Origin: Gemmatimonadota bacterium
GTDB lineage: Bacteria > Gemmatimonadota > Gemmatimonadetes > Gemmatimonadales > Gemmatimonadaceae
Assembly: GCA_003134685.1 (NCBI GenBank)
Contig: PLCA01000006.1
Location: 1 to 64,000 of the forward strand
DNA length: 64,000 nt
Direction: 5' to 3'
Translations under genes and position numbers: made by a program
In this document: positions 1-64,000 of the stretch, piece after piece
Position numbering within the stretch: position 1 is the first letter of the stretch
Layout: each line of letters opens with the position of its first letter
Notes under the pieces: model-generated
Databases searched by the model: none
Seen by the model: the letters and a program-made list of their open reading frames with translations, nothing else
What the model was told of the DNA's origin: nothing

Positions 1-216
1 GAGCAGATCGCCGAGGGTCTCTGCCAGGTGCTGAACCCAAGTGGCGTCGGCGTGGTGATCGAAGCTTACCACCTCTGCATGATGATGCGTGGAGTGCAGA
101 AGCAGAACTCGAAGACGATCACTTCGGCGCTTAGAGGCGCATTCCGCGAAGATCCCAAGACGCGCGACGAATTTCTGCGTCTGGCTCATTCCTCCAGCGG
201 AACCCTCCAGTTCTGA
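1..216 (+). CDS. folE: GTP cyclohydrolase I, C-terminal part (5' end outside window)
   Basis: The reading frame is open from base 1 and ends at TGA 214-216, giving the last 71 residues of FolE. The enzyme turns GTP into 7,8-dihydroneopterin triphosphate, the first step of folate (tetrahydropterin) synthesis, in the cytoplasm. The segments [22 protein letters not shown] and the ending [11 protein letters not shown] are the strongly conserved C-terminal core of the family; the Cys of HLCMM is one of the zinc ligands known for FolE. It converges on glpD with only 13 bases between the stop codons. Only the N-terminal half is missing, so the identification is firm. Confidence 0.95.
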
Positions 217-229
217 GGGGAGCTGACGG

Positions 230-1726
230 CTACGCCTTGCTGATCGCGAACATGTGCGCGACATCTTCCTCGAATTCCCGGATGCGCGCTCTTTTCACCT
301 GATCATTCCAGCCGAGGAGTGGCGCCACGATGTCTGCGGCGCGCGGAGCGATGTTCCTTCCGTGATCGCGCGTCTCGAACGCCAAATGCGTGCGGCGGAT
401 CAGCAAGTCGCTGAGATCCTGCGCCATCTCTCTCGAAACGCCGTAAACGAGATGCGCTCCAGTATAGGAGAGTCCTTCTACCAGCGGTTTCGAGAGAGCA
501 GGGTCCTCTTGCTGCAGACGCGTGATTTCCTTCGGGCGATCCGCGCCCGGAAGCTCTACGGAATCTGTAGGAGCCGCCTTCTTCTCGCGGCCAAGCGCTT
601 CCTGAACGCGATCCACTATCTCGGAAGCCATCGACCGATAGGTCGTAAGCTTGCCGCCCGTGACATTGATCACCCCGGAGCTGTCGGTCACGATGCTGTG
701 CTCGCGCGAGACCGCGCCTGGGTTCGCCGCCTTGGCGCTTGCGAGCGGACGGATCCCCGCCCACGCGCTCACTACATCATCAGGCGTGAGCTGAGCCCGC
801 GGAAAGTATGCGTTTGCCGAGCGAAGGAGATATTCCACGTCGCTGGCTGAGGCGTGCACCGTCTCCGGAGATTCGTCGGTCCAGGTATCGGTCGTCCCGA
901 TAATCGCCTGCGGCCCGGCGGGAAGGCAGAACATGACGCGACCATCAACGGGGGAGATGAGAGTAAGCGCGTCCCGGTTTCCTACGCGCTCTCGAGGCAC
1001 TCCGATGTGAACGCCCTTGCTGCCGCGCAGCCGCCGAGCACATTCGTCGCTGTCAAACGCGTTTTGCCAGACACCGGTCGCATTGACGACGACTTGCGCG
1101 CGGATCTCGCGGCTTTCGCCGGAGTGCTTTGATCTCGCGACTGCTCCCACGGCCCTGGCGCCATCGCGAATCATCTCGATCGCGCGCGTGTGACTCATGA
1201 CAGTCGCACCGAGCTCTCGAGCCGCGATCGCGTTCGCCACCGTCAGACGCGCATCATCGGTGCTTGCGTCGTAGTAAACGGCGCCGCCGGTAAGTCCGAC
1301 GCTCTTGAGACTCGGCTCGCGTTCCAGCGTCTCCGCCGCGTTCAGCGTCGAATGCTTCCGCGATCTCCCCACCGCCATTAGCTGATACACGAGCAGCCCG
1401 GCGCTCAGCTTCACCTTTCCGACGCGAGCGCCACGATAGATCGGCCAAGTGAAAGCCAGCGGCTTCACCAGATGCGGGGCAATCCGAAGCAGCGTCTGTC
1501 GCTCGCGGATCGACTCGTGAACGAGGTGCAGCTGCCCCTGCTCCAAATACCGGATTCCGCCGTGAATCAGCCGCGAGGAGCGCCCCGAGGTTCCGCTCGC
1601 GAAGTCGTCACGCTCGACAAGCGCGACATTCAATCCGCGCATTGTGGCATCGCGCGCGACGCCGCAGCCCGTGATGCCTCCCCCGATTACGAGAAGATCG
1701 AATTTGTCTCCAGAGAGTCCAGTCAT
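230..1726 (-). CDS. glpD: Aerobic glycerol-3-phosphate dehydrogenase (FAD)
   Basis: A 498-residue protein, normal GlpD length. It oxidises sn-glycerol-3-phosphate to dihydroxyacetone phosphate and passes electrons to quinone at the inner membrane. The N-terminus carries the FAD dinucleotide motif GGGITGCG (residues 15-22), followed by the family signatures FASGTSGRSSRLIHGGIRYLE and VVNATGVWQN; a C-terminal DAO_C domain starts near residue 380 after GGKLTTYRSMA. The ATG at 1724-1726 is used. No glpF or glpK is adjacent, so glycerol uptake and phosphorylation must be encoded elsewhere. The region upstream (1727-1988) has a TATACT-like hexamer on the minus strand but no convincing -35. Confidence 0.95.
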   Translation of the reverse strand: MTGLSGDKFDLLVIGGGITGCGVARDATMRGLNVALVERDDFASGTSGRSSRLIHGGIRYLEQGQLHLVHESIRERQTLLRIAPHLVKPLAFTWPIYRGARVGKVKLSAGLLVYQLMAVGRSRKHSTLNAAETLEREPSLKSVGLTGGAVYYDASTDDARLTVANAIAARELGATVMSHTRAIEMIRDGARAVGAVARSKHSGESREIRAQVVVNATGVWQNAFDSDECARRLRGSKGVHIGVPRERVGNRDALTLISPVDGRVMFCLPAGPQAIIGTTDTWTDESPETVHASASDVEYLLRSANAYFPRAQLTPDDVVSAWAGIRPLASAKAANPGAVSREHSIVTDSSGVINVTGGKLTTYRSMASEIVDRVQEALGREKKAAPTDSVELPGADRPKEITRLQQEDPALSKPLVEGLSYTGAHLVYGVSREMAQDLSDLLIRRTHLAFETRDHGRNIAPRAADIVAPLLGWNDQVKRARIREFEEDVAHMFAISKA

Positions 1727-1988
1727 TCTCGCAAGGTCGAGAGGGCCGCGGAATCAGCCAAAGTATAAGGAATTTGATCGCAAGATTCGGATATCGCGCT
1801 TTCTGGCGCGCCAGCATCGTTCGGTACGAGCAGTTAGACAGACCGTTCGACCAGTGAGGATACGATGCAAGCTTATCGCGTAGTGGCCGTGGGAGATCAG
1901 ACCTCTGGCTGTTATGATTTTCTGATCGAGAGGATGACTGACGAAAATGAGCGGGATCAAGGCGAGAGGTCAAACGGAGGATCTTCCC
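1727..1988. other. Divergent intergenic region between glpD and ada
   Basis: This 262-base gap separates two divergent genes and must hold both promoters. I see a TATACT on the minus strand about 40 bases upstream of glpD and a good Shine-Dalgarno for ada, but no well-spaced -35/-10 pair and no clear Ada box. No coding potential is evident. Confidence 0.4.
1976..1980 (+). promoter_or_regulatory. Shine-Dalgarno GGAGG that fixes the ada start
   Basis: GGAGG lies 8 bases before ATG 1989. The upstream in-frame ATG at 1947 has no such site, so translation very probably starts at 1989. Confidence 0.75.
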
Positions 1989-3062
1989 ATGAATGAAGCC
2001 ATTGCCTGGGAGTCCGTCCTCAACAGAGACGCCTCTGCCGATGACCGTTTGCTCTATGGAGTTACCACGACGGGAATCTATTGCCGTCCATCGTGCCCCT
2101 CGCGGCGGCCGAAGCGCGATAACGTCGCCTTCTTCTCCTCCGCGGCTGCCGCGGAGCACGCAGGATTCCGCGCCTGCCAGCGGTGCACTCCGAATCGCGC
2201 GAAATCGCCACACCGCGGCGTTAAGCGCGCGCGGGATTACATCGACACCCACATCGGCGATCTCGGCGAGGAGCGCATCACGCTCGAGCTGCTCGGGGAA
2301 CAATCGGGTCTCAGCCCGTATCATCTCCAGCGGAAATTCAAGGAGGTCCTCGGGCTGACACCTGCGCAGTACATCCGCGCTCGGAAGAGCGAGCGACTCA
2401 AAAGCGAGTTGAAGCGCGGCGAAACCGTCAGCCGTGCCACATTCGGTGCTGGATACGGCTCGAGCAGCAGGGTTTACGGCGATTCCGACAAAAGGCTCGG
2501 AATGACCCCGGGAACGTACCGTCGTGGCGGTGCGGGAGCGCACATCGACTACGTGACTGCAAAGACATCGCTCGGCACTCTGCTCGTCGGCGCTACCGAT
2601 CGGGGCGTTTGCGCGGTGACCCTCGGCAACGACGCAAAGACTCTTGAGGCAGCGCTCGAGCAGGAGTATCCAGCGGCAACGCGCACGCACGTCGCGACTC
2701 CGTCGAGTTCTCTAAGCGGTTGGGTGGCGGAAATTATCGAGGCTGTAGATAGTGATCGCGTGCGGCTGGACATTCCGTTTGACATCCAGGCCTCCGCGTT
2801 TCAATGGAAAGTGTGGCGTGAGCTGCAGAAGATTCCGTTCGGCGAAACGCGGTCCTACGGTGAAATCGCAACTGCAATCGGATCTCCGAAGGCCGTGCGG
2901 GCGGTGGCAAGCGCGTGCGCGAACAATCGGGCGGCTGTCGTCATCCCGTGTCATCGTGTCGTACGGCAGAGCGGCGCTCTCGGCGGATACCGGTGGGGCC
3001 TCGAGCGCAAGAGGCAACTGATAGAGAAAGAGCGTGCCACCAGAGACAAGGGCACGTCCTAG
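1989..3062 (+). CDS. ada: Bifunctional Ada: methylphosphotriester/O6-methylguanine methyltransferase and AraC-type regulator
   Basis: Starting at ATG 1989 the protein has 357 residues. Ada repairs alkylated DNA by transferring methyl groups to its own cysteines and then activates the adaptive response. The N-terminal domain has the zinc cysteines C32, C36, C63 and C66 (YCRPSC and CQRC); an AraC-type HTH follows at about 85-180 (SGLSPYHLQRKFKEVLG); the C-terminal methyltransferase has the active-site IPCHRVV with Cys321, the same number as in E. coli Ada, and the ending GGYRWGLERK. The gene stands alone between glpD (divergent) and the thiolase operon; no alkB or alkA is next to it. Confidence 0.95.
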   Translation: MNEAIAWESVLNRDASADDRLLYGVTTTGIYCRPSCPSRRPKRDNVAFFSSAAAAEHAGFRACQRCTPNRAKSPHRGVKRARDYIDTHIGDLGEERITLELLGEQSGLSPYHLQRKFKEVLGLTPAQYIRARKSERLKSELKRGETVSRATFGAGYGSSSRVYGDSDKRLGMTPGTYRRGGAGAHIDYVTAKTSLGTLLVGATDRGVCAVTLGNDAKTLEAALEQEYPAATRTHVATPSSSLSGWVAEIIEAVDSDRVRLDIPFDIQASAFQWKVWRELQKIPFGETRSYGEIATAIGSPKAVRAVASACANNRAAVVIPCHRVVRQSGALGGYRWGLERKRQLIEKERATRDKGTS

Positions 3063-3094
3063 ATAGATAAACGGCGCCCGTCTAAGTTCCCTTC

Positions 3095-4393
3095 ATGGCT
3101 ACATTCGGGAACGGGCGCCGCGTCGCGATAGTTGCGGGCGTGCGGACGCCATTTGCAAAAGCTGGAACCGCGTTCAAGACAATTTCCGCGATCGACCTCG
3201 GCAAGTTGTGCGTAGCGGAATTGTTGCAGCGCACGAATCTGGACGGGAAAGAGGTGCAGGCGTTGGTGTTCGGCACAGTGGTTCCATCAGTGGTCGAGCC
3301 GAACATAGCCCGTGAAGTCTCGCTGCTGCCGCTTTTGCCGAAGGGCGTCCAGGCCTACACCGTGAGCAGAGCGTGCGCGTCGGCGAATCAGGCGATCACC
3401 GACGCCGCTGACCAGATCGCTCTCGGTCACCTCGATGTCGCGATCGCAGGCGGTTCGGAATCTCTGTCCAACATTCCGATTCTTCACTCGCAAAGGTTCG
3501 CCGAGACGCTCCTTCTCGCGTCGAAAGCGAAATCGCTGCCGGCGCGGCTCCGGATTCTCGCGCGCCTGCGTCCGAAAGATTTCATTCCCATCACGCCGGC
3601 GATCGCCGAACCTACGACCGGCGAGACGATGGGACAGTCGGCGGAAAAGATGGCCAAGCTCAACGCGATTGCGCGCGAAGAGCAGGACCACTTCGCGCTG
3701 CGCTCACACCGGCTCGCGTCCGCCGGCACCGCCGATGGTAGATTGACGGCTGAGATCATGCCGGTCTATGTGCCGCCCAAGTTCGAAAGCGTGCTGACGT
3801 CGGACAACGGCATTCGCGAAGACACGAGCTACGAGCAGCTGGCGGCGCTCAAGCCGGTTTTCGACAGAAAGTACGGCAGCGTGACCGCGGGCAATTCGTC
3901 GCCACTCACCGATGGCGGCGCCTGCGTTCTGCTCATGAGCGAGGAGAAGGCGAAAGCGCTCGGCTATGCTCCGCTCGGGATAATCAAGTCGTACGCGTAT
4001 GCGGCGCTCGATCCGGGAGAGCAGCTACTCCAGGCGCCGGTGCTGGCCGCACCGGTCGCGCTCAAACGCGCAGGCCTCTCGTTGAAGGACATCGACCTGG
4101 TGGAGATGCACGAAGCGTTCGCCGCGCAGGTGTTGTCGAATCTCAAGGGATTCGAATCGAAGTGGTGGGCCGAGAGAGCGGGTTTCTCACAGCCGGTCGG
4201 CGAGGTAGACAGAGCGAAGCTAAACGTCATGGGCGGCTCGATCGCCATTGGCCATCCATTCGGAGCGACCGGTGCGCGAATCACGACGACGCTTCTGAAC
4301 GAGCTGCAGCGGCGCGGCGGGCAGTTTGGGCTGATGACCGTGTGCACGGCGGGCGGTATGGGCTTCGCGATGGTGGTCGAGAGGACACAATGA
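3095..4393 (+). CDS. fadI: Acetyl-CoA C-acyltransferase (FadI-type thiolase)
   Basis: A 432-residue thiolase that cleaves 3-ketoacyl-CoA in beta-oxidation. The nucleophilic Cys94 is in SRACASANQA, the base His in GGSIAIGHPFGATGARI and the second Cys in CTAGGMG. The length and the extended N-terminal half match FadI rather than the shorter FadA. Its stop codon overlaps the fadJ start by ATGA (4390-4393), so the two halves of the beta-oxidation complex are translationally coupled. This is the first gene of a six-gene chain running to 10673. Confidence 0.93.
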   Translation: MATFGNGRRVAIVAGVRTPFAKAGTAFKTISAIDLGKLCVAELLQRTNLDGKEVQALVFGTVVPSVVEPNIAREVSLLPLLPKGVQAYTVSRACASANQAITDAADQIALGHLDVAIAGGSESLSNIPILHSQRFAETLLLASKAKSLPARLRILARLRPKDFIPITPAIAEPTTGETMGQSAEKMAKLNAIAREEQDHFALRSHRLASAGTADGRLTAEIMPVYVPPKFESVLTSDNGIREDTSYEQLAALKPVFDRKYGSVTAGNSSPLTDGGACVLLMSEEKAKALGYAPLGIIKSYAYAALDPGEQLLQAPVLAAPVALKRAGLSLKDIDLVEMHEAFAAQVLSNLKGFESKWWAERAGFSQPVGEVDRAKLNVMGGSIAIGHPFGATGARITTTLLNELQRRGGQFGLMTVCTAGGMGFAMVVERTQ

Positions 4394-6657
4394 GCCCGAC
4401 TTCGGAAGTTACGATCGGCGGGCTGGTGGGCACGCGCTGGAAACCGGCGCTCTCGGTCGAGGTCACGGACGGCATTGCGATCATAACGTTCGATCTCCCG
4501 AACGAGTCGGTCAACAAGCTGAACCGCGCGGTCAAGGACGAGTTCGTCGCGCTTGTGAGCAGGCTGGAGCGCGACACTACCGTTACGGCCGCGGTGTTCG
4601 TGAGCGGCAAGCCCGACGTGTGGATTGCGGGCGCCGACATCGAGGAGTTTCTGCAGCTGAAGACCGCGACGGACGCCGAGCGGCTGAGCAGGGACGGTCA
4701 GATGCTTCTCGATTCCATTGAGCACCTTCGAGTGCCGATAGTCGCCGCGATACATGGCGCGTGTCTGGGCGGAGGACTCGAGACTGCGCTCGCCTGCCAT
4801 TATCGCATTGCCACCGATCATGCGAAGACCATCCTCGGTCTTCCCGAAGTTCAGCTCGGCCTGATTCCCGGCGCCGGCGGGACGCAACGGCTGCCGCGCA
4901 GAATCGGACTCACGAATGCGCTGGACATGATTCTCACCGGCAAGCAGGTCCGCGCCAAGAAAGCGCTCGACCTCGGGCTGATCGATGAGCTCGTGCACCC
5001 GTCCATACTCCGCAGCGTCGCGATCCAGCGGGCGCGCGAGGTCGCGGAGGGAAGAAAGAAGAGCGAGCGGCACACCGGAGGAATAAAGGGCCTGCTCATC
5101 GATGGGAATCCGGCGGGCCGCGCGATCGTGCTCAGAAAGGCTCGCGAGCAGACGCTCGCCAAATCGCGCGGACACTATCCCGCGTTGATCGCCGCGATCG
5201 ATGTCATCGCCGCCGGTTACGCCAAGGGCGTTGCACACGGTTATCGCGAGGAGTCTCGCCGTTTCGGCGAGATGGCGATGACGGACGTGTCGCGGCAGTT
5301 GATATTCCTCTTCTTCGCGACGAACGAACTGAAGAAGGATCCCGGCGTCGATCCCTCACAGTATCCGGACCTGCCCGTCTCCGATTTCGACCCGCTGCCG
5401 ATCAACAAGATCGCGATAATCGGCGCCGGATTCATGGGAGCTGGGATCGCATCGATCGCGGTGCAGCACGGGAGTCTGGTCCGCCTCAAGGACGCGGATC
5501 ACACGCGCGTCGCGAAGGGATACGCGGCGGTTCGCGATATTCTCAAGGAGCGGCTCACCAGAAAGCAGATCACAAAAATCCAGTACAGCGATTACATGGC
5601 GCTGCTGGGCGGGACCGTCGATTACTCCGGTTTCGGAAACGTCGATCTCGTGATCGAGGCCGTGTTCGAGGATCTGGCGATCAAGCATCAGGTTTTGCGC
5701 GAGACGGAGGCGGCGATCCACCCTAGTGCGATCTTCGCCACTAATACGTCTACCATTCCGATTTCCTTGATCGCGCAGGCATCGAGCCGTCCGGAGCGCG
5801 TGCTCGGAATGCACTTCTTCTCTCCCGTGCACAAGATGCCGCTGCTCGAGGTGATCACGACCGCGGATACGCATCCGCAGGTGACCGCGACAGCCGTGGC
5901 CTATGGGAAGAAGCTTGGAAAAACCGTCATCGTCGTGAACGACGGGCCGGGATTCTACGCCAATCGGATTCTCGCGCCCTACATCAACGAGGCGGCCATC
6001 CTGCTCGATCAAGGCGTCGCGGTAGACATCATCGACAAGGCACTGGTGGATTTTGGGTTTCCTGTGGGGCCGATCACGCTCATCGATGAAGTCGGGCTCG
6101 ATGTCGCGACCAAGGCGGGAAAGATCATGGCCGAAGCGTATCCGGACCGAATGCAGCCGGCGAAATCGATTCAGGCCGTCGTTGCGGCGGGGCGTTACGG
6201 GAGAAAGTCGAAGAAGGGCTTCTTCACCTATGACAAGGAAGGGAAGAAAGGCGAGGTCGATCCCTCTGTCTATGCTCTGTTCCTGGCGCCGGGTAGCATT
6301 CCGATCGTGAAACCGATCGCGCCCTCTGCCGGGACCGAGGCGCCGGCGCGACCGGAGATGCCAGCCGCCCAGATTCAGCAGCGGACGGTTCTGGCGATGC
6401 TCAACGAAGCCGCGCGCTGCTTGAGCGACGGGATCGTTCGCTCGTCACGCGATGGCGATGTCGGAGCGGTATTCGGAATCGGCTTCCCTCCGTTCCGCGG
6501 CGGACCATTCCGCTATATGGATTCACTCGGCATTCAGATCGTGGTGCAGCGTCTCGAGGATCTCAACGCGCGCTTTCCGGGACGGTTCGAGCCAGCGGAG
6601 CTGCTGCTCGAGATGGCTCGTCGGAGGCAGGTCTTCTATCCCGACGAGCGCTCGTGA
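4390..6657 (+). CDS. fadJ: Fatty acid oxidation complex alpha subunit (enoyl-CoA hydratase / 3-hydroxyacyl-CoA dehydrogenase)
   Basis: A longer open frame begins at 4162, but ATG 4390 overlaps the fadI stop and gives 755 residues, a normal FadJ/FadB length. The N-terminal crotonase domain shows the oxyanion-hole segment HGACLGGGLE and GLPEVQLGLIPGAGGTQRLP; the middle NAD-binding domain starts with GAGFMGAGIA and carries the catalytic HFFSPVHKMPLLEVI; two C-terminal HACD helical domains follow, ending with FPPFRGGPFRY. With FadI it carries out hydration, oxidation and thiolysis of acyl-CoAs. The start of the next gene (GTGA, 6654) again overlaps its stop. Confidence 0.95.
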   Translation: MSPTSEVTIGGLVGTRWKPALSVEVTDGIAIITFDLPNESVNKLNRAVKDEFVALVSRLERDTTVTAAVFVSGKPDVWIAGADIEEFLQLKTATDAERLSRDGQMLLDSIEHLRVPIVAAIHGACLGGGLETALACHYRIATDHAKTILGLPEVQLGLIPGAGGTQRLPRRIGLTNALDMILTGKQVRAKKALDLGLIDELVHPSILRSVAIQRAREVAEGRKKSERHTGGIKGLLIDGNPAGRAIVLRKAREQTLAKSRGHYPALIAAIDVIAAGYAKGVAHGYREESRRFGEMAMTDVSRQLIFLFFATNELKKDPGVDPSQYPDLPVSDFDPLPINKIAIIGAGFMGAGIASIAVQHGSLVRLKDADHTRVAKGYAAVRDILKERLTRKQITKIQYSDYMALLGGTVDYSGFGNVDLVIEAVFEDLAIKHQVLRETEAAIHPSAIFATNTSTIPISLIAQASSRPERVLGMHFFSPVHKMPLLEVITTADTHPQVTATAVAYGKKLGKTVIVVNDGPGFYANRILAPYINEAAILLDQGVAVDIIDKALVDFGFPVGPITLIDEVGLDVATKAGKIMAEAYPDRMQPAKSIQAVVAAGRYGRKSKKGFFTYDKEGKKGEVDPSVYALFLAPGSIPIVKPIAPSAGTEAPARPEMPAAQIQQRTVLAMLNEAARCLSDGIVRSSRDGDVGAVFGIGFPPFRGGPFRYMDSLGIQIVVQRLEDLNARFPGRFEPAELLLEMARRRQVFYPDERS

Positions 6658-8384
6658 GGGGAGGAGTGCCGGCCACATTGCGTTCGTCGTCTCTCGCGGT
6701 CGCGGCAGTGCTCGGGTTTACCGCGTGCGCGCCGACCACCCGCAAACCGTTGACTCCCGCTGACTATCCTCGCACTCGTCCCGAGCTGACACGGTATAGC
6801 GAGACCTCCCACTACGAGGATCTCAGGAAGTTTCTCGACTCGCTGCGCGCTCTGCGGGCCCCGCTGGTGTTCGGATCAATCGGCAAGACCAACGAAGGGC
6901 GCGACATCCCTTACGTTATCGCGTCACGCCCGCTTGTCTCCACGCCATCCGAGGCGAAACGACTGGGCCGGCCGATTGTGTACGTTCAGGGCAACATCCA
7001 TGCGGGCGAAGTGGAGGGCAAGGACGCGCTGCTGGCACTGCTTCGCGATCTGTCTTTCTCCAGTAAGCCGAACGTTCTCGATTCCATCGTTCTGATCGCC
7101 GTCCCGATCTACAACGCCGACGGCAACGAGCGCTTCGCCGCGCAATCGGTGAACCGCATCGAGCAGAATGGGCCCGAGCTGGTGGGCATCCGACCCAATG
7201 CGCAGAACCTAGATCTCAACCGCGACTATGTGAAGGCTGAAGCTCCCGAGACGCGCGCATCGCTGGCGATGTTCAATACCTGGGATCCGGACGTGTTCGT
7301 GGATCTCCACACCACCGATGGGAGCTTTCACGGGTACGCGCTAACCTATTCTCCCTCGCTGAGCCCGGCGGCGGTATTCGGAGGATTCTACGCGCGGGAC
7401 TCGCTCCTTCCCGTTCTGCGCGAGCGAATGCGGACGCGTCACGGCTTCGAGGTGTTCGACTACGGAAACTTCATCTCCGACGAGCCGCCCGCCCGGGCGG
7501 ACACCAGCGTGCGCGAAGGCTGGGCTACATACGATGCGCGTCCGCGCTTCGGCACCAACTACTATGGGATACGCGGCCGCATTGGAATCCTGAGCGAAGC
7601 CTACTCGCACGACTCGCTCGCCCGACGGATCGCTTCCACCTACGCCTTTGTCAGTGAGACCCTTTCGCTCGTCGCGGAAAAGGCAGTTGCGATCAGATCG
7701 CTGAGCGCGCGTGCGGACAGCCAGCCCCTCGCGTGGGGTCGATCTCCCGATTCCCTGCAAATCATAGCCATTCGCTCCGAGCTCATCGCGACGCCGCAGA
7801 TGATGGATGTCATCAAGGAAGATCTGGAGAAGACCGGTGATTCCTCGCTGACCCAACCCGGCGTACCGCGTGGCTCGCGGCGCACCGGGCGGTTCAGGAC
7901 GATTCGCATGGCAGTCTACGACCGGTTTACGTCGACGCTCGACCGTACACCCCCCGCGGCTTATGTCATCGTGCCGGAGGATACCGCGGTCGTGACGCTG
8001 CTTCGGCTCCACGGGATTCGCGTCGATCGCTCCGACTCCGCCTGGACCGCGCGTGGAGAAGCCTTTCTCATCGATTCGATAATCACCGCCCCGCGGACTT
8101 TTCAGGGACACCACGAAGTCCGTCTCAAAGGGCGATGGGAGCGGGGATTGCAGACCCTTCCTCCTAAGTCGTTCATCGTGTCCACGGCGCAGCCGCGCGG
8201 CGCGCTCGTCGTCTACCTGCTCGAGCCGGAGAGCGACGACGGCTTCACCACCTGGAATATGTTCGACGGCGATCTCAAGAAAGGCGGCCGGTTTCCGGTG
8301 ACGAGGATCTTCGATCTATCTCGACACGGCCGTGCCGCCAATCGCCGGACTTCCGCGTCTACCACGCAGCCACTCCCGAACTGA
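6654..8384 (+). CDS. M14-family zinc carboxypeptidase, secreted lipoprotein
   Basis: A 576-residue protein starting at GTG 6654, overlapping the fadJ stop by four bases. A signal sequence ends in a lipobox with Cys25 (GFTAC). The zinc ligands are in NIHAGEVEGKD (HxxE) and in the downstream DLHTTDGSFHGY; the likely catalytic Glu is in RIGILSEAYSH. Such M14 proteins remove C-terminal residues from peptides or act on muropeptides outside the cytoplasmic membrane. Its place between fadJ and proline dehydrogenase is odd unless the operon handles peptide-derived amino acids. A later GTG at 6666 is a possible alternative start. Confidence 0.88.
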   Translation: MRGGVPATLRSSSLAVAAVLGFTACAPTTRKPLTPADYPRTRPELTRYSETSHYEDLRKFLDSLRALRAPLVFGSIGKTNEGRDIPYVIASRPLVSTPSEAKRLGRPIVYVQGNIHAGEVEGKDALLALLRDLSFSSKPNVLDSIVLIAVPIYNADGNERFAAQSVNRIEQNGPELVGIRPNAQNLDLNRDYVKAEAPETRASLAMFNTWDPDVFVDLHTTDGSFHGYALTYSPSLSPAAVFGGFYARDSLLPVLRERMRTRHGFEVFDYGNFISDEPPARADTSVREGWATYDARPRFGTNYYGIRGRIGILSEAYSHDSLARRIASTYAFVSETLSLVAEKAVAIRSLSARADSQPLAWGRSPDSLQIIAIRSELIATPQMMDVIKEDLEKTGDSSLTQPGVPRGSRRTGRFRTIRMAVYDRFTSTLDRTPPAAYVIVPEDTAVVTLLRLHGIRVDRSDSAWTARGEAFLIDSIITAPRTFQGHHEVRLKGRWERGLQTLPPKSFIVSTAQPRGALVVYLLEPESDDGFTTWNMFDGDLKKGGRFPVTRIFDLSRHGRAANRRTSASTTQPLPN

Positions 8385-9322
8385 TGCTTCGCGGCGCATT
8401 TCTCTACCTCGCGGGCCAGCAGCAAATATTCAAATTCGTTCGCAACAACAGGCTGGCAAAGAGCTTCGCCGGCCGGTTCGTGGCGGGTGAGACCCTCGAT
8501 GCCGCTCTCGCCGCGGTCGCCAGGCTCAATGCGCGTGGCATCACGGCCTCGCTCGATCTGCTGGGCGAGAGCGTCCATAACGAAGCGGAGGCGCGGAGAG
8601 CGGGCGAAGCATACATAGCCATGCTCGATCACATCCACGAACGGAAAGCAGACGCCAACGTTTCGGTCAAGCTCACCGCAATGGGACTCGACATCTCCGA
8701 GGACCTCTGCGTTGTGATCGTGCACACGATCCTGCAGCGCGCGCGTGATTACGGCTCGTTCGTGCGCATCGACATGGAGTCGAGCGAATACACCCAACGC
8801 ACGCTCGATCTGTTCGAGCAGCGACTCTATCCGGCGTATCCCCAGAATGTCGGGATCGTGCTGCAGAGCTATCTGTTCCGCACATTCGCCGACGTCGAGC
8901 GCGCCATTCTGCTCAAGGCGCGCGTCCGCCTCTGCAAGGGAGCGTACAAGGAGCCTGAAACAGTCGCCTATCCCGACAAGAAGGACGTCGACGCGAGTTA
9001 CATTCGCTGTATGCGCGAGCTGATGCTGAATGGGAACTACCCCGGTATCGCCACGCACGACGAAGCGATCATCAGAGAGGCGAAGCGGTTTGCCAAGGCC
9101 AACGACATCGCGCCCGATCGCTACGAGTTCCAGATGCTCTACGGAGTGCGTCGTGACCTTCAGGACCAGCTAGTGCGCGAAGGCTACCGCCTGCGGGTGT
9201 ACGTGCCTTTCGGAACGCAATGGTATCCGTATCTCATGAGGCGTCTCGCCGAGCGGCCCGCCAACGTCGCGTTCCTCACCGGAAGCGTGTTCAAGGAGAT
9301 GGTCGGCAAACGCCGCCGCTGA
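8384..9322 (+). CDS. putA: Proline dehydrogenase (monofunctional)
   Basis: A 312-residue FAD-dependent TIM-barrel enzyme that oxidises L-proline to 1-pyrroline-5-carboxylate. Its length fits the monofunctional PutB/FadM-type enzyme, not the large bifunctional PutA; the P5C dehydrogenase must be elsewhere. Visible signatures are SVKLTAMGLD, VRIDMESSEY, VGIVLQSYLFRT, VRLCKGAYKEPE and the C-terminal substrate-binding YVPFGTQWYPYLMRRLAERP. TGATG at 8382-8386 overlaps its start with the M14 peptidase stop. Proline released by the upstream peptidase could feed it. Confidence 0.92.
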   Translation: MLRGAFLYLAGQQQIFKFVRNNRLAKSFAGRFVAGETLDAALAAVARLNARGITASLDLLGESVHNEAEARRAGEAYIAMLDHIHERKADANVSVKLTAMGLDISEDLCVVIVHTILQRARDYGSFVRIDMESSEYTQRTLDLFEQRLYPAYPQNVGIVLQSYLFRTFADVERAILLKARVRLCKGAYKEPETVAYPDKKDVDASYIRCMRELMLNGNYPGIATHDEAIIREAKRFAKANDIAPDRYEFQMLYGVRRDLQDQLVREGYRLRVYVPFGTQWYPYLMRRLAERPANVAFLTGSVFKEMVGKRRR

Positions 9323-9324
9323 CC

Positions 9325-9711
9325 ATGGGCAGATTCCTTCCCCCCGATCCATCGAAAGGCGATCCGAATACGATCGGCGGATACATGGCCGTCCATGACC
9401 GTCCGGCAGCATTCGAGGGAAGCGACGGTGCTTCGTACAGCGTGGAGATCGTGACCGACACGAGCGGAGAAAAGGAACGGCCATTCGCCGCATATCTCCT
9501 GTTCGTGCGGTGGGGCCACGGCGATCCCGTCGCCAGCGGACACCTGGAGACGGAATTTCTCGCTTTCGCGACAACCGAGGACGACGCGCGCAAAATGGTA
9601 GGCGCAATGTTGCTCAATGAAGTGAAGCTAGGCCTGGATCAACTGATCACGGAGAACCGCGCGAAGCTGCTGCCCTGGTGGGATTCGATGCGCCAGGAGG
9701 GTACCAGTTGA
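9325..9711 (+). CDS. Small hypothetical protein, 128 aa
   Basis: ATG 9325 lies two bases after the proline dehydrogenase stop, and the gene ends in a TTGA overlap with rsgA. A longer frame from 9220 runs inside the upstream gene and is unlikely. The protein is soluble and mixed alpha/beta in appearance, with VEIVTDTSGEKERPF, RWGHGDPVASGHLETEF and a C-terminal amphipathic helix ending near LLPWWDS. I recognise no domain. Being locked between two essential-looking genes by overlaps argues that it is real; its function is unknown. Confidence 0.75.
   Translation: MGRFLPPDPSKGDPNTIGGYMAVHDRPAAFEGSDGASYSVEIVTDTSGEKERPFAAYLLFVRWGHGDPVASGHLETEFLAFATTEDDARKMVGAMLLNEVKLGLDQLITENRAKLLPWWDSMRQEGTS
9695..9701 (+). 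promoter_or_regulatory. Shine-Dalgarno AGGAGGG deciding a TTG start for rsgA
   Basis: AGGAGGG ends 6 bases before TTG 9708 and lies inside the end of the preceding gene. No comparable site precedes the in-frame GTG at 9678, so TTG 9708 is the likely initiator. Confidence 0.65.
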
Positions 9712-10673
9712 CGCGCAAAGAGGGCGTCGTGCTCCAGGGGACAGGCGGGATATGGCATGTCCGCGCCGACTCGGGGGAGACGCACGAAGCCTCGCTTCGC
9801 GGAAGGCTCAAGCAGGAGCGTAAGCAGGACAGAAAACTCGCCGTCGGTGATCGTGTGATTCTCGAGATAGACGAGCGAGGTGAGCACTGGGCGATCGCGG
9901 AGATTCTCCCCCGCCATTCGAAGCTCGCTCGGCGCGAACCAGGGGAAGGGCAGGGTGAGCGCATTGTTGCCGCCAACGTCGATCAGGTCGTCGTCGTCTT
10001 CTCGGCGGCGAAGCCTGAGCCGCACCGCAGAATGCTCGACCGGTTTCTGGTGATCGCGGAGGGGAATTCACTTCAGTCGCGGATCGTCATCAACAAGATC
10101 GAGCTGGTGAACAGGGAAGAGGCCGAGCGCGCGTTCTCCGACTATGCGGCGGCCGGCTATCCCGTGCACTTCACCAGCGTCAAGCAGCGGGTCGGATTGG
10201 ACGAGCTCCACGCCGCGCTGGCTGGGAAGACGTCGGTGCTCACCGGCCCCTCGGGAGTCGGCAAGTCCTCACTGATGAACGCAATGTACCCGGGGCTTGA
10301 TCTTCGCGTCGGCGAGATCAGCGAGTCGGTGGGCAAGGGCAGGCACACGACTGTCGGCGCGTTGCTGCATCCGTTGCCAGACGCTGGCTACGTTGTGGAT
10401 ACCGCCGGTCTGCGCGAAGTCGGAATGTGGGGCCTCGCGTCCGAGCATCTCGACGAATGCTTTCGCGAGTTTCGTCCGCATATCGCGGAGTGCAAGTTCG
10501 GGGACTGCACTCACCGGGTCGAGCCCGGTTGCGGGGTGCGGACCGCGGTGGCCGCGGGCTCGATCAGCGCCGAGCGCTACGACAGCTACCTTCGGTTGCG
10601 CGAGGAGATTGAGGAGACAGAAAAAAAGTGGGCGCCGTACTCCGCTGCATCCAAGGCGAAAAAGCGGCGCTAA
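9708..10673 (+). CDS. rsgA: Ribosome small-subunit-dependent GTPase A
   Basis: From TTG 9708 the protein has 321 residues. RsgA is a late 30S-assembly GTPase that checks the decoding site. It shows the diagnostic circular permutation: an N-terminal OB fold (about 5-80), then G4 NKIE (129-132) before G1 GPSGVGKSS (180-188), G2 Thr215 in KGRHTT and G3 DTAG (231-234). The C-terminal zinc knuckle is C262, C267, H269 and C275 in CKFGDCTHRVEPGC. Last gene of the overlapping chain from fadI; element A follows directly after its stop. Confidence 0.95.
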   Translation: MTRKEGVVLQGTGGIWHVRADSGETHEASLRGRLKQERKQDRKLAVGDRVILEIDERGEHWAIAEILPRHSKLARREPGEGQGERIVAANVDQVVVVFSAAKPEPHRRMLDRFLVIAEGNSLQSRIVINKIELVNREEAERAFSDYAAAGYPVHFTSVKQRVGLDELHAALAGKTSVLTGPSGVGKSSLMNAMYPGLDLRVGEISESVGKGRHTTVGALLHPLPDAGYVVDTAGLREVGMWGLASEHLDECFREFRPHIAECKFGDCTHRVEPGCGVRTAVAAGSISAERYDSYLRLREEIEETEKKWAPYSAASKAKKRR

Positions 10674-10677
10674 ATGA

Positions 10678-10916
10678 CTGCAAAAGAACGGGGTGGGAGG
10701 CGTCAGAGGCACAGATGCCAGTTTTCAGGTCACTACGCCCGGATTTTTCTACCGCTGATCAAGGCACAAGCAACTGCCTGTACACCGAAGGCCACAGAGG
10801 CAAGTCCGGGCGTCGTGACCTGATACCTGGCAACTACGCTACTGACGCCTCCCACCCCGTTCTTTGCAGTTTGCAGTTTGAGGCTACTGACGCCTCCCAC
10901 CCCGTTCTTTGCAGTT
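10678..10916. repeat. Inverted-repeat element A with duplicated tail
   Basis: Two long imperfect inverted arms, 10678-10742 and 10805-10870, enclose a 62-base middle (10743-10804). The outer 30 or so bases pair almost perfectly (GGGGTGGGAGGCGTCAG against CTGACGCCTCCCACCCC). The middle contains ACAAGCAACTGC and CCACAGAGGCAAGTCCGGGCGT, both found again in element B. A 34-base segment of the right arm (10838-10871) is repeated exactly at 10883-10916. The element fills the gap between the converging rsgA and osmC-like genes. It codes for nothing evident and resembles no IS I know. Confidence 0.85.
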
Positions 10917-10929
10917 CTCAGTTGTACTT

Positions 10930-11370
10930 CTACTCCGCCACAATCTCTACCGTCCAGGCAACCGAGATATCGCTCCTCAGAGAATCTCGGACGGAACAGT
11001 ACTTTGTCGCCGCCAGCTCGATCGCGCGCAACGCCTGTTCCTTCTCGATTCCCTTTCCCTTGATGTGGAAGTTCAGCGTGATGTACTTGTATCGGCGCGG
11101 AGTCGTATCGACGCGTTCGCCGACGACGTCGATCTCGAGCGACTCCACTGGAGTGCGCCGCTTCGCCAGAATTTCGACGACGTCCACTGACACGCACGAC
11201 GCGAGCGCGCTGAGCAAAGCCTCCGGCGGACTCTGCCCTGTCTTTCCATGACCATCGATGACCGCCGTCGGCGCATTCGCACGTCCTGCTTCGAAGCGCT
11301 GCTCGCCTGCCCACCGAACGTGAACGCGTGACGGCGGTTTCGTGGCCGGCGGCGCGGCCGGGGCTGTCAC
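10930..11370 (-). CDS. OsmC/Ohr-family peroxiredoxin
   Basis: From GTG 11370, which overlaps the upstream rhodanese stop (GTGA), the protein has 146 residues, normal for the family. OsmC proteins reduce organic hydroperoxides with a pair of cysteines: here Cys59 in [11 protein letters not shown] and Cys125 in AATKYCSV. The segment [15 protein letters not shown] is the family hallmark helix. A longer frame to 11415 exists but would lie wholly inside the rhodanese gene. Coupling to a sulfurtransferase suggests a thiol or persulfide stress role, which is inference. Confidence 0.9.
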
Positions 11371-12275
11371 TTCTCGGGTCCTTTCTCGATCGGAGCGCGA
11401 ACCGCGTTCCCCCACTCCGTCCAGCTGCCGTCATAGTTTCTCACACGGTCGTAGCCGAGGAGGTAGGTGAGCACGAACCAGGTGTGGGACGATCGCTCGC
11501 CGATCCGGCAGTACGCCACAATGTCGTCGCCTTTCTTCAGACCTTTTTCCTGCTCGTAGATGGCGCGCAGAGAGGTCGCATCCTTGAAGCTTCCATCCGG
11601 ATTCGCGGCGCGCGCCCACGGAATGCTGCGCGCACCTTTGATGTGCCCGCCTCGCAGCGTTCCTTCCTGTGGGTAGTCGGGCATGTGCGTGCGCTGGCCC
11701 GTGTATTCCTCGGGTGAGCGCACGTCTATCAGCGGCTTGCCACTGGCCGAATGCTCGCGCACCTGCTGAAAGAAGGCCCTGATTTTTTCGTCCGATCGCT
11801 TGGGTGCCTTGTAGCTGGTCTTTGCCAGCTGCGGAACCTCGGTGTTGAAGGGACGGCCCTCCTGCTCCCACTTGATTCGTCCGCCGTCCAGCAGCTTCGC
11901 GTTGGTGAACCCGAATAGCTGGAACACCCAGAAGGCGTACGCGGCCCACCAGTTGTTTTTGTCGCCGTAAAACACGACGGTCGTATGCTCGTCGATTCCC
12001 TTTTCGCGTAAAAGCTTCTCGAATTGCTCCGAAGAGACATAGTCGCGAAGCACCGGATCATTGAGATCCTGATGCCAGTCCACTTTCTGCGCCCCCGGGA
12101 TGTGTCCGGTATCGTAAAGCAGAACGTCTTCGTCGCTCTCGATGATTCTGACGCTCGGGTCGTCGAGATGCTCCGTAAGCCAGTTCGTGCTCACGAGAAC
12201 TTCAGGGTGCACGTAACCCTTGCCGGCGATGCCGGGATCGACGGCCGATGCATTGCTTGTGATTGTCGCCCCCAT
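11367..12275 (-). CDS. Thiosulfate/3-mercaptopyruvate sulfurtransferase (two rhodanese domains)
   Basis: A 302-residue tandem rhodanese. The N-terminal inactive domain (about 20-140) includes [11 protein letters not shown]; the C-terminal catalytic domain (about 165-300) has [11 protein letters not shown] and the active loop [10 protein letters not shown], where the Cys carries the persulfide. The CxxGxR loop form is typical of thiosulfate sulfurtransferases. AGGAG lies 8 bases before ATG 12275. It heads a two-gene unit with the OsmC-like gene. Confidence 0.92.
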
Positions 12276-12371
12276 GGTCCGCTCCTGAAAAAAGGAGTTC
12301 TCCTAGCATAATCAGGGGGAATCCACGCCGGGGCAAGTATGCGCGCGCGTAAGCATGTGTATCTTTTCTGA

Positions 12372-12701
12372 ATGGGTGACCGAAAGCAGGCGGAAATGGA
12401 GCCGTACTCGCATCACGTGCTCGTATGCACAGGCGATTTCTGCTCGCCCAACCGTCGCGGACGCCAGCTTTACTCGCTGCTGGCCGACCTGCTCCAGCGC
12501 GAGGATCTTCTCTTTGGCCCGCAGCGCGTAAAGCGCGGTGAGACCCCGTGCCTGGGCGTGTGCAGCAACGGCCCGATCGTTGTGGTATATCCCGAGGGCA
12601 TCTGGTATTCCGAGGTTACACCAGCCTTACTTGAGCGAATCGTCGTCGAACACCTGAAGCAAGGAAAGCCAGTTGATGAGGCGGTCTTTCACCGGCTCTA
12701 G
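12372..12701 (+). CDS. (2Fe-2S) ferredoxin-like protein of the thioredoxin-fold type
   Basis: A 109-residue protein with four cysteines placed as in thioredoxin-like [2Fe-2S] ferredoxins: Cys19 and Cys24 (VCTGDFC) and Cys60 and Cys64 (PCLGVC). The segments RGRQLYSLLADLL and IVVVYPEGIWYSEVTPA match the small soluble electron carriers related to the NuoE C-terminal domain. It probably passes single electrons to an unknown partner; no obvious redox enzyme is adjacent. A second Met at residue 9 could be the true start. Confidence 0.88.
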   Translation: MGDRKQAEMEPYSHHVLVCTGDFCSPNRRGRQLYSLLADLLQREDLLFGPQRVKRGETPCLGVCSNGPIVVVYPEGIWYSEVTPALLERIVVEHLKQGKPVDEAVFHRL

Positions 12702-12743
12702 CTCCTGCCTTAACTTTCACCGCATCGAGCACCCGTCTTAGCA

Positions 12744-13076
12744 ATGCCACCATCGCCTTTCAATCCACGCAGGCTCGCGCTTGGAGCTGCGAAAAAACTG
12801 ATTTTCGAGAACGAAGATCCGGAGACGGCGCTCGAGCGTCTGGCCGGTCTCACGTCGATCGACAATCGCGGCTCCTTGAGCCCGGAGACCAAGTCAATGT
12901 CACGCACGCGCAGCACGATTCTGGACAACCTGGACGAGATGTACCGAGAAGCATTCGAGCGCGCGAAAGCCACGGGTGATGCCACCCAGATGGCGACGCT
13001 CGACTTCGCCTACCGGAGAGAACAGCTCTACTTCGAGATCCTTCTCGACGTTCGCGACGCGCTTGAGCGTCGCTAG
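12744..13076 (+). CDS. Hypothetical protein, 110 aa, helical
   Basis: A soluble, mostly alpha-helical protein rich in Arg and Glu, without signal peptide or membrane segment. Notable stretches are RLALGAAKKLIFENEDPE near the start and TLDFAYRREQLYFEILLDVRDALERR at the end. It lies 42 bases after the ferredoxin gene and 33 before terC, in the same direction, so the three may be cotranscribed. I recognise no family. Confidence 0.65.
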   Translation: MPPSPFNPRRLALGAAKKLIFENEDPETALERLAGLTSIDNRGSLSPETKSMSRTRSTILDNLDEMYREAFERAKATGDATQMATLDFAYRREQLYFEILLDVRDALERR

Positions 13077-13109
13077 CCTGCGCGTCCGTTCCGCCCGGAC
13101 ATCCGGGTC

Positions 13110-14042
13110 GTGAACAGTCTCTGGGGCTGGGTCGGATTCAACGTCGTCGTCCTCGCGATTCTCGGGCTTGACCTCGGCGTACTTCATCGCAAATCGGAGA
13201 AGGTCTCCCTCAAGGAAGCCGCGATCTGGAGCGGGGTCTGGGTCGCGCTCTCCCTTTGCTTCGCGTTCGCCATTTATCTCGCCATGGGTCGGGAGTCCGG
13301 GCTGGAGTTCCTGACCGGATACCTCATCGAGTACGCGCTGTCCGTAGACAACATCTTCGTGTTCGTGCTGATCTTCTCCTACTTCAGCGTTCCTGAGAAG
13401 TACCAGCACCGCGTGCTGTTCTGGGGAATCATCGGCGCGCTGCTACTGCGTGGCGTCATGATCGTCGCCGGATCGGCGCTGGTCACTCGGTTCGCGTGGA
13501 CGCTCTATATCTTCGGCGCGTTTCTGGTATTCACCGGGCTCAGAATGGCGCTGCAGAAGGACGGAGCGGCGTATAACCCGGAGCGCGACCCGATTCTCCG
13601 TCTGGCGCGCAAGCTGGTTCCGGTCACGCCGGATTACCGGGGGGACAAGTTCTTCGTGCATGAGCCCGATGCGACGGGCAGGAAGAGATACTTCGCGACC
13701 CCGCTGTTCATAGTGCTCGTCATCGTCGACACGACGGACATCATCTTCGCCACCGACTCGATCCCCGCAATCTTCGCCGTCACACGCGATCCCTTCATCG
13801 TCTACACCTCGAACATCTGCGCGGTGCTGGGCTTGAGGGCGCTTTATTTCCTCCTCGCGAACGTGGTGGACAAGTTCGTGTACCTGAAGCTCGGACTGTC
13901 GGTCGTCCTCGTCTTCATCGGAGCGAAGATGCTCATCGAGGCCTTTATCCATATTCCGATCGTCGCGGCGCTTGGAGTGGTCGGGGTGGTCCTCGGGACG
14001 AGCATCGTGGCCTCGGTGAAATGGCCGCGCACAGGGCACTAA
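13110..14042 (+). CDS. TerC/Alx-family integral membrane protein
   Basis: A 310-residue polytopic membrane protein starting at GTG 13110. It shows the two acidic TerC signatures, EYALSVDNIFVFVLIFSYF and IVDTTDIIFATDSIPAIFA, within about seven to nine hydrophobic segments, and the loop SVPEKYQHRVLFWGI. Members of the Alx/MeeF branch export manganese or metallate newly exported proteins; others are linked to tellurite resistance. No yybP-ykoY manganese riboswitch was noticed upstream, where the gap is only 33 bases. Confidence 0.92.
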   Translation: MNSLWGWVGFNVVVLAILGLDLGVLHRKSEKVSLKEAAIWSGVWVALSLCFAFAIYLAMGRESGLEFLTGYLIEYALSVDNIFVFVLIFSYFSVPEKYQHRVLFWGIIGALLLRGVMIVAGSALVTRFAWTLYIFGAFLVFTGLRMALQKDGAAYNPERDPILRLARKLVPVTPDYRGDKFFVHEPDATGRKRYFATPLFIVLVIVDTTDIIFATDSIPAIFAVTRDPFIVYTSNICAVLGLRALYFLLANVVDKFVYLKLGLSVVLVFIGAKMLIEAFIHIPIVAALGVVGVVLGTSIVASVKWPRTGH

Positions 14043-14159
14043 ACGGCCTCTCCCGGCGCACGAGGCACTAAACGCCGCCTCCGGGTTACGCTTAGTGAGA
14101 ACCGAACGTCTTTTTTCGTACCTGCCCTCCGTCTCACACACAAAATCGGGAATTTCAGC

Positions 14160-15074
14160 ATGAGATTCGTTTTGCGCCTCGTGAGCGCCGCATTCGTGCT
14201 CGCTCCGCTGTCTTACATCAATGCCCAGACCGCTCCTGCTCCCGTCACGGCACCTACCCCGGTCGTCGCCGCCATCGCTCCGAAGAACCTGGCGATGGAT
14301 TTCCGCACCATTGTGATCACCTCGGGGGTGCCCGACACCAGTGTCATTCAGGGGCACGCCGTTGGATCTGGCGACAAGACGCGCATGGACCTGACGATGA
14401 AGGGACCCGGTGCCCAGGTCAGTCCGCTCGGCGGGTCTGGCGGTGAAGTCAGCATGATCCTTTCCGATAACGGAACAACAATGACGTACCTCGATGCCAA
14501 GGCGAGCCACTATCTTCGCGTTCGCCCCGCCGACATGCTCGCGCAGGCGCAACGGTCAGGTGTGAAGATGGGCTTTTCGGGGACGGAGGCGAAGGTTGAC
14601 AACCTCGGCGCGGGTCCGACGATACTCGGGCACCCGACCTCCCACTACCGCACTGGCACCGGCATGACGATGACCATCAACGCCATGGGTCAGGAACAGG
14701 TCGTGAAGATTTCCAGCACGTCCGATTACTACTTCGCCGACGACATCAAAGGTGTGGTCAATCCCTTCGCCAGCCTGAGCGGCGGCGACATGGCTGCCAT
14801 GTTCGGCAGTTCCAGCAAGGAGTTCGCGGACAAGATGAAGGCGATGCAGGAAAAGCTTCCGAAGCGGACTCCGCTCCGCGCTTCCAGCACCTCGACGATG
14901 ATCGCACAGGGCCAGACACGAACCACCAATACGCAGGCCGAGGTCACGTCAGTTCAATGGGTGGATGCGGATCCAAAGCTGTTCGAGATTCCTTCCACCT
15001 ACACGCCGGTGACCCTTCCGGGCATGGCGGGATCTCAGGGTGGCGCTCAGGGCGGCGCAATTCCGCCCAGGTAG
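14160..15074 (+). CDS. Secreted hypothetical protein, 304 aa
   Basis: An N-terminal signal peptide (RLVSAAFVLAPLSYINAQ) with a likely cleavage after Ala-Gln leads into a Ala/Pro-rich linker and a body made of beta-like segments, e.g. MDFRTIVITSGVPDTSVIQGH and GNNTTMTYLDAKASHYLRV-like text around 14480-14540. The pattern of a periplasmic protein tracking an ion- or lipid-free beta sandwich resembles DUF4412-type proteins, but I am not sure. The C-terminus ends in a Gly-rich tail. A strong bidirectional terminator follows. Confidence 0.7.
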   Translation: MRFVLRLVSAAFVLAPLSYINAQTAPAPVTAPTPVVAAIAPKNLAMDFRTIVITSGVPDTSVIQGHAVGSGDKTRMDLTMKGPGAQVSPLGGSGGEVSMILSDNGTTMTYLDAKASHYLRVRPADMLAQAQRSGVKMGFSGTEAKVDNLGAGPTILGHPTSHYRTGTGMTMTINAMGQEQVVKISSTSDYYFADDIKGVVNPFASLSGGDMAAMFGSSSKEFADKMKAMQEKLPKRTPLRASSTSTMIAQGQTRTTNTQAEVTSVQWVDADPKLFEIPSTYTPVTLPGMAGSQGGAQGGAIPPR

Positions 15075-15086
15075 CTCGCACATATC

Positions 15087-15124
15087 AAAAAAAAGGCGGG
15101 CTCACAACGAGCCCGCCTTTTTTT
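15087..15124. terminator. Bidirectional intrinsic terminator
   Basis: A perfect 9-bp GC stem (15095-15103 with 15109-15117) with a 5-base loop is flanked by eight A on the left and seven T on the right, so it can terminate the secreted-protein gene (+) and the E1 gene (-), which converge here. Confidence 0.92.
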
Positions 15125-15141
15125 ATTTGCAACAGCGCCGG

Positions 15142-17262
15142 TCAGAACTTCATAATCTCTTCGTACGCCTGCTTGAAGTCATCCACCTGCGGAAGAATCG
15201 CATCTTCGAGGCTCGGCGCATATCCGACGAAGGTGTCTGCTGACGCGACGCGCTTCACTGGCGCGTCCAGCCACGCGAAGCACTCGTCCGCGATCGCCGC
15301 CGAAATGTCGGCCCCGAAACCCCAGGAGAGAGAATCCTCATAGGCCACGATCACGCGCGACGTCTTCTTCACCGATTCAAATACAGTATCCCTGTCCCAT
15401 GGGCTCAACGTGCGGAGATCGACCACCTCGACCGAGATTCCGGTGTCGGCAACCGTATTCGCCGCCGTGACCGCGCGCCGAACCGTCGCGCCGTACGTGA
15501 CGACAGTGACGTCGGTTCCTTCGCGCACCACCTTCGCTTTGCCGAAGGGAATCATGAAGTTGGGCCCGGGATAGGCCGACTTGTTGTACGTCTGACGATA
15601 GAGATGCTTGTGCTCGAGGAAGAGCACCGGATCATCGCATCTGATCGCCGTCCGCAGGAGCCCGTTGGCGTCGAGTGCCGTGGAGGGACAGACGACGCGC
15701 AGACCCGGACAATGCGCGAAGATCGAAGCCCCCGTCTGCGAGTGGTAGACCGCGCCGCGGATATATCCACCGTACGTCGTCCTCACGACGACTGGAGCGG
15801 AGAAGTTGTTATTCGACCGCCAGCGCATCGTCGCGAGCTCGTTCCGAATTTGCATGTAGGCGGGCCAGATGTAGTCGAAGAACTGAACCTCCACCACCGG
15901 CTTGAATCCGCGCAGGGCCAGCCCGATAGCTCGGCCTACAATGTTCGCTTCTGCCAGCGGGGAGTTGTAAACGCGTCCGCCGCCGAATTCCTTCTGTAGT
16001 CCCCACGTAACTTTGAACACTCCGCCCTTGCCCTTGAGCTTGCCTATATGCTCTTCGCGCGAGACATCGGCGACGTCCTGACCGAAGACGAGAATCTTCT
16101 TGTCGCGCCGCATCTCGTCCTTCATGCACGCGTTGAGCAGATCGACCATCGTCGTCGGGTCCCCCGAGAATTGGGGATCATCCTCTGTGTCGAACTGCTC
16201 GCCAGTCGGATCGATGTCTGGTGAATAAACGCCGAAGTAGACTGTCTCCGGTCCCGGCTGCGGCTGAGCAAGGGCGTCGTCCGTTGCCGCGAGAACGATC
16301 GTGTCCACCTCCTCCTGTATTTGCTTGAGCTCGCTCTCCGTCGCGTGCCCTTCGCTGATGAGCCACTTCGGGAATTGCGTCACCGGATCGCGCGCGGCAT
16401 CCGCGTCGCGTTCGGCGGGCAGGCGGTACATCTTCTCGTCATCCGACAATGAATGGGAGTACGGACGGATGACCCGCGCGTGCACGAGCGCCGGACCCTT
16501 TCGCTCCCTCGCGTAATCGACCGCGCGCTGCATGGTATCGTAGCTTGCGAGCAGATCGCACCCGTCCACCTCTTCAATGAAGAAGTCCGGAAAAGAGCGA
16601 ACAAGCCTGGAGATGTTGCCGCCGGTTGTGTTCACTTCGACCGGAACCGAGATGGCGTAACCGTTGTCCTCGACCAGGTAGACGATGGGCAGCTTGAGGT
16701 TGGACGCCGTGTTCAGGGACTCCCAGAACTCGCCTTCACTCGTCGTGCCCTCGCCGGTGGTGACAAGGACGACCTCGTCTTTCTGGAATCCTTCCGAGAT
16801 GTTCAGCAGCTTGGCGCGGAGTGAGGCCTCCGCGGAGCCAACGCCCTGGAGGAACTGCGTCCCGGTCGGGGAGGAAACCGACACGATGTTGTACGCCTTG
16901 TGTCCCCAGTGGCTCGGCATCTGGCGTCCGCCCGAGGCCGGATCAATCGCCGCGCCCACAGCCTCATACAGCATTTCGGCCGGCGTGACGCCGAGCTCGA
17001 GGCAGAGAGCGCGATCGCGATAGTACAGGTAAAACCAATCGTAAGTTGGCTTGAGGACCATTCCGGCCGCGGTGAGAATGGCCTCGTGACCCGCCCCCGA
17101 GATCTGGAAGAAGATCTTGTTCTGCCCCTTGAGCTGGACTTCCTTGTCGTCCAACCGACGCGATAGCAGCATGTTGCGATAAGCGGCAACGAGCTGTTCA
17201 GGCGAGAGACGGGCGCTTGGTGACCCTGTGGATTTGCGATCGGGGATGGTTCTGGTGGCCAT
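15142..17262 (-). CDS. Branched-chain alpha-keto acid dehydrogenase E1, alpha and beta fused
   Basis: A 706-residue fusion. Residues 1 to about 345 are the E1-alpha thiamine-diphosphate domain, with the TPP segment [15 protein letters not shown] and VEDNGYAIS; about 365 to 706 are the E1-beta transketolase-like and C-terminal domains ([43 protein letters not shown]). It decarboxylates branched 2-oxo acids (or pyruvate) and passes the acyl group to lipoyl-E2. No E2 or E3 gene is adjacent. Such head-to-tail fusions occur in Bacteroidota and relatives. GGAG precedes ATG 17262. Confidence 0.92.
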
Positions 17263-17591
17263 GTTTCTCCGGCGGGCGGGGTCGAACTGTCCCCCAAAAA
17301 ATAGCAGGTAATGCGCCGCAGCGGCTATCGGTTTGGCCCCCGTCCATGTTGGCCGGCTTTCTGCCTATCGTCAGAGTCCCGACAACGAGGAGGCAGGGAT
17401 GGTGATTAGCGGTTTTCGCCTTTTCGCGATGGTCATGGCTCCCGATTTCCGCGGCGCTCTTCAAGAAGCTCGCTGCGGTTGCCGCCGCGGAGCGTGAATT
17501 CAACTCGAGATATCAGATCGTGTCGACCTGTGAATTCAGACTGCCGCCGAAAGTCGCTTTGAGCGGATCATCCTGCCAAGCGCAATAGCGG
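17263..17591. other. Intergenic region without a recognised gene
   Basis: About 330 bases between two minus-strand genes. It must carry the E1 promoter on its left side. Short open frames on both strands look like chance GC-rich frames. I see no hairpin with a T-run and no repeat shared with elements A-C. Confidence 0.4.
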
Positions 17592-19502
17592 TCAGTAATC
17601 CACGGGCCTGAGGTAGGATTCTCCGATTCCCGTGAGGCTGAGCAGCGCCACGGTCGGAAGCTTTCGCTTCCAGTGCGTTCCGGCCAGGCGCTTCCGAACG
17701 AGCTCGACCATGTCCAGATCGAAACCGCGTGCCACCAGCGCTGCTGGACTGTATCCGCTCACCAGCCAGTTCAGAATCTTGTCCGCCTTGGCGTAACTGA
17801 TTCCAAAATCAGCTTCGTCGGTCTGGCCAGCGATCAAGTCGGCCGACGCGGGCTTGCTCACGATCACCTCGGGAACCCCGAGGAATTTCGCGAGCTCCCA
17901 CACCTGTGTCTTGAAGAGATCGCCGAGCGGATTGATCGGCGGCGAATCATCGGCGTGCCAGGTGAAGTAGCCGAGCAGTCTCTCGGTCTTGTTGCCGGTA
18001 CCGACCGGGAGCGCGTGATATTTCGCCGACTGGTCGAACAGCACGATCATTCGCTCCCGCGCCATCACGTTTCCTCGGCGCGCGGGGTCGGCATCCGGCT
18101 CGCTCGCGAGATAGCCGTCCACGGCCGGCGAGATGTCGATTGTGCGCGTCTGGATGCCGAGCTCATCGATCACGAGCTGTGCGTGGGCGAGGGAATCGGG
18201 ATTGGAGCTCCGATAGGGCATGCGGACGGCCACTACGTTCTCCTTTCCAAGCGCCTGCGCGGACAGATAGGCGGTCACGGCCGAGTCGACTCCGCCCGAG
18301 AGGCCGACCACTGCTTTCTCGAATCCCCGGCGCTCGAATTCCTCTCGCAGGAAGGAAACGAGCCAGCCAGCGGTCAGCTCAGGATCGATCTCGAGCGGCG
18401 GCGGCCCCGAGCGAGATTCGGGTGCGCGCATCACGGCGATCGGCTCGCTGCCGTTGCGACTCGCTTCAGCCTTGCCCGTGCCGCGCTTCGAGCTCTTTGC
18501 CGGTCGCCGGGTCGCCGCGGCGCGCTCCCCACCCGCGCCTCGGTTCGCCGGAGTGAGCGGTCCGCCCTCTGTCGGCTCGTCGTCGTAGCTCAATTCCAAC
18601 CGCTCACCCGCCTGAATTCGATCGACCGTTCGCATGAGGTGCGGCATCATCGTCTGAAGGTCGGTAAGCAGCGGCGCGTCGGAACGGGCGCGCGTCAGAT
18701 CCTGCGGATCGAGCGAGATCGTCATGATCGTCTCGTCCCATAACGGTGCGCGCGCGCGGACATCTCCGTGCGGTCCGCAGATTATTGACCCGCCCGCGAA
18801 TGTCTTTCCTCCCTCGGTGCCGACGAGATTCACCAACGCCACGAACACGCCGTGCTCCTCGGCGATGTCGCGCGCGAGTCGCTCCCAACGTTTGAGGTTG
18901 GCTGGAACGGGGCCCTCGTCCTCGCGTGGCCAGACGCCACGCGCCGGCGACGCGGAGACGATGAAAACCATCGTGGCTCCATCCAGCGCGGCGACGGTTC
19001 CCGTAAGGCTGTGCCAGGCATCTTCACAGATCAGCATGGCGGCCCGGCCCCATGGCGTGTCGAACGCCCGCACCTCGAATCCGCGATCGACGAATCTTTC
19101 CTCGTCGAACATCCCATATGTCGGCAGGAACAGCTTGCGGTGGACGTGGCGGATCACGGGCTGATCGCCTCCCAGCGTCACATAGAGCGCGCTATTATAG
19201 AAGGCGTTGTTCCACACCTCGTAGAACCCAATGCACACATCGAGTGGCCGCGGTGTAGTAACTGCGGAGGCGTACTGCGCCTGAAGGTCCCCGGCGAAAG
19301 CGCCGGCTGTAGTGGCGACGTCGCGGACACCCCCTTCGACGAAATACCCGGTGAGGGCTGTCTCCGCAAAGACTGCGACATCGGGACGGGGGTCGAGCGA
19401 GTCGATTTGCGAAAAAATGCCGGCCAGACGGGCGAGGTTGGTGGCGTACTCGCCCTTTCGCGGCTTGAACTGAACGACGACGAGATGAATAGATCGATCC
19501 AT
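17592..19502 (-). CDS. nadE: Glutamine-dependent NAD+ synthase
   Basis: From ATG 19502 the protein has 636 residues; a longer frame to 20357 is only the antisense of the neighbouring PBP gene. It makes NAD+ from deamido-NAD+, ATP and glutamine. The N-terminal nitrilase-fold amidase has the triad Glu47 (FAETALTG), Lys123 (RKLFLPT) and Cys159 (LICEDAWHS). The C-terminal ATP-pyrophosphatase domain has the P-loop SGGVDS (402-407). Between them, residues about 305-370 form a Gly/Arg/Ala-rich, low-complexity linker not usual in NadE. Its start codon overlaps that of the divergent PBP gene by 18 bp. Confidence 0.93.
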   Translation of the reverse strand: MDRSIHLVVVQFKPRKGEYATNLARLAGIFSQIDSLDPRPDVAVFAETALTGYFVEGGVRDVATTAGAFAGDLQAQYASAVTTPRPLDVCIGFYEVWNNAFYNSALYVTLGGDQPVIRHVHRKLFLPTYGMFDEERFVDRGFEVRAFDTPWGRAAMLICEDAWHSLTGTVAALDGATMVFIVSASPARGVWPREDEGPVPANLKRWERLARDIAEEHGVFVALVNLVGTEGGKTFAGGSIICGPHGDVRARAPLWDETIMTISLDPQDLTRARSDAPLLTDLQTMMPHLMRTVDRIQAGERLELSYDDEPTEGGPLTPANRGAGGERAAATRRPAKSSKRGTGKAEASRNGSEPIAVMRAPESRSGPPPLEIDPELTAGWLVSFLREEFERRGFEKAVVGLSGGVDSAVTAYLSAQALGKENVVAVRMPYRSSNPDSLAHAQLVIDELGIQTRTIDISPAVDGYLASEPDADPARRGNVMARERMIVLFDQSAKYHALPVGTGNKTERLLGYFTWHADDSPPINPLGDLFKTQVWELAKFLGVPEVIVSKPASADLIAGQTDEADFGISYAKADKILNWLVSGYSPAALVARGFDLDMVELVRKRLAGTHWKRKLPTVALLSLTGIGESYLRPVDY

Positions 19503-21584
19503 CCTTCTGAAGTTGCCATAGCGCAGAGGTACAATCAACCGCTGCGCGCCCTCGTGTTGGCCGCGCTTGTCCTTACGCCCGCGCTCGTGGGCGCGCAGCA
19601 GCCGGGGACCAGCGACACGGAGCCCTGGACGATCGTTCCGATGCCTCAGGCCTCGCTCGTCCTGGCCCGGGATGGGTCGCTCATCGGCGAGATCGGCAAG
19701 GAGATCCGCACCAGCGTGTCGATCAAATCGCTGCCGAAATATCTGCCGCAGGCGTTCGTCGCCGTGGAGGATCACCGCTTCTACCAGCACGACGGAGTCG
19801 ATGTCGTCGGCATCGCCGGCGCTCTCAAGGACAACATTTTCGGAGAGCGCCGCGGGGCGAGCACCATCACGCAGCAGCTCGTGGGCAACATGCATCCCAC
19901 GCTCATCGACCGTACCGACAGAAGTCTGGGCCGGAAGCTCGCGGAGCAGTCGGCCGCGCGCGAGATGGAGAAGCACTACACCAAGGATCAGATACTCGAA
20001 GGATATCTGAACCAGATTGGATTCGGACACGGTTGGTACGGAGTGGAAAGCGCGGCGCGACACTATTTCGGCAAGAGCGCGTCGAAGCTCTCGCTGGCGG
20101 AGGCAGCCTCGCTGGCGGCGATGCCCAAGGGGCCCGCGCTCTACGATCCGCTCAAGTATCCCGATCGCGTGCGCCAGCGGCGCAACGTCGTGCTCTCGCT
20201 GATGAATGATCAGGGCTACATCACGTCCGCGCAGGCGACAGCGGCGAAGGCGGCGCCGCTCGTGACCTTCCCCAATGCCGGGTATTCCGCGTACTCGCCC
20301 TGGTTCGTCGATGTCGTTCGCGTCCAGGCCACGCGCGCGGGGATTCCCGTCGCGCAAGGCGGTTATCGGATTTACACGAGCCTCGATCCCATCCTTCAGA
20401 ACGCCGCAATGAGCGCACTGCTCGAAGAGACGGCCGCGGTAGAATCACAGCCGGACTACGCGCATCCCAAATTCGTCCCGGGGGCGGTGTCACGGACGGG
20501 GGTACGCACGACAACCGATTATCTGCAGGGAATGGTAGTCGCGCTGGATCCAACTTCCGGGGATGTTCGAGCGCTCGTGGGCGGACGCGATTACGGTGAC
20601 TCGCATTTCGATCGCGCCGTTGATGGAATGAGACAGCCCGGATCGTCGTTCAAGCCTATCGTGTACGCGCTCGCCATAGCCGACAGCATTGCGCCCAACA
20701 CGATCTTCCAGGACACGGCTCTCGCGATCAACCTTCCAAACGGCACCGTTTACAGCCCCGAGAATTCCGATGGCCAGTACCTCGGTCCGATCACCCTGCG
20801 CGACGCGCTCGCGAAGTCGCGCAACGGGGTTGCCGTCCAGCTCGGCCAAAGGCTCGGAATGGATTCGATCTCGAATCTCGCGCACAGGATGGGGCTGAGC
20901 TCGAAGATCGCTCCGTATCCGTCGAGCGCGATCGGCGCGTCAGTCGTGCAGCCGCTGGATCTGGTCGCGGCCTATACGACCTTCGCGAATCTGGGCACGC
21001 CCGTAGAGCCCCGCTTCATCTACCGCGTCGAAGACAGGAACCGGAAAATCGTGATGAGTCGCGAGGTGAAGGCGCTCGCTCCGGCTCTGGACCCTCGGGT
21101 TACTTACGTCGTCCGTGACATGATGCGTGACGTCGTCGAGCGCGGCACGGCCGCAAGCATCCGACGCTATCTACCGGCATCGATTCCGGTCGCTGGAAAA
21201 ACCGGAACGACCAACGACAATTCCGATGTGTGGTTCATCGGGCTAACCCCCGATCTCGTCGCCGGAGTCTGGCTCGGCTTCGACAAGCCGATGTCGATCA
21301 CGGCCGGCGCGGCCGGTGGATCGCTCGCCGCTCCGGTGTGGGGCAAAATGGTCGCCCGCTATTACGCCGCGAAACCGGAGATTCTCACGTCACGTGCCGC
21401 CGAGCAGTGGATTCCACCACTCGGCGTGATCTTTGGCGACGTGGATCGCGCGACAGGTGAGCTCGCGACGGATCAGACTCCTCCGGAGCGCCGTTACACC
21501 GAATACTTCGTGGAAGGAACGGAGCCGGCGTCCTTGAAGGCAGATCCATGGAAGTTGTTCGCCTGGGGGGCGATCATTTTCTGA
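19485..21584 (+). CDS. Class A penicillin-binding protein (transglycosylase/transpeptidase)
   Basis: From ATG 19485 the protein has 699 residues; the frame open from 18852 is antisense to nadE. An N-terminal hydrophobic stretch (about 20-37) ending ALVGAQQ acts as anchor or signal. The GT51 domain has its catalytic Glu95 in EDHRFY and the GASTITQQLVGN motif. The transpeptidase has SSFK with Ser387, SRN near 20817 and KTGT (572-575). It polymerises and cross-links peptidoglycan in the periplasm. The first six codons lie inside the nadE start. Confidence 0.92.
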   Translation: MNRSIHPSEVAIAQRYNQPLRALVLAALVLTPALVGAQQPGTSDTEPWTIVPMPQASLVLARDGSLIGEIGKEIRTSVSIKSLPKYLPQAFVAVEDHRFYQHDGVDVVGIAGALKDNIFGERRGASTITQQLVGNMHPTLIDRTDRSLGRKLAEQSAAREMEKHYTKDQILEGYLNQIGFGHGWYGVESAARHYFGKSASKLSLAEAASLAAMPKGPALYDPLKYPDRVRQRRNVVLSLMNDQGYITSAQATAAKAAPLVTFPNAGYSAYSPWFVDVVRVQATRAGIPVAQGGYRIYTSLDPILQNAAMSALLEETAAVESQPDYAHPKFVPGAVSRTGVRTTTDYLQGMVVALDPTSGDVRALVGGRDYGDSHFDRAVDGMRQPGSSFKPIVYALAIADSIAPNTIFQDTALAINLPNGTVYSPENSDGQYLGPITLRDALAKSRNGVAVQLGQRLGMDSISNLAHRMGLSSKIAPYPSSAIGASVVQPLDLVAAYTTFANLGTPVEPRFIYRVEDRNRKIVMSREVKALAPALDPRVTYVVRDMMRDVVERGTAASIRRYLPASIPVAGKTGTTNDNSDVWFIGLTPDLVAGVWLGFDKPMSITAGAAGGSLAAPVWGKMVARYYAAKPEILTSRAAEQWIPPLGVIFGDVDRATGELATDQTPPERRYTEYFVEGTEPASLKADPWKLFAWGAIIF

Positions 21585-21732
21585 ACCCCCCTCGGCTGGT
21601 GGTACAAATACAGCCGCCTGGCTGGGAGTGCTGAGTTCGCGACGGGGGCGAGGTGGCGTATTCCGATTCCCAACACTATGTTCGCAAACCACCCTCCAAG
21701 TTCTCTCTTCTAGCCTTTCGGATGGCCCGGCT

Positions 21733-22386
21733 GTGATTAAGGCTTCCGCCCCAGTAGACGATGAAGAATCGAATCTCGTCCCGCGTATTCGTAGCGGAGA
21801 CGAGGCCGCATTCGAGTTGCTTTATCTGGCTCACCACGACGAGCTGTGGCGCTTCGCTTATGCTCACGTTCGCTCGCGGGACGTGGCAGAGGAGCTGGTC
21901 CAGGACGTGTTTCTCGCCGTCTGGGGAACACGCGCGACATGGGAAGTCAACACGCGTGTGCGAGCGTGGCTGTACGCGTCGGTTCGCCACCTGGCGCTGA
22001 ATTACCTTCGGCATGAGCGAGTGGTCACGCGAACGATCGGCGCGAATGCGCGAGCGCCAGGAGGGGGCGCGTGGGAACGCGGTAGTCCAGCTTCGGTCGC
22101 GATCGGTCAAACGTCTGGAAGCGTCACGGTCGACGCCACGACGATGGGCACGCCTCCGATGGACCCGCAGCTCGCGCTCGAAGCCGAGGAAATCGACCAG
22201 GCGGTCGTCCACGCGATCGCCGAGCTTCCCGAACGGCGGCGCATCGCCATGATGCTTCGCTGGAAACATGACATGTCATCGCTCGAGATCGCCCGTGTGC
22301 TCGGCACCAGTCCGGAAGCGGTCCGGACGCTGCTGAGCCGCGCCCGCGCCGATCTCGTCCCCCTGCTCGAGCACGCCCGCCACTAA
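21733..22386 (+). CDS. ECF-type RNA polymerase sigma factor
   Basis: I choose GTG 21733 (217 residues); a longer frame starts at 21628. Sigma-70 region 2 spans about residues 22-95 (RSGDEAAFELLYLAHHDELWRF, RDVAEELVQDVFLAVW, RAWLYASVRHLALNYLR) and region 4 about 155-210 (AIAELPERRRIAMML, LEIARVLGTSPEAVRTLLSRAR). A 45-residue Gly/Ala-rich linker separates them. The FecR-like gene that follows is its presumed anti-sigma factor, and the SusC STN domain the presumed signal input: a cell-surface signalling cascade as in Bacteroidota glycan loci. Confidence 0.88.
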   Translation: MIKASAPVDDEESNLVPRIRSGDEAAFELLYLAHHDELWRFAYAHVRSRDVAEELVQDVFLAVWGTRATWEVNTRVRAWLYASVRHLALNYLRHERVVTRTIGANARAPGGGAWERGSPASVAIGQTSGSVTVDATTMGTPPMDPQLALEAEEIDQAVVHAIAELPERRRIAMMLRWKHDMSSLEIARVLGTSPEAVRTLLSRARADLVPLLEHARH

Positions 22387-22490
22387 CTCGCGTTCGTAGC
22401 GAAGTGTAACGTTGCGGCCGCTCGCGGTACGTACATGTGTGGAACATGTGCGAGATCGCAGTCTGCCCGTCCGCAACCGTGTCTGATCGG

Positions 22491-23603
22491 ATGCCGGGCG
22501 ACGGCATCGACGCCGAGCTGCTCGATCGCTATCTGGCGCACGAGTGCTCCGAGGCGGAGGACGCTATCGTGCGTCGCCATCTCATGGCGCGCCCCGATCT
22601 CGCCACGGCGCTAGCATCGTTTCTAGCGGAACTGGAAGACGAGCGGTTACGTCCCGCTCCACCTGACGCCCGGGAATCCTGGACGCAGTTGCGAGGCCGT
22701 CTGCGCGAAACCGAGGGTGATTCGCTTCCTGTTCCCGGCGGCTCCCCGAAGGCCCGGCATGTCACGGGCACGAAACCGCGCCATCTCTTCGCTCTTCTTC
22801 CGTCGCGCCGGAATGGCTCAGGCTGGCGTCGAATCATGTACACGACGGTAGCTGCCGGCCTCGTCGTCGTCGCCGTATTCCGTGTGGCGCGTAAGGACAC
22901 GGCCCCGGCGGAGTCCCGGCCGCCCGAGGAATCTTTCTCAACTGCCAATCGAGAGCGCGCCGAGCTCCGGCTCTCAGATGGAACACGCATTCGGCTCGCA
23001 CCGGCGAGCCACATACGGGTCGCCGCCGCCTACGGCGAACACGAACGCGCCGTGTACCTCGAGGGTCAGGGGTACTTCGAGGTGAAGCACGATGAGAGCC
23101 GTCCATTCATCGTTTACGCGGGGACGGCGATTGCGCGCGACGTTGGGACCGACTTTGCAGTGCGGAGCTATGCTGAGGATCGGGCCGTGCAGGTCGTGGT
23201 CCGCAGCGGAGCGGTCGCCATGAGCGGCGTCGGCCGCCTCGGTGCGGGCGATGTCGGTCGCCTCGGAATCGACGGCACCTCGAGCCTCACGCACGGCGTC
23301 GCCGTCGACGCACTTCTCGCGTGGCTCGATGGCCGCCTCGTGTTCCACGACGCGCCACTCGCCACCGTGATCGTCGAGCTGCGACGCTGGCACGACGCCG
23401 ACGTGCAGCTCGCCGATCCAAGACTCGGGACGCTGCCATTCACAGGAGTGCTGACGGACGTCTCGTTTCGCTCTTCGATCGATCTCGTCGCAGCCACGCT
23501 CGGTCTCCGCGTTCGGCGAGCCGGCGAGCGCGTCACCCTGGAGAGGATCGGCGGTCTGACGCCATCCTCGCACTCACCCGCCGCGGTCCGCCGCGCGCGA
23601 TAA
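22491..23603 (+). CDS. FecR-like transmembrane anti-sigma factor
   Basis: From ATG 22491 the protein has 370 residues; the open frame begins at 22437 and GTG 22479 is a third option, none with a clear Shine-Dalgarno. A cytoplasmic N-terminal helix bundle (DAELLDRYLAHECSEAEDAIV) should hold the sigma factor, a single membrane segment (TTVAAGLVVVAVFRVA) crosses the inner membrane, and the periplasmic FecR domain shows LSDGTRIRLAPASHIRV and YLEGQGYFEV. The C-terminal part resembles the STN-interacting region. It links SusC occupancy to transcription of the locus. Confidence 0.88.
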   Translation: MPGDGIDAELLDRYLAHECSEAEDAIVRRHLMARPDLATALASFLAELEDERLRPAPPDARESWTQLRGRLRETEGDSLPVPGGSPKARHVTGTKPRHLFALLPSRRNGSGWRRIMYTTVAAGLVVVAVFRVARKDTAPAESRPPEESFSTANRERAELRLSDGTRIRLAPASHIRVAAAYGEHERAVYLEGQGYFEVKHDESRPFIVYAGTAIARDVGTDFAVRSYAEDRAVQVVVRSGAVAMSGVGRLGAGDVGRLGIDGTSSLTHGVAVDALLAWLDGRLVFHDAPLATVIVELRRWHDADVQLADPRLGTLPFTGVLTDVSFRSSIDLVAATLGLRVRRAGERVTLERIGGLTPSSHSPAAVRRAR

Positions 23604-23674
23604 CACCAATGCCCCTAACCACGTTGTGTCATGATCATCGCGATCTATCGCCCCAGCATTCGGGAGGAAGCTAC

Positions 23675-26600
23675 ATGCAGTCTCTAATTCGTACGACCAT
23701 CGCACGGTCGCTCATGGCGATCACCCTGCTCACCGTGAGCTCCATCGCGGTAGCCCAGCAGCCGTTCGTCACGCGGCAAACCACCTACATCGTTCGTTTC
23801 GCCTCGGCCATCGACGAGAGCGACGCACCGGTCCTGTTGCGCCAGGCGATCACTCTGCGGCTTCGCGACGTGACCCTCGAGCACGCGCTCCAGCAGATCG
23901 CGTCTCGCGCCGGAGCGCCGCTCTCGTACAGCAGGGCAGTGGTACCTCTCGACCGCGTCGTCTCAATCGACGTGCGCAACGGCAGCGTCCTGAGCGCCTT
24001 TTATGAATTGCTCCGGGACGTCAACGTCGAGTTGTGGGTCTCGACCGACGGACACATGGCGCTCGTTCCTGCGACGTCGGCGGCGGTTCCTGACGACGTC
24101 AGCGGGAACCTCACCGGCCGCGTCACGATAGCCGGGACCACGGAGCCGGTGAGTGACGCGACGATCTCGGTGAGCGGCACGCGCCTCCGTGCCTCGACTG
24201 GCGCCGATGGCACCTATTCGATCACCGGCGTGCCGGAGGGTCCGCATACAGTCTACGTCCAGCGCATTGGGTTTTCACGTGACAGCGCCGCGGTTGTGGT
24301 GACGACCAGCCAGACGGTGACTGCTAACTTCTCGCTTCGTGTGTTGGCGGTCAGTCTTAATGAAGTGGTCACCATCGGCTATGGGACGCAGCGGCGTCGC
24401 GATCTCACCGGTGCCGTTGGATCAGTGACTGCGGATCAGATTCAAGGCACGCCCGTTACGTCGGTGGAGCAAGCGCTCCAGGGCAGAGTCGCCGGCGTTC
24501 AGGTGACCACCGGCAGCGGCCAACCCGGTACGAGCGCGGCGGTAAGAATTCGCGGCGGCAACTCCATCGCGGCAGGCAACGATCCGCTGTACGTCATCGA
24601 TGGGGTTCCTATCGCAGCCAGTGCCGACGGCACGAACACCTTTACGCTCGAGACTCAGGGTGTGAGCGGTATGAATCCCCTCGCCGCGCTCAATCCATCC
24701 GACATCGAATCCATCGACATACTGAAGGATGCATCGGCGACGGCGATCTACGGTGCACGCGCCTCGAACGGCGTCATCCTGATTACCACCAAGCGCGGGC
24801 GCTCGGGAGAGAACACAGTCACGTTCAATGCCTACCGTGGCATGCAGGCAGTGCGGCATCGGCTCTCGCTTCTCAATGCGCAGCAGTTCGCCGATTATGC
24901 CAACGCCGCCCGCGTGAACGGCGGTCAGCCTCCGCTATATACGGCGGCAGAGATCGCCGCGCTTCCTAACACCAACTGGCAGGACGCAATCTTCCGCTCT
25001 GCTCCGCTCACCAACGTCGAAGCGTCGATCTCAGGCGGTGACAACGACACGCACTACTATGTCTCGGGGAACCTGCTCCGGCAGGACGGTGTCGTTCTGA
25101 ACACCAATCTCAATCGCGGCTCCGTGCGGCTCAACCTCGATCAGGACATCAGCAGCCGGTTCCGGGTCGGTAATCGCTTCACCTTGAGTCGCTCACAATC
25201 GAACCTGATGCCGAATGGTGGCGGTGGCCAGGAAGTTTCTTCCGTCCTGCTCAACGCACTCACCGCTCCGCCAACGCTCGGCGTGCTCGGGTCCGGCAGC
25301 GAGTATTTCATCGGGGTGAACCCCGCTACCGGTCGAATCTTCTCGAATCCTGTCGGCGCGGCCACGCTGATCACCAATCAGGAGCAACAAAACCGCTTCG
25401 TCGGCAATGTCTTCGGCGAGTATGACCTGCTTCCCCAATTGACATTCAGGTCGTCATTCGGAGCCGACTACCTGTCCTCGATGCAGGACTTCTATTCTCC
25501 ATCGACGACCTACCCAGGCGTGACCACCGGCGGCTATGGAAGTCGCGGCTCGCTTGCGGTGACGACGTGGCTCAGTGAGAACACGCTGCATTTCAGGCCG
25601 GGACAGATCGGCATGCTGCACGCAGTGGATCTGCTCGGCGGCATGACCCTCCAGCGCACCAACTCCGATAATGTGGCGGGCACAGGGCAGAACTTCGTCA
25701 CCGACGCGCTCGCGCAGAACGGACTCAACACCGCTGGAACATTCATCGGGGTCTGGACGGGGGCGCCACATTCATCGCTCGCCTCCTACTTCGCCCGCGC
25801 GAACTGGAACCTCGTCGACCGGTTCCTCTTCACCGTCACCGAACGCGTCGATGGGTCCTCAAAATTCGGCTCCGGTAACCAGTACGGTTACTTCCCGTCC
25901 GCTGCAATCGCCTGGCGCTTGTCGGACGAGTCGTTCGTGAGGCGACTTGGATGGTTCGACGATCTAAAGCTGCGCGCGAGTATTGGAAAAACCGGAAACC
26001 AGGACATCGGTAACTACCGGGCGCTCGCGACGCTGGGCAGCTCCACTTACCTGTTCAACGGCGTCAAGGTCGTCGGCTACAGCCCGAGCACATTGGCCAA
26101 TCCCAATCTCAAATGGGAGAGCACCAGTCAGGGCAACATCGGACTCGACCTCGCCCTGCTGCGAAGCCGACTGCTGCTGACCGGCGATGTCTACAACAAG
26201 ACAACCCGGGATCTTCTCCTCGAGGTCGCCGTCCCTGCCAACCTCGGCTATAGCTCGCAGCTTCAGAATATCGGCAGCGTCCGCAATCGCGGCGTCGAGC
26301 TTTCTCTCAACACAGTGAACACCACTGGGGCGCTCGGGTGGACCTCCGGGTTCAACATCGCCTGGAACCGCAACAAGGTGCTCAACATCGGGGCGGACTC
26401 GCAGATCGTGGGGCCAGTCGGCGTCGGCGCGGGGGCCAATCAGAACCCCACCATTCTCAAGGTGGGACAGCCGATCAACTCGTTTTACGGTTACGTCTAC
26501 AGCGGCATGTCGAACGGGCAGCCGACGTACGCGGATCTCAACGGCGATGGCGTGATCTCGACCGCGGACCAGCAAATCATCGGCAGCGCGGAGCCCAGAT

Positions 26601-27094
26601 ACACGGGTGGCTTCACCAACGATTTCACATTCCGGAACTTCGGCCTCTCGGTCTTCATCCAGTTCTCGCAGGGAAACAAGATCTACAACATCACGCGAGC
26701 ACTGCTCACCAATGATGCCGGGAACAGCAACCAGCTCACCGACGTGCTGCCCGCACAAAGCGGAGGGGCCAACGGCATACCGATCCCGAAAATCGGCAAC
26801 ACTTACGACACACGACCATCTACACTGTTCGTCGAGGATGGCTCGTACATTCGTGGCAAGAGCATCCGCCTCGGTTACCGCCTGCCGTCATCGCTGCTCC
26901 AATCGACGCGGGCCGGCCATCTTCAGAACGCGGAGATCTATCTGAGCGCGCAGAACTTCTTCACCAAAACGAAGTACACCGGATATGATCCGGAGGTGAG
27001 TGAGTATGCCACCAGCGTCCTCGCTCAGGGCATCGATTTCGGCACGTATCCCCAGACACGTCAGTTCATCTTCGGCTTTACTACCGCCTTCTAG
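23675..27094 (+). CDS. SusC/RagA-family TonB-dependent outer-membrane transporter with STN domain
   Basis: ATG 23675 follows GGGAGGAAG at a good distance and gives 1139 residues; the frame open from 23321 runs inside fecR. Order: signal peptide (to about 28, ending VAQQ), STN signalling domain (about 50-115), CarboxypepD_reg-like beta sandwich (about 125-205), the SusC hallmark VVTIGYGTQRRRDLTGAVGSV, TonB plug (about 225-340, with YVIDGVPI and LKDASATAIYGARASNGVILI), then the barrel ending in Phe (GFTTAF). It imports oligosaccharides with its SusD partner and signals to FecR through STN. Confidence 0.95.
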   Translation: MQSLIRTTIARSLMAITLLTVSSIAVAQQPFVTRQTTYIVRFASAIDESDAPVLLRQAITLRLRDVTLEHALQQIASRAGAPLSYSRAVVPLDRVVSIDVRNGSVLSAFYELLRDVNVELWVSTDGHMALVPATSAAVPDDVSGNLTGRVTIAGTTEPVSDATISVSGTRLRASTGADGTYSITGVPEGPHTVYVQRIGFSRDSAAVVVTTSQTVTANFSLRVLAVSLNEVVTIGYGTQRRRDLTGAVGSVTADQIQGTPVTSVEQALQGRVAGVQVTTGSGQPGTSAAVRIRGGNSIAAGNDPLYVIDGVPIAASADGTNTFTLETQGVSGMNPLAALNPSDIESIDILKDASATAIYGARASNGVILITTKRGRSGENTVTFNAYRGMQAVRHRLSLLNAQQFADYANAARVNGGQPPLYTAAEIAALPNTNWQDAIFRSAPLTNVEASISGGDNDTHYYVSGNLLRQDGVVLNTNLNRGSVRLNLDQDISSRFRVGNRFTLSRSQSNLMPNGGGGQEVSSVLLNALTAPPTLGVLGSGSEYFIGVNPATGRIFSNPVGAATLITNQEQQNRFVGNVFGEYDLLPQLTFRSSFGADYLSSMQDFYSPSTTYPGVTTGGYGSRGSLAVTTWLSENTLHFRPGQIGMLHAVDLLGGMTLQRTNSDNVAGTGQNFVTDALAQNGLNTAGTFIGVWTGAPHSSLASYFARANWNLVDRFLFTVTERVDGSSKFGSGNQYGYFPSAAIAWRLSDESFVRRLGWFDDLKLRASIGKTGNQDIGNYRALATLGSSTYLFNGVKVVGYSPSTLANPNLKWESTSQGNIGLDLALLRSRLLLTGDVYNKTTRDLLLEVAVPANLGYSSQLQNIGSVRNRGVELSLNTVNTTGALGWTSGFNIAWNRNKVLNIGADSQIVGPVGVGAGANQNPTILKVGQPINSFYGYVYSGMSNGQPTYADLNGDGVISTADQQIIGSAEPRYTGGFTNDFTFRNFGLSVFIQFSQGNKIYNITRALLTNDAGNSNQLTDVLPAQSGGANGIPIPKIGNTYDTRPSTLFVEDGSYIRGKSIRLGYRLPSSLLQSTRAGHLQNAEIYLSAQNFFTKTKYTGYDPEVSEYATSVLAQGIDFGTYPQTRQFIFGFTTAF

Positions 27095-27117
27095 CGCGAG
27101 GGAGTCACGCGAATTCT

Positions 27118-28626
27118 ATGCATACCAATAATCTTCTCAAAGCATTGCGCCGGAAGACCGCGATTCTAAGCTGTCTCACCGCGCTGTCGGTCGCGGGCTG
27201 CGATCAATTCCTCGCGCCCAAGCCCACCGATGTACTCGCACCCGAGAACTTCTACCGGTCGGCCGCTGACGCGGTCTCGGCTGTCAACTCGGTATACTCG
27301 CAGTCACAGTGGGTGTACTTCTGGGTCTGGTACGAGTCCGACGTTGCCTCGGACGACGCTTTCGCCACGCCGAACTACGGGGCGGACGGACACCAGCTCG
27401 CATCCTATACCTTCGATCCGACGCTCTGGTCGATCAACGACCTGTGGACCAACGCCTACATTACGATCAACAAGGCGAACATTGTCCTCGACCGGGTACC
27501 ACCGATTGTAATGGACGTTACCGAGCGCAATCGTGTGCTCGGCGAGGCGCACTATCTGCGCGCGCTGATGTACTTCCAGCTTGTCCGGATGTTCGGCGAC
27601 GTTCCGCTGATGGAGCACGAGGCGAAGTCGGTGGCCGATGCCAAGATCGCCCGAACCCCGGCCGCTCAGGTCTATGCTTTGATCGTGAGTGACCTCCAGA
27701 CAGCGATGAACGATCTTCCGCCGTCTTACTCCGGAGCGGACCTTGGCCGCGCCACTTCCGGCGCCGCGACCTCACTGCTCGCCAAGGTCTATCTCAATCA
27801 GAAGGACTACAACAACGCGGCCAAGTTCGCGGGACAGGTGATGTCCTCCGGCAGTTACTCGCTCAACGCGCGCTGGCTCGACAATTTCAAAATCTCGGTT
27901 GAGTACGTGAACCCAGAGAGCATCTTCGAGATCAACTACGGCGCGCCGGAGCAGACCCCCGGCGTCGTAGGCAGTGTTCAGACGCTGTTCACTCTTCCTT
28001 CCGGATTCCCGGGTGGGGACGCTTACGGCCTGATCCAGGTGAATCCGGACCTGATAGCGCTTTACTCCGCGAACGATCAGCGCGGGAATGGCGCCACCTA
28101 CATGACGTCCCCCTATACGACCGCGCTGGGTGACGTCGTGACGTGGGGAGTGCCGAACGGCGCGGCGTTCCACAAGTGGCTTGACGAAACGGACAGCAAG
28201 GACATGACCGCCCGCTCCTGGCAGCAAATGCCGAACAACTGGATCATCCAGCGGTATGCTGACGTTGTGCTGATCTACGCCGAGGCGGTGAGCTCGGGTG
28301 GCACCGCGACCAACGGGACAGCGGAAGCGGCGCTGAACCAGATTCGTGCACGAGGTGGCATTTCCGCCGTGTCCGGCCTTGGTTCGGCCGCGCTGACGGA
28401 TTCCATTCGCGTCGAGCGCCGGCGTGAGTTTGCGTTCGAAGGCCAGCGCTGGTTCGACTTGTCGCGCTGGGGCATTCTCGATGCCACAGTCAGGGCGAAG
28501 ACGCTGCAAATGCAGGCACTCTTCCCTGGCGAGACATCGGTTCATGGTGCTCCCAGTAACCTCTTTCCCATTCCGGACGGGCAGATCAACAGCAACTCTC
28601 TCTTGACGCAGAACACCGGCTGGTGA
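27118..28626 (+). CDS. SusD/RagB-family nutrient-binding outer-membrane lipoprotein
   Basis: A 502-residue lipoprotein with Cys28 in the lipobox SVAGC. The SusD N-terminal hallmark FLAPKPTDVLAPENFYRSAADA and the TPR-like helices (LGEAHYLRALMYFQLVRMFGDVPL) are clear, as is the C-terminal signature RRREFAFEGQRWFDLSRWG. It caps the SusC barrel and captures the glycan at the surface. It lies 23 bases after susC and overlaps the GH30 gene by GTGA at 28623, so transporter, binder and enzyme are made together. Confidence 0.95.
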   Translation: MHTNNLLKALRRKTAILSCLTALSVAGCDQFLAPKPTDVLAPENFYRSAADAVSAVNSVYSQSQWVYFWVWYESDVASDDAFATPNYGADGHQLASYTFDPTLWSINDLWTNAYITINKANIVLDRVPPIVMDVTERNRVLGEAHYLRALMYFQLVRMFGDVPLMEHEAKSVADAKIARTPAAQVYALIVSDLQTAMNDLPPSYSGADLGRATSGAATSLLAKVYLNQKDYNNAAKFAGQVMSSGSYSLNARWLDNFKISVEYVNPESIFEINYGAPEQTPGVVGSVQTLFTLPSGFPGGDAYGLIQVNPDLIALYSANDQRGNGATYMTSPYTTALGDVVTWGVPNGAAFHKWLDETDSKDMTARSWQQMPNNWIIQRYADVVLIYAEAVSSGGTATNGTAEAALNQIRARGGISAVSGLGSAALTDSIRVERRREFAFEGQRWFDLSRWGILDATVRAKTLQMQALFPGETSVHGAPSNLFPIPDGQINSNSLLTQNTGW

Positions 28627-30092
28627 CGCCGCAAACGCTATTCTGGGGTCGTCGAGCCCAGCGTGCCCGCTGCGTCATCCTTGCCGGATTCCTGGCAGGG
28701 TGCGGACACAACACCGCGGTCGACCCCGGAGGTGACGGAACCCCTTCGGGTCCCGTGGCGGAGGTGTGGCTCACCACGGCGGACCAGACGCATTTGCTCT
28801 CCCAGCAGCCCGACGTCCTCATCCGCTCCGGTGCCGACGCATCAGCAGTCGTCATCGATGTAGATGAGGGAACGAGCTATCAGGAGATGGTCGGTTTCGG
28901 CGCTGCGATGACCGATGCATCGGCGTACCTGATCCAGCACAAGCTCGGCGCTCAGCACGATGCAATTCTTCACGAGCTGTTCGGCCGCAATCCCGGCATC
29001 GGATTGAGCTTCGTGCGGGTCCCCATGGGTGCGTCGGACTTCTCCACGCACGACTACAGCTACGACGACATGCCGGCGGGCCAGACCGATTCCACGCTCG
29101 CACACTTCTCCATCGATGAAGATCGCGCCGATAAGCTTCCCGCGCTCAAGGCGGCGCTGGCGATCAACCCGCAGCTCAAGCTGGTTGCATCACCTTGGAG
29201 TCCGCCGGGCTGGATGAAGACAACGGGAAGCCTCGTTCAGGGCACCCTGCGTCCCGAGTTCTACGATTCCTTTGCACAGTACTTTAGCAAGTTCGTCGAA
29301 GGGTACACGGCGGAAGGGGTACCGATCTTCGCCGTGACGATGCAGAACGAGCCCGCGTACGAGCCCGCGGATTACCCAGGGATGCGGCTCGATCCGCCGG
29401 TTCGGGCCGAGGTGATTGGCAAACACGTCGGGCCAATCTTCGAGAAGAACTCCATTCAGGCATTGATCCTCGACTGGGATCACAACTGGGATCTTCCGAG
29501 CTCCCCGCTCGCTGTGCTCGCCGACAGCGCCGCGCGAAAATATGTGAGTGGCGTTGCCTGGCACTGCTATGCCGGCAGCGTAGGCGTGCAGGAGAACGTG
29601 CATGCGGCGTATCCTTCGAAAGATGCCTACTTCACCGAATGCTCTGGTGGTGGATGGGCAACAGTGTTTGGTGACAACCTGAAGTTTTTCGTCGGTGAGC
29701 TCATCATCGGCAGCACCCGCGGGTGGGCCAAGGGCGTGGCGCTGTGGAATCTCGCGCTCGACGAGAACGCGGGCCCCCATCTGGGCGGGTGCGGCAACTG
29801 CCGCGGCGTGATCACGATCAACTCGGCCAACGGCTTTGTCACGCGCAACGTGGAGTACTACGCGCTCGCCCACGCCAGCCGGTTCGTTAGGCCCGGGGCA
29901 CACCGCATCGCGTCGACCACCAACGTGAGCGGGCTACAGAGCGTCGCCTTCAAGAATGCCGATGACGGCTCGAAAGTCCTCATCGTTCTCAACACCGCGT
30001 CGGCCGAAGTGTCGTTCTCGGTGCATGTTGGCGGCAAGGCCATCCTTTACGCGTTGCCCGCCGGCGCCGTCGCTACTTTGAGCTGGAGCTAG
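28623..30092 (+). CDS. GH30-family glycoside hydrolase lipoprotein
   Basis: A 489-residue enzyme starting at GTG 28623 inside the end of susD. A lipobox with Cys27 (FLAGC) anchors it to a membrane. The clan-A TIM barrel shows MVGFGAAMTDASAYLI, SPWSPPGWMK, the acid/base Glu243 in QNEPAYEP and the nucleophile Glu339 in FTECSGG; the side beta domain closes the protein (VLIVLNTASAEVSF). GH30 members act on glucosylceramide, beta-1,6-glucan, beta-xylan or fucosides; the SPPGWMK context recalls the glucosylceramidase/beta-1,6-glucanase group, but the substrate is not settled by sequence reading. Confidence 0.92.
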   Translation: MTPQTLFWGRRAQRARCVILAGFLAGCGHNTAVDPGGDGTPSGPVAEVWLTTADQTHLLSQQPDVLIRSGADASAVVIDVDEGTSYQEMVGFGAAMTDASAYLIQHKLGAQHDAILHELFGRNPGIGLSFVRVPMGASDFSTHDYSYDDMPAGQTDSTLAHFSIDEDRADKLPALKAALAINPQLKLVASPWSPPGWMKTTGSLVQGTLRPEFYDSFAQYFSKFVEGYTAEGVPIFAVTMQNEPAYEPADYPGMRLDPPVRAEVIGKHVGPIFEKNSIQALILDWDHNWDLPSSPLAVLADSAARKYVSGVAWHCYAGSVGVQENVHAAYPSKDAYFTECSGGGWATVFGDNLKFFVGELIIGSTRGWAKGVALWNLALDENAGPHLGGCGNCRGVITINSANGFVTRNVEYYALAHASRFVRPGAHRIASTTNVSGLQSVAFKNADDGSKVLIVLNTASAEVSFSVHVGGKAILYALPAGAVATLSWS

Positions 30093-30111
30093 GGCGTTCC
30101 ACAAATGAAAG

Positions 30112-30139
30112 CGGGGAGCCAATCCTGGCCCCCCGTTTT
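30112..30139 (+). terminator. Intrinsic terminator of the SusCD/GH30 locus
   Basis: A 9-bp GC stem (30112-30120 with 30127-30135, one A-C mismatch) with a 6-base loop is followed by TTTTGTTTTT, 20 bases after the GH30 stop. Confidence 0.85.
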
Positions 30140-30159
30140 GTTTTTCGCCTACCGCCGCC

Positions 30160-32718
30160 TTACGCGACTTCCGCCATCTTCAGCGGCGCCGCCTGCTCTC
30201 CGGCTTCCACCGGAACGAGCGCGATCTTCAGCACCTCGCTCAGCGTCTCGACGGGGTGGAACGAGAGCGTCTTCCGAACTTCCTCTGGAACGTCCTCGAT
30301 GTCCGCCTCGTTTCCCTTCGGGATGATGATGGTCTTGATCCCCGCACGATGCGCTCCGAGGACCTTCTCCTTCAGACCACCAATCGGCAGCACCCGGCCA
30401 CGGAGCGTAATCTCACCCGTCATCGCCACGTCCTGCCTCACTGGACGATCCGCCATCTCCGACACGAGCGCCGTCGCGATCGCGATTCCGGCCGACGGAC
30501 CATCCTTTGGAATGGCGCCCGCGGGCACGTGAATGTGCGCTTCGATCGCGCCCAGCCTGTCACGTGGAATCCCGAGAATGGAGGCGTTGTTCGTCGCGTA
30601 AGTGAACGCGGCACGCGCCGACTCCTTCATGACGTCGCCGAGCTGGCCAGTCAGAATCAGTGACACCGGGCCGCCAGGACCGACCTGCGTTGTGGCGTCA
30701 GCCTCGCGGCTGCCGTAGTAACGTCTGATCGACGCCTCTACGAACATGATGTCGCCGCCCATCGGCGTGTAGTACATCCCCGTCGCGATTCCAACCTCGC
30801 TCTCCGGCAACGCGTGCTCCGGATGAACGCGCGGTCTGCCGAGTAGCTCTCTCACGGTCTCGGCGTCGACCTTGTGCTCGACCTGTTCGCTCGACGCAAT
30901 CTTGCGCGCGAGCTTGCGTGCCACCGCGCCGATCTGACGCTCCAGCTGTCTCACCCCACTCTCGCGAGTGTAGTTCGACACCACCGACATGATGGCGTCT
31001 TCCGTAAAGCTGATGTCTTTTCCGCTCAGCCCCGACTCCTCGAGCTGGCGCGGCAGCAGGTATTTCTTCGCGATCTCGGCCTTTTCCTTCTCGGTATAGC
31101 CCGCGAAGTCGACGACCTCCATACGGTCGAGCAGCGGACCAGGAATGTTCTGCACGAAGTTCCCGGTCGCGATGAACAGAACCTCGCTCAGATCGAACGG
31201 GATGCCGAGGTAATGATCGGTAAAAGTGTCGTTCTGCGCGGGATCCAGGACTTCGAGCAGAGCGCTCGACGGATCACCCTGATACGATGTTCCGAGCTTG
31301 TCGACTTCGTCGAGCAGAAAGACGGGATTCTTCGTCCCAGCCTGCTTGAGTCCCTGGATGATCCTGCCCGGCATCGCGCCCACATAGGTGCGACGGTGTC
31401 CGCGGATGTCCGCTTCGTCGCGGGCGCCGCCGAGTGCCACCCGGACGTACTCGCGGCCAAGCGATCTCGCGATCGATTTGGCGATCGATGTCTTGCCGAC
31501 GCCCGGCGGTCCGATGAAAAGAAGGATCGGCCCCTTCGCCATCGCGCGTGACTTCGCCTCCACCTTGTCGGTAATCGGCCGGTCGCCGTGCTCGCCGACG
31601 GCTAGCGACGGTGTCGCATCGTCCTTGCTGGCGAAAAGGCGGGCGGCCGGCACTTCGCCGGTCTTCTCGACTTCGTCCGCCATCTGGGATGCGCGAAGCT
31701 GCCTTACGGCCAGAAACTCGAGGACGCGATCCTTCACATCCTTGAGTCCGTAGTGATCTTCCTCGAGCACAGTCTCGGCGTGCTTGAGATCGAGCTGGTC
31801 ATCCGATCGCTTGTTCCACGGAAGCTCGGCGATCCACTCGAGATACGTGCGAATCACCTGCGCTTCCATCGACTCGCGGCCGGCTCGCTCGAGCCTTCCG
31901 AGCTCGCGCTCGACCTCGCCGCGCGCCACTTTCGGGAGCTCCAGCTTCGCGAGCTTGTCGCGAAGCTCCGTCATCTCCTTGCTCGAGTCGTCGTCGCCCA
32001 GCTCCTTCTGGATCGCCTTGAGCTGCTCGCGCAGGTACATCTCGCGCTGCCGCTCGCCCAGCTCCTCCTGAACCTGCGACTTGATGTCTTCCTGCGCCTC
32101 GAGGAGGCCAACCTGCCGCTGCACGTGGACGAGAACCCGGCGCAGCCGCTCCTCCACACTCAGTGTTTCCAGCAGTCCCTGCTTCTCGGCAACGGGAAGC
32201 TCGATATAGCCGGCGACCAGGTCGGCAAAACGGCCCGGCTCGGTGACGGAATCGAGAACCTGATGAACGACTTCCTCTGGAAGTCCTCTGCGCTCACCGA
32301 GCTCAGCCGCCCGCTCGCGCGTTTCTTTCTGTAACGCAGTGAACGCAGGATCGTTTTCGGTTTGAGGAGTCATCTCCTCAGCCGGAACGGTTACCGCGCT
32401 CAGGTATCCGTCCGCAGTCGAATATTGAAGGGCGGTCGCGCGCTGCTCGCCTTGCAACAAGAGCTGTACGCCGCCAAGCCCACGTTGAATCTGACCGATG
32501 CGCGCAATGACGCCCATCGAATACAGGATGTCGGCCGTTGGCTCCTCGGTGTTGTCGCGCTGCGCGACGGCGAACACGAGCCGGTCGCCCTTGAGGGCAG
32601 CCTCGATCGCACGGAGGGTTGAAGGCCGGCCCGCCGCTATCGGCTGGGTAAGGCCCGGGAAAATCACAGTCCCCCTTAAAGGGAGAACAGGTAATGTTTG
32701 TCGCTGTGCCATTGTCAT
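30160..32718 (-). CDS. lon: ATP-dependent protease La
   Basis: An 852-residue Lon. The N-terminal substrate domain starts LPVLPLRGTVIFPGL; a long coiled region (about 190-300) follows; the AAA+ module has GPPGVGKTSIAKS and FLLDEVDKLG; the C-terminal protease has the catalytic Ser in KDGPSAGIA and Lys in GLKEKVLGAHRAGIK. It degrades misfolded and short-lived regulatory proteins in the cytoplasm. The start may be ATG 32712 two codons later. It ends in a short Ala/Val tail and converges on the GH30 gene. Confidence 0.95.
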   Translation of the reverse strand: MTMAQRQTLPVLPLRGTVIFPGLTQPIAAGRPSTLRAIEAALKGDRLVFAVAQRDNTEEPTADILYSMGVIARIGQIQRGLGGVQLLLQGEQRATALQYSTADGYLSAVTVPAEEMTPQTENDPAFTALQKETRERAAELGERRGLPEEVVHQVLDSVTEPGRFADLVAGYIELPVAEKQGLLETLSVEERLRRVLVHVQRQVGLLEAQEDIKSQVQEELGERQREMYLREQLKAIQKELGDDDSSKEMTELRDKLAKLELPKVARGEVERELGRLERAGRESMEAQVIRTYLEWIAELPWNKRSDDQLDLKHAETVLEEDHYGLKDVKDRVLEFLAVRQLRASQMADEVEKTGEVPAARLFASKDDATPSLAVGEHGDRPITDKVEAKSRAMAKGPILLFIGPPGVGKTSIAKSIARSLGREYVRVALGGARDEADIRGHRRTYVGAMPGRIIQGLKQAGTKNPVFLLDEVDKLGTSYQGDPSSALLEVLDPAQNDTFTDHYLGIPFDLSEVLFIATGNFVQNIPGPLLDRMEVVDFAGYTEKEKAEIAKKYLLPRQLEESGLSGKDISFTEDAIMSVVSNYTRESGVRQLERQIGAVARKLARKIASSEQVEHKVDAETVRELLGRPRVHPEHALPESEVGIATGMYYTPMGGDIMFVEASIRRYYGSREADATTQVGPGGPVSLILTGQLGDVMKESARAAFTYATNNASILGIPRDRLGAIEAHIHVPAGAIPKDGPSAGIAIATALVSEMADRPVRQDVAMTGEITLRGRVLPIGGLKEKVLGAHRAGIKTIIIPKGNEADIEDVPEEVRKTLSFHPVETLSEVLKIALVPVEAGEQAAPLKMAEVA

Positions 32719-32844
32719 TCCGAGGACAAGATTCTTATTTAGATACTACTCCAGAGGCCTCCCTTACTGCATCTTTTGCTCTCGTGGTTTTACGCCAGCA
32801 CGGCACGAATCGCAACGCGGGACCTGCTGAATTGACGCGGCCAA

Positions 32845-34845
32845 ATGCCAATTAGTCCAACCGACGAGCTCGGTACACATGTGGCTCAGGTCCTCTCTGC
32901 AAACTATGAGCTAGAGAGCGAGGTCGGTCGCGGCGGTATGGGTATCGTGTACTGCGCCCGGGACCGGCGTCTCAAGCGCGAGATAGCGATCAAGGTCCTG
33001 CCGCCCGAGCTGAGTTTCCGCGCCGATATCCGCCAGCGATTCCTGCGTGAGGCGGAGACTGCCGCGCAGCTCAATCACCCGAACATCGTTCCGATCTACA
33101 CCGTCGAAGAGAAGGACAATCTCGTCTACTTCGTCATGTCGTATATCAAGGGCGACAACCTCGGCCAGCGCCTCCAGCAGCACGGTCCGATAGCGCCGGT
33201 GGAAGTGCGGCGCATTCTGCGCGAAGTCGCCGATGCGCTGTCGTACGCGCACAACCGCAACGTCATCCACCGCGATATCAAGCCGGACAACATCATCATC
33301 GATGAAGAGACGGGTCGCGCCATGGTGACGGACTTCGGCATCGCCCGCGCCCTGACCGACAGCGGAGATTCGCGGCTCACCGCGACCGGAATGGCGATCG
33401 GAACACCGGCATACATGTCTCCGGAGCAATCGGCCGGCGACAGCGCAATCGATGGCCGCAGCGACTTGTACTCGCTCGGCGTCGTCGGCTACCAGATGCT
33501 GTGCGGTCAGCCGCCGTTCGTCGCCAACAACACGCCGTCCATGCTGGTAAAGCATCTCTCGGAGAAGCCGATCCCTGTGGACGAGCGCTGGCCCGATCTG
33601 CCGCAAGATCTCTCCAGGGCAGTGATGATGTGTCTGGAGAAGGATCCGGCTGATCGCTTCCCGAACGCAGCTGCCTTCGCGGTTGCACTCGATGGTGGCT
33701 CGATGCCGACGCTGGCGACGCGGGCGCAGCCGGCGGCATCGACAGCCGGAGCACGCGGCGACACTCGCCAACGCGATCTCAACGAGGTAATCCGCGACCA
33801 CATCACCGATTCGATACGTGATCGCTACACGCCACCGACGCAATCACCATACACGCCCTCCCAGCCCAGCCCGGAAGAGCTGAGCAAGTGGAACGCGCCG
33901 ATGGTCGTGTCGTTCCGGCGCAAGCTGGCGCCCTATCTCGCCGTAAACGCGATCCTCGTTCCGATCTCGCTCTTTTCGAATCACGACTTCATCGCGCTCA
34001 CGGTCATCTGGACCGTGGCCCTCGCGTTCAAGTACTCGAAGCTCTGGGCCGCGGGTTACGATTGGCACGACGTATTCCGTCAGCCACGCGAACGGCTGCT
34101 CTTCGATGTCGCCGCCGAGACGATCGACGATGCGCGCGCGCTGTTCGACGACAAGAAGCGCGCTGAGGTTCGCGCCCGGGCGCGGTCGCGAGGGCAGGGA
34201 ATGTTCTCCCCGATCTCTCCTCTGCCGACGATGCAGCCTTTTCAGCCCTACCCGAGGATTGGTGGCCCGACGACGAGCCTCAGTCCGATCCCAGCTGGAT
34301 CGCCCGCGCCATTCGCGGACTCGAGGTATGGATCGGCCATTCGTGAAGCGGAAAGCGATCATCGCGAGATCCATCGGCAGCTCCTGAACATGCCGCCCGA
34401 TGAGAGAGAGCAGATTCCAGAAGTCGCGGCATCCGCCGACGCGGTGTTCAGAAGGGTGCAGCAGCTCGCGCTGACGCTGTCCGACATGGATCGCAACGCC
34501 GGCCGTGAGACGCCCGAGGGTGTCGAGAGAGAGATAACCATGCTCGAATCCCAGGCGAATCCGCTCGACTACAGCGCGAGCGAGGGACGAGTGCGCCGTC
34601 TCGCGATGCTGCGGCGGCAGCGCCGCGCCATCGCGGAGATCGGGCGCAAGAAAAAAGAAGCCCAGGAGAAGCTGGACAACTGTCGTCATCTCCTCAGATC
34701 GATGCGCCTCGAGCTGGTGCGCTTCCGCACCGGCGGTCTCAACGCCCAGCCGACCGGCCTCACCATGGTCACTCAGCAGGCACAGAGCGTGGTGAGGGAG
34801 ATGGGTTACCTCTCCGACGCCAACGCCGAGATCAACGCGCTCTGA
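32845..34845 (+). CDS. Eukaryotic-type Ser/Thr protein kinase with C-terminal membrane and coiled-coil region
   Basis: A 666-residue kinase. The catalytic domain covers about 21-285: Gly-rich loop EVGRGGMGIVY, Lys50, catalytic HRDIKPDN (Asp144), DFG (Asp163) and SPEQSAG. Beyond a proline-rich linker, two hydrophobic segments (YLAVNAILVPISLF and FIALTVIWTVALAF) form a 2TM hairpin like that of some other soil-bacterial kinases, then a long charged helical region (about 490-660) likely to be coiled coil. There are no PASTA repeats, so a peptidoglycan-sensing role is not indicated. Divergent from lon. Confidence 0.92.
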   Translation: MPISPTDELGTHVAQVLSANYELESEVGRGGMGIVYCARDRRLKREIAIKVLPPELSFRADIRQRFLREAETAAQLNHPNIVPIYTVEEKDNLVYFVMSYIKGDNLGQRLQQHGPIAPVEVRRILREVADALSYAHNRNVIHRDIKPDNIIIDEETGRAMVTDFGIARALTDSGDSRLTATGMAIGTPAYMSPEQSAGDSAIDGRSDLYSLGVVGYQMLCGQPPFVANNTPSMLVKHLSEKPIPVDERWPDLPQDLSRAVMMCLEKDPADRFPNAAAFAVALDGGSMPTLATRAQPAASTAGARGDTRQRDLNEVIRDHITDSIRDRYTPPTQSPYTPSQPSPEELSKWNAPMVVSFRRKLAPYLAVNAILVPISLFSNHDFIALTVIWTVALAFKYSKLWAAGYDWHDVFRQPRERLLFDVAAETIDDARALFDDKKRAEVRARARSRGQGMFSPISPLPTMQPFQPYPRIGGPTTSLSPIPAGSPAPFADSRYGSAIREAESDHREIHRQLLNMPPDEREQIPEVAASADAVFRRVQQLALTLSDMDRNAGRETPEGVEREITMLESQANPLDYSASEGRVRRLAMLRRQRRAIAEIGRKKKEAQEKLDNCRHLLRSMRLELVRFRTGGLNAQPTGLTMVTQQAQSVVREMGYLSDANAEINAL

Positions 34846-34881
34846 TCCCGGGCGCGTCGCGCCCCCACGATACCAAAGAAG

Positions 34882-36045
34882 ATGAACACGGCACGGATAG
34901 GAGGGATCGCGCTCCTTTCGGTTTTGCTCGCCTGTCAGGGGGAGAAAGGCGCTCAGAGTGGTGACTTGTCGCCGGTACCAGGCGGCAACGTGGCCGCTTC
35001 GTCCACGCCGGTGAAAACTGATTCAGTCGTGCCCGTCGCTCACGTTCCGACTCCCGATACCCTCCGCGGCCTCTATGTGAATCGATGGGCGGCGCTCGGT
35101 AGCAAGCTCGATCGGCTGATCATGGTCGCCAGGACGACCGAGATCAATGCTCTCGTCATCGACGTGAAGGATGATCGCGGATTCGTGCTCTATCGGTCGA
35201 GCGTCCCGCTGGCGCGCGAAATTGGCGCCGACACTGCCGACGGCCACTGGATGTCGCGCTCGAAGTTGCGCGCCGTTCTCGACACGATGACGGCGCACGG
35301 CATCTATCCGATCGCGCGGATCGTCGTCGCCAAGGATCCTCTCCTTGCCCAGAAGAAGCTGGATCTCGCGATCAAGCGAAAATCCGATCTCAAGCCCTGG
35401 CTCGACAAGAACGGCCACCCGTGGCTCGATCCGCACCAGCGCGTCGTCTGGCAGTACGCCGCCGACCTCGCGCGCGAGGCCTACGAGGTCGGTTTCAGCG
35501 AAGTCCAGTTCGACTATGTGCGCTTTCCCGACGAGAAGCGGCTGATCAACGAGACCGTTTATCCGCTGGCAAACGGCCGCTCGCGCGCGCAGGTCATTCG
35601 CGATCAGCTTGGCTTCGTCCGCAACGCGCTCAAGCCACAAGGCATCCGCGTTACCGCTGATGTGTTTGGACTCACGGCGACGGATACCACCGACATGGGA
35701 ATCGGCCAGCGGTGGGAGATGTTCGTCGATCAGGTGGACGTCGTGCTGCCGATGATTTACCCGTCGCACTTCGCGCGCGGCACCTACAAGCTTCGCAATC
35801 CCAACGCGCACCCTTACCAGACAATCGATCACGCGCTCAAGGACGCGATCGCCCGGAGTGACTCGATTCCCAACGCCGCTCTCATTATCCCGTGGTACCA
35901 GGACTTCACGCTCGGTGCTCCCCGCTATGAGGCGGCACAGATTCGAGCTCAGAAGAAGGCTGGATACGACAACGGGTTCCAGAGCTGGATCCTCTGGAAC
36001 CCGAAGAGCAACTACACGCTCGCGGCACTGGAGCCGCGGTCGTAG
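34882..36045 (+). CDS. Putative glycoside hydrolase (DUF4015-like TIM-barrel) lipoprotein
   Basis: A 387-residue lipoprotein (lipobox SVLLAC near residue 18) with a Ser/Thr/Pro-rich linker. The body matches the 'putative glycosyl hydrolase' DUF4015 group: NALVIDVKDDRGFVLY, GIYPIARIVVAKDPLL, WLDPHQRVVWQYAADLAREA, GFSEVQFDYVRFPDE and VLPMIYPSHFARGTY, in the order of strands of a TIM barrel. The conserved acidic residues of VQFDYVRFPDE are the likely active site. The substrate is unknown. Confidence 0.8.
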   Translation: MNTARIGGIALLSVLLACQGEKGAQSGDLSPVPGGNVAASSTPVKTDSVVPVAHVPTPDTLRGLYVNRWAALGSKLDRLIMVARTTEINALVIDVKDDRGFVLYRSSVPLAREIGADTADGHWMSRSKLRAVLDTMTAHGIYPIARIVVAKDPLLAQKKLDLAIKRKSDLKPWLDKNGHPWLDPHQRVVWQYAADLAREAYEVGFSEVQFDYVRFPDEKRLINETVYPLANGRSRAQVIRDQLGFVRNALKPQGIRVTADVFGLTATDTTDMGIGQRWEMFVDQVDVVLPMIYPSHFARGTYKLRNPNAHPYQTIDHALKDAIARSDSIPNAALIIPWYQDFTLGAPRYEAAQIRAQKKAGYDNGFQSWILWNPKSNYTLAALEPRS

Positions 36046-36052
36046 TTGGTGC

Positions 36053-36451
36053 TTAGCTGCTGCCGTTGCGGCGACCTTCCATGCGCGACTTCATCTCGGC
36101 CAGATTCTTGTCGAACGTCGCCTGCTGATCGGCGGTGAGGATCGCGCGGATCTCGACGGCCTGCTTGTTCTGGAGATCCATCATCTTGGTGCGGCTCGCC
36201 TCGTCAGGGGCACCAGTGGCCTGAGACGCTTTGCGAATCTCCATCAGCTGCGGCATGTACTTCTCGCGGATCGTCTTGACCTGATCCTTCTGCGCATCCG
36301 TCAAGTTGATATCCTTGAGGAGTGTTCCACCCATTCCGCCGCCACGGCGCATTTCGCCCTGGCCCTGAGGTGGGGCGCCTTGGGCGGCTGCGACCGATGT
36401 CATGCCAACGCAGAGGGCAGCAGCCAGCGTGGCGATGCGAATAGCCTTCAT
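36053..36451 (-). CDS. Spy/CpxP-like periplasmic LTXXQ protein
   Basis: From ATG 36451, preceded by AGGAG at 8 bases, the protein has 132 residues; the frame from 36511 adds a non-signal-like extension. A clean signal peptide (IATLAAALCVGMTSVAAAQ) is followed by a Gly/Arg-rich stretch and two LTXXQ motifs (NLTDAQKDQV and ILTADQQATF) in an all-helical body, as in the Spy/CpxP family of ATP-independent periplasmic chaperones and stress sensors. No cpxAR-type two-component genes are adjacent. Confidence 0.88.
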   Translation of the reverse strand: MKAIRIATLAAALCVGMTSVAAAQGAPPQGQGEMRRGGGMGGTLLKDINLTDAQKDQVKTIREKYMPQLMEIRKASQATGAPDEASRTKMMDLQNKQAVEIRAILTADQQATFDKNLAEMKSRMEGRRNGSS

Positions 36452-36768
36452 CCTTCTCTCCTGGAGATGTGTGTTGGACGCCGAACTGGCGCCACGGATG
36501 TTATACGCCACAGATCAAGAAAAGGTTGGAGTGCGATGAAGGGTAACCGCAGTAGCTTGTGCCTCGATTTACGCCTGTAACGTCCCGACGTAGTAATGCT
36601 GACAGCTACCAATTTGAAAGGAAATAGCTCCCCTCTCGTTCTGTTGCAGTTCCCACCCTCTAACCCGTTCTCCTCCAGCGACTTAGCGTCCCGCCCCTAG
36701 GCGCCGGACCGAAATCGTGCTATTCTTCCCCGCTGCCGGCGGCTCATCCAGCTCGCCGGTTTTGAGTA

Positions 36769-37932
36769 TTGCTCCTTTCAGCGTGCCGAGCGCCGCCTGT
36801 GACTGCACCCAGTACCGCCGTCGAACCAGCCCCAACGATAACAGCATCCGCCCCGGAGCCAGTCTCCTTTCCGTTGAGCTGGCTGCTCGAGCACGCGTCA
36901 GCGCCGATCAAGTATCGGGCGATGACCGAGGTCGCGCGCACCGCTGACCCGGCCTCGCCGGATTTCGACTGGCTTCCGTATTCGCACCGGCCCGCCATCG
37001 GGCTCGCGGTCACGCAGTCCCGCGATGGAATGTGGAATCAGTCGGTTCTTTCACTTCCGGGGCGACACGCCACCGACTTCGCCAACATCGGAACGATTGC
37101 GGCGGTGCGACGCCTTTCCGAGTACGGCTGGAGCCGTGAGTCGCCCCCCCTCGTTCTCGCTCGCCGAATACTTTTCCGACTCCTCGCCGAGGACAACGAT
37201 CCTGCGTTCACCTTCGAGCTCGGCACCAAGGCGAAAGATGATGATATCGTTCGGCGCACGCGCGGCATCTTCCGCGAAGCCGCGGCCGCGACGCTCGCGC
37301 AGATGGGATACGAGAACGATCCGCGGCTGCGTGGCGCAGCGCGTCGAATTCTCGAGCGCACCGTCTCGTATCTCAACTCGCCTCTTGGTGAGAAGCCGTG
37401 GATGCGGGTCGGCAACACCCACGTGCTTGCGCCGGAATCCGCGCCGCCATCGATCTACACGCTGACGATGCTCGCGCACATGCCGATCTTCCGCCACGAG
37501 CACTTCAGCGGGGTCGAACGCATCTACGACTGGATCACACAGCCGCTCCCGCGTCAGGAGACAATCCAGCTGTTCGGGAAGAAAATGGTGCCCCAGCCTC
37601 ATTTGATCATGGGTGACGTCCTCCCGCACCGAAACGCTGTCGAGGCGGATGTCCCGTTCGCGCTGTTGTGGCTCGAGACGATGGCGCGTCTCAACTTCCT
37701 CCGCCGCAACGAGGGTTGGATGAAGCTCTACGAGAGATTCGTCGACGATCGCGACCGCAGCGGCGTGTGGCATCCGCACAAGGGAACGGATCGGCCGACG
37801 ACGACCCATCAATGGGCGTGGTCCACCTTCCCCCTCGACGACGGAACCACCCCTGAATCGAAATGGGCCGACGTCACCTTCCGAATCGGGCTCATCGGAA
37901 AGCTTCTCGGCCGAGAAATCGAACTAATCTGA
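36769..37932 (+). CDS. Hypothetical protein with helical-toroid (prenyltransferase-like) character, uncertain 5' end
   Basis: The frame opens at TTG 36769 just after an in-frame TGA (36763) and gives 387 residues. The first residues MLLSAC look like the tail of a lipoprotein signal that has lost its N-region, so the start may be misplaced or the 5' end damaged; ATG at residue 52 is another option. The body contains PIKYRAMTEVARTA and IFREAAAATLAQMGYENDPRLRGAARRILE, resembling alpha/alpha-toroid repeats of squalene-cyclase-like proteins, and QWAWSTFPL near the end. No catalytic motif is visible. An alpha/beta hydrolase gene follows 4 bases after the stop. Confidence 0.65.
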   Translation: MLLSACRAPPVTAPSTAVEPAPTITASAPEPVSFPLSWLLEHASAPIKYRAMTEVARTADPASPDFDWLPYSHRPAIGLAVTQSRDGMWNQSVLSLPGRHATDFANIGTIAAVRRLSEYGWSRESPPLVLARRILFRLLAEDNDPAFTFELGTKAKDDDIVRRTRGIFREAAAATLAQMGYENDPRLRGAARRILERTVSYLNSPLGEKPWMRVGNTHVLAPESAPPSIYTLTMLAHMPIFRHEHFSGVERIYDWITQPLPRQETIQLFGKKMVPQPHLIMGDVLPHRNAVEADVPFALLWLETMARLNFLRRNEGWMKLYERFVDDRDRSGVWHPHKGTDRPTTTHQWAWSTFPLDDGTTPESKWADVTFRIGLIGKLLGREIELI

Positions 37933-37936
37933 TTCC

Positions 37937-38836
37937 GTGATTGGGGCCGGTCGTCGGAGAAATCTCAAGCCCGGCGAGATGTTCCCAGCCGGTGAACCAG
38001 CGTATCGCGTGAGTTTTCCGCGTCTTCGCTCAGGAATAAGAATTCGCGTGGTCGAGCGGGGTGATCCGGCTTCGCCCCCGGTGGTACTCGTTCACGGGTT
38101 GGGTTGCAGCGCCTACACGTTTCACCGCAACATGCCGGCGCTGTCGGAGGCGGGATTTCGCGCGATCGCCGTGGACCTCAAAGGACATGGGTTGTCCGAC
38201 AAACCGCTCGCGAGCGAAGAGTACACTATCGAGTCGCTGGTAGTGCATCTGCGCGACATCCTCGACGTGCTGGGGCTCGAGCGTCCCGCGCTCGCCGGGC
38301 ATTCGCTTGGCGGATCGCTCATCTACCACTTCGCGGTGCGATACCCCGAGCGAGCCCAATGTCTCGGCCTGCTTTCCCCCGTCGGGCTGAGAGGTCTACC
38401 GCTGATGGGGCTGTACCGCTTTTTAACCCCGGCCGTGCTTACGCCGATAATTCGCCAGATAAATCCGAGAGTGATCGTGAAGCTCGCGCTGATGCGGGTT
38501 TACGGAAAACGCGGACATTTTACGGAACGCGATGTCGAGGAATACCTCGCCCCATCGCAGTTCCCGGAATTCTCTCTCGCGATGCGCGAGCTGCTCCACA
38601 GCTACGACTGGAACGCGGCGACTCACCGGCGGCTCGTCGCGGTCAACCTTCCGGCCGTCGCCATGTGGGGCAGCCGGGATCACATGATGCCCGACGATGG
38701 AATGGGGATCTTCACCCGGCTCCTTCCCCAGATCGTGCTGCGCGCGATTTCCGACGCGGGGCACATCATTACGGAGGAGACACCGGACGAGGTGAACGAG
38801 GGGTTGATCGGCCTATTGCGGCGAGCGGGTGTCTAA
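37937..38836 (+). CDS. Alpha/beta-fold hydrolase
   Basis: A 299-residue soluble hydrolase starting at GTG 37937. It shows VLVHGLGCSAYTFHRN (oxyanion region), the nucleophile elbow LAGHSLGGSLIY, a cap domain and the C-terminal catalytic His in ISDAGHIITEETPDEV; the acidic residue is probably in WGSRDHMMP. The family covers esterases, lipases, haloalkane dehalogenases and many others, so the substrate cannot be told. It is closely spaced after the preceding unknown gene and is followed by element B. Confidence 0.88.
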   Translation: MIGAGRRRNLKPGEMFPAGEPAYRVSFPRLRSGIRIRVVERGDPASPPVVLVHGLGCSAYTFHRNMPALSEAGFRAIAVDLKGHGLSDKPLASEEYTIESLVVHLRDILDVLGLERPALAGHSLGGSLIYHFAVRYPERAQCLGLLSPVGLRGLPLMGLYRFLTPAVLTPIIRQINPRVIVKLALMRVYGKRGHFTERDVEEYLAPSQFPEFSLAMRELLHSYDWNAATHRRLVAVNLPAVAMWGSRDHMMPDDGMGIFTRLLPQIVLRAISDAGHIITEETPDEVNEGLIGLLRRAGV

Positions 38837-38852
38837 CTGCAACAACAACTAC

Positions 38853-39041
38853 GACTGAACGGGAGGGAGGCGTCAGAGGGCATAGATGCCAGTTGTTAGT
38901 TCACTACGCCCTGACTTATCTCGATAGCGTCATGATACAAGCAACTGCTTGTGCCCTTAACGCCACAGAGGCAAGTCCGGGCGTCGTGAACTGAATAACT
39001 GGAACCTACGCTACTGATGCCTCCCGCCAGTTCAGTTGCAG
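38853..39041. repeat. Inverted-repeat element B
   Basis: Arms 38853-38915 and 38975-39041 are imperfect inverted copies, with the outer GGGAGGCGTCAG-like part matched by CTGATGCCTCCC. The 59-base middle holds a small perfect hairpin, ACAAGCA-AC-TGCTTGT, and CGCCACAGAGGCAAGTCCGG, the latter almost identical to element A. Left-arm GTCAGAGGGCATAGATGCCAG corresponds to the same place in A and C. It lies between the alpha/beta hydrolase and the helicase genes. Confidence 0.85.
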
Positions 39042-39075
39042 TTGCCCTTTGCCACCCTGGGTATATTACACGAAG

Positions 39076-40392
39076 ATGATCGAAGAAAACCTCGAGGCGG
39101 GACTCTCTTTTGACAACCTCGACCTCGCCCCCGAAGTGCTCCACGCGGTTCGCGACGCCGGATACACCCATCCCACGCCGATCCAGCAACAGGCGATTCC
39201 ACTGGCTCTGGCAGGCCGGGACCTGATCGGTCTCGCCCAGACAGGAACCGGAAAGACCGCGGGCTTCACGCTACCCATCGTTCACAATCTGATCAGCACT
39301 CCGCTCACTGCCGAGAACGGGGAACCCGTTCACCGCGTTCGCGTTCTGATCCTGACTCCGACGAGAGAGCTCGCCGCGCAGGTGGAGGAGAGCTTCCGGA
39401 AGTACGGCAAGTACACCGATCTGCGCGTCGTCCCGATCTTCGGCGGTGTTGGAATCGAGCCCCAATCCAAGGCGTTGCTGAATGGGGTGGATGTCGTGGT
39501 CGCGACACCTGGCCGGCTGCTCGATCACATGGAGCGCCAGAACGTCTCTTTTGACGATCTCGAGGTCCTGGTTCTCGACGAAGCGGATCGCATGCTCGAC
39601 ATGGGATTCGCTCCCCAGCTCAATCGGATCGTGGCCGAGATCCCGCCCTACCGGCAAACGCTTCTCTTCAGCGCGACGATGCCGCCCGAGGTCGAAGCCC
39701 TGGCGCGAAGGTATCTGCGGAAACCGGTGGTCGTGCAGGTCGGACGCCGCTCCGAGGCGGCCAGCACGGTGACGCACGCCGTCTACCCGGTGCCGCGTGA
39801 TCGAAAGAGCACGCTGCTCGTCGAGCTGCTGAAGGAAGCGAATATGGACTCGGTTCTCATCTTCACGCGTACCAAGCACGGCGCGGACCGCGTCGTCAGG
39901 CACCTCGAGGATCAGGGAATCGCCGCGACGGCGATGCACGCCGATAAATCGCAGGGTGAGCGCACGCGCGCCCTCGAGGATTTCAAGTCAGGCAAGATCC
40001 GGGTATTGGTGGCAACGGACATCGCGCAGCGCGGGCTCGATGTAAGTGGCATCAGCCACGTCATCAATTACGATGTGCCCCAGCAGCCGGAAGATTATGT
40101 GCACCGCATCGGCCGCACTGGCCGGGCCGCGGCCACCGGCGATGCCTACACCTTCATGTCTCCCGACGAGATCGCCATGGTGCGCACCATCGAGCGCATG
40201 ATCGGGCAGCAGATTCCGCGGATCTCGGTTCCCGGCTACGATTTCGGGACCACCTCGGATGTGGCTGTTCCAGTTGCAACCGAGCAGGATCCCGTGGACA
40301 TCGCCCCGCCGGTATCGATCAATGCCGAAGGCGACCCAGTCGCGACACAAAAACGGTATCGACGGACGCGTTCCGTCGCACGAAGACGCTGA
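39076..40392 (+). CDS. DEAD-box ATP-dependent RNA helicase (RhlE-like)
   Basis: From ATG 39076 the protein has 438 residues. It has the complete DEAD-box set: Q motif (GYTHPTPIQQQAI), AQTGTGKT, PTRELAAQ, TPGRLLDHM, DEADRMLDMGF, SAT, IFTRTKHGADRV and HRIGRTGRA, followed by a short basic C-terminal tail. Such enzymes remodel RNA in ribosome assembly and mRNA decay. Its last 74 bases overlap the 3' end of the pseudopilin gene on the other strand. Confidence 0.93.
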   Translation: MIEENLEAGLSFDNLDLAPEVLHAVRDAGYTHPTPIQQQAIPLALAGRDLIGLAQTGTGKTAGFTLPIVHNLISTPLTAENGEPVHRVRVLILTPTRELAAQVEESFRKYGKYTDLRVVPIFGGVGIEPQSKALLNGVDVVVATPGRLLDHMERQNVSFDDLEVLVLDEADRMLDMGFAPQLNRIVAEIPPYRQTLLFSATMPPEVEALARRYLRKPVVVQVGRRSEAASTVTHAVYPVPRDRKSTLLVELLKEANMDSVLIFTRTKHGADRVVRHLEDQGIAATAMHADKSQGERTRALEDFKSGKIRVLVATDIAQRGLDVSGISHVINYDVPQQPEDYVHRIGRTGRAAATGDAYTFMSPDEIAMVRTIERMIGQQIPRISVPGYDFGTTSDVAVPVATEQDPVDIAPPVSINAEGDPVATQKRYRRTRSVARRR

Positions 40393-40738
40393 GGTTCGCG
40401 GCGCCATATCCCATGCCAGTCGCCGAGTAGGACATCCGCACACGACTCGCCGAGAGCTGAACTCCATGATCCGCTCCGACCTCACGCTTTCGAAGCGTGT
40501 CGGCTCCAACACTGACGTAGAGCGTCCGAGTCGCGGTGTCGATATCGACCGTCGCCTGCGCGGACCGCGCGATCGCTATGTGTCGGGCGCCGCTGAAAGT
40601 CGATTCGATCTCCACGACCGCGCCGCGAACGTGGACCCTGTCGAGCAATTCGCCGGCCCATGGCATGGCGATGGCGGACAGTACGCCCAGAACGCAGATC
40701 GTGATGGTGAGCTCGACGATGGTGAACGCGCGTCGCAT
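40319..40738 (-). CDS. Orphan type IV pilin-like / GspH-type pseudopilin
   Basis: A 139-residue protein with a class III prepilin leader: RRAFTIVEL, cleaved before Phe5 with the conserved Glu at +5, then a hydrophobic helix (LTITICVLGVLSAIAMP). The C-terminal half is the small beta-rich GspH/FimT-like domain. AGGATAGG precedes ATG 40738. No pilus or type II secretion genes are near, so it must be exported and assembled by machinery elsewhere. Its 3' end overlaps the helicase gene by 74 bases tail to tail. Confidence 0.85.
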   Translation of the reverse strand: MRRAFTIVELTITICVLGVLSAIAMPWAGELLDRVHVRGAVVEIESTFSGARHIAIARSAQATVDIDTATRTLYVSVGADTLRKREVGADHGVQLSASRVRMSYSATGMGYGAANLSVFVRRNASVDTVFVSRLGRLRH

Positions 40739-40845
40739 CAGTGCCTATCCTTTCGCCGGGTTAACTGGTTAGATAGCATATGATGAAAGCACGCTACGCA
40801 GCTGGTCCGAATCTCCCGAACGTATTCATCCTGTTCCAGCGTAAA

Positions 40846-43200
40846 ATGAAAGGACTACTCCTCATGGGCGCCGCTGCAAGCGCGCTCATCGTCGCTTGCG
40901 CATCGCCGTCAACGACCCCGTCGACAATTCCTTCGACCGAGATCCCGCGGCCCAGTCCGCAGCCCGTTCTTCCTCCGTTTCAGATGGACACGAGCCGGTC
41001 CGTGGATCGTGTTCCACCCTTTCAGGAGACGCCTCTGATCGTCTGGGGCCCGCCGCCTGATGGGGTCACGCATCCGGAGCGAGTGCGGAAGTACGATCTT
41101 CAGCATCAAGTGACGATCGTCCGCTTCGACTGGCCGCGTCAGGCAGTGGTTGGAACGACAACGCTGACAATCGCCGGACTCCGGGGCGCCGCGCCACTCT
41201 CGAATGTCGTCATCGACGCCGGCGACATGACGTTCAAATCCGTCGCCACTGGCACCACAGCGCTGAAATACGATTACGATGGACGCGCGCTCACGGTGCA
41301 CCTCGCGACGCGCCTGGCCTCGGGGCAAACGACAGCCATTACCATCGAATACGATGGCGCCAATCGCTCCAAGGGCGCCTACTTCAGACCCGCCAAGCAC
41401 ATCGTCTGGACTCAAGGTGAGACCGAGGACAATCACTACTGGGTTCCCACCTACGATTTCCCAAACGACAAGACGACCTGGGAGTTCTACATCTGGACCG
41501 CCAAGGGCGAGCGCGCTCTCTCCAACGGCCGTCTCGCCGGATCGCGCGCGGTGGGCGACAGCATCGAATGGCACTGGGTCCTCGATAAGCCCGCGTCGAC
41601 GTACCTGATGACGACGGTCGTCGGCAACTACACGGTGCTCCAGGACAAGGCCTGGCACAACGTGCCGATCGGCTACTGGACGTACCCCGATTCGGTCGAC
41701 GCCGCCTGGCGCGGATTCGCCAAGACTCCTCAGGCCGTCGATCTGTTCTCCCGCAAGACCGGCGTTCCGTATCCGTGGTCCAAGTACGACCAGATCGTCA
41801 TTCCTGAATTCCAGTACGGCGGAATGGAGAATGTCACCGCGACATCGCAGAACGACGCCGAGATTCTCCACCCCGCATGGTCGGAGCCGCAGGCCAACTC
41901 CGCCGGTCTCATGGCCCACGAGCTCGGGCACCAATGGTACGGAGATCTCCTGACAACAAGCGACTGGGGAGATGTCTGGCTCAACGAGGGATTCGCAACG
42001 TTCATGGAGCAGGTCTTTCGCGAGGAGGATCTCGGCGTCGACGAAGGCGCGCTCGACCGCCTCGGCGCCCAAGAGCAGACGATCGATGCGGACCGCCGTA
42101 CCAGACGGCCGATTGTATGGAGCAAGTGGGTCAACGATCCCATCGAAGTGTTCTTCAGCGGTCACATCTATCCGAAGGGCGCGACCATTCTTCAGATGCT
42201 TCGCCACCAGCTCGGCGACGATCTGTTCTGGAAAGCGATGAACCATTACACCACGGCGCACGCCTACGGCAACGTCGTCACCGACGATCTGCGCAAGGCG
42301 TTCGAGGAAACGACCGGCAAGGATTACAAGGCGTTTTTCGACCAATGGGTGTACGGCGCCGGCTTTCCGGTGTTTCAGGTCTCGTCACTGTATGACCGCG
42401 CCGCCCGCCGGCTGGTGATCAGCGCGAAAGAGATACAGCCTCGCGACAGCCTCACCGGATTCTTCGATGTCGACGCTGATGTGGAGGTCCGTACCGACAG
42501 CGGCGTCGTCCGCTTCGTGGTGCCGGTTCGGAATGGAACTGGAGAAGCCGGGACGAATCTCAAGGCTCCACCCCGCTCGATTCGCTGGGACAAGGGAAAC
42601 TGGATTCTCGATCTCACCGATTTCCCGCGTTCCACCGCGATGCTGCGCTACCAGCTCGTGTACGACGACGACGTGCTCGGCAGAATCGAAGCGGTCGATG
42701 TGCTGGCGCAGCGGCCAGGTGACCAGGCGGCGCTCAACGCTCTGATCGGCTCGACGCGCAACGATAAATTCTGGGCTGTGCGTGCTCGCGCGGTAGATGC
42801 GATCGGTGTCTGGGGAAGCGATCCGACCCGGGCCACGGTCGCGCCGATGCGGAGCGTCACCAATGCTCTCATGGCCGCGACTCGCGATCCGGATAGTCGC
42901 GTGCGCCAGGAAGCCGTGACCGCGATTGGTCGGCTGACGCTGAGCGGAACTACCGCCAGAGACGTGAACATCCGCCTACGTGAAATCGCGCGCACGGATC
43001 CGAGTCTCTTCGTCCGCGGTGCGGCCCTCGCGTCGGACATCCTCCTCGAGAAGAATGCGGCGCTTCCGCTCGCCAAGCAGATGATGGCGTCGGAGGTCTG
43101 GCAGAACGTGATCCGTACGCCGGCAATCAATGCGCTGAAAGCCGTCGGGACGCCGGAAGCGCTTCAACTAGTCCAGCAGTACGCACCGACGGCTCAATAG
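40846..43200 (+). CDS. M1-family zinc aminopeptidase lipoprotein with HEAT-like C-terminus
   Basis: I choose ATG 40846 (784 residues), which gives a proper lipoprotein signal ending in ALIVAC; the frame opens at 40780. The metalloprotease site is HELGHQWYGD, with zinc ligands His358 and His362 and Glu381 in NEGFATF, and the substrate-binding GGMEN exopeptidase motif lies just upstream. An Ala/Arg-rich helical-repeat region (about 600-780) closes the protein. It trims N-terminal residues from peptides outside the inner membrane. The selW-like gene starts 24 bases after its stop. Confidence 0.92.
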   Translation: MKGLLLMGAAASALIVACASPSTTPSTIPSTEIPRPSPQPVLPPFQMDTSRSVDRVPPFQETPLIVWGPPPDGVTHPERVRKYDLQHQVTIVRFDWPRQAVVGTTTLTIAGLRGAAPLSNVVIDAGDMTFKSVATGTTALKYDYDGRALTVHLATRLASGQTTAITIEYDGANRSKGAYFRPAKHIVWTQGETEDNHYWVPTYDFPNDKTTWEFYIWTAKGERALSNGRLAGSRAVGDSIEWHWVLDKPASTYLMTTVVGNYTVLQDKAWHNVPIGYWTYPDSVDAAWRGFAKTPQAVDLFSRKTGVPYPWSKYDQIVIPEFQYGGMENVTATSQNDAEILHPAWSEPQANSAGLMAHELGHQWYGDLLTTSDWGDVWLNEGFATFMEQVFREEDLGVDEGALDRLGAQEQTIDADRRTRRPIVWSKWVNDPIEVFFSGHIYPKGATILQMLRHQLGDDLFWKAMNHYTTAHAYGNVVTDDLRKAFEETTGKDYKAFFDQWVYGAGFPVFQVSSLYDRAARRLVISAKEIQPRDSLTGFFDVDADVEVRTDSGVVRFVVPVRNGTGEAGTNLKAPPRSIRWDKGNWILDLTDFPRSTAMLRYQLVYDDDVLGRIEAVDVLAQRPGDQAALNALIGSTRNDKFWAVRARAVDAIGVWGSDPTRATVAPMRSVTNALMAATRDPDSRVRQEAVTAIGRLTLSGTTARDVNIRLREIARTDPSLFVRGAALASDILLEKNAALPLAKQMMASEVWQNVIRTPAINALKAVGTPEALQLVQQYAPTAQ

Positions 43201-43224
43201 AGCTCAACGTCCACCACGGGCCCA

Positions 43225-43452
43225 ATGAAGATCAGCATCGAGTACTGCGTAGTTTGAAACTACCAGCCACGAGCCGCCAGTTTGGCGGCTGAGATTCGTC
43301 AGCGCTTTCCCGACGCGGAGCTGCAGATGATTCCGTCGAGGGGCGGCAGGTTCGAGATTATCGTAGATGGAATTCCAGTTTACGAGAAATCCAAGACAGG
43401 GCGGCACGCCAAGCCGGGTGAAGTCCTATCACTTATAGAAGAGAAATCGTGA
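43225..43452 (+). CDS. SelW-like (Rdx family) thioredoxin-fold selenoprotein with in-frame TGA (Sec11)
   Basis: Reading ATG 43225 through the TGA at 43255-43257 to TGA 43450-43452 gives 75 residues. The beginning MKISIEYCVV-U-NYQPRAASL and the later GGRFEIIVDGIPVYEKSKTGR are the two blocks that define SelW/Rdx proteins: a beta-strand, the CxxU/CxxC redox motif (here Cys8 and position 11), a helix, then the GG-F-V-DG strand. The TGA sits exactly at the redox position where family members have Cys or Sec. A perfect hairpin follows (see 43272-43290). The gene lies 24 bases after the M1 peptidase and 4 bases before pfkA. It is very likely a selenoprotein; a stop mutation is the alternative. Confidence 0.85.
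43272..43290 (+). promoter_or_regulatory. Candidate bacterial SECIS hairpin
   Basis: AGCCGCCA and TGGCGGCT form a perfect 8-bp stem around the 3-base loop GTT. The loop begins 22 bases after the TGA codon, within the spacing known for bacterial SECIS elements (about 16-37), and its first base is G, as the consensus asks. The hairpin is inside the coding region, as in fdhF-type bacterial SECIS. Confidence 0.75.
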
Positions 43453-43456
43453 AATC

Positions 43457-44536
43457 ATGAGGATCGCGTTGTCCACCGGTGGAGGTGACGCTCCCGGGCT
43501 CAACGCGGTAATTCGCGCCGCCGTGCTTTCGGCGGTGAACCGCGGCTGGGAAGTGCTCGGCATCAAGAAGGGCTACGCCGGGCTGCTCGGCGAAGAAGAA
43601 GTCATTCCGATGACTGCCGCGACCGTGCGGGGCATTGCGCACCTGGGTGGGACGATCCTCCGCACCACCAATCGCGGGAATCCATTCAGCTATCCGATCG
43701 CGCAACCCGATGGGACGTTCGTCGACAAGGACCGGTCCGGAGAGCTGATCGAAAACTCGCGGAAGCTGGGCATCGACGCCGTAATTTCCATCGGCGGGGA
43801 TGGATCGATGAGCATCGCCCACCAGCTTTGCCAGCTTGGAATGAAGATTGTCTGCGTTCCCAAGACCATCGACAACGATGTGGCTGGTACGATCACGACT
43901 TTCGGATTCGACACCGCGGTCAACACGGCTCTGGAAGCGATCGACAAGCTGCACACCACGGCCGAGAGCCACGACCGCGTCATCGTTCTCGAGGTGATGG
44001 GCCGCAACGCTGGATTCATCGCGCTGCATGCCGGGCTCGCCGGTACGGCCGACGTGATTCTCATCCCCGAAATCCCCTATGACATCGAAAAAGTTTGCGA
44101 GAAGATCGCAGCGCGCGACCGCTCGGGCAGGCACTTCTCGATCGTCGTGATCGCGGAAGGAGCGTTCCCCAAGGGTGAAGCTCCTGCGATCCGTGGCAAG
44201 TCCATGCCGGGTCAGGCGGTCAGGATCGGCGGCGTCGCCGAGCGGCTCGCCGACGAGATCGAGACGCGCACCAAGAAAGAAACGCGCTCCCTGATTCTTG
44301 GACATCTTCAGCGCGGCGGCCAGCCGACCGGCTACGACCGATTGCTGGCGGTGAGGTTTGGCGGCGCGGCGGTGCGCGCGGTCGCCGACGAGAAATGGGA
44401 CCACATGATCGCGCTTCAGTCGCCGCACATCGTTTCCATTCCGCTCGCCGACGTGCTCAAAGTGCCGAAGCGCGTCGAGATTGATCACGACACGGTCTTG
44501 ACGGCACGCGCAACCGGCATTTCTTTCGGGGATTAG
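43457..44536 (+). CDS. pfkA: 6-phosphofructokinase
   Basis: A 359-residue enzyme of glycolysis that phosphorylates fructose 6-phosphate. It shows STGGGDAPGLNAVIR, the phosphoryl-donor motif GGDGS, the catalytic PKTIDND, the substrate site MGRNAGFIAL and LGHLQRGGQPTGYDR. Known rules: Gly in GGDG(S) goes with ATP use, Asp there with pyrophosphate; Lys in PKTIDND is usual in PPi enzymes and in actinobacterial ATP enzymes. The Gly/Lys combination points to an ATP-dependent enzyme of the second type. It starts 4 bases after the selW-like gene. Confidence 0.92.
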   Translation: MRIALSTGGGDAPGLNAVIRAAVLSAVNRGWEVLGIKKGYAGLLGEEEVIPMTAATVRGIAHLGGTILRTTNRGNPFSYPIAQPDGTFVDKDRSGELIENSRKLGIDAVISIGGDGSMSIAHQLCQLGMKIVCVPKTIDNDVAGTITTFGFDTAVNTALEAIDKLHTTAESHDRVIVLEVMGRNAGFIALHAGLAGTADVILIPEIPYDIEKVCEKIAARDRSGRHFSIVVIAEGAFPKGEAPAIRGKSMPGQAVRIGGVAERLADEIETRTKKETRSLILGHLQRGGQPTGYDRLLAVRFGGAAVRAVADEKWDHMIALQSPHIVSIPLADVLKVPKRVEIDHDTVLTARATGISFGD

Positions 44537-44740
44537 CCAGGCCGGGAGAGGGGTTTATTGCTCCCAATAAAAGGGTGGTTTTTATGGCCGACCAAATGTG
44601 TATGAATCTCTCGCTGTCTCGTCCCTTTGAGAGGACACCGGGGGCTTCAATCGAGTCGGCCTGGTGCAGGTAACTGCATGTCCCATAATGACTTACCACA
44701 ATTCACAGGGTATGGCACCGCACGTGCACCCCTATACGGC
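44537..44740. other. Intergenic region before the Asn-rich secreted pair
   Basis: About 200 bases without a recognised gene; possible in-frame starts of the next gene (44627, 44678) lie in it. It should hold the promoter of the two-gene unit, but I see no clear -35/-10 pair or hairpin with a T-run. Confidence 0.35.
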
Positions 44741-45142
44741 ATGATTCACCGTTTCGGCACCAACTCACTCGGGTCTTTTTTGCGGTTCGCGATGCCCGCT
44801 ATCCTGGGACTTATTGTCTCGGCGAGCGCGGCAGAAGCGCAACGACCGGTTCCGGCAAAGCCTCAGGCGCCTGCGGTCCAGCAATCGCAGCTGCGTGAGC
44901 AGATAGTGCCGCCCGGGTTCTTTCCGCCGACCGGGATGTGCCGCATTTGGATCAACGATGTACCGGCAGCGCGTCAGCCGGCGCCAACTGATTGCGCGTC
45001 GGCAGTGAGAAATCGTCCGGCCAATGGCAGGGTTCTCTTCGGAGATGACGCGCCGAAGACGAAAAAAGGAAAAAACGACAAGAGCAAGTCTAGTCCCGCC
45101 GACGAGCTCGTCGATCTAATTACTCGGAGGATATCAAAATGA
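44741..45142 (+). CDS. Secreted hypothetical protein, Pro/Lys-rich
   Basis: I choose ATG 44741 because it gives a good signal peptide (FLRFAMPAILGLIVSASAAEAQ); the frame opens at 44627 and ATG 44678 and 44792 are alternatives. The mature part, about 95 residues, has the segment PPGFFPPTGMCRIWINDVPAARQPAPTDC with two cysteines, then a Lys-rich stretch (KTKKGKNDKSKSS). The motif PPG-PP-G-CR-W in short periplasmic proteins is one I have seen in uncharacterised proteins but cannot name. Its stop overlaps the next start by ATGA. Confidence 0.7.
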   Translation: MIHRFGTNSLGSFLRFAMPAILGLIVSASAAEAQRPVPAKPQAPAVQQSQLREQIVPPGFFPPTGMCRIWINDVPAARQPAPTDCASAVRNRPANGRVLFGDDAPKTKKGKNDKSKSSPADELVDLITRRISK

Positions 45143-45804
45143 AGGTATTCGTAATCACACTGGCACTCGCGGGCCTCGCTTCTACAGCGACACTCGATGC
45201 TCAGATCCTGGGCAGCCGGCCCTCACCAACCAGCAGCGGCTCAGTAAACGCCGATGGATCGTGGCGCATGGTCGGTCGCGATGGTAGCGGCAACACGATT
45301 TATGAGCGCCGCACCCAGGACCGTAACGGCAACATCGTAGTTCAGCGTGCGCGCCGCGATTCGCGTGGCAACATGTCGATCATCAGCACGAACACGATCG
45401 GCAATATCAACAACAGCAACAACACCAACAATCGCAATACCAATTGCAGTTACAACCAGAGCACCAACACCGTCGGCGACATCATTTTCGGTCGTAGCGG
45501 CAACAACGTGAACTGCAACGACAACGGTAATCGCGTCGACGGCGGCTGGTATCAGGTCGGCCAGGGTGGCAACAACAACTCGATCTACGAGCGCCGCACC
45601 CGCGATGCGAACGGCAACCTGGTGATCCAGCGCGCCCGTCGCAACCGGAACGGCTCGTTCACGATCCTGAATTCCCGCGGCGCCAACCAGAACGACAAGC
45701 AGTGGCAGAAGGCGCAGGACAAGCAGCAGAAGGAAGACAGACAGCAACAGAAGCGAGACGATAAGAACTACAAGCAGAATAACAACGACAACCGCAATCA
45801 CTAA
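45139..45804 (+). CDS. Secreted Asn-rich protein with two internal repeats
   Basis: A 221-residue protein with a signal peptide (VITLALAGLASTATLDAQ) and GGAGG before its ATG, which overlaps the upstream stop. Two copies of a module read W-VG-G-N-IYERRT-D-NGN-V-QRARR, near residues 43-72 and 137-167, separated by an Asn/Thr/Ser-rich stretch (NNSNNTNNRNTN) with two cysteines. The C-terminus is a Gln/Lys/Asp-rich, highly charged tail. It looks like an extracellular or surface protein; function unknown. Confidence 0.8.
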   Translation: MKVFVITLALAGLASTATLDAQILGSRPSPTSSGSVNADGSWRMVGRDGSGNTIYERRTQDRNGNIVVQRARRDSRGNMSIISTNTIGNINNSNNTNNRNTNCSYNQSTNTVGDIIFGRSGNNVNCNDNGNRVDGGWYQVGQGGNNNSIYERRTRDANGNLVIQRARRNRNGSFTILNSRGANQNDKQWQKAQDKQQKEDRQQQKRDDKNYKQNNNDNRNH

Positions 45805-45821
45805 GCCTCTTGGTCATAGCG

Positions 45822-45857
45822 ACGGCCCCGTAAGACTTCGGTCTTCCGGGGCCGTTT
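45822..45857 (+). terminator. Long hairpin with UUCG tetraloop, probable terminator
   Basis: ACGGCCCCG (45822-45830) pairs with CGGGGCCGT (45847-45855); inside, AAGAC and GTCTT close a TTCG tetraloop. Only three T follow, so termination may be modest, but the position 17 bases after the Asn-rich gene fits. Confidence 0.75.
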
Positions 45858-45892
45858 CGCATCCGGTGCGATGTGTGCAACTTCCACGGTGA

Positions 45893-48658
45893 ATGCAGCG
45901 CACCGTCACCGACAGATACCTCCCTCCGGACCGCGAGGCGTACGTAGCGGCTGAGCCGCCAACAGGTCGCCTCATCGTCATCGCGCCCACGCGTGCTGCC
46001 TGCGAGACAATCGAGCTCGCGCTCGGCCTGCGGATCCCGACGATCCTCGAGAAGCAGCACGGCGAGGAAATTCGTCAGCTGGCGGCAGCGGGGAAGGGAT
46101 TCGGGATCGTGGCCGGCACGGGCACCGGCAAAACACTCTCGATCCGCCCGATCGCCGAGACGATCCTCGGCACCGACGTTCTGAAAACCGGAGTGGTGAA
46201 TCGCGAGCGCGAAGCGACGCCCGAGACGCCGACCTGGAACGTGATCGTGGTCACGACGGGGATCGCGCGACGATGGTTCCAGGACGGAGACATACTTCCC
46301 ACCGATAGCCTGGTCGTCGACGAGATTCATCAGACGTCGGCGGAGCTGGAGCTGTGTCTGGCTCTCGGTAAGAGAGTAGGGTGCCGGTTCATCTGGCTGT
46401 CCGCGACCGTGGATCCAACGTTCTACGCGCGTTACCTCAATGCCGCGGCGGTGCTTGAGACGTCGGCGTTCGATCCATCGAAAGCGGCTGACGTGAAGAT
46501 CGTGCGGAAGGATCCCCGGACATTTCTCGACGACCGGTTTCTACAGCAGATCGTAAAGGAGCGCCGCGGAGTAGGGATGTTTCTCCCGACTCGAGCCGGA
46601 GTCGAAGAGGCGGCGGAAACGGTGGGAGCACGTTTTCCCCGGATCAACAGCGCGTTCTATCATGGTGGCGAACCAATCAGAGTGATTCGCCCATTTCTCG
46701 AAGGCGAAGAGAAGAAACCGTATTTTCTGGCGATGACGGCGGCGGGTCAGAGCGCTCTCAACGTTCAGGGCCTCGACACTGTGGTCATCGACGACACTCG
46801 CTTCAGCAACGTCATCGAGCGCGGCAAGAACGTCCTCACTCGGCTCCACCTCGGCGCCAACGAGATCCTGCAGATGGCGGGACGAGTGCACGGCCGCGTC
46901 GCCGGCGGAAGGGTCTTCATACTCTCCGATCGCGACATTCATTTCTCCTCGCTGAGGCCGACGGCCCCCGAGTTCCAGCTGGCGGGGGACTCGGAGCGCG
47001 TCGCGATGACCTGTGCGGATCTCGGCGTCGCCGCGGACGAGCTGGAGCTCCCCGTTCCGCTCGATCGCGTCGCCTATCGCAAAGCCATATCGCTGCTCGA
47101 GCAGCGGGGCATCATCGAGAACGGACGGCTTTCGCGCTACGGAAAATCCGTCGAGGCGATGCCGGTGGATCGCCCGTGGGCAGAGCTGCTGGTGAACGCA
47201 GATGACGATCTCGTTCCTTACCTGGCCGTGATGAGCTCGATCGAGTCATTGCACCGAATGACGCGCGAGGAACGCGATCTCTCCGGTGTGATCGTGCCGG
47301 GGAGCGATCATCTCACCGCCTACAATCTCTACGCCGAGGCATTTGCGCATTGCGGGTACATCGGTGAGGTATACGGACTTCCCCGGCATCTCTTCGACGA
47401 GAGCATCGAGGGCTGGGCGGAGCAGCGCGGTGTGCTGGTGAAGGCGATCGAAGACGCGGCACTTGCGACCGCGAGCATCTATCGGGCCCTCGGCATGGAG
47501 CTGCCGACGAAAATGGTGAATGCGCGCGATCACATCTATCGGAAGTTCGCTGAGCTGCTCGCGCAGTACATGCCCTTCGATCTCGTGATCAACGAGCACA
47601 CGGCCGACGGGACCGAGGCACGGGTCTCCAAGACGAGCGTGGCCGGGAGCTGGGGCGCGATTGCGGGGGACCTCCGATACTTCGCCGATCGCTCCGGCAT
47701 TCCTCGCGCGGCGATCGAAGGGACGCAGATCCCGATGGAGCTGATCCATCGTTACGCGACCCGCGGCAAAGTCGAAGTAGTCTACGATCCGCGGCGAAAG
47801 CACGGTCCGCTCATGCTGAAGCGATCGCTCGACTATTTCGGCTACGAGCTCGAGAGTGAGCTGGAGACGGTGGAAGAGTTTCCACCCGATTTGGCGAAGG
47901 AAGCGCGACACGTGCTCGCGCAAGCGCTGGCGCGCGGCGAAGCGAAGCATTTCGCGGTGAAGAAAAACCGCGAAGCGATCGAAGAGATCCGTGGAGCATA
48001 CAAGCGCTCCGGCGGCGAGACGAAGCGTCTTGGTTTGCCCGAGCTCACCGCGCTGTATGAAGACCAGCTGGCTCAGGTCAGCTCCATGGATGATTTCCAA
48101 TCCGCCAGGCTCGGGGTGGACAGCGAACAGTTCGTTCCTTTCGAGGTCCGGGAACGCCTCGATCGTTTGCCCAATCAGGTGACGATTCGTGACCGCGATA
48201 TCGGGATCGACTACGATGTGGAGGAGCGCGATGGCGAGCGTCGCGGCGTGGCCAGACTTCGTCTCCCGGAAAAGGTCGCGCGCACGCTGACGGCGGCGGA
48301 AGTTCCCGCCCTGGATCGCCCGGTGCGATTCGTTGTGCTCCGCGGTCAGCGTGGTGCCGTGCGCGCCGACACGCTAGAGGACCTCCAGGAACGCCTCGCG
48401 CAGCCGTGGTCGCCGGACGAAGTGGAGGAGACTCAGGACGATCGCAGCATGTTGTCGCACGCCGAGAGTGAGGTACGGCGGATTGCGGGAGAGTTTCGGC
48501 AGCATCGGAGAGGTGGCGATCACCGGCATGGCGCCCGACACGGATCTCGCGCGGGACCGAGCCCCGGTCCTCGGGGACGTGGAAGCTCTCACGAAGGTGG
48601 ACGTAAACGCGGTCCAGGCAGAAGCTCGGACCCCCGGCGGCGCCGCCGGGGGCGATAG
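45893..48658 (+). CDS. DEAH-box helicase, HrpA-related
   Basis: A 921-residue SF2 helicase. It has Walker A GTGTGKT, the DEIH box (LVVDEIHQTS), LSATVDPTFYARYL, and the C-terminal RecA-like domain with FYHGG and QMAGRVHGRVAGG (motif VI), then winged-helix and ratchet regions (LDRVAYRKAISLLEQRGII) and a helicase-associated region. Unlike E. coli HrpA (about 1300 residues) it is short, and the N-terminal part preceding motif I is degenerate. The tail from about 860 is basic and Gly/Arg-rich (RGGDHRHGARHGSRAG), likely to bind RNA. Confidence 0.85.
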   Translation: MQRTVTDRYLPPDREAYVAAEPPTGRLIVIAPTRAACETIELALGLRIPTILEKQHGEEIRQLAAAGKGFGIVAGTGTGKTLSIRPIAETILGTDVLKTGVVNREREATPETPTWNVIVVTTGIARRWFQDGDILPTDSLVVDEIHQTSAELELCLALGKRVGCRFIWLSATVDPTFYARYLNAAAVLETSAFDPSKAADVKIVRKDPRTFLDDRFLQQIVKERRGVGMFLPTRAGVEEAAETVGARFPRINSAFYHGGEPIRVIRPFLEGEEKKPYFLAMTAAGQSALNVQGLDTVVIDDTRFSNVIERGKNVLTRLHLGANEILQMAGRVHGRVAGGRVFILSDRDIHFSSLRPTAPEFQLAGDSERVAMTCADLGVAADELELPVPLDRVAYRKAISLLEQRGIIENGRLSRYGKSVEAMPVDRPWAELLVNADDDLVPYLAVMSSIESLHRMTREERDLSGVIVPGSDHLTAYNLYAEAFAHCGYIGEVYGLPRHLFDESIEGWAEQRGVLVKAIEDAALATASIYRALGMELPTKMVNARDHIYRKFAELLAQYMPFDLVINEHTADGTEARVSKTSVAGSWGAIAGDLRYFADRSGIPRAAIEGTQIPMELIHRYATRGKVEVVYDPRRKHGPLMLKRSLDYFGYELESELETVEEFPPDLAKEARHVLAQALARGEAKHFAVKKNREAIEEIRGAYKRSGGETKRLGLPELTALYEDQLAQVSSMDDFQSARLGVDSEQFVPFEVRERLDRLPNQVTIRDRDIGIDYDVEERDGERRGVARLRLPEKVARTLTAAEVPALDRPVRFVVLRGQRGAVRADTLEDLQERLAQPWSPDEVEETQDDRSMLSHAESEVRRIAGEFRQHRRGGDHRHGARHGSRAGPSPGPRGRGSSHEGGRKRGPGRSSDPRRRRRGR

Positions 48659-48705
48659 CGGCCACGCGCACTGGCGCCGACTGCTCTCACTCGTATAATC
48701 CGCGC

Positions 48706-49284
48706 ATGCCAGCACAACACTTTGCCACGCATTTCGCCGAGCATCGGAAAGTCATCGATGCATGCATCGCTTCGCTTCAGCCCGCATCGGACGCCGCCGC
48801 CGAAGCCATCATCTCCTCCCTGGGCCGTGGCGGGAAAATTCTTGCCTTCGGGAACGGAGGCAGCGCGACCCAGGCCAATCATCTCGTCGAGGAGCTGATT
48901 GGGCGCTTCAAGGAAACGCGGAGGCCGCTGCCCGCAATCTCGCTCGTGGGCGACTCGGCCGTCATTACGTGCATCGCCAACGATTTTGGATACGGCGCCC
49001 TCTTCGAGCGTCAGGTGGAAGCGCTGGTGACCATGGGTGATGCCGTTGTCGGAATTACGACGAGCGGCCGCTCTGAGAACGTGCTGCGCGGTCTCAAAGC
49101 CGCGAAGGACAAGGGCGCGGTAACAATCGCGCTATGCGGCAAGCAGGGGCTGACGGGTGCCGACGCCGATCATGTGGTCGCCGTGCCGAGCGAGGAGGGC
49201 GCTTTTATCCAGGAAGTTCACCTGATGCTCCTTCACGTCTGGTGTATCGCGGTCGATGCAACGGTCAAAGCAGGCGGGCTCTAG
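48706..49284 (+). CDS. gmhA: Phosphoheptose isomerase (SIS domain)
   Basis: A 192-residue SIS-domain protein of GmhA length. It isomerises sedoheptulose 7-phosphate to glycero-manno-heptose 7-phosphate for lipopolysaccharide core or S-layer glycans. The key segments are GKILAFGNGGSATQANHLVEELIGRF, GDAVVGITTSGRSENVLRGLKAAKDKG and the C-terminal QEVHLMLLHVWC, whose Glu and His are in the active site of known GmhA. The other heptose genes are not adjacent. It converges on the LD-carboxypeptidase gene with a 4-base overlap of stops. Confidence 0.9.
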   Translation: MPAQHFATHFAEHRKVIDACIASLQPASDAAAEAIISSLGRGGKILAFGNGGSATQANHLVEELIGRFKETRRPLPAISLVGDSAVITCIANDFGYGALFERQVEALVTMGDAVVGITTSGRSENVLRGLKAAKDKGAVTIALCGKQGLTGADADHVVAVPSEEGAFIQEVHLMLLHVWCIAVDATVKAGGL

Positions 49285-50318
49285 ACGAGGCTGAGCCGCG
49301 GCCTCTCCTCAGAAAAAGAGAGCGCATCCTCCCGATAGGAAAGCCAGCCCGTCGTTCCGTCGGCGACCAGCTCCACCTCGGTTCCGAGGGGAAGTGTGAG
49401 GTTCGGGACCTCGTGTCCGGAGGGGAAGTCCATGAGAATCGGCACCTCGAGATCGGACACAAGATCGAGGAGGAAATCCTCGAACTCATCCTCTTCCGAT
49501 CGATCGAGCGAGAGTTGGCCGAAGACGATGCCACGGACATGACGGAGCAATCCTGCTGCGCGCAGGTGGAGTAGGCGCTCGTCCACGACTGACATGGGAT
49601 CGCGGGTCTCCTCGAGGAAGAGAATTGCGTCCCGCGTATCGATCTCGTAGGGAGTGCCGATGGTCTGCTGTACCAGAGACAGATTTCCCCCGGTGAGCCG
49701 GCCCACTGCTGTGCCCAGCCGCACGGCGCGCGCGCTTCCGCGTCCGATCTCCGACTCGGGGCGCGGCGTGGAGAGAGCGGTCAGGAGGGATAGGACCGTG
49801 GGGTCGTTCCCGCCCGGGAAAAGATCGTCGAGAGTCGGGCCGTGAAAGACACGCAACTGAGCTCGACGCATCAGCCAGAGATGCAGCGCCGTGATGTCCG
49901 AGTATCCCACGAAAGACTTGGGATTCCGGCGGAAAACATCGGGGTCCAGAAAGGGAAGGAGCCTCACGGCCCCGTAGCCACCGGTCGCGGCGATGACCGC
50001 TTTCACATCGGGGTTGAGCCAGATGCGCATGAGATTTTCAGCGCGCCGTTCATCTTCGCGTTGCTGGAAGCGGCGGAACCGGTCGACCTCGTCGCAGAGG
50101 ATGACTTTGTAGCCGGCATCCTCCATCGCTTTGGCCCCACGAAGGAGCCACCCGTGCTGCGGGGCGTACGATGGAGCCACCACACCTATGGTATCGCCTT
50201 TGACGATGGGTGCAGGTCGACTCAGGCCTGGCGGCCGCGTGATGGCGGGTATGAATGGCGCGCTTTCGATGGGCGCCACTGTCTGTTCTGCGGGATACGC
50301 TCCGAATGACTCGGTCAT
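49281..50318 (-). CDS. ldcA: LD-carboxypeptidase (peptidase S66)
   Basis: A 345-residue S66 peptidase, which removes the terminal D-Ala from tetrapeptides during peptidoglycan recycling. The N-terminal VKGDTIGVVAPS and GYGAVRLLPFLD lead to the nucleophile Ser in VGYSDITALH; the Glu of FLEETRDP and the His of DFPSGHEVPNLTLPLG complete the Ser-Glu-His triad. No signal peptide is visible, consistent with a cytoplasmic enzyme. The N-terminal 30 residues before the domain are not conserved in general, so a later start is possible. Confidence 0.9.
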   Translation of the reverse strand: MTESFGAYPAEQTVAPIESAPFIPAITRPPGLSRPAPIVKGDTIGVVAPSYAPQHGWLLRGAKAMEDAGYKVILCDEVDRFRRFQQREDERRAENLMRIWLNPDVKAVIAATGGYGAVRLLPFLDPDVFRRNPKSFVGYSDITALHLWLMRRAQLRVFHGPTLDDLFPGGNDPTVLSLLTALSTPRPESEIGRGSARAVRLGTAVGRLTGGNLSLVQQTIGTPYEIDTRDAILFLEETRDPMSVVDERLLHLRAAGLLRHVRGIVFGQLSLDRSEEDEFEDFLLDLVSDLEVPILMDFPSGHEVPNLTLPLGTEVELVADGTTGWLSYREDALSFSEERPRLSLV

Positions 50319-50367
50319 CGTCGTTTATCGAAGCGCATTAACGGTTGGTCACTGCTAGATTCAAGGT

Positions 50368-51660
50368 ATGTCTGATACGTCGGTGAAGGGGCAGGGTCCG
50401 GGCGGGACCGCCGCTCCCACCACAGGGAATATGCAGGCCAGCACCACAAACGGAACCGGGGGTGCCACGTACTTTCGGAAAGGATTCGGGTTGAAATCCG
50501 AGATCCAGTCCGAACTGGCCTCGGACTATACTGGCCACCTGGTGGACCTGCTCAAGGATCGGGAATATACCCTGACCGCAGGGGATGTAACCATCCGTTT
50601 AGCGAAGGAATTCGGCTTCTGCTATGGGGTAGAGCGCGCGGTCGACTACGCATACCAGACCAGAAAGAAGTTCCCCGATCGTACCATCTACCTGGCTGGC
50701 GAGATCATCCATAATCCGCACGTGAACTCGAAACTCCAGGGGATGGGGATCACGTTCCTCATGCCCGACAATGGCCGCATCGATTTCTCAGAGGTGAAGA
50801 CGGAAGATGTGGTCATCCTTCCAGCTTTCGGGGTGACGATCACGGATTTCGAGACCCTCAGGCAAATCGGATGCGTGATGGTCGACACGACGTGCGGCTC
50901 CGTGCTCAATGTCTGGAAGCGGGTGGAGAGTTACGCGCGCGATGGATTCACTTCGCTGATCCACGGCAAGTACTACCATGAAGAGACGCGCGCCACGGCC
51001 TCGCAGGCAGAGAAGTACGCGGGTGGCCAGTACCTCATCGTTCGCAATATCGACGAGGCCGGTCTGGTGTGTGATTTCATTGAAGGGCGCCTGAACGCCT
51101 CGGCTCTGGTCGAGCGCTTTGCGCACGCGACCTCCCCCAACTTCGATCCCGAGCGCGATCTCAGGCGAATCGGCGTCGCCAATCAGACCACGATGCTCGC
51201 CCGTGAGTCCCTCGCCATCGGAGAGCTGGTGGGACGCTCCATGGCGCACGCCCGGGGAGACGAATACGCGAAGGAGAATTTCCGGACCTTCGACACGATC
51301 TGCAGCGCGACCCAGGAGCGTCAGGATGCCGTAGTTGAACTGTTGCGCGAGCCCCTCGACGTGATGGTTGTGATCGGCGGATACAACTCCAGCAACACGA
51401 TGTCACTGGCGGCTCTCTGCTCTGAGACTGTCCGGACCTACCATGTCGAGGATGCTGACGACATCGATCCCGAGTCCGGCACAATCCGTCACCGCCCCCT
51501 CGGCGCGAAGGAAGACGTCGAATCTTCGGACTGGCTTTCGCGTAAGGCTCACGTCCGGGTGGGTGTGACTGCTGGCGCCAGCACCCCCAATAACAAGATT
51601 GGCGAGGCTGTTGGCCGGATTTTCGCTACTAGGGGAATCGACCCGAATGCAGTCCGGTAG
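50368..51660 (+). CDS. ispH: 4-hydroxy-3-methylbut-2-enyl diphosphate reductase (long form)
   Basis: A 430-residue IspH, last enzyme of the MEP isoprenoid pathway, giving IPP and DMAPP. The [4Fe-4S] cysteines are Cys85 (EFGFCYGVER), Cys176 (TTCGS) and Cys312 (TICSATQERQ); the His of IHNPHVNS and the His/Glu segment follow the family. It is about 110 residues longer than the E. coli enzyme and, with its insertions, resembles the cyanobacterial/plant type. The first 35 residues are Gly/Thr-rich and probably disordered. Confidence 0.93.
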   Translation: MSDTSVKGQGPGGTAAPTTGNMQASTTNGTGGATYFRKGFGLKSEIQSELASDYTGHLVDLLKDREYTLTAGDVTIRLAKEFGFCYGVERAVDYAYQTRKKFPDRTIYLAGEIIHNPHVNSKLQGMGITFLMPDNGRIDFSEVKTEDVVILPAFGVTITDFETLRQIGCVMVDTTCGSVLNVWKRVESYARDGFTSLIHGKYYHEETRATASQAEKYAGGQYLIVRNIDEAGLVCDFIEGRLNASALVERFAHATSPNFDPERDLRRIGVANQTTMLARESLAIGELVGRSMAHARGDEYAKENFRTFDTICSATQERQDAVVELLREPLDVMVVIGGYNSSNTMSLAALCSETVRTYHVEDADDIDPESGTIRHRPLGAKEDVESSDWLSRKAHVRVGVTAGASTPNNKIGEAVGRIFATRGIDPNAVR

Positions 51661-51812
51661 AAAGCCGTTCCGGTTGTACCAGTTCGGCCTCGGATATCGT
51701 CTTACTATTGGAGGGTTTGGGTCCAAGTTGTAGCTTCTTGCAACGGCTCGAAACTCCTGTTTTGGGGTATCGGAGACATGGTTGCAAAGGACAGTGAACC
51801 CGTGGAGGTCGA

Positions 51813-52025
51813 ATGGACGTGTATGGTTCGGATACCGCCCCTGACGAAGAGGCGGCTGGTGCGAGCGGTGCAGAAGCAACGCCTGGAGTGGGGAGTTGGT
51901 TCCAGCGTGGATCCAGTAACGAATCCGCGCTGAACGACCGGGGTATCGCAGTTCCGGTCAACGCCATGCTCGACCGCGTTCGCGAGGCGGATGGTCTCAC
52001 CTTCGAAGAAGAGGAAGGGGACTAA
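51813..52025 (+). CDS. Small acidic hypothetical protein, 70 aa
   Basis: ATG 51813 is preceded by GGAGG at 6 bases, and a strong terminator follows, which support a real gene. The protein is acidic and Gly/Ala/Ser-rich at the start, with VPVNAMLDRVREADGLTFEEEEGD at the end; no signal peptide or membrane segment. I recognise no family. Confidence 0.65.
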   Translation: MDVYGSDTAPDEEAAGASGAEATPGVGSWFQRGSSNESALNDRGIAVPVNAMLDRVREADGLTFEEEEGD

Positions 52026-52043
52026 GCCACACTTCGTCAGAAG

Positions 52044-52076
52044 AAAAAGGCCACCACAACTGGTGGCCTTTTTTAT
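52044..52076. terminator. Bidirectional intrinsic terminator
   Basis: AAGGCCACCA (52047-52056) and TGGTGGCCTT (52061-52070) form a perfect 10-bp stem with loop CAAC, with A-tract before and TTTT after, between converging genes. Confidence 0.92.
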
Positions 52077-52951
52077 TTCATCTCGTCAATCGCGCGTCGA
52101 AGCGTAGCCGCGAGTTTGCCGGCGTCGTTGTCCGCCCAGAAGTGCATGAAGTAAAGTCGCGGCTCTTCTCCAACCATGTGAGAGTGAAGCGCGGTAACAT
52201 CAATCTGGCCGGCGCGAAGGATGGGAATGATGCGGTTCACTTCACTCGAAAGCATCACGAAGTCGCCGGTGATCGCGGCCCACCCGCGTCCTGTCGGCTG
52301 AAAGTTGATCGCGGTCGAGACACCCATCGATGGGGGGACGACCTCGCCATCCATTGTAATTGGCTCGCGGCGCGGGACGCTGACCTGATAGACACCGCCG
52401 TTCACTTTTCCACCGTACCCGAGTGTCCGATGGATCAGTGCAGTGTCGAGCTCTAGCGCCGGCGCACGCTCGGGCGGCGACGGCGGGGGAGTTTTCGTGA
52501 GGTCGAGCGCGGCTCGAATCGCCGCCGCGATCCTGGCAGCGTCGCCGTGCGCCGAAATGTGAACATACAGGACCCGAGGCGATTCGCGAAGGAGGTGGTT
52601 GTGCACCGCGGTTTGCTGAACGCCTTTCTGCTGTAACGCGTCGATTACGGCCGAGACTTCCGTCTCGATGAGAACGAGATCGCCCATCACCATCGCCTCG
52701 TTTGTGGCCGTTCGCTTGAATGCCACCCATGACCCAAGCGCCAAAGCCGGTCTGACTCTCACGCCGTTGACAGTCACCTTTAGATCGCTACGTGGGAAAC
52801 CGTACTTCATCGCGCCATCGGATTGAACCACGCCCGGTCGACCGATGGCGCTTGTTACCGCGGACCAATCATCGGGTGGCTTGCTCTGCGGGCTCGCGGC
52901 GGAAGCGAAGGCAACAACAGCGGCCAATGCGACTCCAAAACTTCTCGACAT
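52073..52951 (-). CDS. Secreted protein with two DUF1259 (LppY/LpqO-like) domains
   Basis: From ATG 52951, with AGGAGG 5 bases upstream, the protein has 292 residues; the frame to 53047 is an artefact. A signal peptide (VALAAVVAFASAASPQ) is followed by two related domains, about 25-145 and 160-290. Both carry the same block: first AVHNHLLRESPRVLYVHISAHGD, then ALHSHMVGEEPRLYFMHFWADND. This is the DUF1259 pattern, whose members are exported proteins of unknown function with conserved His residues that could bind a metal. Confidence 0.85.
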   Translation of the reverse strand: MSRSFGVALAAVVAFASAASPQSKPPDDWSAVTSAIGRPGVVQSDGAMKYGFPRSDLKVTVNGVRVRPALALGSWVAFKRTATNEAMVMGDLVLIETEVSAVIDALQQKGVQQTAVHNHLLRESPRVLYVHISAHGDAARIAAAIRAALDLTKTPPPSPPERAPALELDTALIHRTLGYGGKVNGGVYQVSVPRREPITMDGEVVPPSMGVSTAINFQPTGRGWAAITGDFVMLSSEVNRIIPILRAGQIDVTALHSHMVGEEPRLYFMHFWADNDAGKLAATLRRAIDEMK

Positions 52952-53047
52952 AAATCCTCCTGGTTGAACAGAGGCGGATTGCATCAATAGTGATTCCGGC
53001 ATAGCAACAATATGGCGAACTTCCGAATGTGATCTGACCAGCCGCAC

Positions 53048-53083
53048 AAAAAGGCCGCCTCGATGCAGCGAGGCGGCCTTTTT
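53048..53083 (-). terminator. Strong intrinsic terminator of the kamA operon
   Basis: A perfect 15-bp stem (53048-53062 with 53069-53083), loop ATGCAG, ends in five T on the minus strand, 12 bases after the kamA stop. It separates that operon from the DUF1259 gene. Confidence 0.92.
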
Positions 53084-53094
53084 GTCGGGTGGGC

Positions 53095-54264
53095 CTATTC
53101 GCCCGCCGCGCGCCGGCGCTTGGTTCGCCTCGGCGCCGCGGATTTCTTCCTGCTGATCGGAACGACACCGACTTCGGCTGCCGGCTCGAGTTCGGCCGGA
53201 GCAGCAGGCACGGTGTGCGGCTGCTTGTAGACCTGCCGCTTGCCCTCGTAATTCTTGAAAATCACTTCGTCGTCAGTGATTGACTCCAGATACTCGGGCA
53301 GGAGTGGCACCTTGCCGCCGCCGCCCGGGGAGTCGATGACAAATTGCGGAACAGCGAGACCCGATGTCCACCCGCGTAGGGCCTGCATGATCTCGAGCCC
53401 CTTCTGCACGGTCGTGCGGAAGTGCTCGCCGCCCGCCACCTGGTCCGCCATATATAGATAGTAGGGCCGCACGCGCGCCTTGAGCAGCTCGTGCATCAGC
53501 TTCATCATCACCTTGGGGTCGTCGTTCACCCCTTTGAGGAGCACCGTCTGGCAGCCAAGCGATACGCCGGCTCTCGACAGGCGGTCCAGCGCGGCGACGG
53601 CGGCCGGTGTCAGCTCGCTCGGGTGATTGAAGTGCGTGTTCATGAAGACCGGGTGGTACTTCTGCACCATCTCGCAGAATTCCGGCGTGATCCGCTCCGG
53701 CAGGTGCGAGGTGATGCGGCTCCCGATGCGGATGATCTCGATGTGCGGAATCGCGCGCAGCTGCTGGAAAAGGTACTCCAGCCTCCGATCGCTCAACATC
53801 ATCGGGTCGCCGCCACTCATGATGACGTCGCGGATCTCCGTATGCTCGCGGAGATACTTGAACGCGGAATCGTACTGGTTGAGCGGAATCTTCTCGGGAT
53901 CGCCGACCTTGCGGCGCCGCGTGCAGAAGCGGCAGTAGGTCGCGCAAATCGGGCTCACGAGAAACAGCGCACGGTCCGGGTAGCGGTGCGTGATGTTCGG
54001 CACTGGCGAGTCGCCGTCCTCATCGAGCGAATCAATCACGCCGTCCACCACGTCGAGCTCTTCGACCGTCGGTACGTATTGATTCCACATCGGATCGCCC
54101 ACTTCCTTGATCTGCTCGAGAGCAGCCGGAGTGATTCGCATCTGGAAGTTGTCGAAAGCCGGCTTCAGCGCCTCGACGTCGATGACGTCGTGCCCGAACT
54201 TCTCCGCCAGCTTCTCGAGACTTGCAATGCTCTGATCCTTGATGATCTGTTGCCAATCGCTCAT
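53095..54264 (-). CDS. kamA: KamA-family radical SAM aminomutase (lysine 2,3-aminomutase-like)
   Basis: A 389-residue enzyme. The radical SAM cluster motif CX3CX2C is Cys107, Cys111 and Cys114 (CATYCRFC); SGGDPMMLSD follows for SAM binding; Lys318 in SPGGGGKVPLLP is the PLP lysine. The family moves the 2-amino group of L-lysine (or Glu/Arg in relatives) to C3; EpmB relatives supply (R)-beta-lysine for EF-P. It has an added C-terminal tail of about 45 residues, Ala/Pro-rich then very basic (RRTKRRRAAGE). Its ATG overlaps the stop of a 41-codon ORF; two ATP-grasp ligases precede. No efp or ablB is near. Confidence 0.88.
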   Translation of the reverse strand: MSDWQQIIKDQSIASLEKLAEKFGHDVIDVEALKPAFDNFQMRITPAALEQIKEVGDPMWNQYVPTVEELDVVDGVIDSLDEDGDSPVPNITHRYPDRALFLVSPICATYCRFCTRRRKVGDPEKIPLNQYDSAFKYLREHTEIRDVIMSGGDPMMLSDRRLEYLFQQLRAIPHIEIIRIGSRITSHLPERITPEFCEMVQKYHPVFMNTHFNHPSELTPAAVAALDRLSRAGVSLGCQTVLLKGVNDDPKVMMKLMHELLKARVRPYYLYMADQVAGGEHFRTTVQKGLEIMQALRGWTSGLAVPQFVIDSPGGGGKVPLLPEYLESITDDEVIFKNYEGKRQVYKQPHTVPAAPAELEPAAEVGVVPISRKKSAAPRRTKRRRAAGE

Positions 54265-54386
54265 GCGTGCACCACTCCGGCCCCGTTAGGGGCGTTGTAG
54301 ATGATCCGAACATCCTCGGATCGGGGCGATATTCCGGCGCCGAACGACTCGATGCCAGATTCCTGCAACCCTTCAAGCAACATCAC
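54261..54386 (-). CDS. Candidate 41-codon ORF coupled to kamA
   Basis: GTG 54386 lies 2 bases after the upstream ligase stop (an ATG is next at 54383), and the stop overlaps the kamA start by ATGA. The product begins MMLLEGLQES and ends YNAPNGAGVVHA; it is neutral to acidic, has no Lys and no Cys, and is Gly/Ala-rich at the end. Its tight fit between two genes suggests it is translated, either as a small protein or to couple kamA to the ligase. Whether the peptide has a function is unknown. Confidence 0.5.
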   Translation of the reverse strand: MMLLEGLQESGIESFGAGISPRSEDVRIIYNAPNGAGVVHA

Positions 54387-54388
54387 GC

Positions 54389-55402
54389 TCAACCTAGTCC
54401 GGACAGCCTGAGTGTCTTCGCCCAGCGCTCTGTGTAGTTCTCTCCACGCTTCGCCAGCGCGTGATCGCAGATGCGCCGGATCAGGTCGGAATAGCCGATG
54501 GTCGCGACGCCAGCCATGCGCGCTAATCCCGCGGTCGGCGAAATGTCCGGGTTGGCGTTCACCTCGAGCAGCCACGGGCGACCCGACTGGTCGATGCGGA
54601 AATCGCAGCGGCCGTATCCCTCTCCACCTACCACATTCCATGCCGTGCGGGCGATGGCGATGAGCTCATTGGAAAGATCTTCGGAAAGGTCGGCGGGACA
54701 ATTCGGCTTGGCGCCGAGATCTTCATCGCTCCCAGTCTCCCACTTGGACCGATAGGAGACGATGTGCCACATCCCGCGCGGCATCTGAGCGAAATCGATC
54801 TCCGCGATCGGCATGACTTCGTCGCCGACGATGCCGACGTTCACCTCGCGGCCCGGAATGAAGCGCTGAACCAGCACCTCGTCCCAGCCTTCGAACATCG
54901 CTTCGATCCTTGCCGAGAGACCGCGCATGGTCCTTACGACCGAGCGCTGCTCGATTCCGACGGAGGCATCCTCGGCGACCGGCTTACAAATCGCCGGGAA
55001 TCCGACGCTCGTGATTTCATCGCCGCGGCGGACATGTGCCCAGCGGGGCATCGGCAGTCCGGCGCGGTCGAGCACTCCGTTGACGACGTTCTTTCTGAGC
55101 GTGAGCGCGGTCGTCCAGCTGGAGCTTCCGGTGAAAGGGATTCCAAGGAGCTCGAGCACCGAGATGACCATCGGCTCGTATATGGCCTCTCCGTCAATCC
55201 CTTCGACGAGATTGAAGATCAGATCGAACTTTCCCTTGCGGACGCGCTCGACCCAGCGGCCGTCGTTGCTCACGGGCACGCGCACGACCTCCGTCGCCCA
55301 ATCCAGCAGCGCGGTCTCCACAGCTTCGATGGAATCGAGCAGCTGAACCTCGGGAGCTTTCCCGAGGGCCGAGAGGCCGTCGAACAACAAGGCAATCTTC
55401 AT
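54389..55402 (-). CDS. ATP-grasp ligase, D-Ala-D-Ala ligase-like (second of pair)
   Basis: From ATG 55402 (AAGGA upstream) the protein has 337 residues; the frame to 55534 runs into the neighbour. The fold order is that of Ddl: N-terminal MKIALLFDGLSALG, IFNLVEGIDGE, GIPFTGSSSWTTALTLRKN, the ATP-grasp centre KPVAEDASVGIEQRS, RFIPGREVNVGIVG, and the Mg-binding CDFRIDQSGRPWLLEVNANPDISP. It should join a carboxylate to an amine through an acyl phosphate. It differs from canonical Ddl in the omega loop and is unlikely to be the housekeeping enzyme. Confidence 0.85.
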   Translation of the reverse strand: MKIALLFDGLSALGKAPEVQLLDSIEAVETALLDWATEVVRVPVSNDGRWVERVRKGKFDLIFNLVEGIDGEAIYEPMVISVLELLGIPFTGSSSWTTALTLRKNVVNGVLDRAGLPMPRWAHVRRGDEITSVGFPAICKPVAEDASVGIEQRSVVRTMRGLSARIEAMFEGWDEVLVQRFIPGREVNVGIVGDEVMPIAEIDFAQMPRGMWHIVSYRSKWETGSDEDLGAKPNCPADLSEDLSNELIAIARTAWNVVGGEGYGRCDFRIDQSGRPWLLEVNANPDISPTAGLARMAGVATIGYSDLIRRICDHALAKRGENYTERWAKTLRLSGLG

Positions 55403-55425
55403 CGTGTTCCTTTGTCTGGTATCGG

Positions 55426-56739
55426 TTACGCCGATGCGCTGGCGGCGAGCGCGGGAGCGCCCTGAACTCCGCTGGTCCGCGAGAGGGAGTGATCGAGATC
55501 CACCCCCTGCCGCGCCGCAGCGTACTTCAGACAATTCTGAATGAGCTCTTCATAACCGATCCCTGCCGCTCGCGCGGCCTTCGGCAAACACGAATTGTCC
55601 GCTGGATCGGGAAGAATTCCGGGCAGCGGATTCACTTCGAGAACGTTCGGAACTCCGGAAGCATCGAGACGAACATCGATTCTCGCCCAGTCTCTGCAGC
55701 CGAGCACACGGAAGGCGTCGAGCGTTACTCGCTCAATAGACGCCTGAAGCTCCCGCGTGATACGCGCCGGACACTGGAAAATATCGAGCGGACTCTCGGG
55801 ACGATCCCAGACGAATTTTGCATCGAAGCTGTAAATCGGGAGAGCGCCCTTGGGCAGCGTCTCGAAATTCATTCCGACGATGGGCAGCACCGTCGCGTCG
55901 GTGCCGTTGCCGAGAACCGCGCACGTGAATTCCTTCCCCGGCAGATACTCCTCGATGAGAACGGGCTGCTTGTAGCTCTCGAGGAGGAACTCGGTCTGCC
56001 TGAAGAGGTGGTTGAGGTCAAAGCAGAGATTGCTGTCGGTGATTCCCTTCGACGACCCTTCATGGAGCGGCTTGACGAAGAGCGGAAGGCTTAGTTCGCC
56101 AGCGGCGGCTTTGAAATCTTCGAGCTTCTCGACGACCGCGAACCGCGGAGTCGGGATGCCGTAGAAGGTCAGCGTCTCCTTCGTTCTCGCCTTGTCGAGG
56201 CAGAGCGAGAGAGTGAAGGGATCGCTTCCGGAGTAGGGAATTCCGAAAAACTCACAGATCGCCGGAACGTGGGCTTCGCGGTTTACCCCGTGAATTCCCT
56301 CGGCGATGTTGAAGACGATGTCGGGTCTGACCTGGCGGAGTCTCTCCGGGAAATCGTCTTTCGCCTCGAGGCGGACGACTTTTCCAAGGCGAGCGAGAGC
56401 GGATTCCACGGCGGCAATCGTGGCGGGGCTGTCCCACTCGGCGAACTCGTCGCGGCTGACTAGCTCCGGAATGGAGCGATGAACGCTTTTACTAGGAGGC
56501 TCTTCATCGAGAATGGAGCGATGAACGCTTTTACTAGGAGGCTCTTCATCGGGAATGGAGCGATGAACGCTTTTACTAGGAGGCTCTTCATCGAGAATGG
56601 AGCGATGAACGCTTTTACTAGGAGGCTCTTCATCGGGGCGGAGAAGCTCCCCGTCTTCCTGACGGCCGCCCTCTGATGCTGGGCTGGTGAGCTCTGTTGG
56701 CTCGGGCTTTTGATTGTAGGCGAGTCCGATAAGAGTCAT
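55426..56739 (-). CDS. ATP-grasp ligase, D-Ala-D-Ala ligase-like, with repeated N-terminal linker (first of pair)
   Basis: ATG 56739 with AGGGTG upstream gives 437 residues. After a unique N-terminus (MTLIGLAYNQKPEP) the protein has four copies of a 14-residue unit, DEEPPSKSVHRSI plus L or P in turn, and then the ligase: IVFNIAEGIHGVNREAH, GIPYSGSDPFTLSLCLDK, KPLHEGSSKGI, EYLPGKEFTCAVLGNG and VLEVNPLPGILPDP. The last block is closer to true Ddl than that of its partner. The repeat linker is probably disordered. It heads the kamA operon, with its own promoter behind the thyX terminator. Confidence 0.85.
   Translation of the reverse strand: MTLIGLAYNQKPEPTELTSPASEGGRQEDGELLRPDEEPPSKSVHRSILDEEPPSKSVHRSIPDEEPPSKSVHRSILDEEPPSKSVHRSIPELVSRDEFAEWDSPATIAAVESALARLGKVVRLEAKDDFPERLRQVRPDIVFNIAEGIHGVNREAHVPAICEFFGIPYSGSDPFTLSLCLDKARTKETLTFYGIPTPRFAVVEKLEDFKAAAGELSLPLFVKPLHEGSSKGITDSNLCFDLNHLFRQTEFLLESYKQPVLIEEYLPGKEFTCAVLGNGTDATVLPIVGMNFETLPKGALPIYSFDAKFVWDRPESPLDIFQCPARITRELQASIERVTLDAFRVLGCRDWARIDVRLDASGVPNVLEVNPLPGILPDPADNSCLPKAARAAGIGYEELIQNCLKYAAARQGVDLDHSLSRTSGVQGAPALAASASA
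56469..56636 (-). repeat. Four tandem 42-bp coding repeats
   Basis: Units 56469-56510, 56511-56552, 56553-56594 and 56595-56636 differ only at the last base or two, in an alternating pattern (Leu, Pro, Leu, Pro), which suggests duplication of an 84-bp pair. They encode DEEPPSKSVHRSI(L/P) in the first ligase. The near identity at the DNA level points to recent expansion. Confidence 0.95.
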
Positions 56740-56781
56740 CGACACCCTACGAAAATTCAAACGATCGAATCATTGATCACG

Positions 56782-56810
56782 AGTATATAAACGCGGACCA
56801 CCAGGCGCAA
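56782..56810 (-). promoter_or_regulatory. Putative sigma-70 type promoter of the kamA operon
   Basis: On the minus strand TTGCGC (56805-56810) is followed after exactly 17 bases by TATACT (56782-56787). It is placed between the thyX terminator and the ATG of the first ligase, about 40 bases before it. Confidence 0.65.
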
Positions 56811-56829
56811 TAATTATTCCGCGTTTTGG

Positions 56830-56886
56830 AAAAGAAAAAAAGTCCGAGAAAAACTTTTTTTGGAGGTCGGAGATTTTCTCTCAGAC
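56830..56886 (-). terminator. Intrinsic terminator of thyX
   Basis: On the minus strand GTCTGAGAGAAAA, which overlaps the thyX stop, pairs with TTTTTCTCGGAC and is followed by TTTTTTTCTTTT. The stem has one G-U pair and one bulge. Confidence 0.75.
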
Positions 56887-57609
56887 TTTGTGGTAGACGA
56901 TCCGGGCAGCCTCTCTCCTATCCTCCGCCTGGTAGATCTCGAAGTCCGAGAAAAAAGCGGGAGTTTCCCTATGGAGAAGCTTGAGCATGACGATGGCGCA
57001 GCGGCGAATTTCGAGCTCGGCTCCCTCGCTCGATCGAAGCTCCAGCATCGTTCTCCAGGCTCTCGCGTTGGCGGTGACCACGATTTTCGTCTCGGTGGAG
57101 TTGGGAAGAACTCCTCTCGCGGCCTCTCTCGACATCTTCCGGCGATGGACCTTATCGGGAACCCAGCCATAACGCTCCATCAGGTGCTCGACGAGTCGGA
57201 CGTAGCTTTTTTGCGCCTGGTCGATCTGGGTCCGCCACTCAGTTTCGAGCGCCTCGTCTCCGACGATCGCCGGCGGGACGACGAAGTTGGCTTCCGACTC
57301 GTCGACGTACCGCTGACTTAGCTGGCTATAGGCGAAGCCGGCGCGATGGCGGACCAGCTCGTGGGTGAGCGAGCGACTCACGCCCTCCAGCAGGAGAGAG
57401 TAGTTCGCGTGCTCGAGAACGCTTCCATGTCCCTGTTTCTTGATGTTCTCGAGGTAATCACGGGTCGCCCGGTTGGCCGGGTTCTTCTGGCTCATGTAGC
57501 AGAGACGGCCGGCAAACTCCGCGAGCCTCTCGCCATCGGTGCTCTCTCCGAGCCAGCGGACATTCAGGTGATCGGGCTCCAGAAAGACCGGGCGGGCGAG
57601 GAGAGTCAC
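56881..57609 (-). CDS. thyX: Flavin-dependent thymidylate synthase
   Basis: From GTG 57609 the protein has 242 residues; a TTG at 57630 would add seven. ThyX makes dTMP from dUMP with FAD and methylene-tetrahydrofolate. The ThyX signature is RHRAGFAYSQLSQRY (the RHR flavin/dUMP motif with downstream Ser and Arg), preceded by HGSVLEHANYSLL and followed by RMKMSREAARGVLPNSTETKIV-type text around 57100-57160. No thyA is seen in the window. The transcription unit ends in its own terminator. Confidence 0.93.
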   Translation of the reverse strand: MTLLARPVFLEPDHLNVRWLGESTDGERLAEFAGRLCYMSQKNPANRATRDYLENIKKQGHGSVLEHANYSLLLEGVSRSLTHELVRHRAGFAYSQLSQRYVDESEANFVVPPAIVGDEALETEWRTQIDQAQKSYVRLVEHLMERYGWVPDKVHRRKMSREAARGVLPNSTETKIVVTANARAWRTMLELRSSEGAELEIRRCAIVMLKLLHRETPAFFSDFEIYQAEDRREAARIVYHKV

Positions 57610-57768
57610 TACTGGCTCGGTATAGTACAAGAGTGGCTTCTTGGTAAGCGTTGGACAAAAAAACTGCTAACTGAAGACTACCTGCCGCGGGCTGTCGGCG
57701 GGCCGGCTGGCGGCTGCGGGCTTTGTTCACTTCGCAATCAACGGCCGGCAAGCGGCAGAAAACTAAGA

Positions 57769-59400
57769 CTATCCGCCGATCAGCGACAGCCGGAAACGAT
57801 CGTACGCTCGCGCTGTCACCATGTCGTCGAGCGCTTTTCTGGCCCGCTCGGGCAGTGGAGCAAGCAGCGGGTCGTACTTGATGTCGGTGATCGCTTTCTG
57901 CGCCGGAAGCGGAACCTTCACTCCCGGATTGAAGATGTTCGTCGGGTCGAAGCTTTTTTTGACCAAGGCAAAGGCGCGGATCGCGTCCTTGTGCCAGACG
58001 CGGTCGAGCAGCGGCGTCCTGATTCTTCCGTCACCGTGCTCTCCGGTGAGCGTGCCACCGAGGCGCGAGGTGAGCTTGACCACATCCTCGAGAAGGCCCG
58101 AGACTTTGTCGCGCCAATCGGGCTGCCTGACGTCGATCAGCGGGTTCACGTGCACGTGGGCATCGCCGGCATGACCGAAGATCACTCCACTCACCTCGCG
58201 CTCGGCCAGCGCCTTCCTCACTCCCTGGACATAGTCCGGCAACTTCGCCAGGGGGACCGCGCCATCCTCGATGAATTGCATCGACGTCGAATGCTCGAGG
58301 GCGGAAAGGATCGGGCTGGCCGCGTGCCGCAGCTCCCAGAGATCGTGCTCCGCCTCCGATGTCAGCGCGACATCGACATCCCTGGCTCCCGATTCACTGA
58401 AGGCCCTCGCGAGTCGCTGCGCTCCCGCCGCGGCCGCGTCCGGGCTGTCGGCTTCGACTTCCGCCAGCAGAATTGCCGCGCTTCCTTCCATCCTCTGGCG
58501 GAACTTCTCGTCGGCGCTCCTGCCGGTAGTGGCATATGCGAGAAAGGTTCTGTCGAGCAGCTCACAGGCGCTGGCCCCTGCCTCGACGGCTTTCGTCGCC
58601 GCCGCTGTCGCTTCCTCGAGAGATGGAAAGGATCCGAGCACGCTGCTGGTCGCCGCGGGAAGCGGAGAGAGCGTGAGCTGAATCCCGACCATGATCGCGA
58701 GCGTCCCTTCGCTCCCGACGAGAAGGTCCACCAGGTCCGCTTTCGTGGAGTAGTCGTGAATCGCGTACCCCGAGGACTCCTTGCGCACCCCGAGATGGAA
58801 TATCGGCCGCCGCTTGTCGCTCGCTACGATCTCGCCGTGGACATCTCGCAGAAACCTGTTGATGGCCTCGATTCTCCTCGGCGCCGGCTCGCCGCGCGTG
58901 ATGATGGCGCGATCCCCATCGCTGAACACACAGTCGATCGCGTTAACCCAGGCGCGGGTCGCGCCATAACGGAGACTGTGGGCACCCGAGGCGTTGGTCG
59001 CCACCATTCCACCCAGCGTGCAGAAATCTCCGCTCGACGGATCCACGGGAAATCGCAACCCCTTTCGCCTCGCGGCCACATCGAGCGTCGACCATAGAAC
59101 TCCGGGCTCCGCCCAAACCGTCCGATCCCTCTCATCGATCCTGCCCAGATGATTGATGCGCGAGAGATCAACGATTACTCCTGCTCCAATGGCGCCGCCC
59201 GACATGCTGCTTCCGGATCCACGCGGGATGAGGCTCGTGCCAGTCTCCGCCGCCCACTTCACCAGGACGACGACATCCTCCGCGTCAACGGGGACGGCAA
59301 CGGCGGCCGGAATCGCGCGCCCAATGCCCGCCGCCTCGGAATAGACGGCGCGCGCCAGCTCGTCTTCGCGAAAATACCCGCGGAATCCCGGAAGGCTCAC
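57769..59400 (-). CDS. FAD-linked oxidase, GlcD/D-lactate dehydrogenase-like
   Basis: A 543-residue flavoprotein starting at GTG 59400. The PCMH-type FAD domain shows PRGSGSSMSGGAIG, GGMVATNASGAHSLRYGAT and LVGSEGTLAIMVGIQLTL; the C-terminal FAD-oxidase domain shows IFGHAGDAHVHVNPLID, GGTLTGEHGDGRIRTPLL and KKSFDPTNIFNPGVK. Relatives oxidise D-lactate, glycolate or D-2-hydroxyglutarate and reduce quinone or cytochrome. It lacks the fused C-terminal Fe-S domain found in larger homologues, and no glcE/glcF are adjacent; the partner is unknown. Confidence 0.88.
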   Translation of the reverse strand: MSLPGFRGYFREDELARAVYSEAAGIGRAIPAAVAVPVDAEDVVVLVKWAAETGTSLIPRGSGSSMSGGAIGAGVIVDLSRINHLGRIDERDRTVWAEPGVLWSTLDVAARRKGLRFPVDPSSGDFCTLGGMVATNASGAHSLRYGATRAWVNAIDCVFSDGDRAIITRGEPAPRRIEAINRFLRDVHGEIVASDKRRPIFHLGVRKESSGYAIHDYSTKADLVDLLVGSEGTLAIMVGIQLTLSPLPAATSSVLGSFPSLEEATAAATKAVEAGASACELLDRTFLAYATTGRSADEKFRQRMEGSAAILLAEVEADSPDAAAAGAQRLARAFSESGARDVDVALTSEAEHDLWELRHAASPILSALEHSTSMQFIEDGAVPLAKLPDYVQGVRKALAEREVSGVIFGHAGDAHVHVNPLIDVRQPDWRDKVSGLLEDVVKLTSRLGGTLTGEHGDGRIRTPLLDRVWHKDAIRAFALVKKSFDPTNIFNPGVKVPLPAQKAITDIKYDPLLAPLPERARKALDDMVTARAYDRFRLSLIGG

Positions 59401-59454
59401 GAGTCGAAACCCCTGACGGAACGAATGTGCATCGTTACTCGGGAGAGCTTTGGC

Positions 59455-60342
59455 TCACAATCCGAGACTGCTCACGCGCGGGGGATTGAACGAGTAATCG
59501 TAGAATCCCTTCCCCGATTTCCTGCCAAGCATCCCGGCCAGCACCATTCGCCTGAGCAAAGGAGGGGGAGCGTACCGGCTCTCCCGATATTCCGTGAACA
59601 TGATTTCCGCGATCTTGTAAACGGTATCGAGGCCCACAAAATCGAGAAGAGTGAACGGTCCCATCGGGTGTCCAGCGCCGAGCTGCATCCCTTTGTCGAT
59701 ATCCTCGACCGAAGCGACGTTCGATTCCAGCGCCTTGATTGCGTCGATCATATATGGAATCAGCAGCAGGTTCACGACGAATCCGGAGCTGTCCTTCGCC
59801 CGTATCGGCTCCTTCCCGAGGGCCCGCACGAAATCCAGAGCTCGCTGTTCCGTCTCCTCGCTGGTCGTGATCGTGCGAACGACCTCCACCAGCTTCATCA
59901 GCGGCACCGGATTGAAGAAGTGGATGCCGAGCATCCGATCCGGGCGTCCGCTCGCGGTCGCCATTGCGATGATCGTCAGGCTCGAAGTGTTCGAAGCGAA
60001 TATCGCGTCGGGCCGCGCTATCTGGTCGAGCTGGGACCAGAGGCTGTTCTTGACGTCGAGATCTTCGACCACTGCCTCGATGAATAAGTCGGAGTCCGCC
60101 AGCTCCTTCAGGTCGGTGACGAATCGCAGATTCCCGAGCGTCGTAGAGCGCTCGGCTTCCGTCACCTTGCCGCGCTCGATGCCCTTGGCGAGCGACTTCT
60201 CGATCGCCAGTCGCGATTTCTCACCAAGGGCTTCCGAGACCTCGCGCACAGTTGTTGGGAATCCAGCCGCAGCCGAGACCTGGGCGATCCCGCTTCCCAT
60301 CAGGCCTCCGCCAAGGACGCCGACCTTCCTGATTTTTTTCAT
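59455..60342 (-). CDS. 3-hydroxybutyryl-CoA dehydrogenase
   Basis: From ATG 60342 the protein has 295 residues (a TTG at 60354 opens the frame). It oxidises or reduces the 3-hydroxy group of acyl-CoAs with NAD(P). The Rossmann motif is GVLGGGLMGSGIAQV; FASNTSSLTI, HFFNPVPLMKLVEVV (catalytic His) and the C-terminal DKGMQLGAGHPMGPFTLLDFVGLDT are typical of the Hbd/PaaH group. With the thiolase further upstream on the same strand it could act in short-chain acyl-CoA or polyhydroxybutyrate metabolism. Confidence 0.93.
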   Translation of the reverse strand: MKKIRKVGVLGGGLMGSGIAQVSAAAGFPTTVREVSEALGEKSRLAIEKSLAKGIERGKVTEAERSTTLGNLRFVTDLKELADSDLFIEAVVEDLDVKNSLWSQLDQIARPDAIFASNTSSLTIIAMATASGRPDRMLGIHFFNPVPLMKLVEVVRTITTSEETEQRALDFVRALGKEPIRAKDSSGFVVNLLLIPYMIDAIKALESNVASVEDIDKGMQLGAGHPMGPFTLLDFVGLDTVYKIAEIMFTEYRESRYAPPPLLRRMVLAGMLGRKSGKGFYDYSFNPPRVSSLGL

Positions 60343-60378
60343 CGAGCGGCTCAACCTCTCGAGCGATTACGCTCTAAT

Positions 60379-61239
60379 CTATCGTCTGGGAAACCGCGCT
60401 CGCGAAGAAATCACTCCGAGCAGTCCGCCAGGCGTTTCGAACTCGCCGTGCTCGAGCCGATCGAGGATCTGCTCCAGCGCGAGCTGCACGCTCGAAAGCA
60501 CGCCGCGGTGCGACCGTGCCATCCTGTACGCCGCGAGCGTTCCGCCGGCAAAGGGAAGCACGGCAAAGCCGGCCGCAATAAAGAGTGGGATGTGAGCAAC
60601 GATCAGCCCGAGGCCGAGGATTCCGCTCGCCGCTGCTCCCATCGTCCCCAGAAACCCTCCGATTCCAACCCGACGCGCTCTGCTGGCGTGAATATCGGCG
60701 TCGAGTCTGACGACGACGCGCGTAGCATCCACCGGCATCACCGTCGCGGACACCTGGCCCGCATCCATCAAATAGAAGCCGCGGCCACTGACGTTGACTG
60801 TGCGTCTCAGTTTGCCGAACAGCCCTCGCTGGGGCTCCCACGTGATCCGATCGGCGAAGCGGCGCTGCACCTGAAGACACTCGTCGCGCAGCATCCAGGC
60901 GTCGATCGTGGCGAGAACGTCGCGAGGAGTCCCGGGCACCGTCCTCGTCGCGGTAGCGAAACTCGCCCCCGCTATCTGCGCCACGAGACCGCGTTCCTCG
61001 GGGACGTTGACGCGCGTTCTCTCTTCGGCCAGCGCCTGGTTGATGGTCGCCGGATTGAGCCCGACTTCGTTTCCGATGTCGAGGAGCTGACTCTCGCTGA
61101 TCAGATCGCTGGATTCGGGAAGCGCGCTCGCGCCCTGAAGCTCCGCGGCTCGCGCGAGCACGCGCTCGAGCGCCTGACGGTCCAGCAGCGTCTGCCGCGC
61201 AGGAACGGGCGCGGGCAGTGGAGACTTCTCATCGGCCAT
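60379..61239 (-). CDS. Hypothetical membrane protein, 286 aa
   Basis: The N-terminal half is soluble, with a helical piece SQLLDIGNEVGLNPATINQAL that looks like a short helix-turn-helix and a beta-rich middle (TRTVPGTPRDVLATIDAWML). Two hydrophobic segments follow (GGFLGTMGAAASGILGLGL and IPLFIAAGFAVLPFAGGT), then an amphipathic helix LSSVQLALEQILDRLEHGEF. The layout resembles other uncharacterised Gemmatimonadota-type proteins with a 1-cytosolic plus 2TM build. Function unknown. Confidence 0.75.
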   Translation of the reverse strand: MADEKSPLPAPVPARQTLLDRQALERVLARAAELQGASALPESSDLISESQLLDIGNEVGLNPATINQALAEERTRVNVPEERGLVAQIAGASFATATRTVPGTPRDVLATIDAWMLRDECLQVQRRFADRITWEPQRGLFGKLRRTVNVSGRGFYLMDAGQVSATVMPVDATRVVVRLDADIHASRARRVGIGGFLGTMGAAASGILGLGLIVAHIPLFIAAGFAVLPFAGGTLAAYRMARSHRGVLSSVQLALEQILDRLEHGEFETPGGLLGVISSRARFPRR

Positions 61240-61333
61240 GCAGAATTATATCTGCTCCGTGAACTGCTGTCCGGTGTCGCGCTCGAAGTCAGCCCCCCAG
61301 CGCCGCGTTCGCGACAACCCAGAGGAGCTCGGG

Positions 61334-62449
61334 CTAAATCCCCCCGAGTACGACATCGAGCTGGCGGACAATGGCATCGCGAATGGTGTCGGTGAGGGTG
61401 AACGTCGCCGTAAAGGCCGCCTGGACGTTCGAGCCCGCTGGCCGGTTGACCGACTTCAAATAGTAGCGCATGTAGCCGTCGAGAATCTCCGGCGATGTGC
61501 GCTGAATGAGCAGCGCCCCGCCGCGTACCGCCGCCGCGCTCTGGTAGCGCTCGCCGAGTCCAGTGCGGCTCTGCTCGGGGGTGATGTTGTCCTTGACAGC
61601 GGTGCTCGCGATTCCACCGACCGCCTCGTGCGCGATCACGTAAATCGCCTCTACGGCATCGCTCGGCCGCTCAGGAAACGAGACCGTGATCGTGTTCGAC
61701 TGCTTGCCATTGGTCAGCGATCGACCTTCGCCATCCAGCGGTAGCGAGAGCAGAACTGTTCCCTGTGCCTGCTGCGTGTTGTTGAGAAATCGCTGCATCC
61801 GCGGGCGATAGGTCCGCTGCCAGAGCGTGTCGACGAGATCGAGCACGTTGCTGCGCTCGCGCTGCTGCTGGACCCAGTAGGAGTGGTAGAAACGGCCGCT
61901 CTCATCATCGAGGGATTGGACGAAGAGGCGCAGCCAGTCCCGGTCCGCTCCGGTCTGGAAGTAGGCGGCAAGATAGGCGATTGCTCCCGCCTGTTGCTGC
62001 GACGACGCGGCGCGAGGATCGCCGTTAGCGCGAACGAACAGATCGACGGTTTGGGTCAGCTCGCTCCACGTAGAGAACGAGAGCGGCACGAACTGGGCGT
62101 TGATCAGCTGCGGATTGAGCACGAGTCTCGCGTGGAGCTTGTCGCGGTTGGCATCGAGCTGCGAGACCACATTCGCTCTGTTCTTGAGAACGATCATGTC
62201 AGTGCTGTAGCCGCGCTTGAAGAAAGGCACGAAGGTGGTGTCTTCCTGCAGCATCGCGAATCCATGGAGCCAGAGATCGACGTGCTCACGAGTCTTGATG
62301 GGCCAGATTATGGCTGGCGGCGATTGCCCGGGTGTCGGACCCGCGCCGCCGCTCGTCGTGGAGCCGCCGGTGCCGCCGCCAACCGAAGCGCAAGCCGACG
62401 CGAAAGCGACGGCCGATGCCAATCCGAATACCCTGACCAATGACTTCAT
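61334..62449 (-). CDS. Hypothetical lipoprotein, 371 aa
   Basis: A lipobox with Cys20 (AFASAC) and a Gly/Ser/Thr-rich linker precede a large helical domain: WPIKTREHVDLWLHGFAMLQED, SFSTWSELTQTVDLFVRANGD and FYHSYWVQQQRERSNVLD. Near the end AVEAIYVIAHEAVGG carries an HE pair but no full HExxH zinc site, so it is not a classic metalloprotease. GGGGAAA lies upstream of ATG 62449. I recognise no family. Confidence 0.8.
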   Translation of the reverse strand: MKSLVRVFGLASAVAFASACASVGGGTGGSTTSGGAGPTPGQSPPAIIWPIKTREHVDLWLHGFAMLQEDTTFVPFFKRGYSTDMIVLKNRANVVSQLDANRDKLHARLVLNPQLINAQFVPLSFSTWSELTQTVDLFVRANGDPRAASSQQQAGAIAYLAAYFQTGADRDWLRLFVQSLDDESGRFYHSYWVQQQRERSNVLDLVDTLWQRTYRPRMQRFLNNTQQAQGTVLLSLPLDGEGRSLTNGKQSNTITVSFPERPSDAVEAIYVIAHEAVGGIASTAVKDNITPEQSRTGLGERYQSAAAVRGGALLIQRTSPEILDGYMRYYLKSVNRPAGSNVQAAFTATFTLTDTIRDAIVRQLDVVLGGI

Positions 62450-62479
62450 GATTTCCCCGTTCGCTGCGGCAAGCGCAGT

Positions 62480-63688
62480 TTATTGAATGGATTCCACGAT
62501 GACCGCGATTCCCTGGCCGCCGCCGATGCACGCGGTGCCAAGTCCGTATCGCTTGTCCTGAGCACGCAACGCATGCAGTAGATGGGCCGTGATTCTCGCT
62601 CCAGAAGCGGCGAGCGGATGGCTCAACGCAATGGCGCCGCCATGCACGTTGAGGCGCTCACGTGGAAGTGACAGCTCGCGCTCGACCGCGCAGGTCTGCG
62701 CAGCGAACGCCTCGTTGACCTCAATCAGATCCATGTCTTTCATCGACAATCCCGCCTTTGCCAGCGCGGCCTTCGACGCCGGAACGGGTCCGATTCCCAT
62801 CACCGCCGGATCCACACCCGCCACTCCCCACGACACCAGCCTTCCAAGCGGCTCGAGCTTGCGCTCGCGCGCAAACTTCTCGCTGGCGATCACCATCGCG
62901 CCGGCTCCGTCGCCGATGCCGGATGCATTTCCAGCGGTCACGACACCGCCTTTTCGGAATACCGGTTTGAGCGCGCTCAGCTTCTCCGCCGTCGTATCGG
63001 GCCGCATGTGCTCGTCGATCGTCATCTCCTCGATCTTTCCGGTCTTGGGATTCGGAATGGGAACCGGAACGACCTCGTCCTTGAAGACTCCTTCGTCCCA
63101 CGCCGCCTTCGAAAGCTGCTGCGATCTAAGCGCGAACTCGTCGACGCATCCGCGATCCAGCTTGTACCTCTCGGCCAGGTTCTCCGCGGTCTCCGCCATT
63201 CCGAGCCCGACGTAGGAATCGGTGAGCCCCTCCCACAGGATGTCCTCCATCGGCGGTGCCTTGCCGAGTGGCGTGCCCCATCTGATGCCGCGAATGACGT
63301 GCGGCGCCAGCGACATCGATTCGGCTCCGCCAACCAGACAGACCTGGGCATCGCCGAGGATGATTTCCTGAGCTCCGCTGACCACAGCCTGAAATCCGGA
63401 GCCGCACAGTCGGTTGAGCGTGAGCGCCGAAGTTTCCTGGCGGCACCCCGACTTGAGCGAGACATGGCGGGCGAAGTAAATGGAATCGTTCGTCGTGTAG
63501 AGAACGTTTCCGAAAATCGTTTGATCGATGTCAGCGGCGCCGATTCCCGCTCTTTCGATCGCGATCTTCGAGGCGTGAACGGCAAGATCGACGGGGGAGA
63601 ATCCCTTGAGCTTTCCTCCGAAGGTGCCGAACGGTGTTCGAACGGCGGAGAGGAAGACGACACCCGTGTTCTTTGATGTTTCGCTCAT
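62480..63688 (-). CDS. Acetyl-CoA acetyltransferase (thiolase)
   Basis: From ATG 63688 the protein has 402 residues; the frame opens at a TTG 9 bases earlier. It is a biosynthetic/short-chain-type thiolase: RTPFGTFGGKLKGF at the start, the nucleophile Cys in LNRLCGSGFQAV, NVHGGAIALSHPLAASGARI with the catalytic His, and CIGGGQG with the second Cys. It condenses or cleaves acetoacetyl-CoA and, with the 3-hydroxybutyryl-CoA dehydrogenase on the same strand, may serve short-chain acyl-CoA turnover. Element C lies just upstream. Confidence 0.93.
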   Translation of the reverse strand: MSETSKNTGVVFLSAVRTPFGTFGGKLKGFSPVDLAVHASKIAIERAGIGAADIDQTIFGNVLYTTNDSIYFARHVSLKSGCRQETSALTLNRLCGSGFQAVVSGAQEIILGDAQVCLVGGAESMSLAPHVIRGIRWGTPLGKAPPMEDILWEGLTDSYVGLGMAETAENLAERYKLDRGCVDEFALRSQQLSKAAWDEGVFKDEVVPVPIPNPKTGKIEEMTIDEHMRPDTTAEKLSALKPVFRKGGVVTAGNASGIGDGAGAMVIASEKFARERKLEPLGRLVSWGVAGVDPAVMGIGPVPASKAALAKAGLSMKDMDLIEVNEAFAAQTCAVERELSLPRERLNVHGGAIALSHPLAASGARITAHLLHALRAQDKRYGLGTACIGGGQGIAVIVESIQ

Positions 63689-63705
63689 GGCTTTCAATCT
63701 AGCGA

Positions 63706-64000
63706 CTGCAACTGAACGGGATCCGACAACGGCGAACTGAACGGGATCCGAGATGTCAGAGGCATAGATCTCAGTACGTAGTCACTGCGCTCCGACCGTC
63801 CTGAACGCGCCTCCTATTACAACAACCGACGGCTTTACCATAACGCCACCAGATACGTCTCAGCGCAGTTACTAAAACCTGGTATCTACGCTTCTCAGAT
63901 CTCGGATCACGTTCAGTTTGCAGTTTGCAGTTCGCAGTTCTCAGATATCGGATCCCGTTCAGTTCGCAGTTTGCAGTTCTCGGATTCGGATCCCGTTCAG
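63706..64000. repeat. Inverted-repeat element C with tandem tail, cut by window end
   Basis: Arms 63735-63795 and 63863-63918 are imperfect inverted copies (AACTGAACGGGATCCGAGAT against ATCTCGGATCACGTTCAGTT). The middle shares AACGCCAC and neighbouring bases with element B, and the left arm has GTCAGAGGCATAGATCTCAG at the place of GTCAGAGGGCATAGATGCCAG in B. To the right, a segment of about 40 bases ending CGGATCCCGTTCAG is repeated about three times with TTTGCAGTTTGCAG spacers up to the window end. On the left, CTGAACGGGATCCGA occurs twice. It occupies the region upstream of the thiolase gene. Confidence 0.8.

Follow-up and report, generated by a model that had tools for sequence, protein, structure and literature searches.

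What kind of sequence occupies the gap between two convergent genes in this Gemmatimonadota genome? In the 64,000-nucleotide stretch of DNA analysed here (the window), the stop codons of two convergent ORFs lie 4 and 13 nt from a palindromic element, A, which an earlier note, made from the sequence alone, had described as the first of three related non-coding repeats. The data set out below indicate that A is probably MITE-like and non-autonomous, derived by deletion from an intergenic S23 (23S_rRNA_IVP) element. An inverted-repeat search gave arms of 64 nt that are 86% complementary and separated by a middle of 55 nt, in good agreement with the nearly perfect pairing over about 65 bases noted before. 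The extent first assigned to A, 10678-10916, was right for the core, which runs to 10869, and too long at its end, where it took in a second copy of the right end because this end is tandemly duplicated. Coordinates are collected in Table 1. Elsewhere in the window, a 42-bp unit is repeated four times at 56469-56635, with copies 98% alike.

Table 1. Positions in the window of element A, its parts and neighbours, and of elements B and C.
Feature	Position	Strand	Remarks
Upstream convergent ORF	9678..10673	+	Product presumably resembles GTPase RsgA
Element A, core	10678..10869	+	~192 bp, near-perfect hairpin; + corresponds to the sense direction of the parental S23 gene, orientation from the S23-bearing relative L058/L063
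Left inverted arm of A	10683..10746	+	Inverted-repeat search
Remnant of S23 gene 3' end in A	10786..10818	+	Compared with the intact S23 gene of L068
Right inverted arm of A	10802..10865	+	Inverted-repeat search
Tandem duplication, right end of A	10838..10923	+	45-bp unit, 1.9 copies, 95%
Heptamer TTTGCAG, end region of A	10863..10880	+	2.6 copies
Downstream convergent ORF	10930..11415	-	161 aa; product presumably resembles OsmC
Element B	38857..39043	+	Same subfamily as A, 81% identity
Remnant of S23 gene 3' end in B	38957..38989	+	
Element C	63713..63960	+	Second subfamily; arms resemble those of L067, which bears S23
Heptamer CAGTTTG, right end of C	63914..63939	+	3.7 copies

The kinship of the three elements, as first proposed, stood up clearly against shuffled sequence. 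The local alignment of A and B scored 187, against a maximum of 27 in 500 shuffles, and C aligned with A at 48 and with B at 47 (shuffled maxima of 28 and 25). A and B belong to one repeat family, and C represents a second, related subfamily.

Both subfamilies are abundant. A search of its own genome with A, as the earlier note had suggested, returned 73 matches that merge into 37 places, sorted by eye into 27 full copies, 2 diverged copies, 2 halves, 2 places of subfamily C and 4 that are the left and right halves of two S23-bearing elements. C returned 87 matches, 16 of them strong full copies. A-type matches were present in 10 of the 19 genomes of the genus, the source genome counted in. 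None of the 48 placed copies lay inside a gene called by the simple gene caller made for this analysis, and convergent gaps held 19 of the 47 copies with both neighbours, against about 14 of 136 other gaps (element-bearing gaps were subtracted from this background by hand). The hairpins occupy dozens of intergenic sites, mostly just 3' of genes. Group IIC introns insert next to intrinsic terminators; inspected by eye, an apparent intrinsic terminator lay beside the element at L049, L052 and L076 only. A is short, has terminal inverted repeats and contains no intact gene, its family is multicopy and dispersed, and longer elements with the same ends (L063, L068), together with a gene remnant within A, point to internal deletion. 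Dispersed, intergenic and palindromic copies that are present or absent at matching congener sites bear out the earlier suggestion of a MITE-like element.

In reading the copies we found an ORF flanked by half-elements at two loci, L058 and L054. At both loci the ORF is 23S_rRNA_IVP (PF05635; E 1e-30 and 2e-26), and the same ORF matches NCBIfam TIGR02436, four helix bundle protein. The S23 profile also matches PDB entries 2gsc (E 6.5e-37), which is the S23 protein XCC0516 of Xanthomonas campestris, and 2rld. The S23 protein of Xanthomonas is a pentamer of four-helix bundles (PMC4990558). S23 is presumably kin to the Avd protein of diversity-generating retroelements. Seven S23 genes are present in this genome (eight matches, one gene being split), and all seven are flanked by inverted repeats of 45-78 nt that are 79-92% complementary. 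A-type arms enclose the S23 ORF at L058/L063 and L054/L068 and C-like arms enclose it at L067, while the genes at L064, L065, L066 and L069 have arms of other sequence. No rRNA was found at the S23 loci of this genome (L031, L063-L069). The split gene (L069/L070, G000:C5:601122-601465) is interrupted by a short frame-breaking stretch, and an SRP RNA lies near one of the S23 loci.

In the A-type S23 elements the right arm overlaps the end of the S23 gene, and both A (RRPQRQVRAS*) and B (LTPQRQVRAS*) retain a remnant of this end, which reads RTPPRQVRAS* and RTPRKQVPAS* in the intact genes. The description of A as non-coding is therefore accurate for its present state but passes over a short former coding segment. 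This segment was ungapped in 60 of 67 aligned copies from this genome and its congeners; the TGA stop was kept in 55 of those 60, and the reading frame was open to the stop in 19. In addition, a truncated intermediate (L054:9509-9613) comprises about 30 C-terminal S23 codons and the right arm only. An S23/IVP gene between complementary arms is found in the parental elements alone; A consists of the arms and the remnant. The shared arms, the remnant and the intermediate lead us to read A as an internally deleted S23 element, and its copy number, its presence and absence in congeners, the covariation of its stem and the recurrence of the arrangement elsewhere, both in further phyla and within a 23S rRNA insertion, lend this descent further support. 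The remnant belongs to a conserved stem, however, and pairing rather than ancestry alone may account for its conservation.

The consensus of the 67 copies folds into an 84-pair hairpin of about -153 kcal/mol. Paired cells made up 85.3% of the total, against a shuffled mean of 83.0 and maximum of 83.7, and doubly compensated cells numbered 199, against a mean of 99.8 and a maximum of 130; when the partner was slid along, pairing fell to 32-40%. Compensatory change in the stem, well above that in shuffles, is in keeping with the earlier proposal of a structured RNA. It fits an RNA or a DNA hairpin, as covariation would also be expected of a DNA hairpin maintained through template switching. G-U cells outnumbered A-C cells (310 vs 208), in the same direction as in an earlier set of 27 copies (43 and 20), and the columns were nearly equal (57 vs 53), so that strand-specific selection on RNA is suggested by cells and not by columns, and the comparison does not single out RNA. 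Ten copies scored near-equally in both orientations, and no Rfam family matched in the window.

To compare sites between congeners, the joined flanks of 22 sites were searched in the genus; 20 stretches were fetched, and 17 of them, at 10 sites, were aligned. Among the alignments listed, no element stands at the site of A in G008 and G009, and in G002 only a remnant of its end is left; the first two supply the empty sites in relatives that the earlier note had proposed to look for. At the L061 site, the element of G002 has lost its middle at a 5-base repeat and retains its left part and extreme end. A shared element (L153 vs L111) has one extra 30-bp end unit in G002, showing that end units change copy number between congeners, and one matching site (L037:3186-3580 / L075:1400-1800) holds subfamily C here and subfamily A in G009. 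We found no target duplication: over 66 of the 67 copies, the mean shared length was 2.44, as it was in shuffles (2.44). Nor was a clean empty site at very close range found among the congener sites aligned, and for these two reasons the exact moving unit is blurred. Searches of the genome, which is 98% complete, covered two enzyme families, RVT_1 and Y1_Tnp. No reverse transcriptase matched RVT_1 at E <= 1e-5, which makes retro-copying by a resident reverse transcriptase unlikely, though one from elsewhere could still have acted.

The layout of an S23 gene between inverted arms extends beyond this genome. PF05635 was found in 45 of 59 genomes of the family, with at most 14 matches in each. 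Inverted-repeat scores of at least 40 occurred at 28 of 36 S23 loci from this genome and the family, a set in which two loci with short flanks were kept and the split gene was counted once, as compared to 1 of 960 windows matched in geometry. In named genomes 80 S23 loci were found, of which 4 were dropped for flanks below 120 nt and 76 were scored; these loci and those of the family may partly share genomes. Scores of at least 40 were reached at 23 of 29 loci in named Gemmatimonadota (controls, 0 of 107) and at 14 of 47 in other phyla (0 of 185), where a score of 30 was reached at 26 of 47 loci and 5 of 185 controls. A strong flanking repeat was absent at 8 of the 36 loci of this genome and the family and at 33 of the 47 in other phyla. 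In a weak test, a short 23S motif was absent at all 76 named-genome loci. Inverted arms around non-ribosomal S23 genes are thus not particular to this genome, yet they are not universal. As well as the missing target duplication and the loci without strong arms, it counts against S23 descent that G008 has no S23 match despite 19 A-type matches and that the S23 arm tested in G036 was not amplified.

Tandem heptamers form many of these arms. Of 227 S23 flanks, 43 contained repeats with a period of 7 or its multiples; the corresponding numbers were 5 of 407 for random windows and 1 of 202 for intergenic windows (1/50 and 0/152 in the two sets). The excess held both in Gemmatimonadota (27/132 flanks vs 2/230 controls) and elsewhere (16/95 vs 3/177), and was weaker for period 8 (8/132 and 7/95, respectively). 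Counted by locus, period 7 was seen at 29 of 116 S23 loci, and on both sides at 14 (flanks below 100 nt were skipped in this test). The heptamer sequence varies between S23 loci. In G055 and in a Bacteroidales genome, the S23 gene is flanked by arms of tandem 7-mers in opposite orientation, and these 7-mers recur at further sites in copies that have no ORF. A Geothrix genome gave 33 matches to its S23 arm, some of them inverted pairs in the match list. Hairpins with the arms of S23 elements but without an S23 gene are present in G055 and the Bacteroidales genome and, judged by match pattern alone, in the Geothrix genome. At L301 and L305 of the Bacteroidales genome, heptamer arrays are one-sided, with no facing arm within the stretch read; at L308, a G055 heptamer hairpin sits between two apparent tRNA genes, as judged by eye. 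Heptamers are short in the window itself (Table 1), and a lag test around the A and C copies of this genome found an enriched end-repeat period of 29-32, not 7, a further point against S23 descent.

Plasmids gave a similar picture. S23 relatives occurred in 14 plasmid records, 13 of them cyanobacterial and two of them near-identical copies from one strain. Period 7 or 14 ran alongside the S23 gene in 12 of the 14, and an inverted-repeat score of at least 40 was reached in 11 of 14, with a right flank that, unlike in the other two sets, took in the last 30 nt of the ORF. Of 3,872 random windows drawn from two of these plasmids, 82 contained a heptamer array; inverted pairs without an ORF that lie nearby carry the same heptamer as the S23 element. 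Some cyanobacterial plasmid S23 genes (L319, L326, L330) lie between cas genes in apparent operons (cas6-cas4 twice, cas10-cmr3), and one on a Nostoc plasmid (L320) lies on the opposite strand between two ribonucleotide reductase subunit genes. In Azospirillum lipoferum 4B (NC_016586.1, L334), the only record that is not cyanobacterial, the S23 gene at 5001-5390 is located inside an LSU rRNA match at 3792-6990, and the arms of this 23S rRNA insertion are heptamer-like (period 14). The Azospirillum case joins the classical rRNA insertion to the dispersed S23 elements.

To our knowledge, S23 elements have so far been described mainly from inside bacterial rRNA genes, and we know of no function assigned to the S23 protein of rRNA insertions. 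The elements described here resemble the intervening sequences of 23S rRNA in Coxiella and Leptospira in that an S23/IVP gene lies between complementary arms that form a long stem and in their scattered distribution; unlike these, they sit between protein genes, in many copies and with ORF-less derivatives. REP/RAYT and ERIC palindromes are likewise extragenic, and ERIC, at 127 bp, is similar in size to A, but this genome encodes no RAYT and A is related to an S23 gene. Like the MITEs of insertion sequences, A is short, non-autonomous and intergenic, with terminal inverted repeats and a longer, internally deleted parent; unlike them, this parent encodes S23/IVP instead of a transposase, and there is no target duplication. 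The heptanucleotide repeats of Xanthomonas, cyanobacteria and Beggiatoaceae (GGGAATC, STRR, TAACTGA) share 7-bp tandem units and an intergenic position near ORF ends, whereas in A heptamers form only a short stretch at the end. Insertions of 23S rRNA with an S23 ORF are possibly mobile; the RNA of the Coxiella insertion is excised by RNase III, and older proposals cited in the same paper hold that such insertions are remnants of transposition or mobile elements and that their ORF codes for a component needed for mobility (PMC4990558). IVP domains also occur in rRNA insertions of CPR bacteria (PMC11270868). The GGGAATC heptamers of Xanthomonas often occur as inverted pairs that are themselves convergent; 70 inverted pairs were counted, on average 28 nt from the nearer ORF (PMC4692102). 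No transfer mechanism was evident for TAACTGA heptamers, for which a repeat-binding protein was suggested as the mobile part (PMC4679880), and satellites derived from heptamers have been mentioned (PMC6749651). The parts of the heptanucleotide-repeat papers that were searched contain no link to S23. Among open-licence papers, subscription papers and preprints being outside the scope, none was found that links S23 to dispersed repeats or heptamers.

Several other origins for A were weighed against descent from an S23 element. The hairpins might have come first, as palindromes generated by the host through slippage and template switching, with S23 genes as parasites that settle in their loops, just as in the loops of rRNA helices. 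This order of events would agree with the common occurrence of heptamer arrays between bacterial genes (PMC4692102, PMC4679880), with the location of the classical insertion in a helix of 23S rRNA, with the large excess of ORF-less copies over those with S23, and with the differences in end-unit number between congeners. We nevertheless think it unlikely, given that A and B carry the 3' end of an S23 gene, that a truncated intermediate exists, and that for both subfamilies, A and C, this genome also contains a counterpart with an S23 gene. Alternatively, the arms could be served by some DNA transposase, as in an ordinary MITE, with S23 as a passenger gene. Terminal inverted repeats, high copy number and intergenic insertion are all compatible with such a history, which we consider distinctly unlikely in light of the lack of target duplication and because S23 has unrelated arms in several phyla, so that a passenger would need many different transposases. 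Moreover, in the 10-kb stretches read, which were not annotated gene by gene, no transposase was seen between matched arms; those arms were all parts of hairpins, half copies or S23 elements.

That the host keeps A as a structured regulatory RNA, or as an RNA-level terminator between convergent genes, appears very improbable to us. The covariation and stability of the stem, the excess of G-U over A-C cells and the enrichment in convergent gaps would all be expected of such an RNA, but no Rfam family was matched, the G-U and A-C columns are nearly equal in number, several sites are not common to congeners, and the position is accounted for equally by insertion bias or purifying selection. A REP-like element served by a RAYT transposase can practically be set aside: although A is palindromic and extragenic, Y1_Tnp (PF01797) had no match in the genome, in a search whose control detected the family in 5 of 14 known genomes, and A, at ~190 bp, is far larger than REPs of 20-40 bp (PMC3733652). 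Thus, the RAYT part of the earlier note's enzyme proposal is not supported. The protein to which the element is related, S23, is encoded in the same genome by the S23-bearing members.

If A descends from an S23 element, its history probably ran as follows. The full unit is an S23 gene between long inverted arms, ~550-640 bp in all, with outer arm ends made of tandem short units, which measure 7 bp in many lineages and about 30-45 bp in this genome. When most of the gene was lost, what remained was a ~190-bp hairpin with both arms and, on the right, the final codons; such ORF-less hairpins then spread to dozens of intergenic sites and decayed by internal deletion. S23, a pentameric helical bundle by homology, would recognise the hairpin as RNA or single-stranded DNA and enable ORF-less copies to multiply in trans, while cutting and copying would fall to host enzymes. 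A role for S23 in spreading A-type hairpins in trans is a plausible hypothesis. More broadly, and only tentatively, S23/IVP genes may constitute a class of mobile hairpin elements that is widespread, has not been described before and has neither a transposase nor a reverse transcriptase. In it, S23 would recognise arms made of short tandem units, as a rule heptamers, or help to build them, and would act in trans on ORF-less hairpins. The rRNA insertions would then represent a single niche among those of the class, and its arms or remnants would account for many of the unexplained bacterial heptanucleotide repeats.

The tie between S23 and heptamer repeats is, to us, the most interesting part of these data. 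Heptamers form inverted arms around S23 genes far above chance, which suggests a possible origin for the heptamer repeats of bacteria, and dispersed S23 elements with ORF-less offspring make the proposed role of the S23 ORF in mobility testable. If this is true, annotators could recognise such repeats for what they are, and a way of spreading that does not depend on a transposase would be open to experiment.

Follow-up and report, generated by a model that had tools for sequence, protein, structure and literature searches.

Gene-less palindromes of a Gemmatimonadota genome share their arms with elements that carry a gene for the 23S rRNA intervening-sequence protein

How can a repeat change the sequence of its ends and still keep them self-complementary? 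Three elements (A, B, and C) raise this question in a 64,000-nucleotide stretch of DNA from a member of the Gemmatimonadaceae (Gemmatimonadota) (the window, by which we mean the whole of that stretch), which is part of contig C13 of genome G000 (a 3.63 Mb assembly, 98% complete). A first-pass annotation had proposed that the three have a core in common, that each outer arm has its matching complement in the same copy, and that pairing is kept either by selection on a hairpin or by homogenisation of the arms within each copy. Judging from sequence comparisons, we consider it probable (about 0.66) that A, B, and C belong, as gene-less and MITE-like copies, to a dispersed palindrome family whose gene-carrying members are IVP elements: elements with a gene of the PF05635/TIGR02436 family, the 23S rRNA intervening-sequence (S23/IVP) protein (PMC4990558). 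The features discussed are listed in Table 1.

Table 1. Palindromic elements of the window and IVP genes found between the same arms elsewhere in the genome.
Feature	Coordinates	Strand	Description
Element A	10686-10871	+	Full palindrome, GGGGTGGGAGGCG subfamily, intergenic
Solo right-end repeat CTACTGACGCCTCCCACCCCGTTCTTTGCAGTT	10884-10916	+	Extra, in tandem with element A; read directly
Element B	about 38854-39043	+	Full palindrome
Element B, left terminal end GAACGGGAGGGAGGCG	38857-38872	+	
Element B, right terminal end GAACTGGCGGGAGGCA	39018-39033	-	Given as minus-strand reading; read directly
Element C	63739-63914	+	Palindrome, GGGATCCGAGAT subfamily, intergenic
Element C, additional outer left end	63714-63729	+	Tandem unit
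Element C, additional outer right ends	63945-63998	-	Tandem units linked by CAGTTTG-like heptads
IVP gene between A/B arms	C11:129951-130268		
IVP gene between A arms	C12:645229-645546		
IVP gene between C arms	C12:570368-570685		

A, B, and C are imperfect palindromes, all of one large family. Read from the sequence, the outer arms of A (GGGGTGGGAGGCG and CGCCTCCCACCCC) are perfect complements and those of C (GGGATCCGAGAT and ATCTCGGATCAC) have one mismatch, while those of B (GGGAGGGAGGCG and TGCCTCCCGCCA) have three mismatches in 12, one a possible wobble; the matching complement attributed to each copy is thus exact in A, nearly so in C, and rough in B. The common core holds for A and B, which have an exact 18-mer in common (ACAGAGGCAAGTCCGGGC; chance expectation 0.05), and extends to C in parts only. 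As single-stranded DNA, element B has a folding energy of -57.9 kcal/mol, compared to -28.1 ± 3.6 for shuffled sequences (z = -8.4; none of 200 as stable), and it carries a private, uncompensated variant, GGGAGGG, where the family consensus is GGGCGGG. It is flanked by the stop of ORF 37937-38836 and the start of ORF 39049-40392, which is DEAD-box helicase-like as judged by eye. No IVP gene lies within the three window copies, no Rfam family matched the window, and a plasmid collection gave no match.

The suggestion that three copies point to a large family was borne out. Using element B as query we obtained 63 matches, in which palindromes are often counted on both strands, and as minimum counts the genome holds at least 28 full A/B-type and at least 22 full C-type copies; 28 and 22, respectively, were used for analysis. 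C-type ends numbered 88, against 0 for a reversed control pattern. C-type copies bear extra ends as inward-facing tandem units of ~30 bp, up to four per side, with left and right counts often unequal. Of the 19 genomes searched within the genus (G000 included), 9 contained A/B-type copies; none of the 42 genomes searched outside it did. Among the individual copies, L038:900-1059 has its centre swapped for another GC-rich, terminator-like hairpin (AAACCCGCCTGAGCGGGCTT).

The first-pass annotation had missed the gene inside the split copies. In three copies of G000 a PF05635/TIGR02436 gene sits in the loop (Table 1), scoring 92-106 bits against Pfam PF05635 (curated cut-off 33.8) and 89-101 bits against TIGR02436 (cut-off 24, exceeded by all three). 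Gene-less and IVP-carrying copies have their arms in common. The family has solved relatives (2gsc and 2rld), and the loop protein is a four-helix bundle related to Avd, a protein of diversity-generating retroelements (DGRs). Long inverted repeats surround all seven IVP genes of G000 and, across the genus, 31 of the 31 IVP loci with adequate flank (29.7-163 bits, compared to a maximum of 28.3 bits at 300 random window positions); four further loci, cut by contig ends, have no inverted arms and stand outside this count. The arm sequences around these genes belong to families unrelated to one another (five arm groups), and the similarity of the arms correlates with that of the IVP proteins (Mantel r: 0.38; 0/5000), so that each arm type is inherited together with its clade of IVP. 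G002 (assembly 93% complete) has ~20 palindrome matches and no PF05635 match, making it a possible case of a genome with orphan gene-less copies; palindromes with no detectable IVP gene there indicate that copies can persist without one. A further IVP copy (L102:1469-2096, corresponding to C5:600968-601595) has a broken reading frame in G000, with a two-piece Pfam match, and its orthologue in G014 has an internal deletion near the start of the IVP gene; this looks like decay.

We also fetched 80 IVP loci from many phyla (L245-L324). Their flanks show a 7-bp periodicity (0.36 at lag 7, compared to 0.256 at distance) that is gone 700 bp off, and AGY-N4-AGY falls mainly on one strand left of the gene and on the opposite strand right of it. 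Such inverted AGYNNNN arrays flank IVP genes in Chloroflexota, Bacteroidota, Acidobacteriota, Cyanobacteriota, and others. Swapping flanks between loci is a poor null, because unrelated loci have the heptad motif in common, and we therefore took distant flanks of the same loci as control. Of the 54 loci outside Gemmatimonadota, 44 had inverted-repeat scores above the 95% control level and 35 above the 99% level (p = 4e-27), with one control value, 76.8 bits, an unexplained outlier.

Relatives of G000 show that sites are variably occupied, and that subfamilies or half-elements are exchanged at fixed sites. Both flanks of 20 sites were common to G000 and G014 (1.12 Mb of G014), mostly at 91-97% identity, and there G014 often has another subfamily, a remnant, or nothing. 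L002 is unchanged (97%); L001, L014, L020, and L033 hold another subfamily or a strongly different element, L020 being A/B-type in G000 and C-type in G014; L006, L011, L016, and L038 are remnant or absent. Since the relatives' assemblies are fragmented metagenome bins, calls of a different element beside gaps (L033 and L105) are weak. At the site of element A, G014 keeps a left-end remnant only. The site of element B is more varied: a palindrome with different arms in G014 (flanks 96%), a third kind of palindrome in G009, a right-end remnant in G002, and just CTGCAAGTTGCAGTT in G016. Orthologous sites with 92-97% flanks can hold different subfamilies. Where a site is empty or nearly so (L108 in G009 and the element B site in G016), we found no clear target-site duplication.

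The first-pass annotation had called for a genome-wide test of arm covariation, which gave a strong excess between subfamilies and a weak one within the A/B group. When the 50 copies were aligned jointly, 170 cells were changed on both sides, compared to 74.4 ± 9.5 in shuffles (0/500), and 96.4% of cells were paired, compared to 87.8% (0/500); the covariation vanished once the partner was shifted by one to three columns. Within the A/B group alone, 16 two-sided cells were observed against 7.2 in shuffles, involving only 5 of 33 pairs. As the excess within A/B is small, the covariation mostly reflects differences between whole subfamilies.

Could the arms of a copy instead be kept alike where they stand, with a replication fork or repair tract switching template between them and copying one-sided changes across? 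Template switching has been put forward to explain palindrome arms that evolve in concert in other systems (PMC6649704), and several of our sites look the part. At L108 the core is similar in G000 and G014, yet the outer arms are A-type in one and C-type in the other, switched on both sides, and in G000 GGGATCCGAGATCTCAGAAGC pairs 21/21 with the right arm (read from the sequence). L118 has a private two-sided change (GAATGGGATCC/GGATCCCATTC). At L025, where four species have a common core, the inner arm of G016 differs on both sides (GCCGGGACTT/AAGTCCCGGC compared to GCCCTGACTT/AAGTCAGGGC), as homogenisation within each copy would have it. The same locus, however, shows a half-element swap that speaks against it: the left arm of G014 agrees with A-subfamily copies of G000 at 49 of 62 positions, with its own right arm at 43, and with the orthologous left arms at 31-37. 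Because this arm matches A-subfamily copies best, L025 points to exchange with a copy elsewhere in the genome rather than to template switching within the copy. Several sites differ over the whole length of the element, two-sided changes within A/B are few, and uncompensated variants persist, both in element B and as a GGG/GTG mismatch in many C copies. Comparing pairing within copies to pairing across species, site by site and pooled over 12 loci, gave p = 0.07, short of significance. The left end unit of L105, present once in the compared stretch of G000, occurs three times in the G014 orthologue (L175), and these units have the same private GAGTTGTC change, absent from the right arm; this is a tandem expansion without compensation. 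Overall, the covariation is better accounted for by dispersed copies exchanging sequence than by pure homogenisation within copies, which we regard as unlikely.

Still less likely is a hairpin kept by selection for a function in RNA or DNA (transcription end, RNase III site, or mRNA stability), with subfamilies as old variants that arose by compensatory evolution. The folds are very stable (RNA parameters give -109 to -122 kcal/mol), the window copies are intergenic, and the pairing in 96% of cells is what such selection would maintain. But no site needs its hairpin, because the corresponding sites of close relatives are empty or hold remnants; moreover, nothing of the family turned up in the genomes searched outside the genus, and whole elements have been exchanged, between flanks of 92-97%, faster than stepwise compensation would allow.

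It is equally improbable that the family is an ordinary MITE of a DDE insertion sequence, with the IVP gene as a passenger. The gene-less copies are short, multicopy, and bounded by terminal inverted repeats, traits that bacterial MITEs also show (reviewed in PMC10969869). However, no transposase was met between matching ends in a search covering Y1 transposases. The joint inheritance of arms and IVP speaks against a passenger, and inverted arms of unrelated sequence around IVP genes in many phyla would not be expected of one.

Repeats of REP/REPIN type moved by a RAYT (Y1) transposase, which are likewise dispersed extragenic palindromes with structured ends, are highly improbable here, as PF01797 has no match in G000 (98% complete) and matches in only 3 of 19 genomes of the genus, and the units measure 160-190 bp compared to 20-40 bp.

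Under the preferred reading, that of a palindrome family with IVP-carrying members, each subfamily would have spread from its own self-complementary source, so that the arms would appear to covary. Existing ends (AACTGCAACTGAAC...) may serve as landing or exchange points, in which case occupied sites would be recycled, perhaps via ectopic recombination or hairpin-templated copying. The IVP protein might bind the hairpin arms and help spread in trans; profile searches of G000 returned neither a Y1 transposase (PF01797) nor an RVT_1 match. Weighing against this reading are the lack of a clean target-site duplication, the palindromes of G002 with no IVP match, and the absence of an IVP gene from A, B, and C. 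It is possible, if doubtful, that the IVP (S23) genes of bacteria at large all belong to a single broad class of mobile elements, whose common mark would be architecture and not sequence: self-complementary arms with a 7-bp period around an Avd-like protein that would copy hairpins into ends already present. The 23S rRNA intervening sequences (IVS) would then be a special case, in which the element came to lie in an rRNA loop.

It has long been asked by what means rRNA intervening sequences move and what role the widespread S23/IVP protein plays. With at least 50 gene-less copies and seven IVP genes in G000, and comparable sites in sister species, both questions become testable. Inverted heptad arms, which flank IVP genes in many phyla, also offer an easy mark by which such elements can be found. 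In the open-access literature searched we found no description of dispersed IVP palindromes or heptad arms, which is no proof of novelty; IVP genes have been reported in cas loci, and the accessible part of that report makes no mention of arms (PMC3936711).

Several known systems resemble these palindromes in part. In G000 we detected neither the Y1 transposase that would place them with REP/RAYT nor the reverse transcriptase that would place them with DGRs. ERIC sequences are long extragenic palindromes, comparable as short non-coding palindromic intergenic repeats. Bacterial MITEs and REPINs (PMC3116915) are such repeats too, and also come in subfamilies. Unlike them, our family has IVP as its partner gene, with no transposase partner found, and tandem inward-facing end units. 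Avd, an accessory protein of DGRs, resembles PF05635 and has been called homologous to it (PMC10053308); unlike DGRs, however, G000 showed no template or variable repeat. The insertions in rRNA genes of CPR bacteria with 23S_rRNA_IVP (PMC11270868) involve the same protein family, and their sites, mostly at the top or base of stem-loops, are common to gene-carrying and gene-less insertions. They lie in rRNA, mostly with homing endonucleases, whereas the palindromes here are intergenic.

The closest likeness is to the IVS of 23S rRNA in Leptospira and Coxiella (PMC4990558), where complementary ends form a stem and a PF05635 gene lies in the loop, and where gene-less and gene-carrying versions, a patchy distribution, and an obscure mechanism of mobility are likewise found. 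The complementary ends form a stem in our family as well, and an S23/IVP ORF occupies the loop in the three copies with these arms, though not in A, B, or C. Insertion in an rRNA helix was not found: the window copies lie between protein genes, and the sole 23S gene of G000 (C12:359667-362632; 2,966 nt) is matched end to end by the Rfam model, leaving no room for an IVS. An A/B palindrome (L031, C12:363041-363224) lies ~400 bp downstream of this gene. Because of their location we do not file the palindromes as 23S IVS. Unlike these, they are present in many copies between protein genes, and their sites are recycled by different subfamilies; they are an IVS variant outside rRNA, mostly gene-less.

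Follow-up and report, generated by a model that had tools for sequence, protein, structure and literature searches.

A SelW-like gene of a Gemmatimonadaceae bacterium in which an in-frame UGA is very probably read as selenocysteine

Does the TGA that interrupts a short reading frame between an M1 peptidase gene and pfkA, in a window of 64,000 nucleotides (the whole stretch of Gemmatimonadota DNA that was analysed), end a gene, or does it specify the redox residue of a selenoprotein? The frame, 43225-43452 on the + strand, is intact. Its sole internal TGA is codon 11 (43255-43257), its stop is the TGA at 43450-43452, and with TGA translated as U it encodes 75 residues, MKISIEYCVV-U-NYQPRAASLAAEIRQRFPDAELQMIPSRGGRFEIIVDGIPVYEKSKTGRHAKPGEVLSLIEEKS-stop, with the motif C8-V-V-U11, of which Cys8 (codon 43246-43248, +) forms the first half of a CxxU redox pair. 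Translation bears out every detail of the frame, interrupted at codon 11, that a sequence-only reading had described, and the intervals given there are right as well, with 24 bases from the stop of the M1 peptidase (43200) and 4 bases to the ATG of pfkA (43457). That reading had called the locus an overlooked gene for a probable selenoprotein; the probable selenoprotein stands, whereas "overlooked" is more than can be shown, given that the NCBI model NF041051 already matches the protein above its cut-off. The best explanation, and almost certainly the right one, is a functional SelW-like selenoprotein gene in which UGA codon 11 is decoded as selenocysteine (Sec).

Curated family models place the product in the SelT/SelW/SelH (Rdx) family. 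Pfam Rdx (PF10262) gives 66.5-74.7 bits (cut-off 22.6), NCBIfam TIGR02174 gives 64 bits (cut-off 34.2), and NF041051, which describes bacterial SelW-like (seleno)proteins, scores 92.6 bits, just over its cut-off of 88. In dozens of genomes, moreover, the frame is conserved before as well as after the TGA; together with the Rdx score, this puts the match far beyond chance. An AlphaFold2 model built from the alignment (pLDDT 96.5) predicts a thioredoxin-like beta-alpha-beta-beta-beta-alpha fold in which C8 and U11 sit between strand 1 (E2-8) and helix 1 (H14-27), the motif position of Rdx proteins. The best match among solved structures is the SelW-related protein 2fa8 (TM 0.89, 1.2 A, 40% identity), with whose CxxC the CxxU aligns. 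Judged by family and motif only, the product would most likely be a cytosolic thiol/selenol oxidoreductase working through its Cys-x-x-Sec pair, and it might reduce protein or glutathione disulfide, or peroxide. Four genomes of the family (loci L103-L106) carry a second, clearly different CxxC Rdx protein (e.g. EITYCPRCRWLLRAAWM), beside the Sec form or in its stead.

In the standard code TGA is a stop, and this is the sole point that speaks for a decayed SelW/Rdx pseudogene, or a sequencing error, with the TGA as true terminator. The homologues argue otherwise. The peptide patterns of the homologue scan left out codon 11 and therefore did not select for TGA; a TGA stands at that codon, after C-x-x, in 80/80 of the best homologues in a species-level genome collection, drawn from Gemmatimonadota, Fidelibacterota (Marinimicrobia), Desulfobacterota, Planctomycetota and other phyla, and of 148 genomes drawn from the family of the source organism, 92 contain an Rdx gene interrupted by exactly one TGA. 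An in-frame UGA is thus conserved at the redox Cys position throughout the 80 nearest homologues, a comparison of the kind that the sequence-only reading proposed, and Cys takes its place in a genome discussed below (G110); decay of the gene, which the same reading had named as counter-evidence, was seen in no relative. Among public genomes, the protein and its neighbours have their nearest relatives in metagenome-assembled genomes of Gemmatimonadaceae or Gemmatimonadota; in the closest of these, identity is 95% for the SelW-like protein and 97-99% for M1 peptidase and PfkA. Downstream of the TGA the gene is under strong purifying selection, with a Nei-Gojobori dN/dS of 0.09-0.18 against eight loci of relatives (75-95% identity; two pairs among them are near-identical copies). 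Since both the TGA and the undamaged frame beyond it are conserved, and the TGA moreover tracks selA, the pseudogene reading is already refuted and retains only a vanishing probability.

A selenoprotein gene of bacteria should also carry the signal that recodes its UGA, and here a hairpin with the features of a bacterial SECIS lies at 43272-43290 (+), with a stem of 7 bp, a 5-nt loop (AGUUU, 43279-43283) and 21 nt between UGA and loop. Its minimum free energy is -14.8 kcal/mol (z -3.06); in a 61-nt fold z is only -0.64, and the hairpin forms there unchanged. Published criteria (PMC13188914) call for a loop of 3-9 nt on a stem of 4-16 bp, a spacing of 16-37 nt, an MFE of -7.5 or lower and a G within the first two loop positions in the pattern N-G-[G/U]-N-N; the hairpin falls within all four, its loop G being second. 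Among 59 homologues (54 distinct rows) the stem positions pair in 96.3% of cells, as against 17-59% for slid versions of the stem, and changes on both sides of a pair occur in 32 cells compared with 8.8 in shuffles (0/500). The mean folding energy of the homologue set, -13.5, is likewise lower than that of synonymous recodings (-8.7, sd 0.33) and of codons permuted among sequences within each residue (-11.9, sd 0.18). For the sequence of the window alone, 3.9% of synonymous recodings fold equally well, and it is therefore the evidence at the level of the set that carries the SECIS argument. Within the loop, Ser is encoded by AGT in 36/36 cases, while AGT makes up 7/135 Ser codons (~5%) in the neighbouring long ORFs; Gly is GGT in 18/18, and Leu is always CTG or TTG. 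The loop codons are thus fixed against genomic codon bias, and the constraint, Ser always AGT, provides a clean SECIS signature that is independent of the protein. The SECIS that the sequence-only reading proposed to look for after the TGA is consequently present, and with covariation. A covariance-model search for further SECIS elements returned only the SelW-like gene itself as significant; a segment at 57672-57721 (19.3 bits, E 0.1) is intergenic and was judged to be chance or noise. That segment sits between two ORFs on the - strand that, by eye, resemble thyX and an FAD-linked oxidase.

The hairpin bears equally on the idea that a shorter protein of 56 residues starts at TTG 43282 and that the part upstream is untranslated. 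The ORF 43282-43452 does exist, and its TTG is a possible start, but this codon lies within the SECIS loop, and the resulting protein would be without strand 1 and the CxxU redox motif. Residues 1-10 are conserved as much as the rest of the protein, with no nonsynonymous change in the closest relatives, and M1, I5 and C8 are invariant in 60 aligned homologues. Such a start is very improbable, and the full-length selenoprotein remains the preferred product.

Decoding of this kind requires a dedicated machinery, and all of it was found in the source genome (98.4% complete, 16 contigs): SelA (571.7 bits, contig C3), SelB (340.8 bits, both pieces together, contig C12), SelD in a Cys form (376.7 bits, contig C12) and tRNA-Sec (69 bits with Rfam, anticodon TCA according to ARAGORN), the selC gene for the last adjoining selD about 100 bases after it. 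The absence of selA, selB, selC and selD would have spoken against the claim that the organism decodes UGA as selenocysteine; the machinery is there, and together with the shared CxxU and the covarying SECIS it supports that claim. Across the family, 84 of the 148 genomes have both TGA-Rdx and selA, 8 have the Rdx gene only, 15 have selA only and 41 have neither (Fisher p = 3.5e-16, a value that overstates independence, as the genomes are related). Two of the eight Rdx-only genomes, G002 and G122, keep both selB and tRNA-Sec, and for this reason their missing selA probably falls in an assembly gap; the other six are drafts of 74-82% completeness. The fifteen selA-only genomes (G016, G031, G025, G134 and others) have no match to TGA-Rdx; there, other selenoproteins must be the reason that the Sec machinery persists, unless the Rdx gene lies in an assembly gap. 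A Gemmatimonadaceae lineage would thus employ selenocysteine, SelW being a widespread selenoprotein at the level of the family and one that naive gene callers would truncate at its TGA.

One relative, G110, is assembled in a single contig and has a completeness rating of 100%. It lacks selA and tRNA-Sec and has no SelB match above the cut-off, and its Rdx gene (locus L132, start near 3989) encodes CVGC, with TGC replacing TGA at the same codon. Gene order is the same (DEAD-box helicase, pilin-like, Rdx, pfkA, next genes), and the loop codons are GCG TTG as against AGT/GGT YTG in the Sec forms, the loop constraint being gone. Since the TGA is present in other genomes assigned to that genus, G110 points to Sec-to-Cys replacement upon loss of the machinery. 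In a protein tree the columns are too few to place the Cys form firmly, and it is therefore gene order that carries the argument for orthology. G110 may be regarded as a natural experiment on the exchange of Sec and Cys. It also helps to weigh the possibility that the UGA is read through in some other way, generally or by a near-cognate Trp or Cys tRNA, to give a protein without selenium. On sequence alone this is possible for a fraction of the product. Yet a SECIS with conserved loop and covariation would then be purposeless, the Sec machinery co-occurs with the gene, and Cys appears where the machinery is gone, all of which leaves readthrough without selenium highly unlikely as an account of the locus.

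Sequence evidence of this breadth shows the gene, its family, the machinery, the SECIS and selection for Sec, and from it we infer that Sec is actually incorporated in the source organism. As proposed, SelA would make Sec-tRNA(Sec) using selenophosphate from SelD, and SelB with Sec-tRNA(Sec), directed to the UGA by the hairpin inside the coding sequence 21 nt downstream, would decode codon 11 as selenocysteine. The product would be a thioredoxin-like protein of 75 residues with Cys-x-x-Sec at the loop before helix 1. SelW was also considered as the only selenoprotein of the genome, a notion rejected upon the finding of a peroxiredoxin-like (AhpC/TSA) gene (contig C5:242622-243011, + strand; L164:2123-2512) with one in-frame TGA followed by a hairpin. 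This TGA stands at the apparent peroxidatic position in the context T-K-G-U-T, and TxxU is the motif tabulated for Sec peroxiredoxins (PMC2398784). The gene is thus a probable second selenoprotein of the source genome. A further candidate in that genome, formate dehydrogenase, gave no match above the cut-off and showed no internal stop.

What the protein does may be approached through its neighbours, whose identities are agreed by Pfam and NCBIfam: upstream an M1 family peptidase with HEAT repeats (40780-43200, +; Peptidase_M1, 164.2 bits), which serves as context only, and downstream pfkA for 6-phosphofructokinase (43457-44536, +; PFK, 345.6 bits), likewise context and outside the selenoprotein. 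The M1 peptidase was rejected as a conserved partner, being mostly limited to the closest relatives. By comparison pfkA lies directly 3' of the SelW-like gene in 43 of the 54 distinct Gemmatimonadota loci that could be scored, the Cys form included, while several close relatives keep SelW and do not have pfkA at that place; since SelW persists where this neighbour is missing, it is independent of pfkA. The earlier description of the gene as a functional operon member is plausible to this extent, although the M1 gene at this place is a feature of close relatives, and pfkA adjoins SelW in the majority of relatives but not in every one. The frequent pfkA neighbour is only a hint to the role of SelW. 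That SelW is functionally tied to PfkA, perhaps serving the enzyme, or Gemmatimonadota glycolysis during oxidative stress, as a selenium-dependent thiol switch or repair factor, is a speculative and unlikely reading; if true, it would be the first physiological role for a bacterial SelW. In any event the recurring neighbour offers one testable lead on the substrate of bacterial SelW.

The literature on bacterial SelW-like selenoproteins with CxxU goes back at least to 2005-2008, and in ocean samples they are reported as the most abundant prokaryotic selenoprotein family, with 427 Sec versus 56 Cys forms (PMC1088965, PMC1794560, PMC2398784). Gemmatimonadota are not mentioned in PMC1794560, nor in the selenoprotein reviews and the method paper examined, and a search of the literature on Gemmatimonadota and selenocysteine found no paper with a title on the subject. 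The mammalian (mouse) selenoprotein W, 2npb, shares CxxU and the thioredoxin-like fold with the protein described here, although it is a weaker match (TM 0.69) with weak sequence similarity (E 0.38); the mammalian partner 14-3-3 (PMC8508763) is not assumed for the Gemmatimonadaceae protein. Closer in structure are the Cys SelW-related proteins 2fa8, 2p0g, 2oka, 2obk and 3dex, which share its fold (TM 0.86-0.92, normalised to the query length) at 27-42% identity but carry CxxC in place of CxxU. In Campylobacter jejuni, which belongs to a different phylum, SelW is likewise about 80 residues long with its UGA read as Sec, translation beyond the Sec UGA of Campylobacter SelW is documented by Ribo-seq and proteomics (PMC11955535), and model NF041051 (SelTWH_Campy) matches the Gemmatimonadaceae protein. 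The bacterial SelW-like selenoproteins of Zhang and Gladyshev agree with it in Rdx family, CxxU motif, small size and in-frame bacterial SECIS, whereas the form described here is widespread in a family of Gemmatimonadota and often lies 5' of pfkA. The Gemmatimonadaceae gene is thus a further member of a family known in bacteria, and an unusually clean case of it, in that a relative without the selenium machinery has Cys in place of Sec.

Follow-up and report, generated by a model that had tools for sequence, protein, structure and literature searches.

Several described systems share enzyme families with the locus analysed here. AblA/AblB, which makes the osmolyte N-ε-acetyl-β-lysine, pairs a member of the lysine 2,3-aminomutase family (KamA) with an acetyltransferase of the GNAT family. 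N-acetylglutaminylglutamine synthetase (GNAT plus ATP-grasp, TIGR03103) likewise combines ATP-grasp ligation with N-acetylation; however, it lacks a KamA and has other partner genes. The EpmAB system, responsible for β-lysylation of EF-P, also uses a KamA-family enzyme, EpmB, and ligases with the fold of D-Ala-D-Ala ligase (Ddl) serve in cell-wall synthesis. The ablA and ablB genes of Pelobacter carbinolicus were linked to salt tolerance in its genome paper (PMC3543383). Paired Ddl-like domains are also found in Myxococcus xanthus MXAN_4097, which, by its description in PMC9108774, consists of two tandem Ddl C-terminal domains, has no assigned function and is not the main Ddl; it differs from the present case in being one protein with other neighbours.

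The window (the whole 64,000-nucleotide stretch of Gemmatimonadota DNA that was analysed) carries, judged by sequence comparison, three members of an old four-gene biosynthetic cassette. They form a minus-strand operon, LIG1-LIG2-kamA, with a terminator at each border. LIG1 (P0003; 55426-56739, ATG at 56739, 437 residues) and LIG2 (P0002; 54389-55402, 337 residues) encode predicted Ddl-like ATP-grasp ligases with a Dala_Dala_lig_C domain and are spaced 23 bases apart. kamA (P0001; 53095-54264, 389 residues) encodes a lysine 2,3-aminomutase-like radical SAM enzyme with Radical_SAM and LAM_C domains, and is overlapped by 4 bases by a 41-codon ORF with a GTG start (54261-54386, minus strand). The upstream border is a terminator-like hairpin at the end of thyX (56839-56889, minus strand; −15.7 kcal/mol, z −2.1). 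On the other side, a strong terminator lies 3′ of kamA (53042-53088, minus strand), a long hairpin followed by a U-run (−41.8 kcal/mol, z −6.2) whose stability was equalled in 0 of 200 shuffles. The gene layout given in a preliminary description of this DNA (ligase spacing, short ORF, kamA overlap and two terminators) was borne out. The promoter that it proposed, TTGCGC-17-TATACT (56782-56810, minus strand), is present exactly as written and is a plausible promoter of the operon; however, it agrees with the sigma-70 consensus at 8 of 12 positions (counted by hand), and a consensus scan of the region flagged no promoter-like site in the locus.

The 41-codon ORF, which occupies the position where relatives carry a GNAT gene, is probably a spacer and not a gene. 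Among relatives L011-L039 it has one match (L013, 80%), and the gap between LIG2 and kamA is 57 bases in L011 and L012, whose LIG2 is ∼96% identical. A decayed GNAT gene was considered and rejected: the best score, 29, was matched by 213 of 300 shuffles, and similarity is undetectable.

A survey of gene neighbourhoods found the association of the two ligases with KamA strongly kept, and not absent as the preliminary description had allowed it might be. The operon had also been called self-contained, whereas the usual unit in relatives carries a GNAT acetyltransferase gene between LIG2 and kamA. The best 80 of 576 loci in a collection scan, a set biased to close relatives, fall under nine phylum-level labels by record title (L091 and L137 being counted as Gemmatimonadota) and contain the four genes together in 62 cases. 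Nine of these 80 have both ligases and GNAT with no adjoining KamA; at least three of the nine lie near contig ends (L093, L106, L118), and L099 has a remote KamA. The 49 Gemmatimonadota loci recruited via LIG2 (L011-L059) carry LIG1 throughout (one copy, in L013, is broken), KamA in 45 and GNAT in 40. In Desulfuromonadia, the cassette GNAT occurs in 23 of 98 genomes, in every case directly before the best-scoring KamA, at gaps of 9-141 bases, and both ligases are present in all 23 (22 retrieved loci plus L143, from the named strain Desulfuromusa kysingii DSM 7343).

Phyletic distribution was assessed in a panel of 41 hand-picked Gemmatimonadota genomes, 17 with the cassette and 24 without. 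KamA (E<1e-100) is found in 12 of the 17 versus none of the 24, and GNAT (E<1e-45) in 13 versus none. Five of the 17 lack KamA while having both ligases, and three of these five also lack GNAT; thus, β-lysine and acetylation are not always needed. Outside Gemmatimonadota, L127, L141 and L145 have only the ligases, followed by methyltransferase- and glycosyltransferase-like genes, and KamA is encoded elsewhere in the genomes of L141 and L146. No further neighbour recurring across phyla emerged from the neighbour clusterings, in which part of the neighbours were annotated. Rows in which the simple gene caller had assigned the wrong strand were left out. Two candidates for a fixed partner were rejected. 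Pyruvoyl arginine decarboxylase occurs in nine of the 41 panel genomes, not in that of the window, and is untied to the cassette in the panel. Homologs of acetylpolyamine deacetylase (1e-10) occur in 31 of the 41 Gemmatimonadota genomes, nearly all of them remote, and none is found in the window genome.

The four genes do not form a single operon in the window, where GNAT is not in place. All four are present in the genome, with GNAT in trans (G000:C1:476890-477381), and such a trans copy occurs in seven of eight genomes of this lineage that lack the in-operon gene. In a tree from which L179 (G038) was left out as too distant, these proteins fall in a single clade (100/99) that sits among GNATs from the cassettes of other phyla. 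Going by the tree, the trans GNAT is a family member of foreign origin that displaced the lost in-operon gene. The earlier statement that the unit has no acetyltransferase partner is thus superseded: a GNAT, not AblB, is usual in the operon, and a copy of the same family is encoded elsewhere in the genome. Neither the 17 cassette GNATs examined nor the genome's own trans GNAT had an AblB-type match in the model library, which we take to include an AblB model. By sequence, PDB 2r7h is a relative of the cassette GNATs and belongs to their family (profile E 1.2e-48). This entry, titled "Putative D-alanine N-acetyltransferase of GNAT family", is a structure for which the literature search returned no accompanying paper, and its name seems to have been guessed. 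The tight linkage persists between distant phyla and a lost partner was replaced by a foreign copy, which means that the four enzymes act together.

Neither LIG1 nor LIG2 is the cell's Ddl, as judged from profiles, phylogeny and alignment. In the profile search, LIG1 (149.4) and LIG2 (137.2) fall under the TIGR01205 cut-off of 245.65, whereas a canonical Ddl encoded elsewhere in the genome scores 310.3. LIG1 and LIG2 each form their own separate clade in the ligase tree; the case in which one of them would be the organism's sole Ddl, raised in the preliminary description, did not arise. The fold and the ATP and acyl-phosphate residues are those of Ddl (1iow, 4c5a, 8evv): the predicted model of LIG2 (pLDDT 89.5) has the Ddl fold (TM 0.76/0.84 to 4c5a), and K, R255, D257, N272 and E/D270 are retained in both ligases in the alignment. 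In contrast, of the Ddl substrate residues E15, S150, Y216, S281 and L282 (Ddl numbering, with positions transferred by alignment), S150 and S281 are retained in LIG1 only, and LIG2 retains none. E15 is unconserved in the cassette ligases, Y216 is replaced by W or F, S150 by A in LIG2, and S281-L282 by S-C plus a four-residue insertion in LIG1 and by A-G in LIG2. On the scores, clades, altered substrate residues and canonical Ddl elsewhere, the window ligases were rejected as Ddl. Since the nearest solved structures and folds are those of Ddl, LIG1 and LIG2 might be taken for surplus D-Ala-D-Ala ligases of the ordinary kind, with kamA as an unrelated neighbour; this appears extremely improbable in view of the same scores (137 and 149 against 246 for the cut-off and 310 for the genome's own Ddl), separate clades and altered residues, and of the cross-phylum linkage to GNAT and KamA.

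KamA is the only KamA match in the genome. Its best score among KamA models is to the AblA equivalog TIGR03820 (426.2, cut-off 525.4), and it scores 231.2 against the EpmB equivalog TIGR03821 (cut-off 369.3). By curated cut-offs it belongs to neither family, as had been proposed; the score under the AblA cut-off counts against a firm assignment of its substrate. KamA has the CxxxCxxC cluster motif as well as the two aspartates for substrate binding, which align with D293 and D330 of lysine 2,3-aminomutase, the residues that bind the ε-amine (positions mapped by alignment). The DxPGGGGK motif is found in 36 of 36 KamA sequences, and Asp at the other site in all 34 readable by pattern. The retained aspartates are consistent with the lysine-aminomutase-like assignment made earlier.

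Linkage, co-occurrence, acetyltransferase replacement and the difference from Ddl have direct support; the substrates, step order, product and role we infer. KamA would convert L-lysine to β-lysine, as its family and residues suggest. The GNAT, which most relatives encode within the operon and this genome encodes in trans, would acetylate an amine, probably the ε-amine of β-lysine. LIG1 and LIG2 would act sequentially, each activating a carboxylate with ATP to an acyl phosphate that is passed to an amine. The expected product is a small soluble N-acetylated β-lysine-containing amide or tripeptide-like compound, for which compatible solute is a first guess at a role; β-lysine may give way to another amine in some lineages. 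We consider it an even call whether the four-enzyme cassette builds such an amide through two ATP-dependent ligations. The β-amino-acid dipeptide or conjugate put forward in the preliminary description is still the best guess. With similarly balanced confidence, the cassette may represent an undescribed old pathway, spread over nine phylum-level labels, that makes a new class of N-acetylated β-lysine (or polyamine-like) amides with two dedicated Ddl-derived ligases; the acetyl group would serve as a reversible mark or for protection, and lineages losing the in-operon acetyltransferase would replace it with a horizontally acquired one.

Alternatively, the ligases might couple amino acids with agmatine or a polyamine, or with β-lysine serving as a diamine, and the terminal amine would be acetylated or deacetylated by the GNAT and a deacetylase-like neighbour. 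Of 44 loci outside Gemmatimonadota, six (L126, L127, L141, L145, L146, L157) have pyruvoyl arginine decarboxylase immediately beside the ligases, which indicates polyamines as much as β-lysine. Agmatinase is found in four of these loci and a deoxyhypusine-synthase family gene in three, with one example of each of the three enzymes over its curated cut-off. Among 31 Desulfuromonadia loci, 11 have a fusion of a GNAT and an acetylpolyamine-amidohydrolase-like protein beside the cassette; this is about 10 of 27, as four pairs are apparently the same contig, judged by length (like the M24 peptidase, the fusion was assigned through family searches with one to three examples and through BLAST clusters for the others). 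The deacetylase-like neighbour and the polyamine genes suggest an alkylamine tail on the putative product. However, the ligases are usually accompanied by KamA (62 of the best 80 of 576 loci have the four genes) and not by polyamine genes, and the window genome has neither pyruvoyl arginine decarboxylase nor a deacetylase relative at 1e-10, so that polyamine conjugation is rather unlikely. A narrow compatible-solute pathway, in which N-acetyl-β-lysine would be made as in AblAB and extended by the ligases to a neutral dipeptide resembling N-acetylglutaminylglutamine amide, seems more doubtful. The salt-tolerance assignment of the P. carbinolicus genes in its genome paper (PMC3543383) agrees with it, as does the lack of a recognised transporter within the cassette. 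However, the cassette differs from AblA/AblB in its KamA (under the AblA cut-off), its GNAT family (matching no AblB model) and its two extra ligases. At least one further KamA is encoded in all 23 GNAT-positive Desulfuromonadia genomes, where the cassette is therefore not simply the abl operon, and cassette loci include, by record title, soil, groundwater and lake samples. TIGR03103 matches 1 of 17 cassette GNATs, weakly (1.4e-4), and is not among the 25 matches listed per ligase, out of totals of 34 and 46.

The preliminary description had also considered attachment to a protein or cell-wall precursor, which found no support here. Transfer of β-lysine or a β-lysyl peptide to a protein, EF-P or a cell-wall precursor would fit the KamA-family membership of EpmB and the cell-wall role of Ddl-fold ligases; it is quite improbable given the EpmB score of 231 against a cut-off of 369, the altered Ddl substrate residues and the lack of a cross-phylum recurring neighbour in the clusterings, where some neighbours were annotated. 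Anti-phage defence was rejected, with 0 PADLOC model matches for the four proteins.

Our full-text search of open-licence literature found no description of the cassette; it may be mentioned in a survey of ATP-grasp/GNAT amidoligases reportedly made by Iyer and co-workers. On their family matches, the genes are likely to be annotated as "D-alanine ligase" and "lysine aminomutase", even though neither ligase is a Ddl. Should the product prove to be a β-lysine conjugate, the cassette would define a new class of metabolites, for which L143, from a named strain, offers a ready test, and would provide a function for two Ddl-like ligase subfamilies and for the solved but unexplained 2r7h.

LIG1 contains a tandem repeat overlooked in the preliminary description (56469-56635, minus strand), consisting of four in-frame 42-bp copies with 98% matches and the unit DEEPPSKSVHRSI[LP]. 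A single unit is present in the relative G291. The repeat region corresponds to a loop predicted to be disordered in a relative, the L073 model having low pLDDT at residues 17-34.

In the window, two Ddl-like ATP-grasp ligase genes and kamA, a lysine 2,3-aminomutase-like radical SAM gene, lie on the minus strand in the order LIG1 (56739-55426), LIG2 (55402-54389) and kamA (54264-53095). The ligase genes are 23 bases apart, and a 41-codon ORF separates LIG2 from kamA. The unit is bordered by the thyX hairpin upstream and a very stable terminator downstream. The promoter named in the preliminary description is present as text, but has no match in a consensus scan. The source genome is Gemmatimonadaceae-type, and two genomes in our survey of Gemmatimonadota (G061 and G093) were assigned to the same genus. 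LIG1 contains a 42-bp in-frame tandem repeat (56469-56635; four copies, 98% matches), located in a loop predicted to be disordered in a relative. It was probably expanded recently, since relative G291 has a single unit.

A family search found the C-terminal domain of D-Ala-D-Ala ligase (Ddl) in both ligases, whose scores of 137 and 149 are far under the curated cut-off for Ddl (246). The strongest of eight PF07478 matches in the window genome, on contig 1 (310 bits), is above this cut-off and shows the classical motifs by eye; thus, neither ligase is the organism's only Ddl. A tree of 39 ligases, including this Ddl, places LIG1s in one clade (support 98/97) and LIG2s in another (99/97), with the Ddl outside both, so that the comparison with true Ddl suggested earlier separates the two groups from it. 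The Gemmatimonadota rows cluster together within each clade, indicating that the pair is old. A third Ddl-like ATP-grasp ligase of the window genome falls within the LIG2 clade; its gene shares 4 bases with the end of the preceding 350-aa ORF, which has no NCBIfam match (L004, contig 4, 1474-3506).

Mapped on the organism's own Ddl, the ligases all keep the P-loop K, R255, D257 and N272, and have either E or D at position 270 (E270). On the substrate side, LIG1 and LIG2 differ from Ddl in the aligned residues: E15 is unconserved, Y216 is replaced by W or, in the window LIG1, by F, S150 by A in 17 of 18 LIG2s, and S281-L282 by S-C plus a four-residue insertion in LIG1 and by A-G in LIG2. The predicted structures of LIG2 (pLDDT 89.5) and of a LIG1 relative, L073 (pLDDT 88.1), are confident, and the best structural match of the LIG2 model is Ddl.

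Of the 298 Gemmatimonadota genomes surveyed, about 92 have a LIG2 ortholog (E up to 2e-48, a threshold of our choosing). The neighborhood survey proposed in the preliminary description bore out the ligase-kamA association: among 49 loci (the 29 best non-own and 20 more distant), LIG1 precedes LIG2 in all 49 and kamA lies downstream in 45. The operon, earlier described as self-contained, is not: 40 of these loci also have a GNAT acetyltransferase gene, which lies downstream of LIG2 or between it and kamA; the exceptions are the window and its nearest relatives. Among the best 80 of 576 loci in a wider scan with a LIG1 profile, 62 combine two ligases with GNAT and KamA (27/36 Gemmatimonadota, 35/44 others). 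The other labels are Desulfuromonadales and other Deltaproteobacteria, Ignavibacteria, Kryptonia, Bacteroidetes, Acidobacteria, Aminicenantes, Planctomycetota and Nitrospinae; as most loci are metagenome-assembled, individual labels could be in error. The carriers include a named strain, Desulfuromusa kysingii DSM 7343 (L143). We found no description of this cassette in the full-text literature searched; an earlier mention may exist elsewhere. The one solved member of the GNAT family, 2r7h, is titled putative D-alanine N-acetyltransferase. In G136, a close relative (L013/L078), LIG1 is read in two pieces (frame break), with LIG2 and kamA intact; in G310, labelled Wallbacteria, LIG1 stands alone and LIG2-KamA elsewhere (L117, L215).

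The class Desulfuromonadia provides an independent test. The GNAT family is present in 23 of 98 genomes (every one at E 2.3e-46 or better; none at 1e-25 in the rest), and KamA of any kind in 97. In all 23, the best KamA directly follows GNAT on the same strand (spacing 9-141 bases), scoring 5.4e-148 or better, with the next gene at 5.6e-141. The order LIG1-LIG2-GNAT-KamA is complete in all 22 fetched loci and in the 23rd, L143.

A cassette-family GNAT is encoded on another contig of the window genome (163 bits, E 1e-47). Such a trans copy occurs in seven of eight genomes having ligases and KamA without an in-operon GNAT (the window genome G000 and G061, G291, G136, G093, G276, G107 and G199); none was found in G291 (87% complete), nor, at a comparable level, in two in-operon carriers, G015 and G126. 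All seven trans GNATs group in a single clade (100/99) among cassette GNATs of other phyla, and the Gemmatimonadota in-operon GNATs in a separate one (100/98). The trans gene adjoins a dihydrolipoamide dehydrogenase-like gene (named by eye) in four genomes, that of the window and those of three close relatives. By this phylogeny, a foreign GNAT has supplanted the native one, good evidence for acetylation as a step of the pathway. In a 41-genome panel, KamA and GNAT are present in 12 and 13 of 17 cassette genomes, respectively; neither occurs at similar strength in the remaining 24. A remote GNAT (4e-33) is present in G038.

The window kamA is the sole KamA of its genome; its best model is AblA, below whose cut-off it scores, and its only solved relative is 2a5h. 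All 36 of the full-length cassette KamAs that were read keep the cluster motif and, wherever the pattern is readable, aspartates aligned with D293 (34) and D330 (36/36) of lysine 2,3-aminomutase, which we take to be substrate residues. This conservation favors lysine as the substrate. A remote KamA-family gene at the usual place in L099 (8706-10094, plus strand; 462 aa) has no PGGGGK motif and may act on a different substrate. A fixed beta-lysine role is counted against by five of the 17 cassette genomes of the panel, in which the ligases occur but KamA does not; three of these five lack GNAT as well. The product would be a small amide whose amine tail is open to acetylation and deacetylation, with beta-lysine as the usual, not the sole, amine.

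Genes that hint at the chemistry flank some cassettes. A fusion of GNAT with an acetylpolyamine-amidohydrolase-like domain is found at 11 of 31 Desulfuromonadia loci; the nearest solved relatives of one such fusion are acetylpolyamine amidohydrolases. A pyruvoyl arginine decarboxylase adjoins the ligases in 6 of the 44 loci outside Gemmatimonadota; four of these also have agmatinase, and three a gene of the deoxyhypusine-synthase family. An M24-type peptidase directly follows kamA in four Ignavibacteria/Bacteroidetes loci. Three ligase-only loci (L127, L141, L145) are flanked by arginine decarboxylase and methyltransferase/glycosyltransferase-like genes.

Elsewhere in the window, short direct repeats with many CAGTTCGCAGTTTG-like units occur at 10838-10923 and 63892-64000.
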